Shown piece after piece: positions 1 to 64,000 of a stretch of 64,000 nucleotides of DNA (positions within the stretch are counted from its first letter, which is position 1; every line of letters begins with the position of its first letter). The position numbers were made by a program, and so were the translations under genes. The notes under the pieces are model-generated. The model was not told the DNA's origin and searched no databases. It saw only the letters and a list, made by a program, of their open reading frames with translations. This DNA is from Clavaria fumosa (lineage: Eukaryota > Basidiomycota > Agaricomycetes > Agaricales > Clavariaceae): contig OX637796.1 of assembly GCA_951802425.1 (NCBI GenBank), forward strand, positions 2,046,001 to 2,110,000, in the 5' to 3' direction.

Positions 1-630
1 TGCCTCATACGGTGTCGAGTTAACCCCGCAAAATGACATGCAAAATGACATATGTGAGAATCGGGTCACAATTGTGAAGGATATATAAAACTTACACGGA
101 CGGCCTTTGATGGAAGTATATGTTGCATGCGTTACAATGGGCTGGGCTGCGCAATGGACCTCACTTCGCTGCCACATCAGATGGAGATAAGCAGGAAGCA
201 AACAACGGAGCGCGCATATTGGTGGTAATTGTGACTAGCCTGGATTAATATATGCATACTTCGGGCCTCGAAGCACAAAACCCTGAGACGGCTGCGGCAG
301 CTTGGCACTTGATGTCAGAATCCGAGTGGAGCGCTTCCGGGATCGTTACAATACGGTAATGATCAGGGCATGATAAGGCCTCGCGCCATGAGCGAAGGCG
401 CTTATCCATGCTGAGCGGTACGGCGCGATCAACATGAACGCAAGACAAGGTCCTAGAGCTGTTGGTCCCGGTGCGGGTGCGGGTGACGCGGAAAGACGGC
501 GGACGGCGAGGACAGCTGGCGGTGAGTCCAAATGTTCCCAGGCTTGGCGGGCGCGATCGCGTTCAACAAGTCTGGAAGTGGCTGGGCGCTAACGCCACCA
601 TCACCCCGACACCGCGACGCGGCGCACCGA
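1..630. other. Left-edge spacer, no gene seen
   Basis: No frame gives a convincing spliced or unspliced protein. An in-frame ATG at 532 lies upstream of the PIF1 start chosen here (631) and would add 33 residues with no recognisable feature, so this stretch is read as the PIF1 promoter and leader. The only small oddity is a short direct repeat of AAAATGACAT near bases 31-55. Confidence 0.5.
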
Positions 631-3253
631 ATGCCCAAAGCTCCAAAAAACAAGTACTATGCCGTCAGAATCGGGCGCGAGGGCCCCAAAATCTACACGG
701 ATTGGGAGGAGGTAGGCTCCGCACACAGGGCTTGGTTCCGTTGTCGACCGCTTACAATTACATCAGTGCAAGGGCAATGTACAGTATCCCCTTCGCCAAC
801 GAGTGACGAGTGGTTCCACTAAGGCCCGAGTAGGTGTCTCGTTTTCAGGGGGCCGTGCACAAAAGCTTCACATCGCGCTTGCAAGCGGAGGAATGGATAA
901 AGCCCATGTTGGGTGCGCAAGAGCAAGGCATGTCTCTGCATTTTACGTATCATCAACGAAAATTCAACCGTCCTAAGTCCTACGGGCGGACGGTCCGCTG
1001 AGCGGCGCAGCGACGGAAAACGTTGAGCTCCATCTCGGAATTATGACCCCGCCTCCGTCCCACGAGGTAAAAAGTACCCCTCACAAGATCACACCAGGCC
1101 AAATTTCGCAATCCCCGACGACGTCAACTGAGACCAATGGCGCCGACGTACCGAAAATTAAATTATCCGACGAGCAGAACAAAGTGCTCCAGATGGTCGC
1201 AAACGGCCGGAGTGTTTTCTTCACCGGTTCTGCGGGTGCGCTCCTCTTTCCATGCTCGCGTGACTGTTCAGCTTACTCGTAAAACTGCCTCTCAGGGACT
1301 GGCAAGAGCGTACTTTTGCGGGAAATCATACAAACATTGGGGGGAGCCGATTCGTCAAGTCTCGCAATCACGGCATCAACTGGAATTGCTTCCGTTAACA
1401 TAGGGGGAACCACCTTGCATTCATGGGCAGGGATTGGTATTGGTCAAGAGCCTGCCAAAACTTTGGCGGGTAAGATAGCTCATCAGCCCAAATTCGAGAA
1501 AGTCCGCGAGCGCTGGCTATCCGTCAAGACGCTCATCATTGATGAAAGTGAGTGCGGACGGTGCATAACCTCTCAGTCACTGAGTTTCCACCAGTCTCGA
1601 TGATAGATGGGAAATTGTTTGATAAGCTGGCATGCATCTTTCACCCCCCCCCCCCCCCCCCCCCCCCCTCATTGCCATCTTAATGTCTGTGTGTCTGCCA
1701 TAGGATTTTATCGCTCGCTACGTGCGAAGGAATCGCGCTCCTTTCGGCGGCATACAGGTCAATACCCTAACTTTGAGAATGACATGCCCATTAATATATA
1801 TATATCGCTATCAGCTCGTCCTCTCAGGTGACTTCTGCCAGCTTCCTCCTGTACCAGACCGGAAGGATGGCGTTGTGGTCCCTTCGTGGTTTGCATTCGA
1901 AGCAGAATCATGGAATCAATGCGTCGGGCGGCCCGTACATCTCACTCAAGTATTCCGACAAACAGAGCAAGGTCCCTAATGCTGAAGCGCCTCGCTCTCC
2001 CAGGCTCACGTAGCGCTTCTTCTTCCTTCGCAGATTTCGTGGAGATGCTAAACGCCATGAGATTTGGGCACATGTCGGAGACGACTATTGCGAAGTTCAA
2101 GTCTCTTTCTCGGCCAGTCGTGTACAAGGACGGCATAGACCCAACCGCATTGTAGGTGAAGTTCGGCAATGGATATCGACGCTCCTGTATACATAACCGA
2201 GTGTGCAGGTTTGCGACGCGGCGCGAAGTGGACAACGCCAACTCCTCGAGGCTTCGGCGGCTGCCTGGGGACTCATATGTATTCAAAGCTTCCGACGTCC
2301 CAGGATATGATGACAACGGTCAACGGGTCAGTGACGAACAGGTCAAGCGACTTCTCGAGCGGTTGGTAGCACCTCAGAGTATCGCGTTGAAGGTCAGTCT
2401 CTCTCAAATGATGAGCGAGGACTGAAGAAATTTTCAGACCGGAGCGCAAGTAATGCTTATCAAAGTGAATTAGATGAACCGTAGCTTCTGGCTAAAACTG
2501 ATAATGTTATCCAGAACCTTGTTCAAGGCTCTCTAGTGAATGGCAGCGTTGGCAAAGTCATCGCCTTCAGCTCCCCGAGGGAAGCTATTCGGGATCATAC
2601 TGAAATGGTCAAAGCCGAAAATGTGCAAAAGGCGATTGCTGAGGCAAAAACAGATCCGTCCGTGACTGGGAATGAAAGTCGCTGGCCTGTTGTGCAATTC
2701 ACCTCGGGCAGGCAGGTCCTTATAACCCCTCAAGAGTTCAACGTCAACAACGCGCAGGGAGAGACGGAGGCCAGGAGAGAACAGGTATGTCTGACGGGAC
2801 AGCGGGTTTGCAAGCTATGGACCCATCATTGTGTTTGTAGGTGCCTCTGATTCTCGCGTGGGCACTCAGCGTCCACAAGGCACAAGGGCAGACGATTGAA
2901 CGAGTCAAGGTCGATCTGAGCAATACCTTTGAGAAAGGTCAAGGTGGGAATCAATAAATGACTTATCACGAACCCGGCGATACTGATTTTATATACAGCC
3001 TACGTCGCTCTGTCTCGGGCCACTAGTATGGCCACTTTGCAAGTCCTAAATTTCAGCCCGTCCAAGTATGATCATTTCGACCCTAGATCAATTGCACCAT
3101 TGACTAACTTCCCATCCGAACAGAGTAATGGTCCATCCGAGGGTCGTGGCATGGCAGAACAAGCAGAAGAAATTGATCGTTGACGACGACGTCGACGACC
3201 TGGACGATGAGCATGATGACTTGGACGACGAATTTGATGACTCGGACGACTGA
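631..3253 (+). CDS. PIF1: PIF1-family DNA helicase with RNase H1-like N-terminal module
   Basis: Predicted 592-residue 5'-to-3' superfamily 1B DNA helicase; in fungi this family acts at telomeres, G-quadruplexes, replication forks and mitochondrial DNA. Fifteen exons join in frame: 631-711, 767-778, 849-912, 1011-1235, 1296-1547, 1595-1629, 1704-1757, 1815-1971, 2034-2151, 2209-2392, 2438-2464, 2515-2784, 2841-2943, 2999-3065, 3124-3253. The first three encode a module like the caulimovirus-viroplasmin/RNase H1 N-terminal fold ([28 protein letters not shown]). Then come Walker A GSAGTGKS, Walker [15 protein letters not shown], the RQTE arginine region, [10 protein letters not shown], and the C-terminal SVHKAQGQT and AYVALSRA motifs. 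The tail is strongly acidic (repeated DD pairs). Oddities are a 12-base exon and a GC..AG intron at 1630-1703. The exon 3-4 join is inferred from phase. The start could also be 532. Confidence 0.9.
1644..1668. repeat. 25-base poly-C tract in a PIF1 intron
   Basis: An uninterrupted run of 25 C residues occupies the middle of the GC..AG intron of PIF1. Homopolymers this long are prone to polymerase slippage and sequencing error, so the exact length is unreliable. Confidence 0.9.
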
Positions 3254-3426
3254 GGTCGCGAGTAGCGACCTCGGGGATACAACAATAATATAATAGCAGT
3301 CCACAAACAAGACTATTCATTTGGATTACAAATTCTCTGTCCAATATCCTCATACCAATTCATACAACATCGAGGTAATAGAAAATGATATATTCAAGCA
3401 CAGAAGAAAAGGCTGGGTTGTGCGTT

Positions 3427-6334
3427 CTATGAATCTGGGTTTGGTGCGGGATGAGCACCCTGCCCAGATTCGACTGGCGAAGGGAATGACGACGAAGCCC
3501 CCGTCGTTACAGAATCAACCGGACTTGCTTCCGCACCACTCTGCTTTGTTCCTCCAGCAAGTGTGAGCCGAGAACCTTCCGGTGGGCTGCTGATGTTCAG
3601 TCTGCGACGTAAGGGAGGCGGCGCATCCTCTGTCGGCGGTTGGGAGGAAGAATTCGCACGCAATGAGGGATGGATGCTATTCGCAGGATTTGCCGGCAGC
3701 GGCGGAGAAAAATCGCCCTGTTCTCGAAGCGTATCTGGCGGCGGGAGTGTGGCAAACTTCGTGTGCGCGGAACCATAGACGATGGCAGGCACCGGTTCGT
3801 CTAACGGAGCTGGCGGTAACGGGGGAGAATGAGGGGCTACTGGAGAACTGTTAGTTGCGCGATCATCAAACAGAATGGCTGCGTTGGTGATCAGGTCTTC
3901 CATGACAGTATCCTGCGGGATGCGCGACGATTAAAGAAGGCCCAATGACAGCAGCAATCGGACTACCTTAAAACTCTGAACGCTTAGCAAGTCCTGTGCT
4001 TTCGGCAATTCGTCCTCGCCGAAAATAGCTGTACCAAATACGATCGCGAGGTTCTTTGGGTCCATCTTGTTCTCTGCACTGTTAAGTACGACCCTGGCAA
4101 GATGCTCAACTAAAGCTTTCAGTGTAGCTTGGTGCACCATTGGTAGTCTTCGAATCTTTGACCTCAACACCTTGAAGAGGTTTGATCTGTGTTCTTCTGT
4201 TCATCAGATCGACGTCTCGTCAACCGGGCTATCACAAGGAATAAAAGGAAGCATACCGGTGCCAGCGCTGTGCTGCAAGCGTTCAGGCAATGGGAAGCGA
4301 AACACAGGCTCTGGAAGTTCGCGCAGGTATTGCTAGGGGCAATTTTAAATAAGCGTCACATCAACTCACTTCGCTGGAGTACCTACTTTGAGAAGCGATG
4401 AGATGGCCGTTACATCGTCTTGAGAATAAAACCTAAACGCTTCCTCGTTTCGTTCTATCTTATGTTGAAGCTGTAACACAGTCAGGAAGAGCTCGTTATG
4501 GTTCGACAGTAAGTCCCCACCTCCTGCACGACAGCGTGTCGACCTGATACCTGAGGAGGAGTTGGGACTCGTCCCGCATATTTGATCAAGAATGACATAC
4601 CCGATATATTCCTTCAGACTTCAGGCCCCTCTGATCGATTTCCTCAAGGCACAGCCGCACAATCTTCGGTATCTCACCTTCTGAGAGACCACGAGCAGTG
4701 GCATAGTCGACAAGGCTGACACCGAAGATAAGGTCCTTGCATTCGCCCACTTGGAAATTGTAGTACAGAACGGGCTTCGGCATGTCTTGAGCCATCGCGC
4801 GAGATATCTTCGAAGCAATCGCTGCGGTATCCGCATCTGGATTGATCCGTTCCACAACGGATCGCACATGACTTGCGAGTTGAGTTTGCGTCGCCGACGT
4901 TGCCCTGAAAGTGATCATGAGACTTTGCGGGCAGACCCAGCCGATAAACGCACATCATATTGTCGCTATACTTCTCCAACACCGTCTTGAGCAGCGTAGA
5001 TGACTCGTGAACAAACATTTCCAGGCTCTGAACACGTGTGTAGCCAAGATTCTTTTTGTGGCGGGCAGGTGACACGGACCTTATAACCATTCTCCATGGT
5101 TTTCCTTCGCCGTAGGCGGAGGGTCTCAAGCCAATGAATGGCCTTCCGATATTCCTTATCTGCATGCACCGTAAAAAAGGCATTAGCAGATGGAGCTTGA
5201 TCATCACTCACCGGCCTCATCCGCCTCTCGCTTTATTCTGACGGTACGGAGATTACCATCCGCACGGCTCGGATCCTTTACCGCGCCTTTGTCCAGAAAA
5301 GTGATGAACTGGTTCAATTGCTTCTTTCCTGAGCACAACCTCAATTATCGAGTGAGAATGACTGCGCAAAACCTTTACCGTGCGTAGCAAGGTCAGAGAA
5401 GGCTGTACCGCCGCCGGTCGGTGACCTAGGACGCGTCGAGGGTGTACTGCTGGGAGGGTGTCGCTCGAGAGGGCGTGAAGGCTGTGACGCAACCGCAGCC
5501 ACTTTAAGTGGCAGACTTGGGTTAGATCTGGAGCTTGCAGAAGTGTTCGGTTGGGGTTCCTGGAATAAGTACGTCGGAGGTTGAAGGGAGGACTGCGGCG
5601 CAGTTTTGGGGTGAGTTCAGACAAAAATCTCCTGAGAAGAACATGACAGCACTTCAGCTTCCTGGCATTTCCTCAGATATGCTCGCTTAAGTTTAGGAAG
5701 AATAGTGTCCGCATAATCGGTATGCGCCAGATATGACTCTTTCAGATCATCCTTGATTCGCTTACGAGTGCGATCTTGTGTTTCCTAATAGGACAACAAT
5801 CAATTTTGCACCGAGATAACGAGTACGGCTATCCTACCTTGAGATTGTTCAACGGATTGAGAACGTCAACTGTGAGCGTTTGGAGGAATGCAGATCTAGT
5901 CTGAGCCTCTGCCGCAATGCAGCTGTCAGGATCTCATCGCCAAGACGGGGAGACACTGGGCACCTCGTTCGACATTGTCGCGGACCTCACGCCACACGCT
6001 CCTTGTCGAGTTGAGTTCCACTCGTTCGTCCAGCAGCGAATCGATTGTCAAAGTTTTCTTGTGTAGCCTCGTGAGAGCCTCAACGCTATCGATACCTCGA
6101 ATAAGAGGCTGAAAGAATGAGCCTAACACAAAAGCTTACTAGTACTCCTCGATCCTCCTTCTGCATTTACTGTGTCAGTCCGGATCATGGAGTAGAGGGA
6201 TGTGCCCACCTTTCTTGGAAAAAAGACAGATATGCAGCTGACAAAACTTCAAGTTGAATGTCGAAGTGGGGGATTGGGCCTCGTGGAGGAGCCTCATTGA
6301 GAGGCGGCGAGATCGCATTGTCGACTGCAGCCAT
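3427..6334 (-). CDS. F-BAR plus RhoGAP protein (Rgd1-like)
   Basis: A membrane-curving, Rho GTPase-activating protein. Family members of this layout (yeast Rgd1) bind phosphoinositide membranes and switch off Rho3/Rho4 at sites of polar growth and septation. The start at 6334 leads into the F-BAR region: a first helix with SAAYLSFFQER, then YYVEALTRLHKK, SLLDERVELN and SVWREVRDNVE, then helices up to about residue 160. A Ser/Pro-rich linker follows (SLQPPTYLFQEPQ). The RhoGAP domain has FGVSLVDYA, LKSEGIYRVSG (arginine finger), YLRELPEPVF and PKNLAIVFGTAIFG. The C-terminal 160 residues are Pro/Ser-rich and disordered. Early exons are 6210-6334, 6140-6160 (only 21 bases), 5964-6084, 5838-5908, 5653-5784, 5379-5592, 5212-5328 and 5080-5159, then several more. 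A 54-base intron near 4.9 kb was inferred from phase. The ATG overlaps no upstream gene. Confidence 0.85.
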
Positions 6335-6577
6335 GGTCGAGGTACCACAGAAAGTGGGCGCTGCCTCACGCGCTGCGTGCCTCTGCGCTCTTACGGGACT
6401 AAGGCACTGCACTCGCACCGCCGCCACTATCAAATTCGTTATTTCTACAAATCACTAAAACGAGAAGAATACTGCTATGCCTGTTACAGGATGACATCTA
6501 CATAAAAAAACAAAGTTGGACGGGCGGCTGGCATGGCAATGACGAGCAGCTCGCGTGTCGGTCAGTCTGATCGTAGA

Positions 6578-8211
6578 TCAAGAAGGGGCAGGTTTGGGAA
6601 CTGCTTCTGCATCCGGGTTCAGATCGGGGCGTCCATTTATGCCTAAGAACGCTTCCATGTCCATATCATTCCCACTTGCAAAGAATTCGTTTCCTATTTG
6701 TGAAAGATCATAAGACCCCAGATCGAAAGACGCGTCGCCAGCAGACGTGAGGTGGCCCGGGTCGATGTGTGAGTCTGCAGTGAGGCTTGCCATGATAGAG
6801 CCGGGCGACTGTGCGGACCCAGTTATGGACGATGATAAACCACCAGCCAGATTGGACGACGAAAGACTTTGCTCAGCTGATTGTTCGTTCGACGGTGATG
6901 GACCACTGAGCGACGCGAAAATATCATCCGCACTACTGGAGAAAACTTCGAGTAGATCTATTCCGATGGTGTGCCCCTCCCTTGACACTTTGGCAGCTTC
7001 GGACATTGGGGCGGGCGCGGACGTAAAAAATCCATCCACGCTCGTGTCATTTGTGCCAGACTCCACAGGTTCACCGAAGTATTTCGACATGTCGAGGTCC
7101 ATCACATCCAAGTCCAGTTCGATCGGCTTGTCCGCTGAGCTGCCGAGACTTGAGTCCAAGCCCATCGGGACGTCTGTGTTCATTGCAGTGGTAGAAGACG
7201 GAATGTCAGGCATGGCGAGTTCAAGATCAACCACGGAACTCGCGGCATCGGCGCCAGCAAAAGCTGCCATGAAATCGGCCGGGTATTCCGAGGTGGCAGA
7301 TGGACGTGCCGACCTAGGCGCCAATGTAACAGGAGACGCGAGACCGCTGTTGAAGAGGGAGGCTTCCTCAGTTGTGAGGCCGAGTGCTGCGGGAGACAAG
7401 TCGAGCTTATGCGGAATCGACGGGCGTTGCAATGAGGAGAGCGAAATCGTGGAGGCTCGTCTGATAAGCGGGGTACCAGAAAAATCCCCAGGATTAATAG
7501 TCGGCCTGCTCGAAGATGCAAGACTCGATATCTCTTTGGGCGACTCAGGCATGGTACTTGGACTCAAAGGCCCAGTGATCGAGGGAAGAGGTATGCGATT
7601 GGAGGAAGGTGACATGGATTTGGATTTGGAGCGCGTTCGTGTGGCAATCGCCGCGGTCTGAGCATCCTTGATCCTTTGCTCCTCGATCTGAACTCTCCTT
7701 TGGAGAGCAGCAATGGCTTGGCGCTTGAATACTGTTATGAATATGGAAGACGGTAGGTAAAATGCAACTAACAATGTGCGACTCGATCACGTCACAGAGT
7801 TGATCGTACATTTCAATCTCGTGGCCTAGTGACGCAGTGAGTGACTGAGGGGGTTGAGGTGCATATTTATGTATTCCGCTAGGATGCAAGATCAGGAAAG
7901 CAATTTGAGTAGACTGAGCAGCGAGCGTACAGCGTCCGAACGTCGTTGTGAAATTGAAAAATCTGGCCAGTCTTGACCATAGCATTCTGAAAGTAGGTAT
8001 CACGTCACGCACAAGGGAAACCCGGCAAGAACGTGAAGGATTGTACCTTCATACAGGTTGAGAGCGCGTCGATCTCTCGTTCTAAAATCAATGGCGGAAG
8101 GCGTGGTTCTGCAGGCGGCGGCATTGAGGTTGCGTCTCGTCCCGCCTTACTTGGGCTCGCCGCCTTAGCAGCCTGAAGAGTCGCCTTACGAGCGCGAGGT
8201 TTCGGTGGCAT
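6578..8211 (-). CDS. Uncharacterised coiled-coil protein with acidic tail
   Basis: Not recognised. The N-terminus (MPPKPRARKATLQAAKAAS) is basic and Ala/Lys/Pro-rich, like a nuclear or DNA-binding tail. It is followed by EREIDALSTCMK, a helical segment (SLTASLGHEIEMYDQLCDVI), and KRQAIAALQRRVQIEEQRI, which reads as coiled coil. The remaining 350 residues are Ser/Pro-rich and acidic with hydrophobic patches such as ELDLDVMDLDMSKYF, which resemble activation-domain composition. Exon 1 is 8047-8211, and the last exon ends with a stop at 6578. The splice joins near 7.75-7.80 kb are uncertain, because the phase there needs either a very short intron (about 37 bases) or a different donor. It is divergent from VPS38, with about 194 bases between the two ATGs. 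A role in transcription is only a guess from composition. Confidence 0.7.
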
Positions 8212-8405
8212 TGTCGTCTGAGAGCGAGGCAACCACCTGTAGTTCCCAGCGCCAACAAACACTGAGCCACTTCCGCTTATTGCGCTTGGTCATTGCGCTT
8301 GATCATTACGCTTGACTTGCTTGTAGCTCCAATGCTCTACGGTGACTGCTGCGACCTTGAGATCCAGAGCTACTCGTCCGTCCGTCTGTTGAGGTCTATT
8401 CTAGT

Positions 8406-11400
8406 ATGAACAGCATCAAGCCGCCGCATCCTGATTGCGATACCATAGTGCCACAGGTAATGAAAGTTTCCTCCGAGCCCTCCGAGATACACGGGATTGC
8501 ACAACTGACCAGCCCGTTCTCAACCCAGCGTTGCGTTCGACATGTCACGTCCATTCAAGTCCGGAACCTTACTCCATTTCCCGTACGCGATGCATTTGCT
8601 TCAGCACTGAGCAAACCGTCTGAGCAGCCGCAATTCACCACGTCGGGTCATTTCTTTGACGACATCGATGTATCCCTCTCACGCAAACGAGGGCGGAGAA
8701 TATCTTCGAATTCTCTTACTACACAGCGCAGCCGATGGTCCGACGACACAGTTGGAGACGACATCCTGTTAGGAATGGCCGAGTCCAGGGGAAGAAGAGC
8801 TTCAAAATTGAGCTTAAACGCAGCCGGTGGTCAGGTTATCACTGGTTCTCCTACTAGCGTGACGCCTGCAAGGCCTGTGTCTGGAACGGCAGCGACTACT
8901 CTCATAAAACGAACTCGTACGAATTCAACAGCCTCCGTGCACTACAAACTCGCCCTCCGAGCTCCCAGCCTTGGGCTGCCATCGGACTCCGCTGGTGTTC
9001 CTTCGTCAGCCATATTGTTCGACAACTCACAAATAGAGCTTGAGAAGGTCATGAAGTCTAGATTGGTCGAGACTTTCCTTGCCATCATTGTCGCTTCTCC
9101 CTACACGGCAGAGGATCTGCAACCGTCGAGTGCCGCATCGGAAGCAACAAATTCAAGGCCTCCAACGCCACGCCAGAGAGAGAAGCAGCCGGCTTTGCAT
9201 TCAAAACTTGCATCTACTTCGACCCTGTCTCGCAAGCTGTCCAAGGCAAGCGGACTTGACAACAGTAAATCGCCGCCTTTGAATCGGCGGCGCGAATCGC
9301 TTGAATCCTGGGGTGGCCCATCTGGGAAGACGGCTGTTGCCATGGCTAAACGCCCTCCAACTGCCACCACGGCGCCTGATCGCAAGTCATCACCATCCTC
9401 GTCCTCACTACGCAAGGCAAATCGATCATCGTCCGCTTCTACCCGTCCAAAGTCACCTCCGCTATCTTCGATTGTTGTTCCTCCGTGTCCGATTCCGAAT
9501 TACCTTTCGCCAGTGCATCGACCGTCTACCAATCCCTCCTTTATCATCGATCCTCGGTCCGGTAATGAATTCGCAGATTGGACAGATCTCAGCGCGAATA
9601 GTCTGAAAGTTGATGTGTGGGGGCGGGTAAGTGGACAGGAGCCCAATACGGCGAAGCGAAACATAAAAGGGAAAGAAAAGGAAGGAAACATCCTCTCCGA
9701 CTCAGCCTCTGAGGGTTCTGAATGGAAGATTCTGGCGGAGTGGGATTTCAAGTTGACAGACCTCGTTCCTTTGCCAGACGATGTACGTCGCTTTAACCCG
9801 CCCATCCATCTTGCTGAGCGATGACTTCCACTCTACCACTTAGCTCGCCTCGCATGCCGAGCAGTTACCTTCAAATACCCTGTTCTTGACGCTCTCTCCA
9901 CCCGGAAAAACCTTCTACCTTCCACAGGGCCTCAAGCAAGGCACCCGGCCGTCATCGCCTTCCCCAGGATATAGCTCCGACCCAGAATATTGCACTAACA
10001 GAAACCGCGTCGATTTGGACGTCCCAGTTGAACTTGAAGTCGAACCACGGATACGTAAGCGTAGAGGTGGCATTGTGTCTCCGGACACAGCCGGAGGTGT
10101 GAGCAAGAGCGCCACTTGGCAAGACCTGTTGAAGTAAGCATCTTTGCTTCGGCACGTCCTTCGCTGAATTGGCTATCGTTCTGCAGGCTTGTCAATTTGC
10201 AGGCTTGCATTCAAGAAAACCAGAAGTCACTAGAATCGGTGGTCTCGGAAATTGGCGCACTTATTGAACAAGACGCAGTTTCGCCGCTGGTAAGTCTGCC
10301 TTTGACGTTTGCATCTGCGGCTGGACTCTTCCTCTGCCACTATTTCATCGCCTTCTGCGATATTTCTGTTATATTTAATTTGATCTCAAGCTCAACAACT
10401 GAAAGAAACGCCAAGTTTCCGAACGTGAAGCCCACCTCGATGATATGTTGAGTGAAATTCGCAAATTGGAGAGCAAGACTCGTGAATGTGAGTCAAATTC
10501 TCTCTTGAGTGTTCTATTAAGCGTGACTTCTCGCAGTAACAAAAGAGCTTCGAGATCGACGAGACAATATTGAGGAACGGAGAGATATGCTTGCGGAGGA
10601 GCGACTCCATTTACAGGATGCCAAATCTCGTGAGGTCGAACGAGGAGTTAGCGTCACTGAAGCCAGGCCAGTACAGTCACTCACTTCCAGAGCCCCTCAA
10701 TGACGTGTCGTGTTCAGAAACTGCCTGCTGTCCCTTGAGGCGCGCTTTACTCCTGTGCGGACGACACTTCTGTCCACATTGGCGGCAATATATCCCATCG
10801 ACGTCCTGTCACCCCCAGATCTCCTCTTCACCATCCTTTCAGTGCCTCTGCCCATACCCATACTTCCTTCGGACCCAGCGCCACCTTTAACACTTTCTGA
10901 GCACACAAGCGTGACCGAGGAGGCAGTCGCGACGGCTCTTGGGTATGTTGCCCAAGTCATTCAGTTGCTGGCGGCATACATGGGTCGGTGTCTCGTGTAC
11001 CCAGTAACTTGCGTTGGTAGTCGCAGCTTCATCAGAGACCCTATATCTGCGATGGTCGGCCCAAGAATGTGCGACATCATCACAGTATCGTATACCCTCG
11101 CGCTGACTCGTTGCATAGGTTTCCTTTGTATTCAAGAGGGGTAGACACGTATCGGTTCGAGTATGGCGTTTTCCTCCTCAACAAGGACATAGAAATGGTA
11201 TAGCCCTGCGCTGAAATGATGGTGTGGTTGGGACTGACGCTCGGATGATTGCAGCTCATGGCAGAGCGGGACTTACGATCTATGGATGTGCGACATACCT
11301 TGCCGAACCTGAAAAATCTTCTGCTCACGTTGACTGACGGTGAAGGCGCTCGCCTGTCGTTAGTGCACTTCCAGCTGTCCCGAAATACTTGATGACCTTC

Positions 11401-11938
11401 TGTGTGCAGAGAGCGCCGTTCAATTAATAGTAATAATAATAATAATAATTCGCCGACAAACTCCATCTCAGGTCTAGTTTCACCCCCACGTGCTCAATCC
11501 CCTCCTGCGATTCAAGTGACGCCAGGTAGCCCCAAAAGCACTCCCGAAGAGTCGCACATAGTCAACGACATTCCACCGACGACGGAGACGAGTGATGCCC
11601 CCCTTAGAAAGTCGTTCCTCGGGCTTTCCAGTCTCGGCTTCCTTCTAATGCGCCATTCTGCATCCCCGGACCAGCCTGGCGCGGAAAGTCCTGAGGGTCG
11701 CAGTGGTAACGGTGAGGTATTCCATAGTCTTCCAGAAGCATCGTGGGCCTCCGAAGACCAATTAAGAGAGCTTGACGACGAGGACCGGAAGACCATCAGA
11801 CCGGAGGCGAATGGCCCGGCTCATGTCGGCGGTGAATCGACCACTGATGCCCTTGACGAAGAGGCGATAGAGAAGCTGTCAGAAAATGTTCTCTCCTTGC
11901 CCGCCGTGCAGCCTTCTATTGTGCCTGGAATCAGCTGA
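8406..11938 (+). CDS. VPS38: UVRAG/Vps38-like subunit of the Vps34 PI3-kinase complex
   Basis: Predicted 1013-residue protein. Family members join Vps34, Vps15 and Vps30/Beclin in complex II, which makes PI3P for endosomal sorting and autophagy. The first 470 residues are Ser/Arg-rich and disordered. A C2-like segment follows (WKILAEWDFKLTDLVPLP, SNTLFLTLSPPGKTFYLP), then a long coiled coil (LDDMLSEIRKLESKTRE, LRDRRDNIEERRDMLAEERL), then the conserved UVRAG/Atg14 C-terminal region (ALGYVAQVIQLLAAYMG, FRFEYGVFLLNKDIEML type residues at 11.1-11.2 kb). Exons: 8406-9782, 9844-10133, 10187-10289, 10406-10487, 10537-10666, 10718-11068, 11119-11197, 11255-11355, 11410-11938. The intron 10667-10717 must use a GC donor, because every nearby GT donor breaks the frame. 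An Asn run encoded by AAT repeats starts the last exon. The 116-base intron is long for this window. Confidence 0.8.
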
Positions 11939-13728
11939 TTTTATTTGGAGGGTTCTTAGCGGGCGACACGTCCAACGTGGTATTTATGTTTGCTGTTGTG
12001 GGAACACGCATGTCATTCTCAAATCTAGACCACGATAGATAGGCAAGCTTCGAACGGGGACGACCAGCTACGCTTGGACTCTACAATGCGCAATGCGATG
12101 TCGGCATGCCACCATGGCCTGTTCATGACAACCTTTTTGAGGTCGTTATTGGGCATGCTTTCATTTTAGCACATCATCATTTCACTATTGCATCATGCAT
12201 GCAGACATTGACCAGTCGACTACCTGGATTCCAATCAAATAATTATTAGATTGCAGCGGGTGATTTTCTGCCAACAAGAACTATAATTCTGGCAAGCATT
12301 GGCCTTTACTGTGACTAGTACTGTGATCTTAGATTGAATTATTCTATGGCATGGGCTATTAAGCTCAATGTCGCCTACGTGCCGTTTACATATATCCGAG
12401 TCTGGGTCACAGGTGTACACCAAAGAGTACGTAGTATGCGGTTGGGCTGTTGCATTGGGTACCCTATGCTTTGGACTACTGTAGACTTGAAGTGATTCTG
12501 ATTTGATCTACGAAACATACGTTCGTCCAACTCAAACGCAAACTCTATCTCGGTTGCGATGTTGTACATGTGTCAAAGGAAGCCACCATGATTTTTTACC
12601 CCCAGCTGGCAAACGACGCCCATCAGAAGGCGACGGCGACGGTCCGCAAATAGTGCTACATTCCCAAATTCGACCAATCCCAAACCTACAGCAAGCTCCC
12701 TACTTCTGGTATGGGCCGTTGACAGTTTAAGAGAGAGCTTCCGCCCTGCATCGTGCGGATAACACAAGGGCCGAGAAGCATTAGAGGTCAGGGACAAAAG
12801 CTTGCACGTAAGCGACAGACGGAGGCATTGGCAACCACTTCTTGCACTACACGCCCAAAAAAGAGATCCGTATCCGTCTCCACGCGGGGTTATCACGGAC
12901 GCGCGAATTTTGAGTCGGTCTCCAATCTTCCGCTACGACTTGGGCGGTCGGATGCTGTGGAACACAACGTCACGCGAGTATGGTTTGGTCTCAAGCCTTC
13001 CCGCGAGCTGTTTCTTCCTCTCCGTTGGTTTGCATTCCAGGGCAACCTCAAATGTCAAGCGACGTCAACCCTCTTTATGTACAGAGGGAACCTTCTTTCG
13101 CTAGATATTCAGGGTTTTTTGTACATAATGCGGAGTTTTGTGCAATACAAATTAGTCAAGAAAATAGCCAACGGGGAATAGTAGTATCATTCTCTACTCT
13201 CTCAAGAGTAGTCGTCTCAGCCTAACGGACCGGACTTGTCACAGAAAAAAGAAAAAAAAAAAAAGAGGGATGCTGATGACTAAGCGCATGATCTGACTTC
13301 CTTTTCCGGAGCTTGAAATACGAGTGCGCTGGAGGACATCACGGCTTCTGCACACAAACACTCGCTTCTCCTCCTCGTCCCGTCCAGCTAAAAAGACGTT
13401 AGAAATCTCTCCGGAAAAAAAAGGTGTTACTATCGTTGTCGTCTTTGTCGACCTCCTCCACCTTCATTTCAACTGACTCACTGTCCTCGACCAGCTCATT
13501 GTATCAACGGTCCTTTCTAGACTGGCTCAAAAGTTAGCGTCCTAGGTATATCCTTCTCTGCCCTTTTCATCGTCCCGGGCTGAGAAACTTTCAATCGTGG
13601 TTCGTAAAAAAAGAGGAATCTTGTTGTGCATCCCAAGTCTCTTGGTCTTTTCTCGCTCTCCTTCAGCCTCTGTCGTTCACTGTCTGCACAATTCCCTCTC
13701 CGTCGGCAATTCCAGTCTCCATCCAGAG
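11939..13728. other. Spacer between VPS38 and the Puf4 gene
   Basis: About 1.8 kb with no convincing coding frame on either strand. The right-hand 400 bases are pyrimidine-rich, with an A-run at 13243-13262 and CT-rich stretches just before the ATG at 13729, which fits a promoter and 5' leader. No repeat or RNA gene was recognised. Confidence 0.5.
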
Positions 13729-16700
13729 ATGAACGTGTCTACCCAAAATGCTACCTCACTTACTGATAATCTCGCTTCCTCTGACGGAAGGAAGGACATT
13801 CCTCCTGCCTTTTTGGACCTCGCCGACTCGGTACGTCAACATACTCTCACCACAATTGCTTGCTAGCTTATGTTAACCGTCTTCTGTTTCCAGGCAGCCA
13901 GGCTAGGCACAACATTACCTGACATGTCGGCTGTAAGTCGTTCTTAAATTTGGTTGTGGCTTAGTTCCCTCACGGTGACCCTTCTCATTCTCAGCGCGTC
14001 GAGTTGAAGCGTCTGGAGCATGAGCGTCAGCGATTAGTCCAACGTCAAATGTTTGAGCAGCAGTTGAGGCCGTTGGACACAATTCAACAAGGCGACTTGC
14101 TGCACATTCCTTTTGATTCTGGCGCTCCGAACTCCGGTGGAATCCAGCACCTCGCGGTCTCTGCTCCAACTACACCCCCGCGTGTCAGCGCCGTGCTTAA
14201 TGGAGAATTCCCGTCAGGCCCTCGAGGTGCACTTCCTTCATTTATGGATGCGGAATCTTTATCCAAGGCTGTTGGCTCAGCGGTGATGAACAAGAGAAAA
14301 TCAGTTAACTATGCCCCATCAGTCGATCACTCTCCAGAGATTCTATCAGAAGCGCCTTCGAACGGGTTCGCGCGTAATATTGGTGCGAAGAGCATGCCTG
14401 CTAGTCGTCGAACCTCCGCGAGCGAACACGACGAGGATCTTGCTGGGCATCTCCATGGATTAACACTGGCCGGGGAACGTTCTCATGGAGCATCCCCTGT
14501 CACAGGCCTGGCTCCCCATTCCGTGCTGAAAGCCAAAGAAAGACCGAGGGACACAGAGGAAGGTAGTCGCTATGGAGTTTCTGAACTCGGGACCTCTTTT
14601 AACGCGGGGATGATGCTAGACGAGCAGTTGGACGAGGAAATGCATAGTACGTACTTGCCGTGATCGCAGCAGTCATTGGAACGAGAAAGTGTTGCTGCAG
14701 ATGCCATGAGGAATCTCCCAACTTCCGATAATGATAAGTTTGAAGGTCCTTATCCACGCGAGGTAAAGCCGTCGTCTCTGTCGAAGTACACTTCGCCCAC
14801 GACTTTCCCAGCTCTCAACCGCATCCGCCGCGCTGGATTTGGCTCCCTTGTCACAAAGGTCGCCTCGCACGTCATTTTCCAGCCGCGCCCTCGACTTTCG
14901 GGAGAAGTCATCGGAATGGCCCCAATTCACTGGGCTCGCTCGCGGGTTGGATAACGGCCACTCACGCAGCAGCGACCGGCGCGTTGCGGCTGTGACGAGC
15001 CTGAAAATTCCTTCCTCGCAGATTGGCGGACCCGCATCAGCGTCTTCTTCCCCTCACATCTCGCAGCCACCTCATTCTCTGTCCCTGCAGCCTCCGTCAT
15101 CGCGGCGAAGCTCGCCCCCGGGAAACATGGATATGTTTCAGACGACCACTCGTTCGGTACCAGCGACGCCTCTCGGTTTGAATAGCAACATTGGCACGCA
15201 TCTCAAGGCTCCTAATACGCCTGACGCTCAGCCGGCCAGTCGCCGTATGGCATCTCCGGCAGGTCATCATCTCGATGGTGGAGTCGACGCTGCCGATCTG
15301 CAAGCATCCTTGTCCCGTTTGCCGCATGTCTGGACTGAGCCAGACGAAAGAGGCTCATCTTTAAACTGGGCATGTTTTGAATAGTCTTCTGAGGGCGAGG
15401 TTGATCTGACCCCATTGACAGTACGATGACGACGATGAAGGGGAGGTCTACCGCTTGAGCGGCAACTTCGGCAACAACGGTCATGGCTCGTATGGTTTTG
15501 ATCCTAGTGCCCGTGCTGGCACCGGTATGCCCGTCACTGGCTCCGTAGCGCTGTATTACCACAACGGCTCGCGTTACGGACTTGGCATGCCAGGTCGTGC
15601 GAACGGTGGGACAGACCACAAAATGAATGGCTTCCACGGCCCGAAACACAACCGTGGCGACATGGATCGCGAGTGTAAGTCTGCGTATTTCACCGGCATA
15701 GATGTAAACGAGCGATTTACGAATGCAGTTAATCGTTTTGCGGGAATGCGGTTGGAGGATCTGCAAGGAGAGATTTTTTCGCTGTGCAAGGATCAACAAG
15801 GCTGTCGCTATCTGCAGAAGAAATTAGAGGAGGGTGCAGTTGAAGACCGCGACATGATATTTCGGGAAACGTTCGGTCATTTCGCCGAGCTTATGATGGG
15901 TGATTACCTGTCGCAGCAACCTGCCTTTCCGTCCCCTTACCCATTTTACGCGATCCAGATCCATTCGGCAATTATCTATGTCAGAAACTTCTGGAGTTCG
16001 GGACAGATGAACAAAGAAACATAATTTGCGATTCCGTGGCGCAAGATCTGGTCAGCATTTCACTCAACATGCATGGCACACGCGCTGTGCAGAAGATGAT
16101 CGATTTCCTGTCATCTCGAAGACAGGTGAGTGTAGCACACTAACCCGCCCTCATGCAATACTTACACGGCGTGTCGCAGGCTGACTTCAGATACAATACT
16201 CAGATCCACTCCATTATTGTTGCGCTTAGCTATCATGTCGTCGTCCTCATTAAGGATCTGAATGGCAATCACGTCATACAGAAGTGTCTTAACAAGCTGC
16301 CCTCAGACGACAATCAGGTTTCCCCTTGTTCGTTCCTCTTGCGTCGACCAATTTAATTGACCCTTGTCCATGCAGTTCATCTATGATTCTGTGGCAGCCA
16401 ATTGTGTCGAGGTCGCTACTCACCGCCATGGATGCTGCGTTCTGCAACGTTGCATTGACCATGCATCAGAGCATCAACGTGTTCAGCTTGTCAATGAGAT
16501 TACCTATCATGCGTTGACGCTCGTGCAAGATCCATACGGAAACTACGTAAGCGCTTCGATTTTCAGTGCCGCGTCCTGCAGCAATGACATGCGCCTCCAG
16601 GTTGTGCAGTACATCCTGGATCTGAACGACAACCGTTTTAGCGACGCGGTGATTCGCCAATTTGCTGGCAATGTCTGCGCCCTCTCCGTCCAAAAGTTTA

Positions 16701-17638
16701 GTTCCAACGTCATCGAAAAGGTTCTAAGCTTGCACCATCCTGCTTCAGAGGAGTAATGACCTTTTTTTGCAGTGTATCCGCGTTGCGGAGCACAACACGC
16801 GCAAAATGCTCATTGAGGAGATCCTCAACCGCACGCGTCTAGAGAAGCTCTTGCGAGACTCCTTCGGTAACTACTGTGTGCAAGTAAGCGGGTCCCTATC
16901 TGTGTCTACGCTTTGGTTTTGATGTGTCGTTTTCAGACCGCGTTGGATTACGCTGAACCTACACAGCGCGCCCTTCTCATAGAAGGAATCCGTCCTATCC
17001 TTCCTCTCATCCGTAACACGCCTTACGGCAAACGCATACAGAACAAATTACAGCGAGAACAGATTGACTTCATCGGCGGCGGCGGCGGCGGCGGCGGTGG
17101 TGGTGGTGGTAGCGGCAGGGGCAACTACCACAACCACCGCTCGTACGCCCACATGGGCGGGCCTAACCACAACATGGTGCTAAGCCACGGGCCGCCCCAC
17201 CGGTCCGCACGGCACCCCGCGCACCGACCACACCCGGGCGCAGGGGGCCACCTAGCGGCGGAAATGTACGGACACCAGAACTCGCTGTACGCCCTGCACG
17301 GGCACCCACCGCCGCCACCGCCGCCACCGGGGGCGCTACAGAACCACCAGGGGCCGTTCGGGCAGGCGCGTCTCGCTCCGGGGCTGCACGCGCTGCAGAC
17401 GCAGAACATCGAGAACTATGTACTGCAGCAAGGGGGCAGCGCGGCGCAGGTGCAGCAACAGCAGCAGCAACAGCAGCAACAGCCGCCGCCGCCGCCTGCG
17501 ATTCCACCGCCTCACGGTGGAGGGTTTTCTGGTGTTTCGACGTTCGCGAACGTGAGCCTGTTTGGCAGAGTTGACTTCTCTGTTGCCGTGACTGGCTCAT
17601 TGAATGACCCGTATCAGTCGCCGTTTCCATACATGTAA
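13729..17638 (+). CDS. PUF4: Pumilio-family RNA-binding protein, Puf4 type
   Basis: Sequence-specific mRNA-binding protein; Puf4 proteins bind 3' UTRs carrying UGUA elements and speed mRNA decay or repress translation. The N-terminal 550 or so residues are disordered and Ser-rich. Eight PUF repeats follow, with recognition helices readable as GCRYLQKK, NYLCQKLLE, TRAVQKMID, NHVIQKCLN, CCVLQRCID, NYVVQYILD, SNVIEK and NYCVQTALD. These resemble yeast Puf4 (HGTRA in repeat 3, THRHGCC in repeat 5) more than Puf3. By the known code, repeats 8 to 5 (N/Q, S/E, N/Q, C/Q) should read U-G-U-A. The C-terminus holds a run of 13 Gly, a Gln run and Pro runs. Early exons: 13729-13830, 13894-13932, 13995-14646, 14701-14762, 14812-15369, 15422-15899, 15959-16125. 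The intron 15370-15421 appears to start with GC. Later introns interrupt repeats 3 to 8. Confidence 0.9.
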
Positions 17639-18393
17639 ACGGTGGTCTGGACGGACACACACAGACACACAGACACACAGGATCAGCGGGGGATCCTCGT
17701 GCGACATTCTACCCTCGCCCTTCCCTGCACAAAATGCGAGATTCACCCTTCATCACCCCAACACCGCCACTGCCGCGTTACACACACTTTCCTTGTGGCT
17801 CGAAGCCGGATACCACCTTTTAATATTTTTTTTGTTTGCTTCACATTGGCCCGCTATTTACGCGCACAACATCCTTTTGCCAGACTACCTTGCCGTGGGC
17901 AGCACATAAAAACGACGCTTTATACCGCTCGTCATATTGTATCACGCAATCTGCATTCTATCCCGCCATATCTGCCTACGCAACACAAATTCTGTACAGT
18001 TTGTTCTCCTTTTTTTTTTTTTTCCTGCCTACTTTTTCTGTGTTTCCTGCTTGCGAAAAGTTTGTCTAAAAGAAAGTCACCATGTCTTCTGTAGTTAGCC
18101 CGATCCTCGTGCGTTGTATGAAGGGTTTTTTTGCGTAGATTCTTGCTAGTTGTGACATACAGCCATCTCAGGTCCTTTTTCCTCTTACCGTTTTTTTTCT
18201 TTGTTTCCAGGAGAGAGAGTTTCACACATTTGTTTAATACAAGCAACGGTCTATTGACATGACATACGCGCATGAGTCGGAGTGGAGTGGGAGCATATCA
18301 ATGTTGCTAGGGGGAAAGAGGCTTGGGAACGCAAGGTGTGAATGCAAGCAAGGGGAGACGACGGAAGGGGAAACTCCGCATCGGCGCGCCGTT
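17639..18393. other. Convergent 3' region between PUF4 and RPS29
   Basis: No gene is seen. This stretch should carry the 3' untranslated regions of two convergent genes. It has a CA-rich start (17655-17680) and T-runs at 18010-18023 and 18190-18200. Confidence 0.5.
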
Positions 18394-18866
18394 TCACCGG
18401 TTCTGCAGATAGGAAGGAAAAACGAAAGCAGCGCGGGTAAGTAACGGGATACGCCTCAGCACAGACGGGTGTGCCGCCCCCCCGTCCAGGCAGGGACAGA
18501 CGCAGACAACACACGCCCGGCCACCACACACAAGGAGGACGACGCGGGGGGGGGGAAGCCCCCAGCCAGACGCACCTTGACGAACCCGATCGCGGCGGAC
18601 TTCTCGCGGAAGCACTGCCGGCAGAGGTCGAGGCCGTACTTGCGGATGAGGCCCTGTTGGTGGGCGCAGTGGCGGCTGGAGGCCGGCGTGGGTGGGGACA
18701 CGAGAGAAGCAGGAGACACGGGCCGGTTGGGGTGTGCGGGAGGATTGTCAGCGTCAGTGACTGGGAGAAGGGGGGGGCGCGAGCGCGAGCGGGAGCGTAC
18801 GTACCATTGGCGGCTGCCTTTTCCGTACTTGCGAGGGCGCGAGAACCACACGGTATCGTGCGTCAT
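18394..18866 (-). CDS. RPS29: Small ribosomal subunit protein uS14 (RPS29)
   Basis: Predicted 56 residues, the same length as yeast Rps29. It is a zinc-ribbon protein in the head of the 40S subunit. Exons are 18805-18866, 18576-18675 and 18394-18402, and together they give 57 codons including the stop. Readable segments are [14 protein letters not shown], then the zinc ligands in CRHCAHQ and LCRQCFREK, and [10 protein letters not shown] between them. The third exon is only 9 bases and encodes Asn-Arg-stop, so the protein ends GFVKNR. The two introns (129 and 173 bases) are long for this genome, as often seen in ribosomal protein genes. The last join was chosen because its phase and the ending match the family; the rest is unambiguous. 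Confidence 0.92.
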
Positions 18867-19912
18867 TGTGTTCTTGTATGCGTTGTTTTTGGGAGGAGGA
18901 AGGGGGTGGAAACAAAGGCTGGATACACGGCGCGCGTCAGCACGACGACGAGTAGAGTGGAACGACCGACGGGGCTTACAGTTGTAGATTACAGAATGCG
19001 AGGGGACGCGGGGACGGACGATGCTGATGACGATGGTATTTGATTATGTAACGATAAACTGTACAGCTGATGAAACTGAAAGTTGTCACGTGTTGGATAT
19101 CTTGACATCATTGCAGCCTCCAGTGTCGGAGAACCGCGCCGCGCCGACGCGCAGCGAAAGTGGGTCAGACGCGAGATGCGCAGGCTCTGTTTCACGGCCC
19201 CGGTGAGGCGATGAGGGGCAGCCTGTGGCATTTTGCGTTTTGTAGTGGTACTGTATTCATCTCGTCAATCTCATTACCGAAGTTGGGTGGCATTGAGCGG
19301 GCCCCACAACGCCTTCGATGGTCGATGTGTCGCGCTCATGTAACGTGAAGCAAGAATTGAACAATACCCCCATCCCATCCACCCTGAACTGAGGACGGGC
19401 GGCTCGACAAGACGTATTATTACGTTGCCGAAAACGGGGATGTTCGAACTGGAAATTGAATGACGCATTCTTGAAGGTGCTCCAAGCCCTATCACGGAGG
19501 CCATGACCGTATGTATTCCAGAACGTGGACAGGACACACCCTAGCGAGGCGACCCCTCGCCACCATCGACGTTTCAGAGGCAGATGTGCACACGGCCCAA
19601 ACGTACCTCGTGCTCCAAACAGACGAAGAAGCGGGCAAATTTCACGGGCAGCCTGGGCATTTCACTTCCTCTAAATTCAACGCTAAGTGGTACACAATGT
19701 ATCTTTTTCTTTCCGAAAACACGTTGTCCCCTTGTTTCTCGGCTTCTCCCGACGACGCAGAACGAAACACGCATGGCGCACAACACACACACACGCGACG
19801 GCCTAGCCACGTCCGGGCGGGGTAAGCATGCAGCATGCCCGCGCGCGGGAGAGACGACGGGGGCGTATACTGACCCGAGACCGAGACTATCATCTCATCC
19901 ATCTTATTACCC
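18867..19912. other. Spacer between RPS29 and the CFEM-like gene
   Basis: No protein or RNA gene is recognised in about 1 kb. It should include the RPS29 promoter on the left and the 3' end of the CFEM-like transcript on the right. Confidence 0.4.
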
Positions 19913-20508
19913 TTACCAAAGCCGGTCCACAGCGGCCCCGGCGACGCCCAGCAGGACGGCGGAGACGAGGAGGGAGGAGAGGCTCCACGAGACGGCGGGC
20001 GTCGCAGCGCCGAGCGGGCCGGCCACGCCGTCGAGGAGCGACGCGTCTGTTCGTTTTTTAATAAAAAAATCCATGCGGAGACGCGTGAGTGAGCGCAACG
20101 GAGGGGGAGGGGGAGGGGGGAGGAACGGGGCTGGCCCGAGGACCCACTTAAGCAGAGCTCGGCCATGACGGGCTTCGGAGCGCCGCCGTACGGGCACTGG
20201 TTCATGCACTGGTCGAACAGGGCCCGCGAGCACACGCACTGCCTGAGAGCCGCCCCGGGTGAGTGAGTGAGTGCGTGCGTGCGTGCGGGGGCGGACAAGG
20301 CGGAGGGGGGAATGGACAAAACATAGTAGGGGGGGGGGGCCGCCCGCACTCACACGTCGCGCCAATAGCAGAGCACGAAGTCCGCACACTCCCGCCAGCA
20401 TCGGCCGTAGCGCCCAGGGTCGAGTTTGACGGCATGCGCGACTGGGGGCCACCACCACCACGCGGCGGCGGCGGCAGCGAGGAACAGGAGGAGGAGGGGG
20501 GTGGGCAT
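19913..20508 (-). CDS. Compact CFEM-like cysteine-rich GPI-anchored protein
   Basis: Predicted 127-residue secreted surface protein. Exons 20354-20508, 20148-20242 and 19913-20046 total 128 codons. A signal peptide (MPTPLLLLFLAAAAAAWWWW, then PPVAHA) precedes a mature domain with eight cysteines: C-x3-C-x5-C-x3-D-x2-C-x-C-x7-C-x3-C-x13-C. The order C-x3-C, C..D-x2-C-x-C, C-x3-C, C is that of the fungal CFEM domain. The aspartate in WRDVQCVC sits where CFEM proteins coordinate haem iron, but several spacings are tighter than the usual consensus. After the domain, NASLLDGVAGPLGAA and a hydrophobic end (SSLLVSAVLLGVAGAAV) look like a GPI-attachment signal. CFEM proteins serve in haem/iron uptake, adhesion or as effectors. 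Both donors are good GT sites and the phases agree. The coding GC content is extreme. Confidence 0.72.
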
Positions 20509-21461
20509 GTCTGTGTGTGGAGAGCCGTCTCGGGGCTGGGTGATGCTGCTGCTGCTGCTGCTACCCGGGTGGGACGTGCAGCGCGAGAGGGTGCAGAGGG
20601 CCCAGGTTATATCCGCCCTCCTCCGGCATTTAGGTCGGCTCGCCCCTGATGCCTTCCAGTGGGCTCATCCGGGCCAGGGGACGGGGAAAGGCGCTTGTCA
20701 TCGAATCGAAACACTCATCGGCCAAGGAGGAGGGAGTGTTTCGAGCAGCGGCTGACCTGTACCCGCTCGCCCTCGAGAGTGAATCCCCAAGGGGCAAAGA
20801 GATCTGCGCAGGCGCAGCTCGTATAGCCTTCGGGGTGGATAGTGAGTGGGGCGTCTGAGGTCAGCGCTGGTCAGCCTTTTTTGTGTTGTTCGGGTTGTGG
20901 ATTTAAGCGACGGTATGGATAGATCACCTGCTCAATTCTCGGGAGTCGTTCTATCATCGTGACACACCTCCTTAGTATGTTGTTAAATTCGAGAGGATGT
21001 TTTGTTTCACACGAAGGGAATTGGGTTAGCAAATAAATGTAATGATGTGATGAATGAATGGCTTCAACGAGGCGGCGTAAGAGTAAGAGAGTAGAGCCAC
21101 GTGGAACGATAAGAGGAAAATGGTTACCAGTTATTACTACTACTACACTACATAAACACACAACTTTGACTCGCTTTGATCCTCTCTTGTGTGTCTCTCT
21201 TCTGTGTCTCTCCGTCTCTCGGTGTCTCTCTGTCTCTCTACCCCTCTACCCCTCCCCCCTTTGGTCTCTTTTCTCGCTTTCACAGTCATTCATCATCCTC
21301 GTGTATCCCGCTCACACTAATATATATAAATCACCTCATCGTCATCACACCACCTCCTCGCTTTCCTCTCGCCCATAATCACACCACCACCACCTCAACA
21401 ACAACAGTCCCCAGCTAGCCCATCGACCACCGCACACCACCACCCTTCGCTCGCTCGCACG
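20509..21461. other. Divergent spacer, CFEM-like gene to Yippee gene
   Basis: About 950 bases between two divergent starts. The right half (21180-21420) is a long CT/C-rich leader typical of fungal promoters, with TATATATA near 21320. No gene was recognised. Confidence 0.5.
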
Positions 21462-22059
21462 ATGGGCATGATCTACCGCCGCTTCCTCGCCGGCGAGCGC
21501 ATATACGGCTGCTCCACATGTCGCACCCACCTCGCCACCATCCACTCTATGATATCGCGGGTACGTCGTCGCTTCCTCGCCTCATGTGCATCCCCGCCCA
21601 GGCGAACGCACACGGTTGGCGTTACCCATGTACTGACGGCGTCTGTTCCAGGCGTTTAACGGACAGCATGGCCGGGCGTATCTCTTCGATGGCGTGTGCG
21701 TAGCCCCATTCTTATTTTTTATTTTTTATTTTCCTTTTTATTTTCTATTTTTGCAAATATGTTTATCGGGTCATTTTTTTGGCGCCGCGCCTCAGTGTTA
21801 ACGTCATCGAGGGCGAGCCGAACGACCGTCCGATGACGACGGGAAACCACACCGTCCGCGACATCTACTGCTGCAAGTGCCACACCACCCTTGGGTGGAA
21901 ATACGTGCGTTTGGCCCATTCCCCCCCCTGTCGCCCATTGTCCCTGATTGTACCATTTGCGTCTCTCGGAACATGCAGGAGAAAGCGTATGAGGCGACGC
22001 AGAAGTACAAGGAGGGGAAATACATCCTCGAGCGGAACCTCCTCGTCGACGTGCAGTAA
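21462..22059 (+). CDS. Yippee-like zinc-binding protein
   Basis: Predicted 110 residues. Exons 21462-21560, 21652-21695, 21796-21904 and 21979-22059 give 111 codons. Yippee proteins fold as a beta-tent that binds one zinc through two CxxC pairs. Here those are [11 protein letters not shown] and [19 protein letters not shown]. The hallmark segments [20 protein letters not shown] and HTVRDIYC are present, and the end ([15 protein letters not shown]) matches the family's full length. The family includes the Moh1 stress/stationary-phase protein of yeast and GID-complex linked YPEL5; the exact role here is not known. The start is the first ATG after a CT-rich leader. Confidence 0.93.
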
Positions 22060-23869
22060 CAGCCAACATCCGTGCGCGCGCCCTCCCCCCGTCCACGCGC
22101 CTACAAGACAAGACAAGCCAAGCCAAGCCACAACATCGCCATCAGCTAAGCCACGGATCCCGCCCACCGCTGCACCGCGCACGCATACCGCCCAACCCTT
22201 TTTGTTTGTTGTTGGTCCTTCCGGTTTAATTTTCTTTCTTCTTCTGTTTCCTTTGCAACACATCAACTCGGTCAACACGGTACATACTTATCACTCGGGG
22301 GGACAGCCCTCCCCCCCCCTCTCGGTCTGTCTGTCAGCCAGCCATGTCTCGCAGACGCCAAGGGCTTTCTTTACTATAGCGACCTCGTTAATACTGACGG
22401 CAGGAGGATGGGAGATGGGAGATGAAGGTGTAGAGATTGGGAGACGTCAGGAGCTACTGAGGATAACATGATGGGGATATGATGGACCGTATAATTGGGA
22501 GCGATTAAACGACTGTCGGCAATGCACACACGGCACTCACTAGACCATTCCGTGATGCAGACACCCACGCCCACAACAGACACCTGCACCGCCAACCTTC
22601 CGCAACCAGGTACGCGTTGAAGGTTCCACTCTGTCCTGCACCTAATTAATCGCTTGCTCACCCACAGGTCCCATCGTATACAGGCTCTCTCTCTCTCGAG
22701 CTTGGCTTATTCAACCCCTCTGTCTCTAGTCTCTTTCTTGTTCTTCTTTAATGACATTGGCATTTAGATCTTTTTTTTGTGCATTGTTCGCCAACGCTTG
22801 TACTTATCACTGCTGCGGCTCGTTTTTTGGCACGTTGGCCCTTGCTGTATACACGCCCAATGGCTTAAGCCCTCGTCACACGCGGCAACACACGGAGAGT
22901 ACTGATCTGCGGATGTCCCCGTCCCATTCCACTTCCATGGGCTATCTTATCATCACCCACGGACAGGGCCGGAGAGACGGAAGCGGGCGAGACGCCCAGT
23001 TAGGGCTTTCCGCGTGTTGGGGTGGGAGTGGGAGTGGTTTGCGTCTCCGGTCCCCCGCCCCACACCCGACCCCGAGCCAGAAACGAGGGTTGTTTTCTGC
23101 GGCGCCCCAGCGGAGAGAAGGAGGGTTGGGGGGGCACCCACGGCCATCCCTCCCTTGTTCGCCCGTTCGCCCGTTCGTCTGTCCGTTCGTTTACCCCAGC
23201 CCCCCAGCGTTTTTCTATTTTCCGGTGCGGTGCGCCGTCGCTTCGGGACGCTGTTCTCCCGTTGTTGTTGTTGTTGTTGTATGTATCTTTCTCTTGGTGC
23301 GTTGCCGCCGGGCACGAAGCGCCACGAGCATGAATGGTAGCATCCGAAAGAAGGGTCCCCCCAGACTATACCCTATTCCCGTTCCGACTAGTGTCATCAT
23401 TGTATGGGCATTGACCTGACCCGAACCTGGCTCAAGATATTTCCCCCCCTCTGTATGGAACCGAGAGATGTAACTGCTTAACGATGAGGATGACTGTTGT
23501 ACTCCATTAGACCATCATGTACACGCAAGTAATGTCGGCATTAGACTACGTACTACACGGCTGGCTTTACAGTAATGACGCATTACACACGGCAACACCC
23601 GAATCACATCACTAACCCCTAACCCCAACCCCACCCCATCCAACTCCAATCACAAACACAATCCAATCGAACTTTTTTACCCCAATGCTTTTTATTCATC
23701 TCCCCCAACACCAGCCACCCTCCGCGTATATATACCAGTAAAACACCGAAGCGTAGTCCACTCCCTCTCTTCCTCTCTCTCTTCCCCTCTTCCCCTCCCA
23801 CTCCCTCTCTCCCCACGCGCGTGTGTCTCTTCCCAAAAGCCAAAACATAGAACCAAAATATAACTAAAA
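22060..23869. other. Low-complexity spacer after the Yippee gene
   Basis: About 1.8 kb rich in CT, CA and TG tracts. Long open frames (for example 22751-23419) have biased composition and no domain or splice support. A TTG/GTT repeat lies at 23263-23280. Confidence 0.4.
23727..23734 (+). promoter_or_regulatory. TATA-like element upstream of the possible 77-residue gene
   Basis: TATATATA lies about 140 bases before the ATG at 23870 and is followed by a CT-rich tract (23757-23812). Together these look like a fungal core promoter. This is inference from composition only. Confidence 0.35.
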
Positions 23870-24166
23870 ATGGGTACGCGTCCACCTCCCCACACACACC
23901 CAAGCCCAAGCCCCTAACCACCCCTCTCCCCCGCAGCAGCGTCCGCAGCAGCAACGAGCACCCGCCACCTATTCGCCCCACCCACGGTCACGCCGTCCGC
24001 GTCCGCCTCGGCAGCAGTGCACACACAGCCGCCACTCCGCCCGTTCCCGTCCGTTGCGCACGCGAAGGCGCGCTTCATCAAGGCGCGCTTCATCCGCGCG
24101 CCCCCCGGCGCGCAGACGGTGTTCTGCCTCCTGCTCACCCAGGCCGAGCTGCGGCGGGACGTTTAG
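23870..24166 (+). CDS. Possible small Ala/Pro-rich protein (hypothetical)
   Basis: Not recognised. An ATG at 23870 followed by one GT..AG intron (23874-23936, acceptor CCCGCAG) opens a frame of 78 codons ending with TAG at 24164-24166. The protein would be 77 residues: Ala/Ser/Thr-rich, then Pro-rich, then a basic segment with a repeated KARFI / RFIRAPP motif and an end CLLLTQAELRRDV. Support comes from the TATA-like element, the CT-rich leader and the clean splice. Against it are the lack of any known family and the high GC content, which makes chance open frames common. Confidence 0.3.
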
Positions 24167-24180
24167 AATACGCTGCCCCT

Positions 24181-24281
24181 TGGATAGAATCCGATGCTGC
24201 TTCTCTTGTTTGCCCCCTCGACGCCCTCCTCTGCCACCCCCCCTGGATAGAATCCGATGCTGTTTTTCCTCGACGCCCCAT
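24181..24281. repeat. Short direct repeat, 19 bases twice
   Basis: The 19-mer TGGATAGAATCCGATGCTG occurs exactly at 24181-24199 and 24244-24262. Each copy is followed, at slightly different spacing, by CCTCGACGCC. This suggests a local duplication of about 45-60 bases with indels. Confidence 0.85.
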
Positions 24282-26396
24282 GCTTTTTTTTTGTTTTCCC
24301 TTCCCCTGCCGTTTTTCTCTGCACGACCTGTGCGGGACGCTAGACCGACGTTCGACGTTCGACAAGCTTCCCCCTTTCCCTCTCGCACCGCACCGCACCG
24401 CACCTGCACCTGCACCGCATATACGAGCATATTCCATCTGTACTTCTTCCCCATGCCAGCCTCTATTCCACTTCTCCCCCTGTACACTTCAGCGCTCCCC
24501 AGCCCAATACCCAATTTAGCGAGGGTTCGTCCTTGTCTCTCTCTGCCTCTATTTTCTGCCCACGCGGCTCACGTAGACGCCGTAACTACAGGCAGATGCG
24601 CAACGCTTTTATTATTTATTTTTCCAGCAGCTCGGGGATCAACCCTTACATACCCAAACCTTGTTCTTTCCTTCTCCCCCCCCACGTCCTGTCGCGGGAC
24701 GTAAATTGTACCCCATCAAATAGACTGCTTCAAAATGGAAACCATGAGCCCTTTTTGTATAAAAGCTGTTCTGGGTGATCCCATCTCTTGCGACGATCCG
24801 CCCTCAAACCCAGAATTGTATCTCCTTATCCTATCAGTCGTTGAAAGATGAACATCATCACCATCATTTAAAAAAACTCTGCACTGGGCATCATTCCCCG
24901 TCCGAAGTTCGGCCGCCGCAGGTGGTCTGAAATGATACTGCAGCGCAGTGCATGCGCAGTGAGAGAGTGCGATAGCAGGGGCGACGCACTGGGATGGACC
25001 AACAGCATGCCAACAGCATGCCGTAAACGCGACTGATCTCTAACCGTAGATCTTTTTGTTGTCACTTGTTTTATCTCGGACCGTACAGCGAGATTTATAG
25101 AGAGACAGCCGGCATTCTTTTCCTTTCCTTCTTTTATTTCTTTCTTTCGGAACCGTTCTCTTCCATGCGGGGACTTCATGGTGTGGTCATGTGGAAGGGT
25201 GGCCCTTATCAGGTTAATGGGTTAAAAATGCAGACTATTTCATTCATATTCGAAGAAGCATTGCAGGGAGTATGTGTCGCTGAGCGTTTTTCTGTTGACG
25301 TGGGCGCGTAAACTGCGGTGATGGGGATGAGATTAACTCCCCCCACACACCCCCACCTCGTCCCTCCCCCGGATGGGCATCATCGACAACAGCGCATGGG
25401 GACATTGCCTGAATGCTGGAAGGGACTTTCTTGGGTGATCCGACCCAGGTTCAGCCATGGGTTCAGCCATGGGGGGAGAGAGACGCCGCGCCCCACCCCC
25501 CTACATGTGGGCCTTGTGGTGCACTGGCCGGATTTGGGGGGTGGTTTCTCCGTGCAGCTCCGAGTGGGTCCGATGGGTCTCTCCCCTTCGCTGTTGTGTT
25601 TGTTACCCATTGAACGGCTCCGCCATCATTATCATCAGGTTCTCTGGGCTGTCCTCCCCTCGCACGTCGTCTGGGTTTGTTTCGCTTCGGCAAAGTGTGT
25701 GTGTGTGTGTATGTGTAGCATCAAAGTTTGATGCTGTGCCCGTGTACATTGTTGAGCAGTTGTGGATACGTTTGGATACGTGTTGGATGAGCGCTTGGTG
25801 TGTGTGTGTGCATTGACGTGTTACAGCGCGGTTGTTCCATGGAAAACTGCTATCATGAAATTTCTCTACACTATTATATACCCCCATCGGAGAAAAAGAG
25901 ACACACTCTCGTTTTGAGTTGGGGATAAACCAAATACCCTGAGCTCGTCAACTGCACCCGAAAGGCGGCAATGTCCACCACTTTCCTGTCCTGTCCCCTT
26001 CTTGTGTCCTGTCCTGTCCTATCCTGGGGTCACCTTCTGATTGCGTTGGCCCTTCCCGTTTAGTCTCTCTTTTTTCTCTTTTTTTCTCTTTTCTTTTACA
26101 TTTTTACACACACACACGGCGATGCAAGTTTAAATAGCCGTGGTGGGTTACCAAGGTTCGGGCTAAACTCCGCGCCACCCTCTCTCTCTCACCATTCTCA
26201 AAGGCAATCCACTACATCGCCCTGCCTCCGACTTGCTCTGGCGATACAGCCGTTCCCGCCCTCTTCTCTCTTCTCTCTCCTCCTCACGACCCGCGACGAA
26301 GTGCCACGACTTCTGACATCCCGTCGTCTCTAACGACGACAACCGATATCCGCTGCCCTGCAGATCATCAGCGCAGGCTCTGCTCGCGTATACATC

Positions 26397-26400
<4 letters not shown>

Positions 26401-26437
<37 letters not shown>

Positions 26438-26460
26438 CCTCTCCTCTCCTCTCCTCTCTC
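26401..26460. repeat. CT microsatellite in the RAS A leader
   Basis: About sixteen CT units run into about five CTCCT units, 250 bases before the Ras A start codon. A CAA repeat follows at 26580-26602. Confidence 0.9.
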
Positions 26461-26668
26461 ATATCACGCCCATTCACGCCCCGCGCACACGACGTCTCGC
26501 CACGCCCGGGATCCACTGACGAGTCCCCGCACCCCACGCGCGTTTTTGATCGGTGCTGCCCCGCACAACAGACACAGGACACAACAACAACAACAACAAC
26601 AACTAGACCATTCAAATTGACCGACTGCTGCTTTCGAGGCTCTGCGTTTAACGAATAGAAAGGAAAGA

Positions 26669-26675
26669 TATATAT
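26669..26675 (+). promoter_or_regulatory. TATA-like element before RAS A
   Basis: TATATAA lies only 41 bases before the ATG. If it is used, the leader would be very short or the true start site lies further up, so its role is uncertain. Confidence 0.25.
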
Positions 26676-26716
26676 AAAAAGACAAAAGGAAGAATATAAC
26701 AACAACCAGAAAAACG

Positions 26717-27786
26717 ATGGACAGTTGGAGAGTAGCCGTCCTTGGCGACCCCGCCGTTGGCAAAACAGCGCTGGCCGTTCAGGTGAGAGATCCCCTTTCG
26801 CGGCTGGACAATCACAGGCGCGCACCACACGTCGGTGCGCGGTCAGGCCCGATTCTTTTAATAGCTCTACACGTGATGCTGAACGCGTCCTCCCCTTTTT
26901 TCTTTTTTTTTGCGGTGGCGCAGTTCGCTTTCAACCTCTTCGTTGGTGAGTGGCCTTTGGGGCGCGTGTTCCTCTCGCCGCGCGGGGTTTGCTGACCGAT
27001 GTCTGTCCTTCCGCATGTCCTTGTATCGCGCAGATGTACGTCGTGCTGCCAATTTTTTTCCTCCGTTGCGGCGAACCTGACCCCGGTGTCTTCTGCCAGG
27101 TGTACGACCCCACCATAGAGGATGCCTACCAGAAGCATCTGGTGGTCGACAACCGCATGTGCTGCATCGAGGTGATCGATACGGCTGGACAAGGTCAGAG
27201 ATAGCGGTCCGCCCCCCGTACAGACGCGTCGTGCTCAACGTTTGTTGACCAGAGGACTACTCGACCCTGCGTGACCAATGGGTGCGGTACGTCATTCCGC
27301 CTACGCGCCACACGAGAACCGAGTGTCGCTGACTGAGTCTAATTTGTTTGTGCCACCTCCCCCTCCAGGGAAGGCCAGGGATTCATCCTAGTGTACTCGG
27401 TCGGCGCGCGGAGCACGTTCGAGCGGCTCGACGTGTTCCGACAGGCGATGCTGCGCGTGAAGCGCGCGAAGCCGGTCTTCATGCTCGTCGGGAACAAGTG
27501 CGACCAGGTGCACGCGCGGGAGGTGTCGAAGGAGGAGGGCGCGCAGCTCGCGCGGAGCTTCGGGTGCGACTACATTGAGACGAGCGCGAAGACGGCGATG
27601 AATGTGGAGCGCTTGTTTGCGAGCCTTGTGCGGCGGCTGAGGGCGCAGATGGGCACGGGCGCGGACGCGGGGGGCGCTGGGGCCGCTGGGGCTGCTGGGA
27701 GAGGGAGGGGGAGAGGGGGGGCGGCGGGGTTGAAGTCGGGTTTGCATGGGAAGGAGAGGACGAAGAAGCAGTGTGTCTATATGTGA
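26717..27786 (+). CDS. Ras-family GTPase A (Pro-Ala P-loop)
   Basis: Predicted 211-residue small GTPase. Exons 26717-26782, 26924-26945, 27035-27036, 27100-27193, 27253-27286 and 27369-27786 give 212 codons. The third exon is 2 bases and completes the codon for Asp before [13 protein letters not shown] (switch I). Also seen are [17 protein letters not shown] (switch II), GNKCD and ETSAK, then a Gly/Arg-rich hypervariable tail and the farnesylation box CVYM. The P-loop reads GDPAVGKT, so the residues at Ras positions 12 and 13 are Pro and Ala rather than Gly-Gly. The sequence is closest to Ras C at 34.9 kb, but its codons are far richer in G and C at third positions. It should sit on the inner face of the plasma membrane; its signalling role is unknown. 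Confidence 0.9.
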
Positions 27787-28802
27787 CCCCGCTGGCTTTG
27801 CATGCTCTCCTCTTCTTCCTCCTCCTTCTCTTCCCTCCTCCTTCTCTTCCCTCCTCCTTCTCTTCCCTCCTCGTTTGCGGTTCGGTCCGGTCGGATGGTT
27901 GCGAAAAATATGGCCTTTGTACATTTGTTGCTCTCCCTCTCTCTCTCTCGGCTGATGATACCCAGCATATGTCTTCCGCTCTAGGGTCACCTCGTTTCTC
28001 GTTTCCCCCTTTTTTTTTCTTTTGGCTCGCTCTGCTCGCATACCTTTCTCTCTCGCTCTCTCTCTATGGACTAACTCCCCCTTCTGGAACTCTTTTGCTT
28101 CTTCTCGTGTATCGGACAGGAACATAGCCGCGTGTATTTTTTTTTTCCCCCTCGTTTTTTTTCCCTCGCTTGGTTGTAACAAGGAAATCGGAGTATAGAA
28201 TCTTGCTTCTTTTTTTTCCATGGGACCGTTTCTGCCAACTGTTAGGTCTGGGCCAGACGCTTCCTGTCGTAAGCGTTGCGTTTTTGGTTTGTTCTTTTCT
28301 TTCCTTCCTTTCTTTATGTCATCGGCTGTACGGCGCCGACCGGTGTATTTTCGGGGGGATCATATTCTAATTGAGGGTTTGTTTTGTTTTGTTTTTGTTG
28401 TTTACACTTGTAGTCAGATTTGGAGATCTAAGGACGGGCTTGGCTAATCTGTCTAAAGTCATGTTCATCCGACCAAGTGCGACAACTTCTCACCAATTCT
28501 CTATTCCGCCGGTACCACTGAGATCGACCTAGCGGGCTCTGTCCCTCGTGTACCCCTCTCCTATCCCGTGTATCGCGTGTATCTCACCCGTTCTCGCCCG
28601 TTCTCGCCCGTTCTCGCCCCGCGCACACGACGCGCCCGGGCCTCGCTGCGCTGAGGATTTCTAATACTAATCCACCCCCTAACCCTCATACCTTTCCGTT
28701 CCGTTCCGGTGCTGCGCGGCACACACACACACACGAAAGAAACCAACCACGGGGCAGCAGACCGTTCGACCGGGGGCCCTCTGCCGACTGCCGCCGTTCA
28801 GG
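27787..28802. other. Spacer between RAS A and RAS B
   Basis: About 1 kb of 3' flank of Ras A, rich in CT and T runs, then the promoter of Ras B. Parts match other places: 28612-28645 resembles 26471-26510 before Ras A, and 28110-28340 resembles 32310-32530 after the decayed copy. No further gene is seen. Confidence 0.55.
28591..28620. repeat. Three 10-base tandem units before RAS B
   Basis: TTCTCGCCCG is repeated three times (last base varied) about 185 bases upstream of the Ras B start. Confidence 0.85.
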
Positions 28803-29806
28803 ATGAAAATGGACCAAGGGAAGAACAATAACGTAGACGACGTGGAGATGGACAGTTGGAGAGTCGCCGTTCTTGGCTACCCCGCCGTCGGCAAATCAGC
28901 GTTGACCTTCCGGGTGAGAGAGAAACGACACCCCCCTCTCTCTCTTCACGCAATACTGAACGAACGTCGCGCCCTCTTTTTTTTGGTCGCGCAGTTCGTC
29001 TTGGACACCTTCGCTGGTGAGTGACCCCCGGGGCGCGTGTCCCCCTCGCGGCGCGTGCTTTGCTCATCGGTGCCCGTCCTTCTTGTGTCTCGCATAGACG
29101 TACGTTGTTGTTGTTCCCCCGCCTTTCCTCCACCGTGATGACCCCGACCCTGTGTCTGCGGCAGGTGTACGACCCCACCATAGAGGACGAATACCAGAAG
29201 TATCTGGTGGTCGACCACCGCCTGTGCAACCTCAAGGTTACCGATACGGCTGGCCAAGGTCAGGGACGGCGGCCCCACCCCCGTCTACACGCGTCGTGCT
29301 CACCGCCGTTATTGACCAGAGGACTACTGGTGCTTCCACGACTCGTGGGTACGGTGCGTCCCCTTGCGTGCGCGCGTCACACGGGAACCAGGCACCGCTG
29401 AACGCCCGTGCGCCGCCCGAACAGGGACTGCCAGGGGCTCGTCCTCGTGTACTCGGTCAGCGCGCGGGACACGTTCGCGCAGCTAGACGTGTTCTGGCGG
29501 GCGCTGCAGCGCGCGGCGCCAGAGGCGGCGGTGCTCGTGCTCGTCGCGAACAAGTGCGACCTCGTGGACGCGCGCGCGGTGTCTGCGGCGGAGGGGGCGG
29601 CGCTGGCGCGTGCGTACGGCTGCGCGTTTGTGGAGACGAGCGCGAAGACGGGGGAGGGCGTGGAGCGGGTGTTTGCGGGTTTGGTAAGGCGGATGAGGGC
29701 GCAGGCTGGGCCTGGGGAAGCGGGGGCAGGTGCGCGTGCGGGGGTCGCTGGGAGGGGGAAACGGCGGGGTTTGGATGGGACGAGGAAGCGGTGCGTCTGT
29801 ATGTGA
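28803..29806 (+). CDS. Ras-family GTPase B, diverged switch II
   Basis: Predicted 214 residues from exons 28803-28913, 28995-29016, 29098-29099, 29165-29258, 29320-29353 and 29425-29806 (215 codons). The internal exon sizes (22, 2, 94, 34) equal those of Ras A and C. The protein has a 15-residue N-terminal extension (MKMDQGKNNNVDDVE) before MDSWRVAVLG. The P-loop is GYPAVGKS (Pro-Ala at positions 12-13). Switch I is VYDPTIEDEYQKY. Switch II is EDYWCFHDSWVR, very unlike the usual EEYxxxRDQW. NKCD and ETSAK are kept, and the tail ends in the prenylation box CVCM. Coding GC is extreme. The changed switch II suggests altered or lost effector and GAP contact, so this may be a neofunctionalised or early decaying copy. 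The first ATG was chosen; the Met at 28848 is an alternative. Confidence 0.85.
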
Positions 29807-30106
29807 GCCCGCTTGCTTGCTCGTCCTCCTACCTTGGTTCCTCGTTGTGCGCTGCTCGGTTCGGTCTGGTCGTGGTTGCGATATATATTTGTGCTCTCGG
29901 TGCATATGAAGATCAAAACTTGAAATTTCAATGCGTGTTGATGTACAGTAATAGAATTTCCGAATCGATACACATTTGCACATGCCATTGCAAATTGATC
30001 TAGTAAAAATATCATAAGGAGCTGAGTAGTTACCTTTGCCGCTGTAAGGGATCTGAATGTGGGAATCATCGTTGAGTGCTGTACATCATCTCTTCCATTG
30101 GAGCAC
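29807..30106. other. Convergent 3' flank of RAS B and RPC9
   Basis: About 300 bases. The left part (29815-29890) resembles the 3' flank of Ras A (TCCTCGTT..GGTTCGGTC..GGTTGCGA). No gene was seen. Confidence 0.5.
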
Positions 30107-30990
30107 CTAATCCTCTTCAACTTCGAGATCGCCCTCAATGCCAGCGCCCCCGCCAAAATCATCAAACATATCCGCCTCCTCCTCTTGCAGCCTGTCTATG
30201 CTCCAGATATCCTGGTCCGGCTCCGCAAAGATAGTCATGGGCGGGATGGCTAATGCATGGGCGGTGCTGTCCCCTGCCGCTATTCCAGGAGCCGATTGCA
30301 AAGTTGTTTGTAAGGTCGGTGATGCCGGGGGTAGTGGTGTTTTCAGCAGCGAGGCGCGCACGCGCTCCAAGATGGGCTCCATCTGGTCTGGCAAGCGGTC
30401 CTCAAGCTCTTCTACGATCTGGTGTGTGCCGCATCGCCCGCCACAATTGACTATCAAATACATGCTCCAAGGAAAAAAAGGGGGGAAAACACGATACGCA
30501 CGACGTATAGTTCGACAGGCTCTACTGGAGCGAGGTTGACGACTTGGAGCTTTTCGGCCTTGGTTAGGCCGTATGGTGCGAGATCCTTCACGAGCTGGGT
30601 GATCCCCTCGGGGTGCGACAACCTCGGCTGGAAGTCTGCGGAAAGATATTGGATGGCCTTTAATAGTTTAGAGACAGAGCGTCAGTCCCCTGGGTGGGCC
30701 ATCGTGCCCCAGCATCGTCGCTCGCACCTCAATCTCCATAGTCCTGAGGTTCTGGCCTCCAGCAACGCCGTCGTCGCCCGGGTATGTGGTGGCATGTCCT
30801 GCATGCTCTTCCTCCTTCTTGATGCGGAACGCGGTCTTGGTGCGCGCGAGATGGTCGGCTTCTAGCTCCCGGAGGAGCGCAAGCACTTCGAAGTTGGACA
30901 GAAGGGCAGAGCAGTCGTTGAGCACCTGCAACGGTGGTTGTCTGGTTGGTGGGGAAATAATGGGGAAAAAGATACCTCACGGACCTCCAT
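30107..30990 (-). CDS. RPC17: RNA polymerase III subunit RPC9 (C17)
   Basis: Predicted 226 residues. Exons 30976-30990 (15 bases), 30728-30925, 30502-30657 and 30107-30418 total 227 codons. Rpb4/RPC9-family proteins pair with Rpc8/C25 to form the Pol III stalk that contacts TFIIIB. The N-terminal segment MEVREVLNDCSALLSNFEVL and the HRDC-like part (AIQYLSADFQP, LVKDLAPYGLTKAEKLQVVN, APVEPVELYVVIVEELEDRL) fit the family. A low-complexity insert (HATTYPGDDGVAGG) lies between helices. The C-terminal 80 residues are acidic and disordered, longer than in yeast. The gene sits between Ras B and the decayed Ras tail. Confidence 0.88.
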
Positions 30991-32155
30991 TCCTGTTGTT
31001 AATGCCGTCGGACGTTTAGATATTCATGTTCAAAGAGATGACCAGGTGTGTTCGTATGTGTAGGGTGTCCTCGTGCGCGCGTCCTTGGTGCTGGTCGTGT
31101 ACGTCGGAGTTTGTGCGTGTGTATTGACAATTACTCCGCGTTTTCTGGCTCGGACTTCTCATGCTCGTTCTGTTGTCCTTGCCCAATGCCATTTTATAGT
31201 CCACTTTAACGCGTATTCTTACAAGTGGGCAATTCCCACTCACAGCGCATGACGCTTACATCAGCAACGCTTCTCTTTCACGCGAGTTCCCTTTCATGAG
31301 CACCAGGTCGTGGCACTCTCGACCCCTTCAAACGAGCCCCTCTGCGACACTTGCGCCGTGCGCCGCTGACTCGCGCTGTTTACCCAACAACAACGAGCTG
31401 CCCACTTTCGCGACCCGCTCTGCAAAATAGGATTGTGGTGCGTTATTATGCTCTCAAGGTCGCATATCATACACCGAGGTGTGCCCAAGAAACGTAGGCT
31501 TTTGGCGATTGTGCTGTGGTACGCATGCGCTGACTGACCAACATAGTGAACTGGAAAAGCGTGTCCCTAGGCAGCCTGAAAAGTTCACAGGCCTGGGGTG
31601 CTACCCGTATACTCAAACGTGTCTTCCCGCAATGGAGCGCGATCGTATGCGGCGGCGTGTGTGCTTCCTCGGTGATGACTACGGTAGCGTAATAGGGACG
31701 GTGGCGGTGGCGAGGGTGCGTGGCGCAGGGCGTACTCGCCACGCGTGCATATGGCTGGGTCGCGTCAAGGTCCTCTCTACCTTCTGCATGGCCCCAACGG
31801 GCAGTCTCCCACGCACTACCCCAATGAATGTCGAGGCGTAGCAGCTCGGCTAGACGACAACTCCCAGCTTCGAGCTGAGGGCCGCGGGCGGACACTAATG
31901 GAGGTGTCACACATATGTGGCGCCACCTGTGGGATTGGCAGGGTTGGTGTGCGGTGAGTGTAGGCGTGGGTGTGGGTGTGGGACGCCACTGGCGTGTGGG
32001 AAGCTGTGCGCAGAGGGCTTGAGAAGGGCGAACGCGGCGTGGTCATTGATATCGTAGGTGGACACCGGCGGTTGATGCACGTTGATGCATGGTGCGTTGT
32101 AACAATGCGGGGAGACGTGGGCGAGCACGAGCCACGGCATGGCCCAGCTCTGGGC
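30991..32155. other. Spacer upstream of RPC9
   Basis: About 1.2 kb. Open frames on both strands (31467-31910 minus, 31479-31841 plus) overlap each other and show no family. No gene is supported. Confidence 0.4.
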
Positions 32156-32545
32156 GCAGAGCGAGGGCGAGCAGGGGTCGCTGGGAAATGGGGGGAACGG
32201 GGTTTGGACGAGGAAGCGGTGCGTCTGTATGTGAGCCTGCTTGTTGCATATGTCTACCACTCTACGGTCACCTCGAAGTTCCTTTTCGTCGGCTACCCCT
32301 TGGATCTTTTCGGACGGGAACGTAACATAGCCGTGTGTACATAGCCGTGTGTATTCTCCCTCCCCTTTTTTTTTCTTCTTCTTTTTCTCTTTCTCTTTCT
32401 ACGCCCCCACTAGGAATTGGAGTTTTGGTTTTTTTCCATTAGACCGTTTCTGCGACACGTCTGGCCAAGCGCTTTCCTGCTTGTGCTTCTTTTTTACTCT
32501 CGTCGGCTGTGCGGAGACCGACCACTGACCACTAGAATAGGTGAA
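32156..32545 (+). pseudogene. Decayed Ras tail and 3' flank (duplicate of RAS A/B)
   Basis: Bases 32170-32240 match the last exon of Ras B (29730-29815): GGGTCGCTGGG, then a GGGGTTTGGA..ACGAGGAAGC stretch and GGTGCGTCTGTATGTGAGCC. One frame still reads T-R-K-R-C-V-C-M-stop, the same prenylation box as Ras B. Downstream, 32310-32530 resembles the 3' flank of Ras A (28110-28340), for example AACATAGCCG-GTGTA and the CCAT-AGACCGTTTCTG segment. No P-loop, switch or NKxD exon precedes it, so the GTPase domain is gone. This is a broken copy, not a gene. Confidence 0.75.
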
Positions 32546-32797
32546 ACTGTTGATAAAAAAGGGAACCAGGCGTTGTCGCGTTTCGGGCCCCGGCTGGTGG
32601 ACTTGTGCAAAAAGGTCCGACCAGGCCAGTACATCCGCCCCTTTGTTCTTTCTTTCTTTCTTGCTTTCGGGGGCAGGCGGGGATTATGGGCTTCCGGATG
32701 GAAGTTGCGTGTGACATGGGAGAGGCGATTTCCTTTCCTTTTCTTTCCGAGGAGGAGGGAAGAACATTGAAGCTGGATATGCTAGTCTATTGTACTT

Positions 32798-32929
32798 GTG
32801 TTGTTGTTGTTGTTGTTGTTGTCGTACTATACGACTCACCAGTGTACTCACCAGTGTACTCACCAGTGTACTCACCAGTGTACTCACCAGTGTACTCACC
32901 AGTGTACTCACCAGTGTACTCACCAGTGT
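32798..32929. repeat. GTT run followed by 8 x 12-base minisatellite
   Basis: A GTT/TTG run (32798-32822) is followed at 32834-32929 by eight perfect copies of ACTCACCAGTGT. The unit length is a multiple of three, so open frames run through it (SPVY repeats), but there is no sign of a gene around it. Perfect copies imply recent expansion or ongoing homogenisation. Confidence 0.95.
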
Positions 32930-34903
32930 AAAGGCAGCGGTGGTACAGTACTGGTACAATATAGGGAGATTTCCTTTTATAGATGTATTTGTACTAATTT
33001 GTTAGATTGGCTTTTTCACTTTTTTTCTTAAACCGAATGGTCGGGAAGGAAATGTCATTTGCGGTTCACCCAAAGTACTGTCCCGAAAAGATATCGCACG
33101 ATGGCGAACGATGGCGAAGTTGGGTGTGTGGGTGTGCTAAGGGTACGTACACAACAGCTTGGCCAGGCTTACTAGCTGTCCACGTGAACGGGGCTATTGA
33201 CCGTTATCTCGAACTAAATCTCGATGTTTGAGCAGGTGAGGGATCACGAAGGCAGTCTTGTTGGGTCTTGGACAGGAATTCGAAGCATGGTATTTGCGAT
33301 TTCTTGGATCATGGGATAGCGGTTGCGGGACATTTTTCCCTTGCTCCAGATCCGAACCGACGACAAAGTGAGCGATATAGAAACGATAAACGGGTCACGT
33401 CTGCCAGGCTAGGAACGCATATGGTGGTGGGTGGTGGATAGCCAAGAGATAACTCACTTCCGGCAAGTCGACGCACCCGTGTGCAAACAAAACAACGAAG
33501 CATGTGAGCCGCCGCTCAAGCTTGGTATTACGACGCGCTCGTCCGAGGGGTCGGCCAGATGATGGGTGTGTCTGGCTGTGTCGCCGCCAACCGTGGGCCG
33601 GCGGCAACTGAGGGAAAAAAAAAAGCTTCCGCTTTGGACTTTATTGCAGAACAAGGAAGAAAACGCGGTCGTAAGTGAGCTCATATCGCTCCTCTCTCTC
33701 TGGTGTCATATCTGGTGACACGCCGTCCGCTTGTCGCAGCCGGTGTCCCGTTCTCTCTCGTCCCTTTCTTGGCTTAGAGGATCGCCGGGTAATGGTCTGA
33801 CAGCTCATCGTTGACATCGTCGAAAGCCCCGCATCGCTAGACAAGAACGAACTCTCCTTTTTTATTTATGGGGCATCGCTTATTGCCGCGAGAGATTGTA
33901 TTCTTAAAAAAAAAACGTACGTGTTTATATGCTCGCATGCAATTCAATGACTCGCTTGTTCAGAGACGAAAGGCGATGTTTTCATTTCTCTCACGAAATC
34001 GATGGGATAGCGTCGTGTGTACTGCGTTTGACCTATTTTTCTCCGTCCCACACGATTACCACCCACCCAACCCCCCCCGGATGAGACCATGAGGCTCACT
34101 GGCTGAACTCAAAACCACGCGCTGTTCATTCCCCCCCCCTCCCTTTGCCTTTCCTATACTTGGATTGTGCAAATTTCCGAAACTTGAAATCTCGATTTCT
34201 GATTGATCGGATACTTTGAACTGAGCGATTACTTAGATAGCAGTATCCGTATCATGACTTTCCTACGTCGCTAAATGGTTGGGACATGTGCTATCACAAT
34301 CACATTACCCGTTGCTGTAATGTAATATGATATAATCGGATCGGATATATTTACCACCGTGTGAATTGATTACTATAAACTAACTTAGAATAATAACAAA
34401 CCATAACAACTCAGTGGCCCATTTTCCCTTTTCTCCCTTTGGCGGCCTATTTGACTCTCTTGGTACTTACTCTCTCAAATCAACATACTCCTTCCTCTTC
34501 TCCCCCCCTTTCCCGCCCTCGTCCTCCTCCTCATATATACTCCTCTCCTCTTCCTCCTCATCTCTCTCTCTCTTCTTCCTCTCTTACACTTTCGCATTGC
34601 ATCGTTCACGACCCTTACACGAATTCGCAACGAAACTTCTCTCCTCCGCCCCCCAAACCCTCAAACGACCACTCTCCCGATCTGGCGTCTCCCCCCCCCA
34701 ACCTCGACGTCATTTGCGCGCACAGAAAAGCGGCAACAACTTTGCCTCTTCTCCACCCTCTCTCGGCCCCGTTACTTCTCTTCTTGACCCACAACGTTCT
34801 TTTCCCTCCAACCTCCCAGCGGATCTTATTCATTTTTGAGGTCAGACCACCCCATTTAATCCTACAAGGTCGTGCTGGTCTCATCTCTGCTTGCTCCTCA
34901 GAA
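32930..34903. other. Spacer before RAS C
   Basis: About 2 kb with no recognisable gene. The last 450 bases are a strongly CT-rich leader with ATATATA near 34535, as expected for the Ras C promoter. Confidence 0.45.
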
Positions 34904-35831
34904 ATGGACAACTGGAGGGTGGCAGTCCTTGGCGACGGTGGTGTGGGTAAGACAGCGTTGGCTGTCCAGGTGAGCCCTTTCTATCTATTCTGCTATGCAA
35001 CATCAATCATTCTTTGCTCACTCATCGTTCCGGGCTGACTTAAATAGTTTACTTTGAATTGTTTTGTCGGTGAGCATCGCCTTGAGCTTGGGCTTGGCAC
35101 GCTTCGCTCATGATTGTGCTTTGACCTACCAACCACCAACACCATCACAACAGAGGTACGTCTTGGCCTTTTACCTCCATATTGGCAACAGCCGACCGAG
35201 ATTTTGCCGAACAGACTTATGACCCGACGATAGAAGATGCTTACCGGAAACAACTGGTTGTGGACAACCAGATGTGCTTTATAGAAGTCATTGATACGGC
35301 GGGGCAGGGTAAGGCAGTTTGTTTATAACCCGGAATAGTTCCCGAACTGAGTTGAACGCGCGTCGTGTAGAAGAGTATGCCACGCTTCGGGATCAATGGG
35401 TTCGGTTAGTGCCTCTGCCCGACCCTTAGCCTTGCTCGTCTGACTGTTCGTGTTCTATATATAGAGAAGGACAAGGCTTTATCCTTGTCTACTCAATCGC
35501 CTCACGTTCCACTTTCGAACGACTCGAGGTGTTCAGACAATCAATGATGAGGGTCAAGCGAACAAAACCGACTTTTATACTGGTCGGCAACAAAAGCGAT
35601 AAGACCTACGAGCGGGAGGTGTCCAAGGAGGAGGGCGCCCTGCGTGCACGAAACTATGGATGCGAATTCATAGAGACATCCGCGAAGACGGCCCAGAACG
35701 TTAACCTGCTCTTTATGAACTTGATCCGGGGTCTGCGCAAAACACGAGAATCTGACCAGACGCAGGTCGTCGGCAACCCTCTCCGGCCGCCTCCACGTGA
35801 AGAGAAGAAGAAGAAGTGTATCATCATGTAG
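34904..35831 (+). CDS. Ras-family GTPase C, canonical (Ras2-like)
   Basis: Predicted 194-residue Ras protein. Exons 34904-34969, 35048-35069, 35153-35154, 35215-35308, 35371-35404 and 35465-35831 give 195 codons. All key motifs are standard: P-loop GDGGVGKT, switch [42 protein letters not shown], a basic tail (REEKKKK) and the prenylation box CIIM. The 2-base third exon (AG, between CAACAG and GTACGT) completes a Glu codon. An alternative acceptor at CCGACCGAG would instead insert four residues into switch I, which makes the 2-base exon the better model. The pattern F-V-E-T-Y-D and E-E-Y-x-x-L-R-D-Q-W is that of basidiomycete Ras2. This is probably the parental copy of A and B; its codon use is ordinary. 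Confidence 0.93.
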
Positions 35832-36419
35832 TTTGGACCTTTCTTAGGATTTATCGGCTTAGACTGTCACCTTTTTTTTTTCCCTTCATTTTTCGTTTTT
35901 TCTCCATCGTCTCTCTGGTTTCTTTCTTCGTTGCCCGCTTTTTTTTTTTTTTTTTTTACCTCTGTGTCATGATATACCACCCCGTCGTTCCTCTTCCTCG
36001 TCTTGTTCAGGTTGCTTTGATCGTCACTCACTGTTCACGCATGGTCTCTATCAACTCCACATCCTCTCTTCCCTTTTTTTCCGTCCTCTTATCCGAAAGA
36101 TTCCTTGCCTTGTGACCTCCTCCAGGAATACGTACGTGGTTTGAAAGGTGAAAAAATAGGGCAAACCTGCTGCGCGATTCCGCAAGCGACAAGGTTTACC
36201 CAGAAAGTTGGCCACGCCCGACGTGTCACCCGCAGCAGCCCATTCCTCGAACTTGAACAGCTGCTGCGTGTGATGTCGTTGGTCTGACTCACACAGTCTC
36301 TGGGCTACGGAAGGACGACGTATAAAAGGGCGTCTGATGGTCGTGCACTTCTCGTGTCGTCGACCAGCGACAAGGACATACGTCTTTACCTGCCTTATCC
36401 CCTCTCTATTCCTACCGCG
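35832..36419. other. Spacer between RAS C and the BTB-like gene
   Basis: About 590 bases: T/CT-rich 3' flank of Ras C, then a promoter region. No gene was seen. Confidence 0.5.
36321..36328 (+). promoter_or_regulatory. TATA box of the BTB-like gene
   Basis: TATAAAAG lies 99 bases before the ATG at 36420, at a normal distance for a TATA box with a leader of about 60-70 bases. Confidence 0.6.
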
Positions 36420-37759
36420 ATGTCTTGCTGGGCAGCAGCAGCAGCGTCTGGCGCCGCCGCCGGTGCCTTCGTCTGCGACGAGGCGGACTTTGTCGTGCGC
36501 TCTGTGCCGGATGACGTGCACTACGGCGTGAAGCGCACCTGTCTCACTAGGAGCGAGGTATTCAGTAAGCCGTCCTCTTCCGGCAGTACTGCAGACTAAA
36601 GGGTTTCCGTGTTGCTTCTTTTTTTTTGCAGGAGATATGTTCGCGTGCTGCGAGCTAGGGTACGTCGACGTGGCGGACGAGCACGGCGACGGCGACGGCG
36701 ACGACGGTCGCGTGATGGACCAGGTCCTGGACATGCATGAGTCGGCCGCGGTGCTGGACCTGCTGCTCCGCCTTCTACACTACCCGCCCGTCCCCCCGAC
36801 GCCGCGCCGTCAGGCAGGCGAGCCCCCCGGGAAAGACAGCCGCTACGACGACGACGACGACGACGAGGACGAGGACGCGTGCTACGAGGACACCGCCGAC
36901 AGCAACGGCGGCGCGCGCGACTGGTTCCGCACGCGCCTCCGCGTCGCGCGGTACGACGCGGGCACGCTCATCCCGCTGCCGCTGCTCCCCGCGCTGCTCG
37001 GCGTCGCGGACAAGTACGCGCTCGGCGCGGACGTCGTCGACGCGCTGCGCGCCCACGTGCGCGCGCATGCGCCGGGGGAGGCGCTCCGCGTGTATGGGCT
37101 TGCGGCGGCGCGCGCGGCGGTGGCGGGCGAGGCGGGTGCGGTAGCGGGTGCGGGTGTGGGTGTGGGGGGATGTGCGGAGGCGGCGGCGTGGGCGGACGTC
37201 GCGGCGGAGGCGAGCATGTACCTGCTCGCGCCGCCGGTGCACCGGTACACGCCCGCGCAGGCGGCGCAGATCCCGACGGTCGGCGCGTACCACCGGCTCG
37301 TGCAGCTGCAGGCGCACCGCGTCGAGCGGCTGCGCGCGCTGCTCCTCGCGGAGGAGCTCTTCCCGCACCGGTATGGCGCGTGCCCGTACCACGCGGAGCG
37401 CGCGGCGGACTTGTGGGGCGCGACGCAGCGCGCGCTGGCGCCCCGCGTTGAGGCTGGTGAGGGCGTTTTTTTTTTTCGCTGTTTTTGGGTGGCTCTCGTG
37501 TCTGACTGGGGGGGTTTGTAGCTACCGATGTCGCTGCTGAAATGGCTAGCGTTGCGAAAGGGCTGCAGAACTGCCGCACGTGTCTCAAAGCGTGCACTGC
37601 GGCTGTCGAGATGCTCGCTGTAGGTGTCTCTATTCCTTCGGTACCGAGTCCTTCTAGCGCGTTCTAAAACAGTCCCTTCTCCCTCCTTTGCAGTACAAAT
37701 GCAGAAGAGTCCCAATTAGGGTAGATGCGCTCCCTGACTTATCGGTGTCAACCCAATAA
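36420..37759 (+). CDS. BTB/POZ-like domain protein
   Basis: Predicted 377 residues. Exons 36420-36564, 36632-37456, 37522-37619 and 37694-37759 total 378 codons. The N-terminal half follows the pattern of agaricomycete BTB proteins: DEADFVVRSVPDDVHYGVKR, then SEVFRDMFACCE, an acidic loop, HESAAVLDLLLRLLHYP and LLPALLGVADKYALGADVV. An acidic insert of Asp/Glu codons lies at 36846-36880, inside the domain, and interrupts the usual spacing. The C-terminal part is Ala/Arg-rich and helical, with a Cys/His cluster (HRYGACPYHAERAADLW, NCRTCLKACTAA) that could bind metal; this is speculative. BTB proteins usually dimerise or act as Cullin-3 adaptors, but no adaptor region was identified. Exon 2 has extremely high third-position GC. 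Confidence 0.75.
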
Positions 37760-37837
37760 ATTGCGAATCATCTCTGTACGATAGATCTAGGAAATGCAAC
37801 AAAACAGATACCCATTGTGTCTAAACGACAGAACCCC

Positions 37838-38622
37838 TCATGTGTTGTGCCACAGCAAGGTCCGGAGGTTGTCCCATCTCTCGGAGTCCAGGTACAGGTA
37901 GGTCATCGAGCCGAACATCCCCGGCTGGATCGTCTGGCCGCGATGCTTGAACAACCACATCACTGCGCCCCATCCTAGCGCCGCGAAGGCGGCGAAGTAG
38001 CGTGAATCCGGCGGCAGTGGTTTGACTGTTGCGGGGGAGGTGGTCGGGGAGCGGGAGTACGGGTTCGCTCGGGGCAGGAAGGACGCGATGACCCGGGATA
38101 CAACGTAGAGCACGATCTGGACAAGTGATAAAATAAAATAAAATAAAATACATATTTTGGTGCCGGCGTTGGAGCAAGAGATCCCCCACTGACCGTCTCG
38201 TTCACGGCGCTCCGCTTGCCGAACACGATGTACCCGCCGAGCAGGCCGGCGACGAACGTGTCTGCGCTCCTCTCCTTGCCGCGATTGAGCCTTTTCTGGA
38301 GGAGCAGCAGGGTCTTGTAGATCGAGACGAACTTGGCCAGGTTGAGGGCATGCTGCTTCGTCGTGTTGAAGACGGACCTCGCGCGGTGCTTCCAGCTTTG
38401 GGGGGGGAACAGGGACGGGGGCGGAGAGACACCCGTCAGCTACATATGTTTGCTACGTTGGGGGGGGCCACGAACGTACTCCCCGCGCCCGAACAAGATG
38501 GCCATGACCAGTGCATGGGGAAAGCGGATCCGGACTCCGTATACGAAGCCGTTCCGTGCGCCCTTGAGGATGGCGAGGTACTCATGCAGCGCAGGGTCAG
38601 TGATGAGCTTCTGTACGTCCAT
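37838..38622 (-). CDS. Peroxisomal membrane protein PXMP4 (PMP24)
   Basis: Predicted 207 residues, close to the human length (212). Exons 38480-38622, 38194-38395 and 37838-38116 give 208 codons. The protein belongs to the Tim17/Tim22/PXMP4 group of small multispanning membrane proteins of peroxisomes; its transport role is not settled. Family features seen: EYLAILKGARNGFVYGVRIR, PHALVMAILFGRG, NLAKFVSIYKTLLLLQKRL, TFVAGLLGGYIVFG and a C-terminal GSMTYLYLDSERWDNLR. An AAAAT microsatellite (38127-38150) lies in the second intron, and a G/C homopolymer in the first. The minus-strand start at 38622 is the first Met of the conserved block. Confidence 0.88.
38127..38150. repeat. AAAAT microsatellite in a PXMP4 intron
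   Basis: Four to five AAAAT units inside the intron between exons 2 and 3 of PXMP4. Confidence 0.9.
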
Positions 38623-38912
38623 GGCGGACTGTATTGCAAGGAGAGAGGGCGGGACAACGAATGGGCCAATGAGGCCGGAGATGCGGATGAGCCATCTTAA
38701 GCATTGCCGGGTAGGGATCACACATAAATCACATGCTTTATGGGGTACTGAAACGACTTGTGTGTTTTGTTGAACTACTCTACTGTATACGGTATGCGGT
38801 ATTCGACTCCGTGCATGTTCTGGGTGACAATATTGTACAGTCAAGGAAGGGAAAATGAGTGAGACATATGACGGTATTTTTTTCATGGAGAATTGGTGCA
38901 ATGCTGGAGTCT

Positions 38913-41900
38913 TTAGGCGGGCGTCGTAGCTGCTTTGTTGTCTTCCGTGAGCTTCAAGAAGAAATCGTCCTTGAAACTGAAGCCTCCCAGGGAATACCAT
39001 TCAAGCTAGGTTGAGATGCATATCCCGTCAGCGTCACATCTGACTAGAGCATCTCATAATTCCACTCACCCCGTGCTTATCCCAAGGCACATTCTCATCT
39101 TTCTTTCCTTTGATGACCACATATCGGCGGTATACATCCATCATAGCAGGCTGCAACTGCATCGCCATCAAATCTTGGGAGATCTCAGTCTCGATAGTAG
39201 TGGCCCAATCAGCCTCAGCGACGTTGGCATAACGAAGGGTGAATTCTCGCATGCACTCTTGCAGAAGAGCTCGCTGCTTCAGGGAAAGCAACATGAGCTG
39301 CGACAAAGTCCAGCGCTCGGAGTGACCTCTTTCAAGTGAGCAAGACGGTGCACGGAGAAGCGATATTTGGCCTTCGATAATCAGGTTCAGCAAGTAGTCG
39401 TCCACAAAGTCACCTCTGAGTAAGGAATGTTAGTAGGCACTCATAATTACTAGATGATAACCGCCCACCGATCAAACAAATCCAGCGGATCTCGATCACG
39501 ACACGTCAGTTTGGCCACCATTCCGACTACCGTGGGTAAAAGATAACACGTCCAAAGATTGTGTTCGGCGACCTGCATTATCAGGTTATGTGCGCCCACA
39601 GGGTCCTCGTACAGGGCGTTGGGGGTGAATGTGAGCACTCCACCTGCACCAGGGTCAAAATAGTTCCTCACTTGTGAAAAATGTTGGTCCGTACCAAGAG
39701 GGTAAATTTCACGGATGCCCCAACGCTCCGGTCTGGCTGACTCGTGTGTTCCGTACGAGATGAACTGCACTTCCGGCCGCTTACTCCGTCGCTCAGCCAG
39801 CGCGACAAGTTTATAAAGCGAGCTCATAGCTCCTACGTGCACAAACACTGCTCGCACGTCGGCTTTATATCCAACGTCTTTGGCACCGCATTGATCTAGG
39901 ATGCAAGCCAGCAGTGTCGTCTCCAGTCCTTTCTCTTTCTCCGAACGTGTGCCATCGCCTTCCCACCATACGCAGTAGCGCCTATTCGGGAGGGACATTG
40001 TCTCGAGAAGCCAGGTTGGGAATTTGAGAATCTGAAGTGCGTGTTGGTACCTGCTGTTGCTTCTGATGAGCTTGTGTTCTGTAAGGTCTTCGCTGAGGCG
40101 AGGAGACGGCTCAATTTTTTGCTGGATCTTCTTCAATGGCAAACGCCATTCGTATTGTCGATGTGCAGCCAGAGTTGGAGACCAGCCGAACAGCGCTACG
40201 ACGAAAACGCCGTCCTGCTTGAGTTCCGCTGGTACTTGAAGTCGGGAGCACGAAACTTCAAGTGCAGCAGGCAGAACGAACAATACACCAACATTAGTCG
40301 AGTCGAGGTGCATGTTGGCATACGTGACCTAGTCATAGAGATTATTAGGCCTCGGCGATCCATTCCGTGCCTTCTGACTGACCTGCCCGGTCGCCGTCAT
40401 GAGCGTTGAAAGGCTGCGCAATTTGTCTCCGTCTTGACCCTCCGGTGTGCAGCGTGCCATCTGATGAACGGGCGTGCATGCATTGAGTATGACCTCCAGA
40501 CTAGTAGAAGGAACCATTTTTCTGAGTCTCAGGGAGTCCATAGTTTCGAAGAGGACGTTGAGGCGCAAGCCGTCTCCAAGGTGATCGGTCGGATCGGATA
40601 ATACGATGTCGCAAAGACGTTCCGCCGTATCTGGAGCAACATCTATGAAAAGTTCCCCGGTCCATTTCCATTTCTTCGGTATCCTTATACCACTAATATA
40701 AGAAACCACACAACAAAGATATCAGGGCACCGAACTGACCTTTTGAGAGGAGCTTTAGGCGCGATGGGGCGCAGGGGAATGAAGCTAGATCCTGGACTCT
40801 TAGGTGCAGTCCTACGTAAGAGCAAATCAGGTAAATGGTAAGTTCTAGGTTAGAGTCTCGTTCAACGTACTCCAGCGGGGCGGCAAGCCTGTGAAATGTT
40901 GGATTAGAACCTGGCTATATAGGGAATGAGCAAAACTCACGCAGGAGGCATTATAGAGACGAGGAAGTCTTCAGCGGCCTGCAAGACTGGATTACTATGT
41001 TCAGGAATGGACGACGAGGGGGGTGGGCTCGCTCTGTCGTAGCTGTCCATCATTTGGTTCAGAGACATAAAACAGCAACGCACGGTACTGGGTAATCATA
41101 ATCATCCAGCCGCATCGCGTCGTTTATGTCATACAGTCCGGGCAGGGGAGAGTCAGGAACAGGAAGAAAGAGGGAGGACTCGAGCGTCGGTGCCTTGGGT
41201 GAGGTTGGTGCAGCGGATTCGGGTCCCTCAACGATGGAGGGCTGAGCTGCGTTTGTTTTCTTAAAACTCAGTGAAGACAGCACTGAAGGTCTGGGCGGCG
41301 GATTGGCTTTAGAAGGGGGACGAGAGGGTGGGACAGGTTTCCCTGTCTTGGGGTCAATCAGTGCGAGGCTTGCTTGGGCAAGCCGGCTTTTCGTGGAGAG
41401 GGTACTCCCTGCCGTCATGTTGGTTTGTGGACCAGCGACCAAAGAGTTCCTCCGTCCTACAGCTTTGGAGCCTTGGACTTGCGTCTTGCTAGTCCGATGG
41501 ACATCGGAAGGCCTAACGGTGGAAGTGGATCCCAGAATTGGCGCGGTCGGAACTCGGGGAAGGTCTTGAGGCTGCTTCATGGGTGATGGAGAGGGAGTGA
41601 TAGAAAATAGAGAGCTAGGAGAAGCAGGCGGGGAGGCTGAAGGTGTTCTTGCCCTTTGTTTTCCCTTTCCCTGGGCAAGGCATGTCATGAACAAGAGGAT
41701 AGTGAATAGATAAAATATGATACATTGTCGGGCTTTCGTCCTTGCCCGGTGGAAATAGGATTTGGAACCGTGGACGGTAGATCCTGTGGATCGGAAGCGT
41801 CACTTTGAACCCATTTCTACTGCCAGTTTGACTGGGATCGCTTACCTCCTCGTCGGACATCTGCAACCTCCGTTTGCGACGGCGTCGAAGAGGGACGTCT

Positions 41901-42757
41901 GAATCACTCGAGTCGGATATCTCGATCTATACGACATATGTCAGGAAAAAAGCGGAGAACAAATTGAAAGTCTCAAACAGTTTCCCCGACAATGGGTGGA
42001 CGTTTTGCAAGCTTTGGCGAAATCTTCAACTTAAAAGAGGAGCCACCCTCCTGTGAAGCCTACGCCACACTGTGAGCATATATTGCGGAAAAGGAGTATG
42101 ACTCACCAAACGAGACGCTCTCCCTGGATCTGTCGCCACATCTCGTGAATCATCTGCAATTTCCTTCCGGAAAAACTTCCGTTCCCGCCCTAACGGAAGA
42201 CTTACGTGACGAGGTATTTGATCGGCAATATGTATACATACCTATCCATTCACTGCTCGCCTTGAAGGTGCGTCCGATGGGATGCTGAGAACGCTTTATA
42301 TCAACGCCGATATGCTCCCAAAAAGACTTGAGCAAGCGGCCGCAGCTCGAGATATTCTCTTTAGGCTCCCAGCTAAAGAATATTTTGAGTCATGGCACCT
42401 TTAATCAAGAAGATTTACAGCACGTATTGTCAGCTTCAGTGTAGCCAGCCCACTTCAGATGGTGTGGGGTAAGCAAGCGAGTTGTTTTTGAATGAACGCG
42501 TCAACTCTACCTTTATAAGATATTCCTGACTTGCCCAAACGCACTTCAGCAACGAACTGCACGGAAAACCACAAGAAACAGGATGCGAGGGCACGCACCC
42601 ATGAAGACTTGTCCACGCGACGAGCGGCGAGGATTAATTCTGTACGCGCTCAGTATGTGCGCTACAAACGGAAGAGGAGGATAGATGACTCACCAACTTG
42701 GAATACCTCCTCTCCTTCGTCATTATTCCCCTGATAGCCCTTTTTCCGCTTGACCAT
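38913..42757 (-). CDS. Chromodomain protein with conserved C-terminal domain
   Basis: A probable heterochromatin protein. From the ATG at 42757, small exons spell an HP1-type chromodomain: EEVFQVELILAAR, VDKSSW, FVAEWAGYTEADNTWEPKEN and GRLLKSFWEHIG. The aromatic cage that holds methyl-lysine can be seen as the first F/Y position (VFQVE), W of EWAGY and the NTWEP aromatic. The first joins are 42694-42757, then a 54-base intron, and a possible 12-base exon (FVAE). An acidic SUMO-interaction-like stretch (IEISDSSDSD), a basic stretch (RRRRKRRL) and about 250 disordered residues follow. The last 450 residues are well ordered (YCVWWEGDGTRSE, RAVFVHVGAMSSLYKLVALA, YGTHESARPERWGIREIYPL) and end EWYSLGGFSFKDDFF. 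The layout recalls Chp1-type RNAi/heterochromatin proteins, but the C-terminal domain was not identified. At least a dozen introns; mid-gene joins are approximate. Confidence 0.75.
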
Positions 42758-42913
42758 GCTGTTCGCGTCAGGGAAAGAGGTTTAGGTACTCCGTCTGAAC
42801 ACGTGCACAAACTGTGTAACGGCATTCTCACGGTGTGGCGGTCACTCTCCTTGCCTTGTAAGACTTGAGGCCGAGCTTGAAGGCGCCAGTTGAGCACCGC
42901 CGCTTCGTCAGCC
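42758..42913. promoter_or_regulatory. Shared promoter, chromodomain gene and MTC1
   Basis: Only 156 bases separate the two divergent start codons, so both promoters must overlap here. No TATA box is seen. Confidence 0.6.
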
Positions 42914-44361
42914 ATGTCCAAAGCCATGTCAAAGCAAGAGGAAGCCCGGCAGATTCTCGATGACCTCGACTCGCTTTCGCCCATGGCCGGCGGCGCGCCT
43001 ACTGCCTCACCCGTCCAAGCGGGACAAGATCCTGCTGCGGTTCTCGCCTTCCTTGACGAAATCACACAGAAATCCTCAGAACCCACCCGCATCACCACCG
43101 TAGACAAACCTCTCTCTAGATCTGGCACGCCAACGCTACGGAAGAGCGGGGAGAGGGTCCGCATCGGGAGCACCACACCAGTGTTGAAGCCCTCGTCATC
43201 TTCCGCGTCACTCACTGTCCCCTCCGCCACTGCCGCACCAGACTCGCCCGCCAACAGTGGCACCCAAGCTAGCCAGCAAGCGTCGCAACCGCAGACGCCG
43301 AACACTGGTTGGGGTTGGGGATCGGTCTGGTCCAGCGCGACTGCGGCGATACAACAGGCCAAGACGGTTGTCGATGAACAAGTCAGAAACTTGCCCGCGA
43401 ATGAGCAAGCTCGAAAGGTCATTGAATATGCAAAAGCGGCTCAATTAGACAAACTGGGTCCGCGTCTGAGTTCTTCCTTCGGGTTATCTCTTCTAAAGAT
43501 ATTATAGGTCAGGACTTCAAGCGAGTGGGTTTGTCCACATTGACGGATATCCTCAATGTCGTCGCGCCTCCCATATCCAGGCACGAAGTCATTAAAGTGT
43601 GGTTGAGCCATGATATGACCGGTTATGACGGGACGGAATCTCTTGTTTATCGGGCACTCGCCAGGGTTGGTTTCATGTTGACTCACCTCTATACCTTGCT
43701 CTGAACTCACCATCAGATTATGGAGCAAGTGGAAGGCGGGGACCTCATCGTCAACAGCGGTGACGCGTCCATGCCCAAGGCGGCATCCAATGCTGAACGA
43801 GATTTGCATGCCGTTGACAGTTACCCAACCGCATTGAAATTAGCACAGGCAAGCCGATCGTTATTCCTTGATCCATTTGCCAATAGGGGACATATTCCAC
43901 AGGCCAGCTTGGACGAGCTCATTGAAGCCAATGCCAAACAATCTCTTGAGAAGCCATCCCCTTCTCAGGGTCCGACGACCCATTCACATGTCTACCTACG
44001 AGTTCAACCCTTCTTTACAACCCTTGATCGATGCTCTGTAAATGAAACTTCAGAGGCGCAGCAAGCACACGAGTATCTCCAGTTCCTGCTTCGTTTGTCT
44101 GACCCAGAGCACGGATTGGTGCACACTACCGTCACTCAGGCAGTCCCGGCTCAATGGATAGAGTTCTGGGACGAATTTGATTGGGTGGAGGACAATATTG
44201 CAGAGGCTCTGAGGATTGGTGTCGAAGTGATAGGTCAAGAGTACGTAGTGGCAAGGATGGGATGGGGCGGTAAACATAAGGGTCCTCGTTCTAGCAGGTC
44301 GGATACCATGTCGTCCGAGAGCGACGAGGTCGTGGTCGTCGACGAGAAAGGCGAGCCTTAA
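42914..44361 (+). CDS. MTC1: Maintenance of telomere capping protein 1 (Mtc1) homologue
   Basis: Predicted 448 residues; exons 42914-43457, 43508-43665 and 43717-44361 give 449 codons. Mtc1 proteins are fungal-specific, associate with COPI vesicles/early Golgi, and were named from a genetic link to telomere capping. Seen here: an N-terminal EEARQILDDLDSL and AVLAFLDEI, a Ser/Pro-rich stretch, then the family signature WGWGSVWSSATAAIQQAK, LTDILNVVAPPISRHEVIKV, HDMTGYDG and IMEQVEGGDLIV. The C-terminal half (HVYLRVQPFFT, WIEFWDEFDWVEDNI) is a conserved folded domain. The tail is acidic (SESDEVVVVDE). The role in this fungus is inferred from the family only. Confidence 0.85.
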
Positions 44362-44435
44362 CATTATCCATGACCTTAGGTGTACTTGTAGCAATATGGT
44401 AGGTCAGTGAAAATGTAATTTTCATACATATCATT

Positions 44436-45555
44436 CTAAGGTTTTTTCCCAGGAGGCGGCAGCGGTTTGAGATCAGTCGGCCTAGGAGCTTGTGTACCAT
44501 CCCCAACTTGTTCCCAAGGAGATTGCGCTTCATAGTTGCTGACCGCAGACCGTTAGAAATCCAGAGATTAACGAAAGGCGTCTGTTTACCGGAACGCTTG
44601 AGTCATCTGCAAAGGCTCGTAGACAACTCGCTTTCGTTCTTCATCGTACCGGATTTCAGTATAGCCCTGCGCATACAGCTCAGAGTCAGATCGGCATGTG
44701 AGGAAATGAGCTCACTGTTAATGGGAAATCCTTGCGCAGGGGGTGGCCCTCGAATCCTAACTGATTGTCAGTGACTCGCGCAATGGTACAATGATGCAAG
44801 TCTTGCCATAGTCAGTGAGGATGCGGCGGCTGTACGTTTGTTGTCAGGCGGAAGAAGAGTTGTACAAGGACAGCACCTACAGATCTGGATGATTCTCGAA
44901 GAAAACTCCGAAAAGATCCCATGTTTCTCTTTCGTACCTATGCATAAATGTAAAGCAAGACGCATGCGGGAGCGAAGAGAGGATTCGCTGACCAGTTGGC
45001 GCCGCTGAACAAGCCCGTTGCGCTGGGAACAGCGTCCCCCTCGCCGGCGTAGGTTTTGACCCTGATTCTCCCGCCATTCTTGACACTCAACAGGTGATAG
45101 ACGACCTCGAACCGCTTTTCCCTCTCGGGATGATCCACGCCAGTTATATCTACAACGCTCTTGAACTGGCACTGGCTGTGGTCGCGCAAGAAAGTGAGCA
45201 CGGGAACGACGGCCGACGGTGCAATGTAGAGCGTAAGCTCGTCCTTGAGAACTGAAATTTGCTGGATATATTTGGGAAGACATTGCATGAGGTAGGCGCC
45301 GTAGGTGTGCAGCGACTCGGCAGTCACGGCATACTTGGTGAGTGATGGATTGGGAGACGTAGGTTCATGGAAAGGAGAGGCTGAAGCTGAACCAATTGAG
45401 TGAACATCCCATAAGCAAATGCGAATCTTCTTGTTACCTTTGGCGGAAAGAGAGGAATGTACAGAGCGAGCCTTCGCCAGTACTACTGATCTCCCCGGTG
45501 CACTGTACAGTCCCTTGAGTGGTCTGCTGGCGCGTAGTCCGATTCGAGCAGACAT
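44436..45555 (-). CDS. NDUFS3: NADH dehydrogenase 30 kDa subunit (complex I, NDUFS3)
   Basis: Predicted 270 residues. Seven exons (45438-45555, 44993-45386, 44881-44937, 44807-44829, 44716-44756, 44590-44666, 44436-44538) total 271 codons. This is a core subunit of the peripheral arm of mitochondrial complex I. The basic N-terminus (SARIGLRASRPLKG) is a mitochondrial targeting signal. Family blocks: [72 protein letters not shown] and YDEERKRVVYEPL. The fourth exon is 23 bases. The intron 44757-44806 starts with GC: the frame across DYG-FEGH is fixed by conservation and no GT donor fits. The ATG is only 95 bases from the divergent BCAS2 ATG. Confidence 0.95.
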
Positions 45556-45650
45556 TGCTGGTAAAGTGGACGGAACGAGTGATCGGAGTTGAACTCCGCG
45601 TAAACGCGCCTTGCTTTGCTTTGCTCGTTGTTCGCCTCCGTGCTTTTATC
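45556..45650. promoter_or_regulatory. 95-base bidirectional promoter, NDUFS3 and BCAS2
   Basis: The start codons of NDUFS3 (minus) and BCAS2 (plus) are separated by 95 bases, so the leaders and core promoters of both genes must fit here or overlap the coding regions. No TATA box is seen. Confidence 0.65.
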
Positions 45651-46475
45651 ATGGCGACGACACCACTCGAGATACTCGACTCTTTGCCTTATTATGACAA
45701 CGACTTGGAGGAATATCCGTTTCTCAAGCAAAAGGTCGAGTCAGAACTGAGCAAAGAACCTAAACCACCTTCAGAACTTCATCCACGTGTACCGCCCCCT
45801 GTTACGCTTTTCGCAGTTCGTGCGCGACACACTTCCACTCCTCGGTGGCCATGTCACAATGATATCCTTCTCTATTTACCACAGAATAATCCGCTTCTAG
45901 CGAGCGAGCTAGCCCGTGTGGAAGCTAAGGAAGCGTTTCCATCGTTAGACACACTGCGCTACCAGCTTCCTGCGCCTACCTCTGTGCCAGCCACGGATGA
46001 TGAATGGCAGGATGCACTAAGAAATGCCCGGGCTCAGTTGGAGCATCAGCGGCTACGGTCAGTTCTCCCGATCCGTGGACTTGACACAGCTCGCTGACAC
46101 GAACTCAGACACACCAATATCACGTTGCTCCAAACATACGGACAGAATGCCTGGCGGCTTCACAATTACTTGCTGGAAGCCGCCGTGCAACGCACAGAAA
46201 AGGCGTTGGAAGACTTGAAGCAGCTCACCGTGGAAGTTAATCGGGAGCGCAAAAACGAACAGGCAAGCTTTCGCTGTTATTAGTTTTCGATTTGACCTGA
46301 TGCGCAATCTCTCGTTCAGCTGAGGGTTGGCGCAAAGCTCACTTCACTCGAGAGACAGTGGACGGAACTTATATCGACCGTCCTGCAGATTGAGATGGCA
46401 AACGTAGCGTTAGAAGCTGAGATCGGTCGCCTTCTTAAGAGAGAGGCTGAGCTGGCTAGCATAACAAGTGATTAA
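45651..46475 (+). CDS. Pre-mRNA splicing factor BCAS2/Spf27
   Basis: Predicted 215 residues; exons 45651-45815, 45885-46057, 46109-46262 and 46320-46475 give 216 codons. Spf27/BCAS2 (Cwf7 in fission yeast) is a scaffold subunit of the Prp19 (NineTeen) complex that activates the spliceosome. The N-terminal LDSLPYYDNDLEEY pattern and the coiled-coil second half (YGQNAWRLHNYLLEAAVQRT, ERQWTELISTVLQIEMANVA) match the family. The third intron (46263-46319) has a textbook GC donor, CAG|GCAAGC, with no alternative GT, so this splicing-factor gene itself depends on non-canonical splicing. Confidence 0.93.
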
Positions 46476-46835
46476 TCAATGTACTTTTGATCCACATCCC
46501 GGGGTGGCGATGAATATATCACCAGTCCGGCGCCGCAGCCACGCGAAGGCCACGCCGGTATCACGAAAGCCACGCCGAAGCCACGCCGAAACCCGCCCGA
46601 AAGAGCAAGATTACGTAATAATAAGACCATGAGCTCGAGCCTTTGCAATTTTGCATGATTTCCTCCTCGAGTTTCGAGTACTCGGCCTTATCACACTCGT
46701 CTATAATTTCAACGCTGCCAGGTCAGTCTATGAGTTTTCATTGTCTTAAATGTCTGACTAGCTGGCATCCTTCCATGCTCTTTGATATGCAAAACACACA
46801 ACTCTGAAGCCTCGTTGGTGTCAACCGACGCGTTT
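46476..46835. other. Spacer with imperfect GCCACGCCG repeats
   Basis: About 360 bases between BCAS2 and the next gene. At 46535-46600 the motif GCCACGC(C)G(AA) recurs about five times. No gene is seen; the rest is promoter. Confidence 0.6.
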
Positions 46836-49800
46836 ATGGCAGATATCGACAACGACGGAAAGGTTCTACCAGAGCCTAAGAGCACTCCGATTCCAAATGG
46901 TGTAGAGTCTACGCAGGCTGTTGAAGGACTTGTGGCAGCGAATATCGTATTTGATGCAGAATTTGGGACAGCAGACAAAGACGATGCAGCGCGTCCGCAG
47001 TCTTCTTCGACGGCCGTGACTACTTCTTTGACGGACACCGTCACTACTTCAAGGCAGAACTCTGGGGTTATCAACTCGCTGACTCAACCGAAGCGTTTCA
47101 GCGCGGTGAACATAAACAAGAAATTCCTAGAGCAGTCGTCTTCCGCTTCCAGTACAACCCAAGCTTCGTCGACTTCGACAGCTGCAAAATCGAGTGGATC
47201 GGCTTGTGAGTTGTCAACATGTTCATGGGTGCCAAGATATAGTTTGCATACTTGTGCCACAGCGCGGCCTCTTTCCCAGCCGTCAACACATCACTCGCGC
47301 CTTGTGACCACAAAACTGACGAGTGCTCCTCAAGGTGCCTCGATGATGGGACCAGGGTGGTCCCGTCCTACATCCGTGACACCCCCAGTTGCTTCAACAA
47401 CATCTGGACAGAGCTCCAACCCTTCTCTTAATTCCGCTTCTTCAGCTGCCTCTCCAGTAACGCAACCTCTTCATACCGGCAAAGTTATACAGCCTCAGCT
47501 TCGGGCAACCTCTTCTTCGCCTTCAACAGGTCCACAGAAAGAATCAAACAATACCCAAAGCAAGCTTGTATGGGCCAATGTGAAGGCCGCGCCCCCAAAG
47601 CCTGACTCAAGGGTACAAAGCGATTTCCCCACAGCTGCTGAGGTGGCACAGGGTGCACAGGGTGCGTTTCTCCAATCTGCCCAATTTGACTGTCCATGTG
47701 AGCGCACAGTCGTTTAGTGGCTTCGACCGTTCGGAAACCTAAGGCAGAGGAACCTAAAGAGGACGCTGCTGCACTCAGCCGGCAAGCCAGACTGGAAGAG
47801 GCGGACACCTTTCGTGGGGTGCACCTGGATCCAAATGCTCACCATTGGGATGAGGTTTGTTCTCTCGAACCGTACAACATTTTAACGGCTTGTTATCTAA
47901 ATCCCATGATTTTGTAGATGGAGGAAGACGACGACAACTTCTTGGGCGGTGTTATCGAGTTCGGTGATGGAAGACAGTACACAGTCCAGCCGGCCAGCGT
48001 CCCAGCACCGCCTTCCTCGCCTCCAGCGCCAGACGCCGTTGGCGGACCACTGGGCGCCTCACCACTACCTACACACGTCGCCTCCACCCCTGTCAGCAAA
48101 GAGGAACGTTTTGCAGATGACTTTGACCGCAGTTGGCCCCGATCTGCAGTGTTGCCTTCCGTTTCTACCACCGAAGTTTTGTCACAGCGTCACCCGCCAG
48201 GGCCTATTTCCCCAGTATCACCACAAGCACATCACTCACCTCAAGAATCGTCGCGAGTGCTCTTCAACGAGCGGTCGAACAGATTGGAGCCTTACAGCAA
48301 CTCTCATCGCTCCCACCAACTTCCTTCCTTTCGCAGGGGCTCTCAAGGGGATTTTGCATCGTCTCCGACTGACCTAAGGGAATTCAGGCAACACAACTCT
48401 CATGTGATGCAGAAGCATCCCGGCAGTGCTCCAGGTCATGACTATGGTCCTGGAAAAGGCGGAACTTTTGGAACAGGGCTTTCACGTGATACCATTCACT
48501 TTCGGGATAGAAGAGACAGTGCACCATATCCACCTTCAGACTCCAAGCGCCCGCGAGACAGGTATAATTCACTGGGGCCCTCTCCTCCTTTCAATCCCAA
48601 AGATCGGGATCTCGCCGTTGGTAGTGACACAGGGCAGAGGCCCTCCGCTATGGGCCCACCTCATCTTACCACGCGCGAGCATTCTAGAGATGAAGCGAGG
48701 CAAGCGCCACCCCATCTATCACAGGTGCCACAATCGCCCTCTAGTTTTCGCAGCCCGCCTTTGCGAGACAGCCATGCTCTTCCCCCTGTGGGGCCGCCTT
48801 CGTTGCCTGCGTCATCCGTGCGGTCTGTCTCACCAGCCCACTCACGCACTTCCACAGCACTATCCGCGAAAGACGCGCCTCTACCTCTTTCTGGCTCGGA
48901 TCCAAGGGCGGACTACATGCACATTGCAGCCGCTCGCGCCAAGCACCGGAGACAGCAAGATGAAGAGGAGCGTATCAAAGCGCAGCAACGTGCTAAGCAA
49001 AAGGCTGCCGAGCTTGAAGCCAAGATGAAAGCTGAGGCCGAAGAAAAGGCGAAAGTGGTAGAAGCCGACCACAAATCGGAGGTGTGTTTTTTCGTGCTAC
49101 GTGAAATTGATTGGTCACTGATAACGCTGGCTAGGATGAATCGGCCACTCAGGTCGCTGAGCCAGACGTCAAAATTGCCACACCTCCAAAGGAGGAGCCA
49201 GCGACGCTCCCGCTCCCTCGCTCTCAACCTTCGTTGCCTTCGACCGAGCTGCATGGTTCTAGGCCGCCGGCTTTACGGTACACTCAGCGTCAGACAGTCG
49301 ACATGATACGGGCGAATCTTCCCCGGAGACCATCCCAAACTGCGTCTACGTCTCCCATCGTACCCATCTCGCCTGCTCCACACGCCGAGTCATGGCGAAG
49401 CAAAGGCGTGCTTCCTTCTTCGCCTCCCCAGAAGCGACCAGGTCCCCTGCTTCACCAAACTGACAATCTTGGAAAGACCAAGTTCCCTCCCTCACCACCT
49501 CAGAAGCGAACGGAAAGTCGTCTTCCGTTACTGAACCAATCTGATGTGCATGATAAACCCAACGCCCCCTCGCCTCCAAAGGAACAAGAAGGTCGGCCTC
49601 CGCTACTGCATCAATCTGATGGGCTTGGGCCGCTTGATCTTCTTCCAAATGAGGTTCTTGAGGAAGTCGATTTTTCCGATTTTGGCAAGTTTGTGGGCGC
49701 GGAAGAAGTAGGCTCCGTGCCTCCCGACACAGGAAACCTCGGATCACAATTACCAGGCCCATCACCCCATGATGCCGTTTCAAGTGATCTCACTGACCAA

Positions 49801-52343
49801 GTTGTAAACGGGGAGCATGTAACATCTGCCCAAAACAATGTAAGCTCGTCCTGGCGGCGGAGAGTTCCTGACCCGTCTCGGGAGCAACAGTCACAGTTGC
49901 CCTTGTCTTCGAATTCTGAGCGAATCACTCGCCAAGTTGACGATTCTCCCTCTGGCGCAGGGGCAGAGACTAAGTCCTCTATGGCACCTGTTACATCACA
50001 TGCGGACGTGCCTGTTAGCGGAGACAACGTGGTCAGTCCGAATCAGCGCCCATTCTCCAATCAAGGCCATGCTCGTCCACGCGCGACGTACTTCAAAGAG
50101 CCCGCCATGTCTGCGCTTGATGACGCCATGTCGCGCATCAAGGGTGCCATTGATGGAATGCAATCAAGTGACGTTGCCTTCGAGCGCAGAACGAGTATTT
50201 CTAGCGAATTGGACCGTCACAATTCAAAACCGCCCCAGAGTGCACCGCTCTCAAGACCTGCACCACAAACCGAACCGCGCTGGATACCGCCAGCACTCAG
50301 GGCATCCCGCCAATTCGACCTCGATGCAATGACTCTTGAGTTATCCGAGGTCTCCAGTCACGAACCGCCTCAATCCCCTAGACCTGCCTGGAATATGCTG
50401 AGAGTCCGCTTGCCTTCAATATCCATACCTCTCGAGCCGCTGAATAAGCGACAATTGCAACTTTCGAGAGCACCACCTGCTCCATTCAGGTGGGACACAC
50501 TATCGTGGGAGCCACCCGTCGAGAATATGCGTCGGGATCTATCAATCAACACCGTCTTGTTCAAGAAGCCATTTATTAGCAAATTCAAACCGTTGAAGCA
50601 TAAAGTTGTCCTGCCTCAGCCGACGATATCTATTTCACGAGTAGACTCGCGACTCTCGGGCTCAGAAGGCCCACGGGTGAATCTCCCAGCCCATGGCAGC
50701 ACGTCTAAGTTCAGCCGGTTTGGACGACCGGGTGAGTCTGACAATATCGCTACATGGCGAAAGCCTGCGCCATCGCCAGCTTGGGAAGGTGCGGCAACAA
50801 CTCAGCACGAAGCTACCCTGGACACCATCAGCCGCTCGCCCCCACCTCAGACGCCGTTGATGCCTGCCGCTGCCCCACCTGCACCCCTACCAGTTACGAC
50901 TCCAATCGTGATTCAACGGCTAAGGTCACCGCCGAAAATGCCTGAGGGATCTGGTGTAGCATTCTACCGCAGCTCACACATTGATCTAGTTGCATCTAAC
51001 TCACGGAACGTCGTCAATTTCATCGTTGGGAGTGAGTTGGACGAAGCAGTGAATGGCCATGTCAATGAGGACATGATAAAACCGGAGACTGTGGCATCAC
51101 CTCCGACCACCATGATATCTCTCGCGCCTGCTGAAACGAAGGCCGAATCCAATGTTCAAGATTCGCATCCCCTAATGGTGGACGACCTCAAGTCTCAGCC
51201 TTCGTCCCCCGAAGTGGTTGAGCCGTCTCTGGCCCAAAGTATGACGGAGACCAAGGCCTCTGATGATTCTGTCGGTTTCTCCGTCTATCCGTTTCCACTA
51301 GCAAACTTACCGACCCGCTAACACAGGTTGACCGCACTCCTACCACGCCCCCATCGCTGTCGGCAGCGAATGCATGGACAAAATCACCCCTGAGTTTTCC
51401 GCTGAAGGAATCGCCGGCTCGTGCGCCTGATCCCGAGCATCTTAAAGCAGTCTGGGATCAAGCCTCAGATAAAGCTCGACGTCCTATTGGAAACTCTCTT
51501 GAGGGTATAGCTGATGACCTTACCGCCTTGCCATTTACCCTGCAAGACGTCAAATGTGAGGATGGTGAGACCCCTCCGCCGTCGCTTCCTGTCGCACCTT
51601 CTCGAATGTCGCTGCACGACGTCACACGAGCCTTCCAGCAAGTGCCATCATCTTCCAGCTCCCCTAGTCAGCGTGCCGTTACCTTCACACCGCCTGTGAC
51701 GAACCTTCCGCTCCCACCTCCGAGTTACGCTTACCCGATGCCACCTCCTACCACTGCGATGCGCTCACCGTACATGACTTACGCGTCTCCCGTTGGGGCA
51801 CCTTCGCCTAGTCCTACTGCTATGTACGCGCATGCCATGACTCCAAGTCCCGTGCCCTCAAGGATGTCCGTGAGCGCACATGCGCCTGTGTACAATCATT
51901 GGATGTCTTCTACGCCACAGGCTGGCATGTATAGGCCAGTGCATTCGCCGTATCAACAGCCTGCGCTAGTTTCGTATGCCTCGCCCAACGGTCCTACACC
52001 CATGTACGCCCCACCGCCGCCGCCTAATATGCAGAACCCGGCGCAAACAAATGGAGTGCAGACTAATCGCGGACGTGGTGTTCAAATGATGACTCCAGTC
52101 TTACAACCTGCAGGACCGCATACGATATTCCCTGGGAGCCCGGTTCTCATGCACCCAGGGATTCCCATGGGGCAAGGACACGGGTTCATGCCACTACCAA
52201 CGGGACGCGGGCAATTACGGACTGATCATTATCCAAGCCCCGCGCATGCACAGCATGCACCGACGGGCCAGTCCCCTTCTCTTTCGCATAGAGGCGGTTT
52301 CACGCACGTCCCTCCTAGTTCATTTGTGAGACCATCGTGGTAA
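46836..52343 (+). CDS. Very large disordered protein, uncharacterised
   Basis: Predicted 1744 residues. Introns 47206-47262, 47662-47717, 47855-47917, 49082-49134 and 51283-51326 join six exons into 1745 codons. No known domain is recognised. Short blocks look conserved rather than random: QPKRFSAVNINKKFLEQ near residue 90, FPTAAEVAQGAQ, EADTFRGVHLDPNAHHWDEM and DDDNFLGGVIEFGDGRQYTV. The middle contains a charged coiled coil (about residues 650-720: RQQDEEERIKAQQRAKQKAA, EAKMKAEAEEKAK), which looks like an RNA- or protein-binding helix. The rest is Pro/Ser-rich with many SPP/PPS pieces, and the end is Pro/Tyr/Met-rich (PPPSYAYPMPPP, MYAPPPPPNM). Such composition is common in proteins of RNA granules or BAT2/PRRC2-type translation regulators, but that is only an analogy. 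The start at 46836 is the first ATG of the open frame. Confidence 0.8.
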
Positions 52344-52501
52344 TTTCGGTCGCATTCCGACTCCTTGATTCCCAATCATACATACACTTGTATCTTCATC
52401 GCTTCAACTTTCCTGTTATCTGTTGTTTGCTCAATATTATTGGACTTGTCAGATCTCACCGAGATCACGCACAGCTAGTACTTCTAAATGAGAAGGTGGG
52501 T

Positions 52502-54217
52502 CTATCTAGCCAATTCAACCGCCTTCTGAGCGGCTTGGTCTAAACTATCGAATGGTATTATCTTCAAGCCTGATGCTTTGATCATCCTACAAGTACCCCG
52601 ATGGTGAGTAAAAGTTGGAGATCGGTGCAAGTCTTTGACGTACTCCTTGGCCTCGGCCTCTTTGTTGCCCTTGAGGCGTACAACAAGGGGTACAGACATC
52701 TCCAGCTCCCTTGTAGCCTTGATGACTCCTTCCGCAATATAATCACATCGCATGATCCCTGATGTGGGAACCGGTCAGAGGGGAATCTCGCTTGTCAAGG
52801 GCAGGAAAGCATACTCGCCTCCGAAAATATTGATGAAGATGCTTTTCACCTTCGGGTCGCGAAGGAGAATCTCAAAAGCTTTTTTGACCGTCTCGGCACT
52901 GGCACCTCTACGACGTTGCGAAGAACTAGAGCGTTAACACGAACACGTGGACCTGGAAACTGACGCACCCTCCGACGTCCAAAAAGTTTGCGGGATTTCC
53001 ACCATGCAGCGCAAGTACGTCCATCGTAGCCATCGCCAGGCCAGCGCCGTTGACGAGACAGCCGATGCTCCCATCGAGTTTGATGAAATTTAGGCCTGCA
53101 TCCTGAGCCTCGACCTCGGAAGGCTCTTCCTGCGTTTTGTCTCGCAATTTAAAGACGTCTAGTTGACGGAATTCGGCGTTGTCGTCGAAACCCAATTTGG
53201 CGTCCATGCTAAAGGCATCCCTTTAGGAACACACCAGGGAAAAAGTAAGCAACTGACCAAAGAACATGTCCATCCTCCGTCAAAGCCATGGGGTTGATCT
53301 CAACTTGAGTGGCGTCCTTGTCCTTGAACATTTGGTACAATTTACTGAATATGGATGCTGCCTCTCCCCGCAACGTGCTATTCTCAAAGCCCAACTTCTC
53401 TGCGACTCCTAGCGCCACGTCCCTGGACAAGCCATGCTCAAAGTCGATTGGGGTCGTGATGATGGCTTTTGGATCTTTGGCGGCAACCTCCTCAATGTTC
53501 ATACCGCCTTGAGCGGACGTGACAAGCACAGGACCTTGGGTGACGCGGTCATTGAGAATAGCCACGTAGTACTCGTGGGCTGGTGTACGGCGCTCTGCAA
53601 GCATCACCTGCAGAGACCATGCATTCAATGTTCCTGCTTCTTATAAATCAGGCGACCTTACAGCGTTGCAGATCCTACCAGCTGACCCAGTCTGCTTGGT
53701 GATTAACCTATGGCCGATCATTTTCTCCGCAAACTCTCTCGCCTGCTCAGGGCTTGCAATAGTGAGTATGTGAGGCTCGTTAACACCAGATACGCAAACG
53801 CACACCTATCAACTTTATGCACACCGCCTTGGAAGCCATTGTCAAACTTTCCCTTGCCGCGCCCCCCGGCGAGGACTTGCGCCTTTATGACGAGGTTGGG
53901 CGAAGTGAACTCTTTGCTGACTGTCAAAGCATCCTCCGGGGTATACGCCACCCTGAATTTGGGCGTGGGCACTTGGTACTGCTCGCGAGGCAAAGGTTCC
54001 AGTATCAACAATTTGAAACGGGACGTGCAGAGAGAGAAGGCCGCGTACTTGTTGTAGGAGGGTCATGGCATTGTGCTCATGAACTGAGAGAAACCGTCTC
54101 TGCGTCGAACATGCCTGTGATGTGTCGCTTGGGTCATTGACGCCCAGAAGCAAAGTTTAAGTGGTAGACTGTAGTCACCCGAGTAAAGTGGGCCGCTTTC
54201 CGCAAAGGAGTGAACAT
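52502..54217 (-). CDS. LSC2: Succinyl-CoA ligase beta subunit, mitochondrial
   Basis: TCA-cycle enzyme: succinyl-CoA + ADP (or GDP) + Pi to succinate + CoA + nucleoside triphosphate; it works as a dimer with the alpha subunit in the matrix. Exon 1 (54179-54217) gives a basic targeting peptide, [13 protein letters not shown]. The next exons give [17 protein letters not shown], then [17 protein letters not shown] and the ATP-grasp [14 protein letters not shown]. Further blocks are [32 protein letters not shown] (metal ligands) and [20 protein letters not shown] with [13 protein letters not shown]. The C-terminal CoA-binding part ([25 protein letters not shown]) ends at 52502. About eight exons; all conserved blocks are present. 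Confidence 0.93.
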
Positions 54218-54426
54218 GTCGAATCTATCAAGGTATGTTTGTCACTGAGCAAAGGTTTCAATACGCTGTTGCTTAGTCAGCAGTTAGGGGCTACAGTGTG
54301 CAATGGTGAATGCTTCACTGTCCTCCCTTTACAATCGACAATGGAATGGTGTGCACAAATATTAGGACCGAGACACCGTGTAAGGATAAGAACAGTAAAT
54401 ACATGCATGCGCCAGTAGGGGTTTCG

Positions 54427-55365
54427 TCAACCAGCAATTGCGCGCGCTTCAAACTGGAGTTCAGCGACCGCCCGTTCTCGTACAATGTTCCAAATGGTAT
54501 CCCTTTGCGCCCTAGCCTCCCCTAGCCCTTCCCTGATCTCCTGTAGGCGTTCCACATACTCCCTCCCGTCGTCATGCAGCTCACGCAGCATCGAAAGCGC
54601 CTTGTTCATCGTCTCCATCTGCATTTCCGGCGAAGTGAACTGCGAGGGGTCTGAGACTGGATAGTAGCTCAGAAAAATTCTGTTCACGGCTGGGGTGAGG
54701 TCTGGGCTGTGAGGAGGCCTGCTGTCATCATCGCCTGCATCGTGGTCCCTTTCGTCCTCGTCTTCCTGTTTCGGCACTACGGGGGCGTCGCTCGGCATGC
54801 TGTCCGGGCTCTCGCGGATGGCCTGCCATAGCCGCCCAAGCGCTTTTCTCAGCTTCCCTTCGTCTTCAATGAGACTACTCGTCGCTTGCTCGAGTTCGTC
54901 CAGCATGGGTGAGCGGAAGGTGCGTGTGACAGCCTTGTCCATAACGAACGAGGTGTATCTCAGGTGCTGCTTCACAGGGCCTGGGTATGGCGGCGTAAGC
55001 GGAGGTGACGGGTCGCGAAGGTGCGGCAGGCATGGTGGCGAGGGCGACCGCTTCTCCTGAAGCAAAGCCTTAACGCGCTTGCGTGCGCGTTCTTCTGCCT
55101 GACAAAAGCCACATAAGACTTCGCGTGCAGAAATCAAATGACATACCTCCCACTCTTCAATTCCAGGACCCCAGGCTGCCAATTTCCCTTTACGAGCCCA
55201 CCTTGCTCTCCTCATTGTTTTCTTTCCCCAGTTCCCCCGGTGAATCTTGATTTCTTCATCGCTTGAATCATAGCCGTGCGAAGGGTAGAACCAGGAAGGG
55301 TGATCGCTGAAGGGTAACAGGGGTTCCTCCACGCTGGGCGCAGCATGTCGCTTCCCGTTGGCCAT
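54427..55365 (-). CDS. RXT2: RXT2-like subunit of the Rpd3L deacetylase complex
   Basis: The N-terminal segment YDSSDEEIKIHRGNWGKKTM followed by RRARWARKGKLAAWGP resembles the RXT2 N-terminal domain, which anchors the protein in the Rpd3L histone deacetylase complex. About 296 residues after splicing. The second half has a helical region (AVNRIFLSYYPV, MNKALSMLRELHDDGREYVE, RLQEIREGLGEARAQRDTI). An acidic middle (PKQEDEDERDHDAGDDD) lies between. One 48-base intron at 55099-55146 (GTATGT..CAG) is a multiple of three and contains no stop, so it would be translated if retained. The assignment rests on the N-terminal block and is moderately sure. It lies two genes from RPD3. Confidence 0.7.
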   Translation of the reverse strand: MANGKRHAAPSVEEPLLPFSDHPSWFYPSHGYDSSDEEIKIHRGNWGKKTMRRARWARKGKLAAWGPGIEEWEVCHLISAREVLCGFCQAEERARKRVKALLQEKRSPSPPCLPHLRDPSPPLTPPYPGPVKQHLRYTSFVMDKAVTRTFRSPMLDELEQATSSLIEDEGKLRKALGRLWQAIRESPDSMPSDAPVVPKQEDEDERDHDAGDDDSRPPHSPDLTPAVNRIFLSYYPVSDPSQFTSPEMQMETMNKALSMLRELHDDGREYVERLQEIREGLGEARAQRDTIWNIVRERAVAELQFEARAIAG

Positions 55366-55474
55366 TCCGAGATGCGAAATACTTGCTGGTGGGCGTGCCG
55401 TGAAAAGCAGAGTACGTGGTCACGTGTTGAATTTGGCCGTAAATAATACACTGGTGACCTTATGTACAACATTT

Positions 55475-57027
55475 CATAATTCGGATTCGGAGGAGCTCTG
55501 GACACGTTTGCTCTCCATTCTACGCGTCTGTTCGAAACTCTGCATGCCTTGCAAACCCCATCTTCCCAGTAGAGCCTTATCCTAGAGAGAATGCTGTTCG
55601 TCATTCAATATTGCAAGATGTTACAAGGTTGAGACCCAACCTCATCCCACGGTGTGCCTAGTACAATCAGATCAGTGCCTGTTTGTCTGCAATTCACCAT
55701 AGAGATGAGTCTTACAAGGAGTAGTCAACATTTGGTCGCCTGTGAAAACTGCGTTGGCGCCAGCTAGAAAACACATAGCTTGCTCAGTCTCAGAGAGGGT
55801 ATTCCTTCCAGCGGCAAGTCGAATGATCGTGTCAGGGAGCACAATCCGTGCGGTAGCAATCGTGCGAAGCAAAGTGTGATACGGCACAGGCTGAAGAAGA
55901 CGACGTCATGTTTATACCGACTCGAAAATGGGACTGACCTCGTTCTTTTCCAGCGGCGTTCCAGGGATTGGCACAAGCACGTTGACTGGGAAAGATTCGG
56001 GATGCTGCGGCATACTGCGACGAGTTCAGGGAACGCATTTGACACACAGTTGAAGATTTCCTTGCTTTGCTACTTCCCAAATCAACCCAACGCGATCGCT
56101 TTCGGATTCGCCCAGACCTAATATGCCACCCGAGCATACGCCGATGTTAGCATCCCGCACTGTATTGATAGTATCCAATCGGTCAGCATAGGTGCGGGTT
56201 GTGATGACCTGATGATAATTGAAATAGGTTGCAATAAGATTCCACATGTCTAACCTCAGGGTAAAACTCTCGAGATGTATCAAGATTATGGTTGTAAGCA
56301 GTCAAACCACTGGAATTCGTGGAAATAAGAATGGAGAGGATGGAAGAAGACTCGAGAGTAACACTGACGCTTCTTTCAACTGCTTGGCCTGCTCGGGACT
56401 GAGCATGCCCAACGTCGTGCAAACTTCCATGCCCATGGCGCGGACTTCGCGTACCATTTGCAGAATGCGCTCAAACCCCCTCTTGCGACCAGCGAGGTCT
56501 CTCCATGCGGCGCCCATGCAAAACCGAGTACTGCCGTTCTCCCTCGCCCTACGAGCGGCCTCCAGTACGGGCTCGATCTCCAACAGCTTGGAAGCTTTCG
56601 TTGGTGTCGAGTATCGCGAAGATTGAGAGCAATACGAGCCTGGCGATTAGAAGGCATTGGAGACTTAGCCAATGCGCGGTGTGGCTACACATCTACAATA
56701 ACGACAACATACAATCTTCCGTGCAACCACCAGCTAGAACCGAGACTCAACAATCAAATCCACCCATTCAACAAAAGATGTAGTATGAGACTCACTCTTG
56801 ATGTTCATCAGCGTACACAGCTGGACCTTGTGAGGGTCCTGGTGTTGTCTGAAGACCGTGGCCGAACGAAAAACCAACTCCAGCAAAGGAGTCTCGTAGA
56901 TCTCGCGGATGTCCTCTTTGGACCATACACAACGAGGTGCTGGTGGAGAGGTGCTTTGTTGAGCCGCAAGCGTCGCTAGAGTCCGACTGGGTCTGATGAA
57001 CCGTGCTGAGGGCGCCAGGCGAAACAT
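55475..57027 (-). CDS. BIO2: Biotin synthase
   Basis: Radical-SAM enzyme that inserts sulfur into dethiobiotin, the last step of biotin synthesis, in the mitochondrion. N-terminal targeting signal ([18 protein letters not shown]), then [20 protein letters not shown] and [15 protein letters not shown]. The cluster motif C-x3-C-x2-C (TEDCSYCSQS) is split by an intron of about 70 bases, with the T of the Cys codon on one side. Further blocks: [69 protein letters not shown] and [12 protein letters not shown] with AGRNTLSE (Arg ligand of the second cluster). The C-terminus ends after [11 protein letters not shown]. At least eight exons. Confidence 0.95.
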
Positions 57028-57518
57028 GGATGATCTACGGGATCGACGCCGATTCGACGATCATACCGTTGCAAGGTCACATGTTCAGTGACAGACTTTT
57101 TTCACTTCGCACGCGGACCTTTTAGCATTTTCCACCACTCTGAAACTTAGTCAAAGCTTTTAGTTTCGCTAGTTCGCGCAGACAGGTGTGTGTATTTTCC
57201 TAAAATTCATCGGAAGATGACATCTCTGTCGCCCCAGTCGTAGCCACTGACAAGGCTTTGACGACTGACATTTTATATTATCTTTATCTGACCCTCTTAC
57301 CGTCAACCAAGATTTTCTCGCTCGCATGTGCTGACTCTCGTCTCCGCAGATAGTGCTATGCACTGTATGGAGATCTTCCTCGTCTCATACAAAAATACAT
57401 TCGCTCGGTTGGGTATAGAGTAGATTTACCAGTATTTCGATACCCCCCAAGCAACTTGAAAGTGTGATGTTTCGCTCCAACAACAAGAAGGAAAATGCTA
57501 CAACTCGCTCCCACCACT
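57028..57518. other. Spacer, BIO2 promoter and RPD3 3' end
   Basis: About 490 bases; no gene is recognised. It holds the promoter of BIO2 and the 3' flank of RPD3. Confidence 0.5.
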
Positions 57519-60070
57519 TCAACCCTCGTCGACTGGTTGGTCCTGATCTGTATCCATCGCGGTCCCATATCTCGCCGGAGCCTGCACGTGGTGCGACGAC
57601 CGGTATCCCAGCGGCGCCCCATCGTCTGAGCTGTCGCTGAAGCTCATGGAATCGACACCATCGTCGGGCGCCTCGAACAGACCCAGCAAACTTCCCCCCA
57701 CCGTCTCAGCCGAAGTCGCAACCCCTGTTCCCGTTGCCGTCCCTGTTGCCGTCCTTCCGTTCCCTGACCCTGTCCCTGACCCCGCCGCCGATGACGATGG
57801 CAACGGCTGCGTGCGATGCGCCCGGTCCGCAGCGCCTCCACTACCCCCGAGTGCATTCGCGCTGCCTGCGCCCACCGCAGCGGCAGCAGCAGCGCGTTGG
57901 CCGGAAGTCATGATCCCGCCTCCAAGGCCGAACTTCCTTGTGCCGACCGCGCCAACGCCCACGACGTTGCCGTTCGTAGCCCGCTCGCCCGCGTGGTTCC
58001 GCCGCCCACCCTGCCCTTCATCGTCCGAATCGGACAGCTCACCGTCCGCCTGTTTCCGCGAGTCGAGCAGCCGTCGCGGGCGGCGCTCGTCCGGGGACAC
58101 CATGTCTTCGTCCCCATTGAGATCGTCCATGATCTCATCTATTGGGTGGTCTGGTATATCTGGAATGCGATAACATAGGGGTCAACAGGAAATACTGATG
58201 GCTGCAAATCTGATTGCTCACCCGTCAGTTGGATCCCTGGAGGCCCACCGAGATGGCGCAGATTTTGCATTACGATCTTCGTGACCCTATCCAAGTACGC
58301 GCGCGTGTTGGCGTCCTCCGTGTTGCTCGATCGGACGTCAAGCTCGTAGTCGGGACCGAAATACTCGTAATATTCGTTCACGGGTATCTCTACCGCAGGC
58401 ATCTCGTCAGCGAGTCGATAGACGTATGAGGATGGAACTCACGAGGACCAAGCTCAACGCCTGCTGCAAGTCCGGTTTCGTAAGCCCAGACTCTGCTGAC
58501 GTTCCTCATGGTGTACCCCCCACCTCCTAGTAGAAGCAGCGGCTTGTTGAACGACTTGACAAACTTCACACAATTTGCATGACCTATCGGTCGTCTCAGG
58601 TCAGCACCGTCTTGAATGCATGCTAAAAGGCAGCGATGAGAAAACTGCGTACCCCGCATGGATAAGTTCAAGCATCCCAGCTTGTCCCCCGACAATGAGT
58701 CTGTGCCGCACTGCAGGACGATAGCGGAAGGATTGTAGCTCTGCATGACTTCTGAGATCACCTGTGATGCAGAGACGGACCATAAGAAGACGCCGTGTAC
58801 CACAATGAAAAAGGGGGTGAAAGGGTAGGAGCGGATACGGACGGGTTCAAACACGAATTTATAGTTCTCGTCTGAGATGCCGTCCCTCAGAGGAAAGTTC
58901 AGCGAGTAGTGTTTCCCTTTCCCGATGCCCACATCCTGTCGATGAGAATGTCAACTGTGATTCGCCATCGCTCACAAGAGGGTGTATTTTGCGTACACGC
59001 AGCTCGCCTGTCCCAGGAAAGTACTCTCCGTATTTGTGGAAGCTAACAGTCATGACGCGGTCGGTGGTGTAGAACGCCTCCTCGACGCCGTCACCGTGGT
59101 GCACGTCAATGTCAATGTACAACACACGTGTATGGTAGCGAAGCAGCTCCAGGATGCCAAGCACGATATCTGGATAATGGCAAAGGAAAGAGAAGTCCCA
59201 AGCCACGCATGAGCAGTTACGGGGTGCATGAGATACGCGACACACCATTGACGTAACAGAAGCCACTCGCTTCGCTTTTTTTGGCGTGGTGGAGGCCTCC
59301 AGCCCAGTTGATCGCGATGTCGCACTTATCGCGGCTTAGCCGCGCGGCGCCCTCTGCGTGGCACACCCATACAAGATTTTTTCAGGTTTGTCAGGGAAAA
59401 TAGAACACGAAATACGCACCCATAGAGCCACCGGCGGAAATAGAGCAGTAATCAAAGAGCCCGTCGAAGACCGGGCAGTCATCCCCCACGTTATCTGTCC
59501 CAGCGCTGTTAGTCCGAATCAACAGAAAAGCAGAGCCGAAAAGCAGAGAGACGACGAGCGGACGTACACTTGTGTTGCTCTTTCGGATAGGAAGTCATGT
59601 TCGTCGGGTTGATCCTACTCAGGAATTCGATATAGTCGTCCGAATGGAACTGAGTCATCTCACGCTTCGTGGCAGGTTTAGCACGCTGTTGATGTCAGCG
59701 CATTTTTGCAAAATAAGAATTGTTGCTTCAGCAACGGAAGACGTAGAGCTTGAGAGAAGACGACGGACGAATATTTCCATTTTCTTATACAAACCATAGT
59801 TCATGACGAGGGAGTGGCACATGCGTATCCTCGTTGGCTTCATGCTAGAAGGCAAAGAGGGTAAGCGCGCGCCGCGTCATTGGCAAAAAGGGAGCATTAT
59901 ACGGGTGGCCAGGTCCATAGTGAAATCCGCCAATGTCCGAATCGAAGAAATAACACTTTCAGGGCAGAGAAAAAAATACCAAGTGAGTCATGAGTCGGCA
60001 AAGACAAGATGTAGCATACCACGCGTTTCTTCTGGCCTTCGCTCACGAGAGGAGCGTTCTTGTCCGCCAT
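57519..60070 (-). CDS. RPD3: Class I histone deacetylase RPD3
   Basis: Zinc-dependent lysine deacetylase of the nucleus, catalytic subunit of Rpd3-type co-repressor complexes. Start at 60070 ([17 protein letters not shown]), then [40 protein letters not shown], the active-site stretch [19 protein letters not shown], the zinc site in [60 protein letters not shown] and [12 protein letters not shown]. The inositol phosphate-binding surface residues typical of class I are in [15 protein letters not shown]. The last 200 residues are disordered, acidic, then Gly/Ala/Thr-rich and longer than in yeast Rpd3. The order of motifs and MKPHRIRM-like block fit Rpd3 rather than Hos2. About ten exons. Confidence 0.95.
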
Positions 60071-60230
60071 TGAAGAACAAGGTCGCTCACGATCGAGTGC
60101 CAAGGTCGGAGCACGTGGTTCGAACAACATTTGTTTGGCAACGGCGTTTATTTGATACAACTGAGGTCATGCTTAATGTGCATATAGTACTGACGGGCAT
60201 AGGCAACTACAGCACTCAGTCGACCACGTC

Positions 60231-61121
60231 TCAAATCCTGGCCTTTTCTTGCACACCCCGGTAGAGAAGCGTCGAGGGTGCGAATCCAAATTCGGCTGTT
60301 AACTCAATCCCCATCTCTCCTGCGATCACTCGCACCATGCTCCAATGATGGACTGCGTGAAGACTGACGAACCATAGCTGAGGAAGCGCCAAAATTTGAG
60401 CCAAAAGATTCAAACTGGCGGTCAGAGGAAGCAGGGCTAACTGACCTCTCTCCCGAAACTGGTTTCGAGCGTTTGCATATGGGGCGTGACGGCGCGGAGC
60501 GTCATGGGTGCGTTGAGCTCTGCCTTCGGGACAGCTTCTTCGAGACGCTTAATAGCGTCGTTCAGTGCGTCCCGCGCAGCGGTGCGGTTCGACTCCATAG
60601 GCGTGTCGCGGATGCGCATGTCGAATGAGAACACGCGCGGTGCGGGGCCGGTAATGCTGTCTAGCAGCAGCACAAAGTGGTCTCGCGCGTGTCGGAGGTG
60701 TTTCCCTGGACGAAGAAAGAGACATAAGCCCAACGCCGATTTTCAAAGACCCATATAGAAAACACGTTTGTGTGCCTCGTTGTGTGGTAGGGGAGAGTGT
60801 GAATCACAAACAACAACAACAACAAAAAAGAAGCGCACCGATAGTAGACCCAGGGAGGTAGCGCGAGGGCGTCGTGAGCTGCTCGTCGGACGTGAGCACG
60901 TTCTCGACGAGATCGACCGCCTGCTGGAGTACGACCACTGCGACTGCAAGCAGCTGCATAAGTGGGGGCAGTCCCTGAGTATCGTATTTGAGGCTGGTCG
61001 ATGTGAGTGAGGGCGGCTGAGCGGCTGACATCGGGCTGGGGGCGGGTCCCGACGGCGGCGCCAATGACGTCGTCGTCGTGGAACACGCCGTGGATGCAGC
61101 CGGGGACGTGTGTTCTGTCAT
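60231..61121 (-). CDS. DinB-like helical bundle protein, uncharacterised
   Basis: Predicted 229 residues; exons 60839-61121, 60446-60705 and 60377-60231 (minus order) total 230 codons. The N-terminal 45 residues are Ser/Thr/Pro-rich. Then come LLAVAVVVLQQAVDLVENVL, GKHLRHARDHFVLLLDSITG, ALNDAIKRLEEAV and the C-terminal SLHAVHHWSMVRVIAGEMGI. A His in the first helix pair (ARDHF) and the H-x2-HH motif later are placed as in DinB/YfiT four-helix bundles that hold a metal ion; many of those are thiol-dependent transferases. The substrate is unknown. The DinB link is by motif only. Confidence 0.65.
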
Positions 61122-61726
61122 AGGGTGAGTGACGCGCCCTAGACGACGGAGGAATTGGTAGTGAGACTAAAGGGCGAGCGGGCGAGGGTTAGCAAGGAGC
61201 AGCCAGAGCCGGGGGCAGCCAGAGCTGGGGGAAGAGCAATGCAGAGGCGGTGATTGAAACATGCGTCGAAGTCCCAGTGGTGGCGGGTGTCTTCGCTTAA
61301 CAGCAGCCGTGCAAGTCAGTCTTCCACAACGGCGTAGCGTGTTTGAAATATGCTGAGCTTTACGGCGACTTTAGACACGCAGACAGGCGCAGAGTGCTGG
61401 TGATGATAACAGAGCCAAAAAAACAGGCTGTTCAAGAAAACTAACGGAACGCTAAAGCGACATAATCGAACTATGCGAAAAAAGGAGTCCAGATCTGACG
61501 CTACAGTGGAAACGAGGAAACAATTAATTCATCGACTATTTGTTACCAATAAGCAAGAGAGATGAGAAAAAACAAACTGTCCGCATGAGACAGGGTCGTT
61601 TCACATATACAACGTCAGCGGGTCGTGGACAGCGTAGCGAGCGGATCAAGGTAGTGTTGATCGCAGGGCACTCTAACTCTAAGCACAGGCGGAGAGCTGT
61701 GCAGAAATCATCGCCCGCCAGATGCT
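61122..61726. other. Spacer between DinB-like and BTG genes
   Basis: About 600 bases with no gene recognised. It includes the promoter of the DinB-like gene and the 3' flank of the BTG-domain gene. Confidence 0.5.
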
Positions 61727-62815
61727 CTAACCGCGGGCGGAGCGCCACGCAGGAGTCATCGCCGGCCGCCCAATTTGGTTACGCGGGGCAGGCGCCGGGG
61801 CGCCAAGCATCACGCCACCCGTGAGGACGGTGGTCTTCCCGCCGTCGTACGGGGTCACCTCCGACTTGGAATGGTCCACAAACACGCGTCCGTGCCGCGC
61901 GCGTTCCTTACGCGACATCGGCGGCGAGCGTGCTGGGAGGCCAGGGGCGGCAACGGTAGCTGCGGGGGCCGATATTGCAGGCGCAGATGAGGAGACAAAG
62001 GAGGAGTTATCGACTGAGTCATGGGAGCCGTGGAACGAGGTGCTGGGGGAGGTGGAGCAGACGGAGGAAGAAGAAAAGCCCGCACTCGAGATTGAAGAGT
62101 ACGAGCAAGAGGAACTGGAGCGCGAGTGAGTTGACGCGGTTGAGAGCGGCGAGGAGGAGCGTAGGGGTGGTGGCATGGGGAACTGGTCGAGGAGCGGCGT
62201 CCACGTAGGGTCCGTCACCTCGTCCGCGAGCATGGAGAAGATGATTTCTCTCTCCGCCTCGTCATCCTCACGCAACTGCTGCTCGAACGTCTTGCCCTGC
62301 GTCGTGGCTGCGGCTGCGCGTGCAGCTACGATGCCCTGGAACCAGACGTCCTCATCGTCGATCGGCGCCGCAGCCACGGAAGCGACAGAGGCAGTGTGTG
62401 ACTCAGGGTAGGAGTGTGGCTGCGGCTGATCGGACCACACGGTGTATAGCTTAGCACCAGAGGACTTGAGTCCAAAGCGCACGGCGACGGAGCCGGGGTT
62501 GACAAAGAAGTCGAATTCGCGGCCTCCAAGGAGGGTCATCCAGTCGAACCATTGTACGCCAGTGGCGAGACACGCGGAGTAGATGGAGCGTGCAGGAAGA
62601 CGGTCTGGAGAGAAGGTGAGGCAGCGACGGCCGGAGCCTCGGAGAGGATCCTTGGAGCACCAGGTAGGTGCGAAGAGGGCGGTGAGGTTGGCCTCGAGGA
62701 TGAATTGGAGCTTGATGATGGTCGTGGCAGAGTACGAGAAAATGAGAGGACGCGTGAGCCAAGAGACGGCCTGGGCGACGGCGAGGGAGAGATCAGCGGA
62801 GGCAAAGTCAGCCAT
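61727..62815 (-). CDS. BTG/Tob-domain protein, single exon
   Basis: Predicted 362 residues without introns, unusual here. The first 160 residues match the anti-proliferative BTG/Tob fold: WLTRPLIFSYSATTIIKLQF, LFAPTWCSKDPLRGSGRRC, ACLATGVQWFDWMTLLGG, EFDFFVNPGSVAVRFG and KLYTVWSDQ. In animals BTG/Tob proteins bind the Caf1/Pop2 deadenylase of the CCR4-NOT complex and drive poly(A) shortening; the box-like W-x-DP-type part is here DFFVNPGSV. The C-terminal 200 residues are Ser-rich and disordered, ending with an Arg/Pro-rich tail. The fungal role is unknown. The start is the first ATG. A fungal link to PUF4 (also a CCR4-NOT recruiter) is only conceptual. Confidence 0.75.
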   Translation of the reverse strand: MADFASADLSLAVAQAVSWLTRPLIFSYSATTIIKLQFILEANLTALFAPTWCSKDPLRGSGRRCLTFSPDRLPARSIYSACLATGVQWFDWMTLLGGREFDFFVNPGSVAVRFGLKSSGAKLYTVWSDQPQPHSYPESHTASVASVAAAPIDDEDVWFQGIVAARAAAATTQGKTFEQQLREDDEAEREIIFSMLADEVTDPTWTPLLDQFPMPPPLRSSSPLSTASTHSRSSSSCSYSSISSAGFSSSSVCSTSPSTSFHGSHDSVDNSSFVSSSAPAISAPAATVAAPGLPARSPPMSRKERARHGRVFVDHSKSEVTPYDGGKTTVLTGGVMLGAPAPAPRNQIGRPAMTPAWRSARG

Positions 62816-63116
62816 GAGTGATCAGAAGGGAGGTGGGATGGATTATGAAGAACGTGAGTGATTGTGATAAGGGCAGCGAATAGGGCTGTGATCGACCGGC
62901 GATGGGGGCGATGCGACGATGACTTGTAAAAAAAGCGTCAAGGGTTGGGGTCGTGGTTGCAGAACACGTCAGCAATAATAAGGATGAGCGAACGGCTGCG
63001 AAGGGCCAGGTTGAGTCAGAGACTAGCACGCGGAGAAGATGACTGCGATCGACTCACGGAGAGACTACGCCGACCAGGGCAGACGAGCAAGAGAAGAGGA
63101 AGAGACAAAGAGAGAG

Positions 63117-63148
<32 letters not shown>

Positions 63149-63702
63149 CGGCGAGCGGATGTGGATGGTGGATGGTGGTGTGAAAGAGTGGCATTTCCCA
63201 TTGGTCGCGACGGGGTATTTATTAGGGAGTGGAGAAGGGCGCGTGAGCGATCACGTGATCGATCTTGCTCAAAAGGGACAGCGGGATCACTATGCAGACC
63301 CGCGGAATCGGAACCTTTTACAAGGCAGTCCATCCCTGGAACAATAGTCTCCTTTGTATTCTGCAATTGTCCAAACTACACACGTCTCGTTCACAATTCG
63401 GGCATAGCAACCAGAGTTTGTGATAGCCGCACATCTGGCGCATCTCCTCGACTCCAATTATGCATAGCAGGTCAACGCCATCAAAGGACCCAGCGCTCAC
63501 TTATTCTTCAATCAAAGAATACTCAACCCGCACAATTCATTCAACGTAGCTATGGACTAAAACAACCTGCCCCGTCCAGAGAATGGCTCGTCCAGCGTAG
63601 CAACGAAAGAAGCGCTGACAATCCGCCTCGCATTTGAAAGACAAAAGACTACATGTCCATGTTGGCGCTAGCGGCGGTCGTGGCTTATAAACTAATCCCT
63701 CT
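62816..63702. other. Spacer upstream of the BTG-domain gene
   Basis: About 890 bases; on the minus strand it is CT-rich, which fits a leader. It holds a GA microsatellite and no recognised gene. Confidence 0.5.
63121..63148. repeat. GA microsatellite
   Basis: Fourteen GA units (CT on the minus strand, the coding sense of the BTG gene), 306 bases upstream of its ATG. Confidence 0.9.
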
Positions 63703-64000
63703 TCATTTCGATGCGTCGGTGTCAGGATCGTCGCGGAAATCTCCCCACCCTGCCCCTCTTCGCGTTACGTCTCCATACCCACCGCCCCTCTTCGCGTGAG
63801 AAACTTCATCATAGACGCCGCGATTTGGTTTTGAGGACTCATCAACGTCGCGGCGGTCAAGAGTTCCAGATCGGTGGTCTTGCTTTGTGTTAGAGATGTT
63901 ATTATCATCGATGTCAATGTCGCGAGCGCTTGCCACATATCTGTGCCGCTTCGCTTTAGAGGACTTGTCGATGTTGTGGCGACAGTTTCAAACCTGTCGG
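63703..64000 (-). CDS. 3' end of a gene leaving the window
   Basis: An open frame on the minus strand ends at 63703 and runs to about 63990, where an in-frame stop or an intron acceptor (CCGACAG) lies at the window edge. The encoded tail is charged and Asp/Arg/Gly-rich: KRHRYVASARDIDIDDN, DRRDVDESSKPNRG, then HAKRGGGYGDV and a final DFRDDPDTDASK. The Arg/Gly patches suggest an RNA-binding or nuclear protein, but no family was recognised. Upstream exons would lie beyond base 64000. Confidence 0.45.

What the first reader, a model, noticed from the sequence alone, without database searches (positions are those of the whole stretch)
26717..35831. All three Ras genes contain a 2-base exon in switch I
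In Ras A (27035-27036, AT), Ras B (29098-29099, AC) and Ras C (35153-35154, AG) a long intron region can only be joined in frame and at the normal Ras length if two bases are retained between an AG acceptor and a GTACGT donor. The flanking exons are 22 and 94 bases in all three. The 2-base exon completes the codon just before the Y-D-P-T-I-E-D core. A 2-base exon is below the size usually thought recognisable. The repeated (C/T)AG-NN-GTACG(T) context suggests either recursive splicing or exon definition by a shared element. It predates the duplication.
Basis: partly seen in the sequence, partly recalled or inferred. Interest (0 to 1): 0.85.

Follow-up and report, generated by a model that had tools for sequence, protein, structure and literature searches.

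The report
Two-base exon in fungal Ras genes
Three Ras signalling genes of a mushroom-type fungus very probably each contain an exon only two bases long that completes one codon of the protein's switch region, and public gene predictions for many related fungi go wrong at exactly this spot, which suggests that the tiny exon is old and widely overlooked.

Summary
Each of the three ras2-type genes has a 22-base exon, an intron, two bases between (C/T)AG and GTACGT, a second intron and a 94-base exon. The two bases are AT 27034-27035, AC 29098-29099 and AG 35154-35155. They complete codon 30 (D, D, E), the start of switch I. With them each gene gives a full Ras protein with a CaaX end; without them the frame is lost. 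Two further ras2 copies in this genome have the same layout: five of five found. In relatives, 122 of 122 listed proteins from non-NCBI sources (mostly 0.9-3 kb contigs, taken to be spliced transcripts) have standard length here. In the one unbiased list, 11 of 37 NCBI/UniRef proteins carry an internal indel, always at this junction, against 0 of 83 others. Targeted searches raise this to 55 proteins from 51 taxa in 12 Agaricomycete orders. Best reading: a real, ancient, constitutive 2-nt exon, spliced by intron definition in two successive steps and widely misannotated. One-nucleotide exons are already published in plants and Fusarium, so it is a new member of a known kind. No RNA from this genome and no DNA of relatives was available.

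The parts
26717..27786 (+). Ras A gene, coding exons 26717-26782, 26924-26945, 27034-27035, 27100-27193, 27253-27286, 27369-27786 (stop included); 211 aa, CVYM end
   Evidence: Pfam Ras 168.6 bits
27034..27035 (+). 2-nt exon AT of Ras A (codon 30 GAT, D)
26946..27033 (+). intron 2 of Ras A, GTGAGT...GCGCAG, 88 nt, branch-like CTGAC with A 38 nt before the end
27036..27099 (+). intron 3 of Ras A, GTACGT...TGCCAG, 64 nt, branch-like CTGAC with A 19 nt before the end
28848..29806 (+). Ras B gene, coding exons 28848-28913, 28995-29016, 29098-29099, 29165-29258, 29320-29353, 29425-29806 (stop included); 199 aa, CVCM end
   Evidence: Pfam Ras 159.6 bits
29098..29099 (+). 2-nt exon AC of Ras B (codon 30 GAC, D)
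29017..29097 (+). intron 2 of Ras B, GTGAGT...GCATAG, 81 nt
29100..29164 (+). intron 3 of Ras B, GTACGT...CGGCAG, 65 nt
34904..35831 (+). Ras C gene (closest to the ras2 of other Agaricomycetes), coding exons 34904-34969, 35048-35069, 35154-35155, 35215-35308, 35371-35404, 35465-35831 (stop included); 194 aa, CIIM end
   Evidence: Pfam Ras 169.6 bits
35154..35155 (+). 2-nt exon AG of Ras C (codon 30 GAG, E)
35070..35153 (+). intron 2 of Ras C, GTGAGC...CAACAG, 84 nt
35156..35214 (+). intron 3 of Ras C, GTACGT...GAACAG, 59 nt, branch-like CCGAC with A 19 nt before the end

Best explanation
Each ras2 gene carries two ordinary short GT-AG introns only two bases apart, so the piece between them is a 2-nt exon that supplies the last two bases of codon 30 (D or E), at the start of switch I. 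Shown from sequence: the frame and length requirement; canonical splice sites on both sides; branch-like motifs in both introns; presence in five of five ras2 copies found in this genome; and, in relatives, indels in public gene models exactly at this junction. Inferred: the two introns are recognised separately by intron definition. The 3' site of the first and the U1-binding stretch of the second overlap, so they cannot be handled at once and are removed one after the other. Either order should work, because the three bases before the second donor read GAN both before and after the first splice. Which intron leaves first is unknown; I lean weakly to the downstream one, which is shorter and has its branch-like site 17-19 nt from the acceptor in all five copies. 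Also inferred: the exon is constitutive and at least as old as the main Agaricomycete orders.
For: Five of five ras2 copies have (C/T)AG-AN-GTAYGT between a 22-base exon and exon 4, and all encode D or E at codon 30, the two bases varying only at the third codon position. Enumeration of GT-AG solutions finds one exact-length solution with consensus-like sites per gene, the 2-nt exon, in all five. Without the two bases the profile score falls from 374.9, 317.4 and 210.7 bits to 64.4, 43.8 and 23.4 (C, A, B). Ras C intron 2 matches that of A at only 41 of 82 aligned positions, yet the AGANGTAYGT block is kept. In one search's 120 listed proteins (of 1337), 0 of 83 non-NCBI and 11 of 37 NCBI/UniRef proteins have an internal indel in the first 165 residues, all 11 at residues 28-30 and none at another exon junction (Fisher p 7e-7). 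Over three searches, 122 of 122 non-NCBI proteins are standard; 55 of 87 NCBI/UniRef proteins are not (49 lack residues 29-30, 6 have insertions), from 51 taxa; two of those searches used broken forms as queries and so favour them. Eight genera hold both forms. Pyrrhoderma noxium FVEVRTYDP, an Auriculariales species FVEVCTYDP and Desarmillaria FVEVCLMATGPDTYDP read as AG plus GTACGT or GTATGT translated (back-translation, not DNA).
Against: No RNA of this genome was available. No DNA of any relative could be read, so conservation outside this genome is inferred from proteins. A non-AG acceptor two bases upstream of exon 4 gives equal (C) or 1.4 bits higher (A, B) profile scores. That the non-NCBI contigs are transcripts is an inference. 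32 of 87 NCBI/UniRef proteins are of standard length, and whether their genes have the 2-nt exon annotated or lack the introns is unknown. The motif count in the window alone is weak (5 of 100 shuffles reach it).
Confidence: 0.9

Rival explanations
1. A single intron of 143-161 nt with a non-AG 3' end: the terminal AG is kept as exon and codon 30 reads GAG (E) in every copy. There is then no micro-exon.
For: It keeps frame and length in A, B and C and scores equal (C) or 1.4 bits higher (A, B) than the 2-nt model, because E30 is usual in the family. In Ras C the mRNA would be identical, so cDNA of Ras C cannot tell the two apart.
Against: The introns would end in CC, GC or AC after a GT donor. 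It leaves unexplained the conserved acceptor, donor and second branch-like motif inside the stretch in all five copies, and the VEVR/VEVC insertions in three other fungi.
Confidence: 0.06
2. The donor four bases upstream (GTTGGT or GTCGGT) is used, giving a Ras protein that lacks residues 29-30, as many public gene models have it; as the main product, or as an in-frame alternative isoform.
For: It is in frame in A, C and both contig-10 copies, and 49 public proteins have this form.
Against: 0 of 122 non-NCBI proteins have it. It is impossible with a GT donor in Ras B. It scores 9.0 (A) and 13.1 (C) bits lower. The donors are weak beside GTGAGT/GTGAGC. Eight genera hold both forms in their annotations, which looks like gene-finder behaviour.
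Confidence: 0.03
3. In Ras C another acceptor in intron 3 (CCGACCGAG, or CAACAG 9 bases before it) is used, adding 4 or 7 residues in switch I.
For: Both are in frame with no stop.
Against: They score 10.4 and 14.3 bits below the 2-nt model. No such length-near option exists in A, B or the contig-10 copies, and no relative among the 209 listed has these insertions.
Confidence: 0.01

Closest known systems
One-nucleotide exons of APC11 and VPS55 in plants (PMC4674806, PMC8831610; passages read)
   Same: An exon too small for exon definition, between two canonical introns, needed for the frame, conserved over a large clade and missing from reference annotations. PMC4674806 proposes intron definition combined with stepwise removal.
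   Different: One base rather than two, plants, other genes; RNA evidence exists there and not here.
One-nucleotide exon of CYP621A in Fusarium (PMC12940212; abstract, first third and Discussion read)
   Same: A fungal gene, out-of-phase exons inside a conserved motif, resolved by an ultra-small exon; conserved in orthologues.
   Different: One genus-level group of P450 genes, supported by SRA reads; here a core signalling gene with signs across 12 orders, without reads.
Micro-exons of Phanerochaete P450 genes (PMC1184071; passages read) and 3-nt exons of a Dactylellina lipase gene (PMC5639578; passages read)
   Same: Fungal micro-exons beside short introns.
   Different: Shortest exon reported is 6 bp in the former and 3 nt in the latter; both are longer than 2 nt.
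Stwintrons, nested spliceosomal twin introns of fungi (search listing and abstracts' beginnings; passages of PMC5639578)
   Same: Two introns in one place that must be removed in consecutive steps.
   Different: In a stwintron the internal intron splits a splicing element of the external one and no coding base remains between; here two coding bases remain and no element is split.

Membership tests
Ultra-small (1-2 nt) constitutive exons | One or two bases flanked by canonical AG and GT splice sites of two introns | tested here: met
   Five of five ras2 copies
Ultra-small (1-2 nt) constitutive exons | Needed to keep reading frame and protein length | tested here: met
Ultra-small (1-2 nt) constitutive exons | Conserved in orthologues of other species | tested here: inconclusive
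   Protein-level signs only; DNA of relatives not obtainable
Ultra-small (1-2 nt) constitutive exons | Included in mature mRNA | not testable with these tools
   No reads of this genome; transcript-like proteins of other species have the standard length but do not show the DNA
Stwintron | A splicing element of an external intron is interrupted by an internal intron | tested here: not met
   Both introns have complete ends and two coding bases lie between them
Recursive splicing at a zero-nucleotide ratchet point | Acceptor AG directly followed by donor GT, no exon | tested here: not met
   Two bases lie between AG and GT in all five copies
Ras family, fungal ras2 branch | Ras domain above Pfam cut-off and C-terminal CaaX-type end | tested here: met
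   PF00071 168.6, 159.6 and 169.6 bits against cut-off 21.6; CVYM, CVCM, CIIM

The most novel reading that the evidence does not exclude
The junction is a conserved choice across Agaricomycetes: inclusion of the 2-nt exon, or use of the in-frame donor four bases upstream, would give two Ras2 isoforms that differ by residues 29-30 of switch I, so that the deleted forms in databases are partly real and tune signalling.
Probability: 0.06. Interest if true: 0.85.

Novelty: new member of a known kind. Interest (0 to 1): 0.6.

Why it matters
If true, a core signalling gene of mushroom-forming fungi has depended on a 2-base exon since early in the class, and dozens of public Ras2 sequences are wrong in the effector region. 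It offers a deep natural series for asking how the spliceosome handles two introns that cannot be recognised together, and it gives a simple correction rule for gene prediction.

Tried and rejected
A stable RNA structure around the exon was sought in 150-base stretches of the three genes and not found. DNA of relatives was sought in bacterial/archaeal genome contigs (20 stretches matched a pattern, none a relative) and in viral contigs (none). Three Ras1-type genes in tandem (L009) and a Rap-like gene (L010) of the same genome read through this position without an intron, so the feature belongs to the ras2 branch here. Stwintron and zero-base recursive models do not fit. A bacterial-type promoter/terminator scan is irrelevant to a fungal gene. 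My first exon tables had off-by-one errors and were replaced; the script stopped while printing and one search printed the rest.

Literature: searches for microexon with basidiomycete, 1- and 2-nt exon phrases, stwintron, Ras2 with microexon terms, micro-exon with fungi and ras, S. commune ras1 and micro-exon with mushroom terms (6,843 papers, 15 listed, none of those with micro-exon) listed, in what was shown, no paper on a 2-nt exon in a fungal Ras gene. Lists were capped. Passages of PMC3990503, PMC8022950 and PMC4317164 held nothing on 2-nt exons. Only open-licence PMC papers are held, so older subscription papers on mushroom ras genes could not be checked.
Full report
WHAT IS THERE. The window lies on contig 3 of a 48.8-Mb genome in 17 contigs. 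The named homologues of its Ras C protein are Agaricomycetes (class looked up for 12 species, otherwise recalled). Three ras2-type genes lie on the + strand. Rebuilt from the sequence, all have six coding exons of 66, 22, 2, 94, 34 and 418/382/367 bases and encode 211, 199 and 194 residues ending in CVYM, CVCM and CIIM. Pfam Ras matches at 168.6, 159.6 and 169.6 bits. Numbering equals that of H-Ras through this region (recalled). The 2-nt exon supplies the last two bases of codon 30: GAT, GAC and GAG.

IS IT REQUIRED. I enumerated GT-AG solutions between exon 2 and the YDP core, introns of at least 40 bases, for all five ras2 copies (details for A, B, C). Joining exon 2 to exon 4 directly breaks the frame: 64.4, 43.8 and 23.4 bits against 374.9, 317.4 and 210.7 for C, A and B with the two bases. 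In each of the five copies exactly one exact-length solution has consensus-like sites, the 2-nt exon. Single-intron, in-frame joins number 2, 2, 7, 1 and 1 in A, B, C, L011 and L012, and none keeps the length. In A, C and both contig-10 copies a donor four bases upstream gives a protein lacking residues 29-30; in Ras B that donor is GCTGGT. In Ras C two acceptors inside intron 3 would add 4 or 7 residues. One other exact-length solution exists in A and in C, a 6-base exon with weak donors.

CHANCE. YAGNNGTAYGT occurs three times on both strands of the 64-kb window, at exactly these three places; 0.94 were expected and 5 of 100 shuffles reached three. The count alone is weak; the placement is what counts. 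With about 60 eligible positions per gene the chance is about 4e-4 for one gene (my arithmetic). Ras A, B and the contig-10 copies are close relatives, but Ras C is far from them: its intron 2 matches that of A at 41 of 82 aligned positions. In the five-way alignment AGANGTAYGT stands out as a conserved block, like the real donor GGTGAG; a CCTCC block and a branch-like C(C/T)GACC are also kept.

OTHER COPIES. Two more ras2 copies lie on contig 10 (L011, L012). Both have a 22-base exon, GTGAGT, CAG, AC, GTATGT. L011 has a stop in exon 1 and is probably a pseudogene. A DNA search with the Ras A stretch found A, B and these two, a protein search added C and no further ras2-type copy among 20 scored matches (such counts are lower bounds), and a direct pattern search found four of the five, Ras B differing by its GCTG. 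So it is five of five found. All encode D or E at codon 30, the two bases varying only at the third codon position. Three Ras1-type genes and one Rap-like gene of the same genome have no intron here.

RELATIVES. Only proteins of other species could be read. The first search lists the best 120 of 1337. I split them by source: 37 have an NCBI or UniRef/nr record, 83 do not (JGI, 'lgn', ENA, EukProt). The longest contigs of 82 of those 83 are 905-7913 bases, 8 of them above 3 kb, and each holds a complete frame of a gene that is intron-rich here; I infer spliced transcripts. One (P0007) carries a name of the kind given to transcript ORFs and has no contig listed. Aligned to Ras C over the first 165 residues, the 83 show no internal indel (7 differ at the N-terminus). 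The 37 show 11, all at residues 28-30: seven lack residues 29-30, four have insertions of 2, 2, 9 and 17 residues. None falls at the other exon junctions. Fisher p is about 7e-7.

Two further searches used broken forms as queries and are biased towards them. Of the 209 distinct proteins listed by the three searches, 122 of 122 non-NCBI are of standard length; 32 of 87 NCBI/UniRef are standard and 55 are not. Two standard-length ones have Q or G instead of E at residue 30 (P0022, P0036). The 55 comprise 49 with NCF-TYDP and six insertions, from 51 named species or strains. Orders: Agaricales, Boletales, Russulales, Polyporales, Hymenochaetales, Thelephorales, Corticiales, Gloeophyllales, Atheliales, Hysterangiales, Sistotremastrales (one species of each looked up, two of Hymenochaetales; other species recalled) and Auriculariales (from the record's name). 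The deletion is what a gene finder produces when it must keep the frame with one intron: where V29 (GTN) is followed by G and a GT donor, a GTNGGT donor lies four bases upstream. Eight genera hold both forms (Paxillus, Suillus, Schizophyllum, Boletus, Thelephora, Trametes, Phanerochaete, Pholiota), which points to annotation, not biology. Three insertions are telling: Pyrrhoderma FV-E-VR-TYDP (P0092), Auriculariales sp. FV-E-VC-TYDP (P0121) and Desarmillaria FV-E-VCLMATGPD-TYDP (P0079). After E30 they read V-R or V-C, as AG followed by GTACGT or GTATGT would; this is back-translation, so consistent rather than proven. The other three insertions (P0066, P0085, P0159) do not show this.

A RIVAL THAT THE PROTEIN CANNOT EXCLUDE. 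If the intron ended two bases before the final AG, codon 30 would be GAG everywhere. A profile of the 122 non-NCBI relatives scores this equal in C and 1.4 bits higher in A and B, because E30 is usual. In Ras C the mRNA would be identical. It requires introns ending in CC, GC or AC and ignores the conserved splice sites between. Ras A and B mRNA would decide it.

HOW IT PROBABLY WORKS. Over the five copies the flanking introns are 59-89 nt, with GT-AG ends and a branch-like motif (intron 3: 17-19 nt before the end in all five; intron 2: 31-39 nt in four, several candidates at 14-43 nt in Ras C). Fungal introns of this size are recognised as units (general knowledge). With two bases between acceptor and donor both sites cannot be occupied at once, so the introns must leave one after the other. 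The three bases before the second donor are GAN whether or not the first intron has gone, so order should not matter to U1 pairing (sequence shown; consequence inferred). No unusually stable fold was found.

AGAINST WHAT IS KNOWN. One-nucleotide exons are published for APC11 and VPS55 in plants (PMC4674806, PMC8831610; passages) and for CYP621A in Fusarium (PMC12940212; abstract, first third and Discussion), with RNA support. The Fusarium paper states that exons of 2-5 bp were found earlier in Arabidopsis, Drosophila and humans. PMC5639578 mentions 3-nt exons in a fungal lipase gene. So the kind is known. The gene, the clade and the breadth of misannotation appear new as far as the searches show.

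Noticed in passing
window 32167-32247, + strand: A fragment 82% identical over 90 aligned bases to the 3' end of Ras B, keeping the codons for TRKRCVCM and stop: a remnant of another ras2 duplication between Ras B and Ras C.
   Followed up: partly
window 26717-26782 and 28848-28913; L012, L011: Ras A, Ras B and L012 have P12 A13 in place of G12 G13 in the phosphate loop, and L011 has S12 A13, while Ras C keeps G12 G13: the extra copies have changed a usually critical position.
   Followed up: no
L011 (G000 contig 10, 1756400-1758000): This ras2 copy has a stop codon in exon 1 (MEN*) and looks like a pseudogene.
   Followed up: no
intron 3 of the three window genes, L011 and L012: A TTTNCCTCC-like pyrimidine block downstream of the second donor is kept in all five copies although the introns are otherwise diverged; a candidate splicing element or simply the pyrimidine tract.
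   Followed up: no
window 32834-32941: A 12-base tandem repeat ACTCACCAGTGT between Ras B and Ras C.
   Followed up: no
window 28803-28847: Ras B has an in-frame ATG 45 bases upstream of the start used here, which would add 15 residues (sequence).
   Followed up: no
L009 (G000 contig 10, 741200-747500): Three Ras1-type genes lie in tandem on one strand.
   Followed up: no
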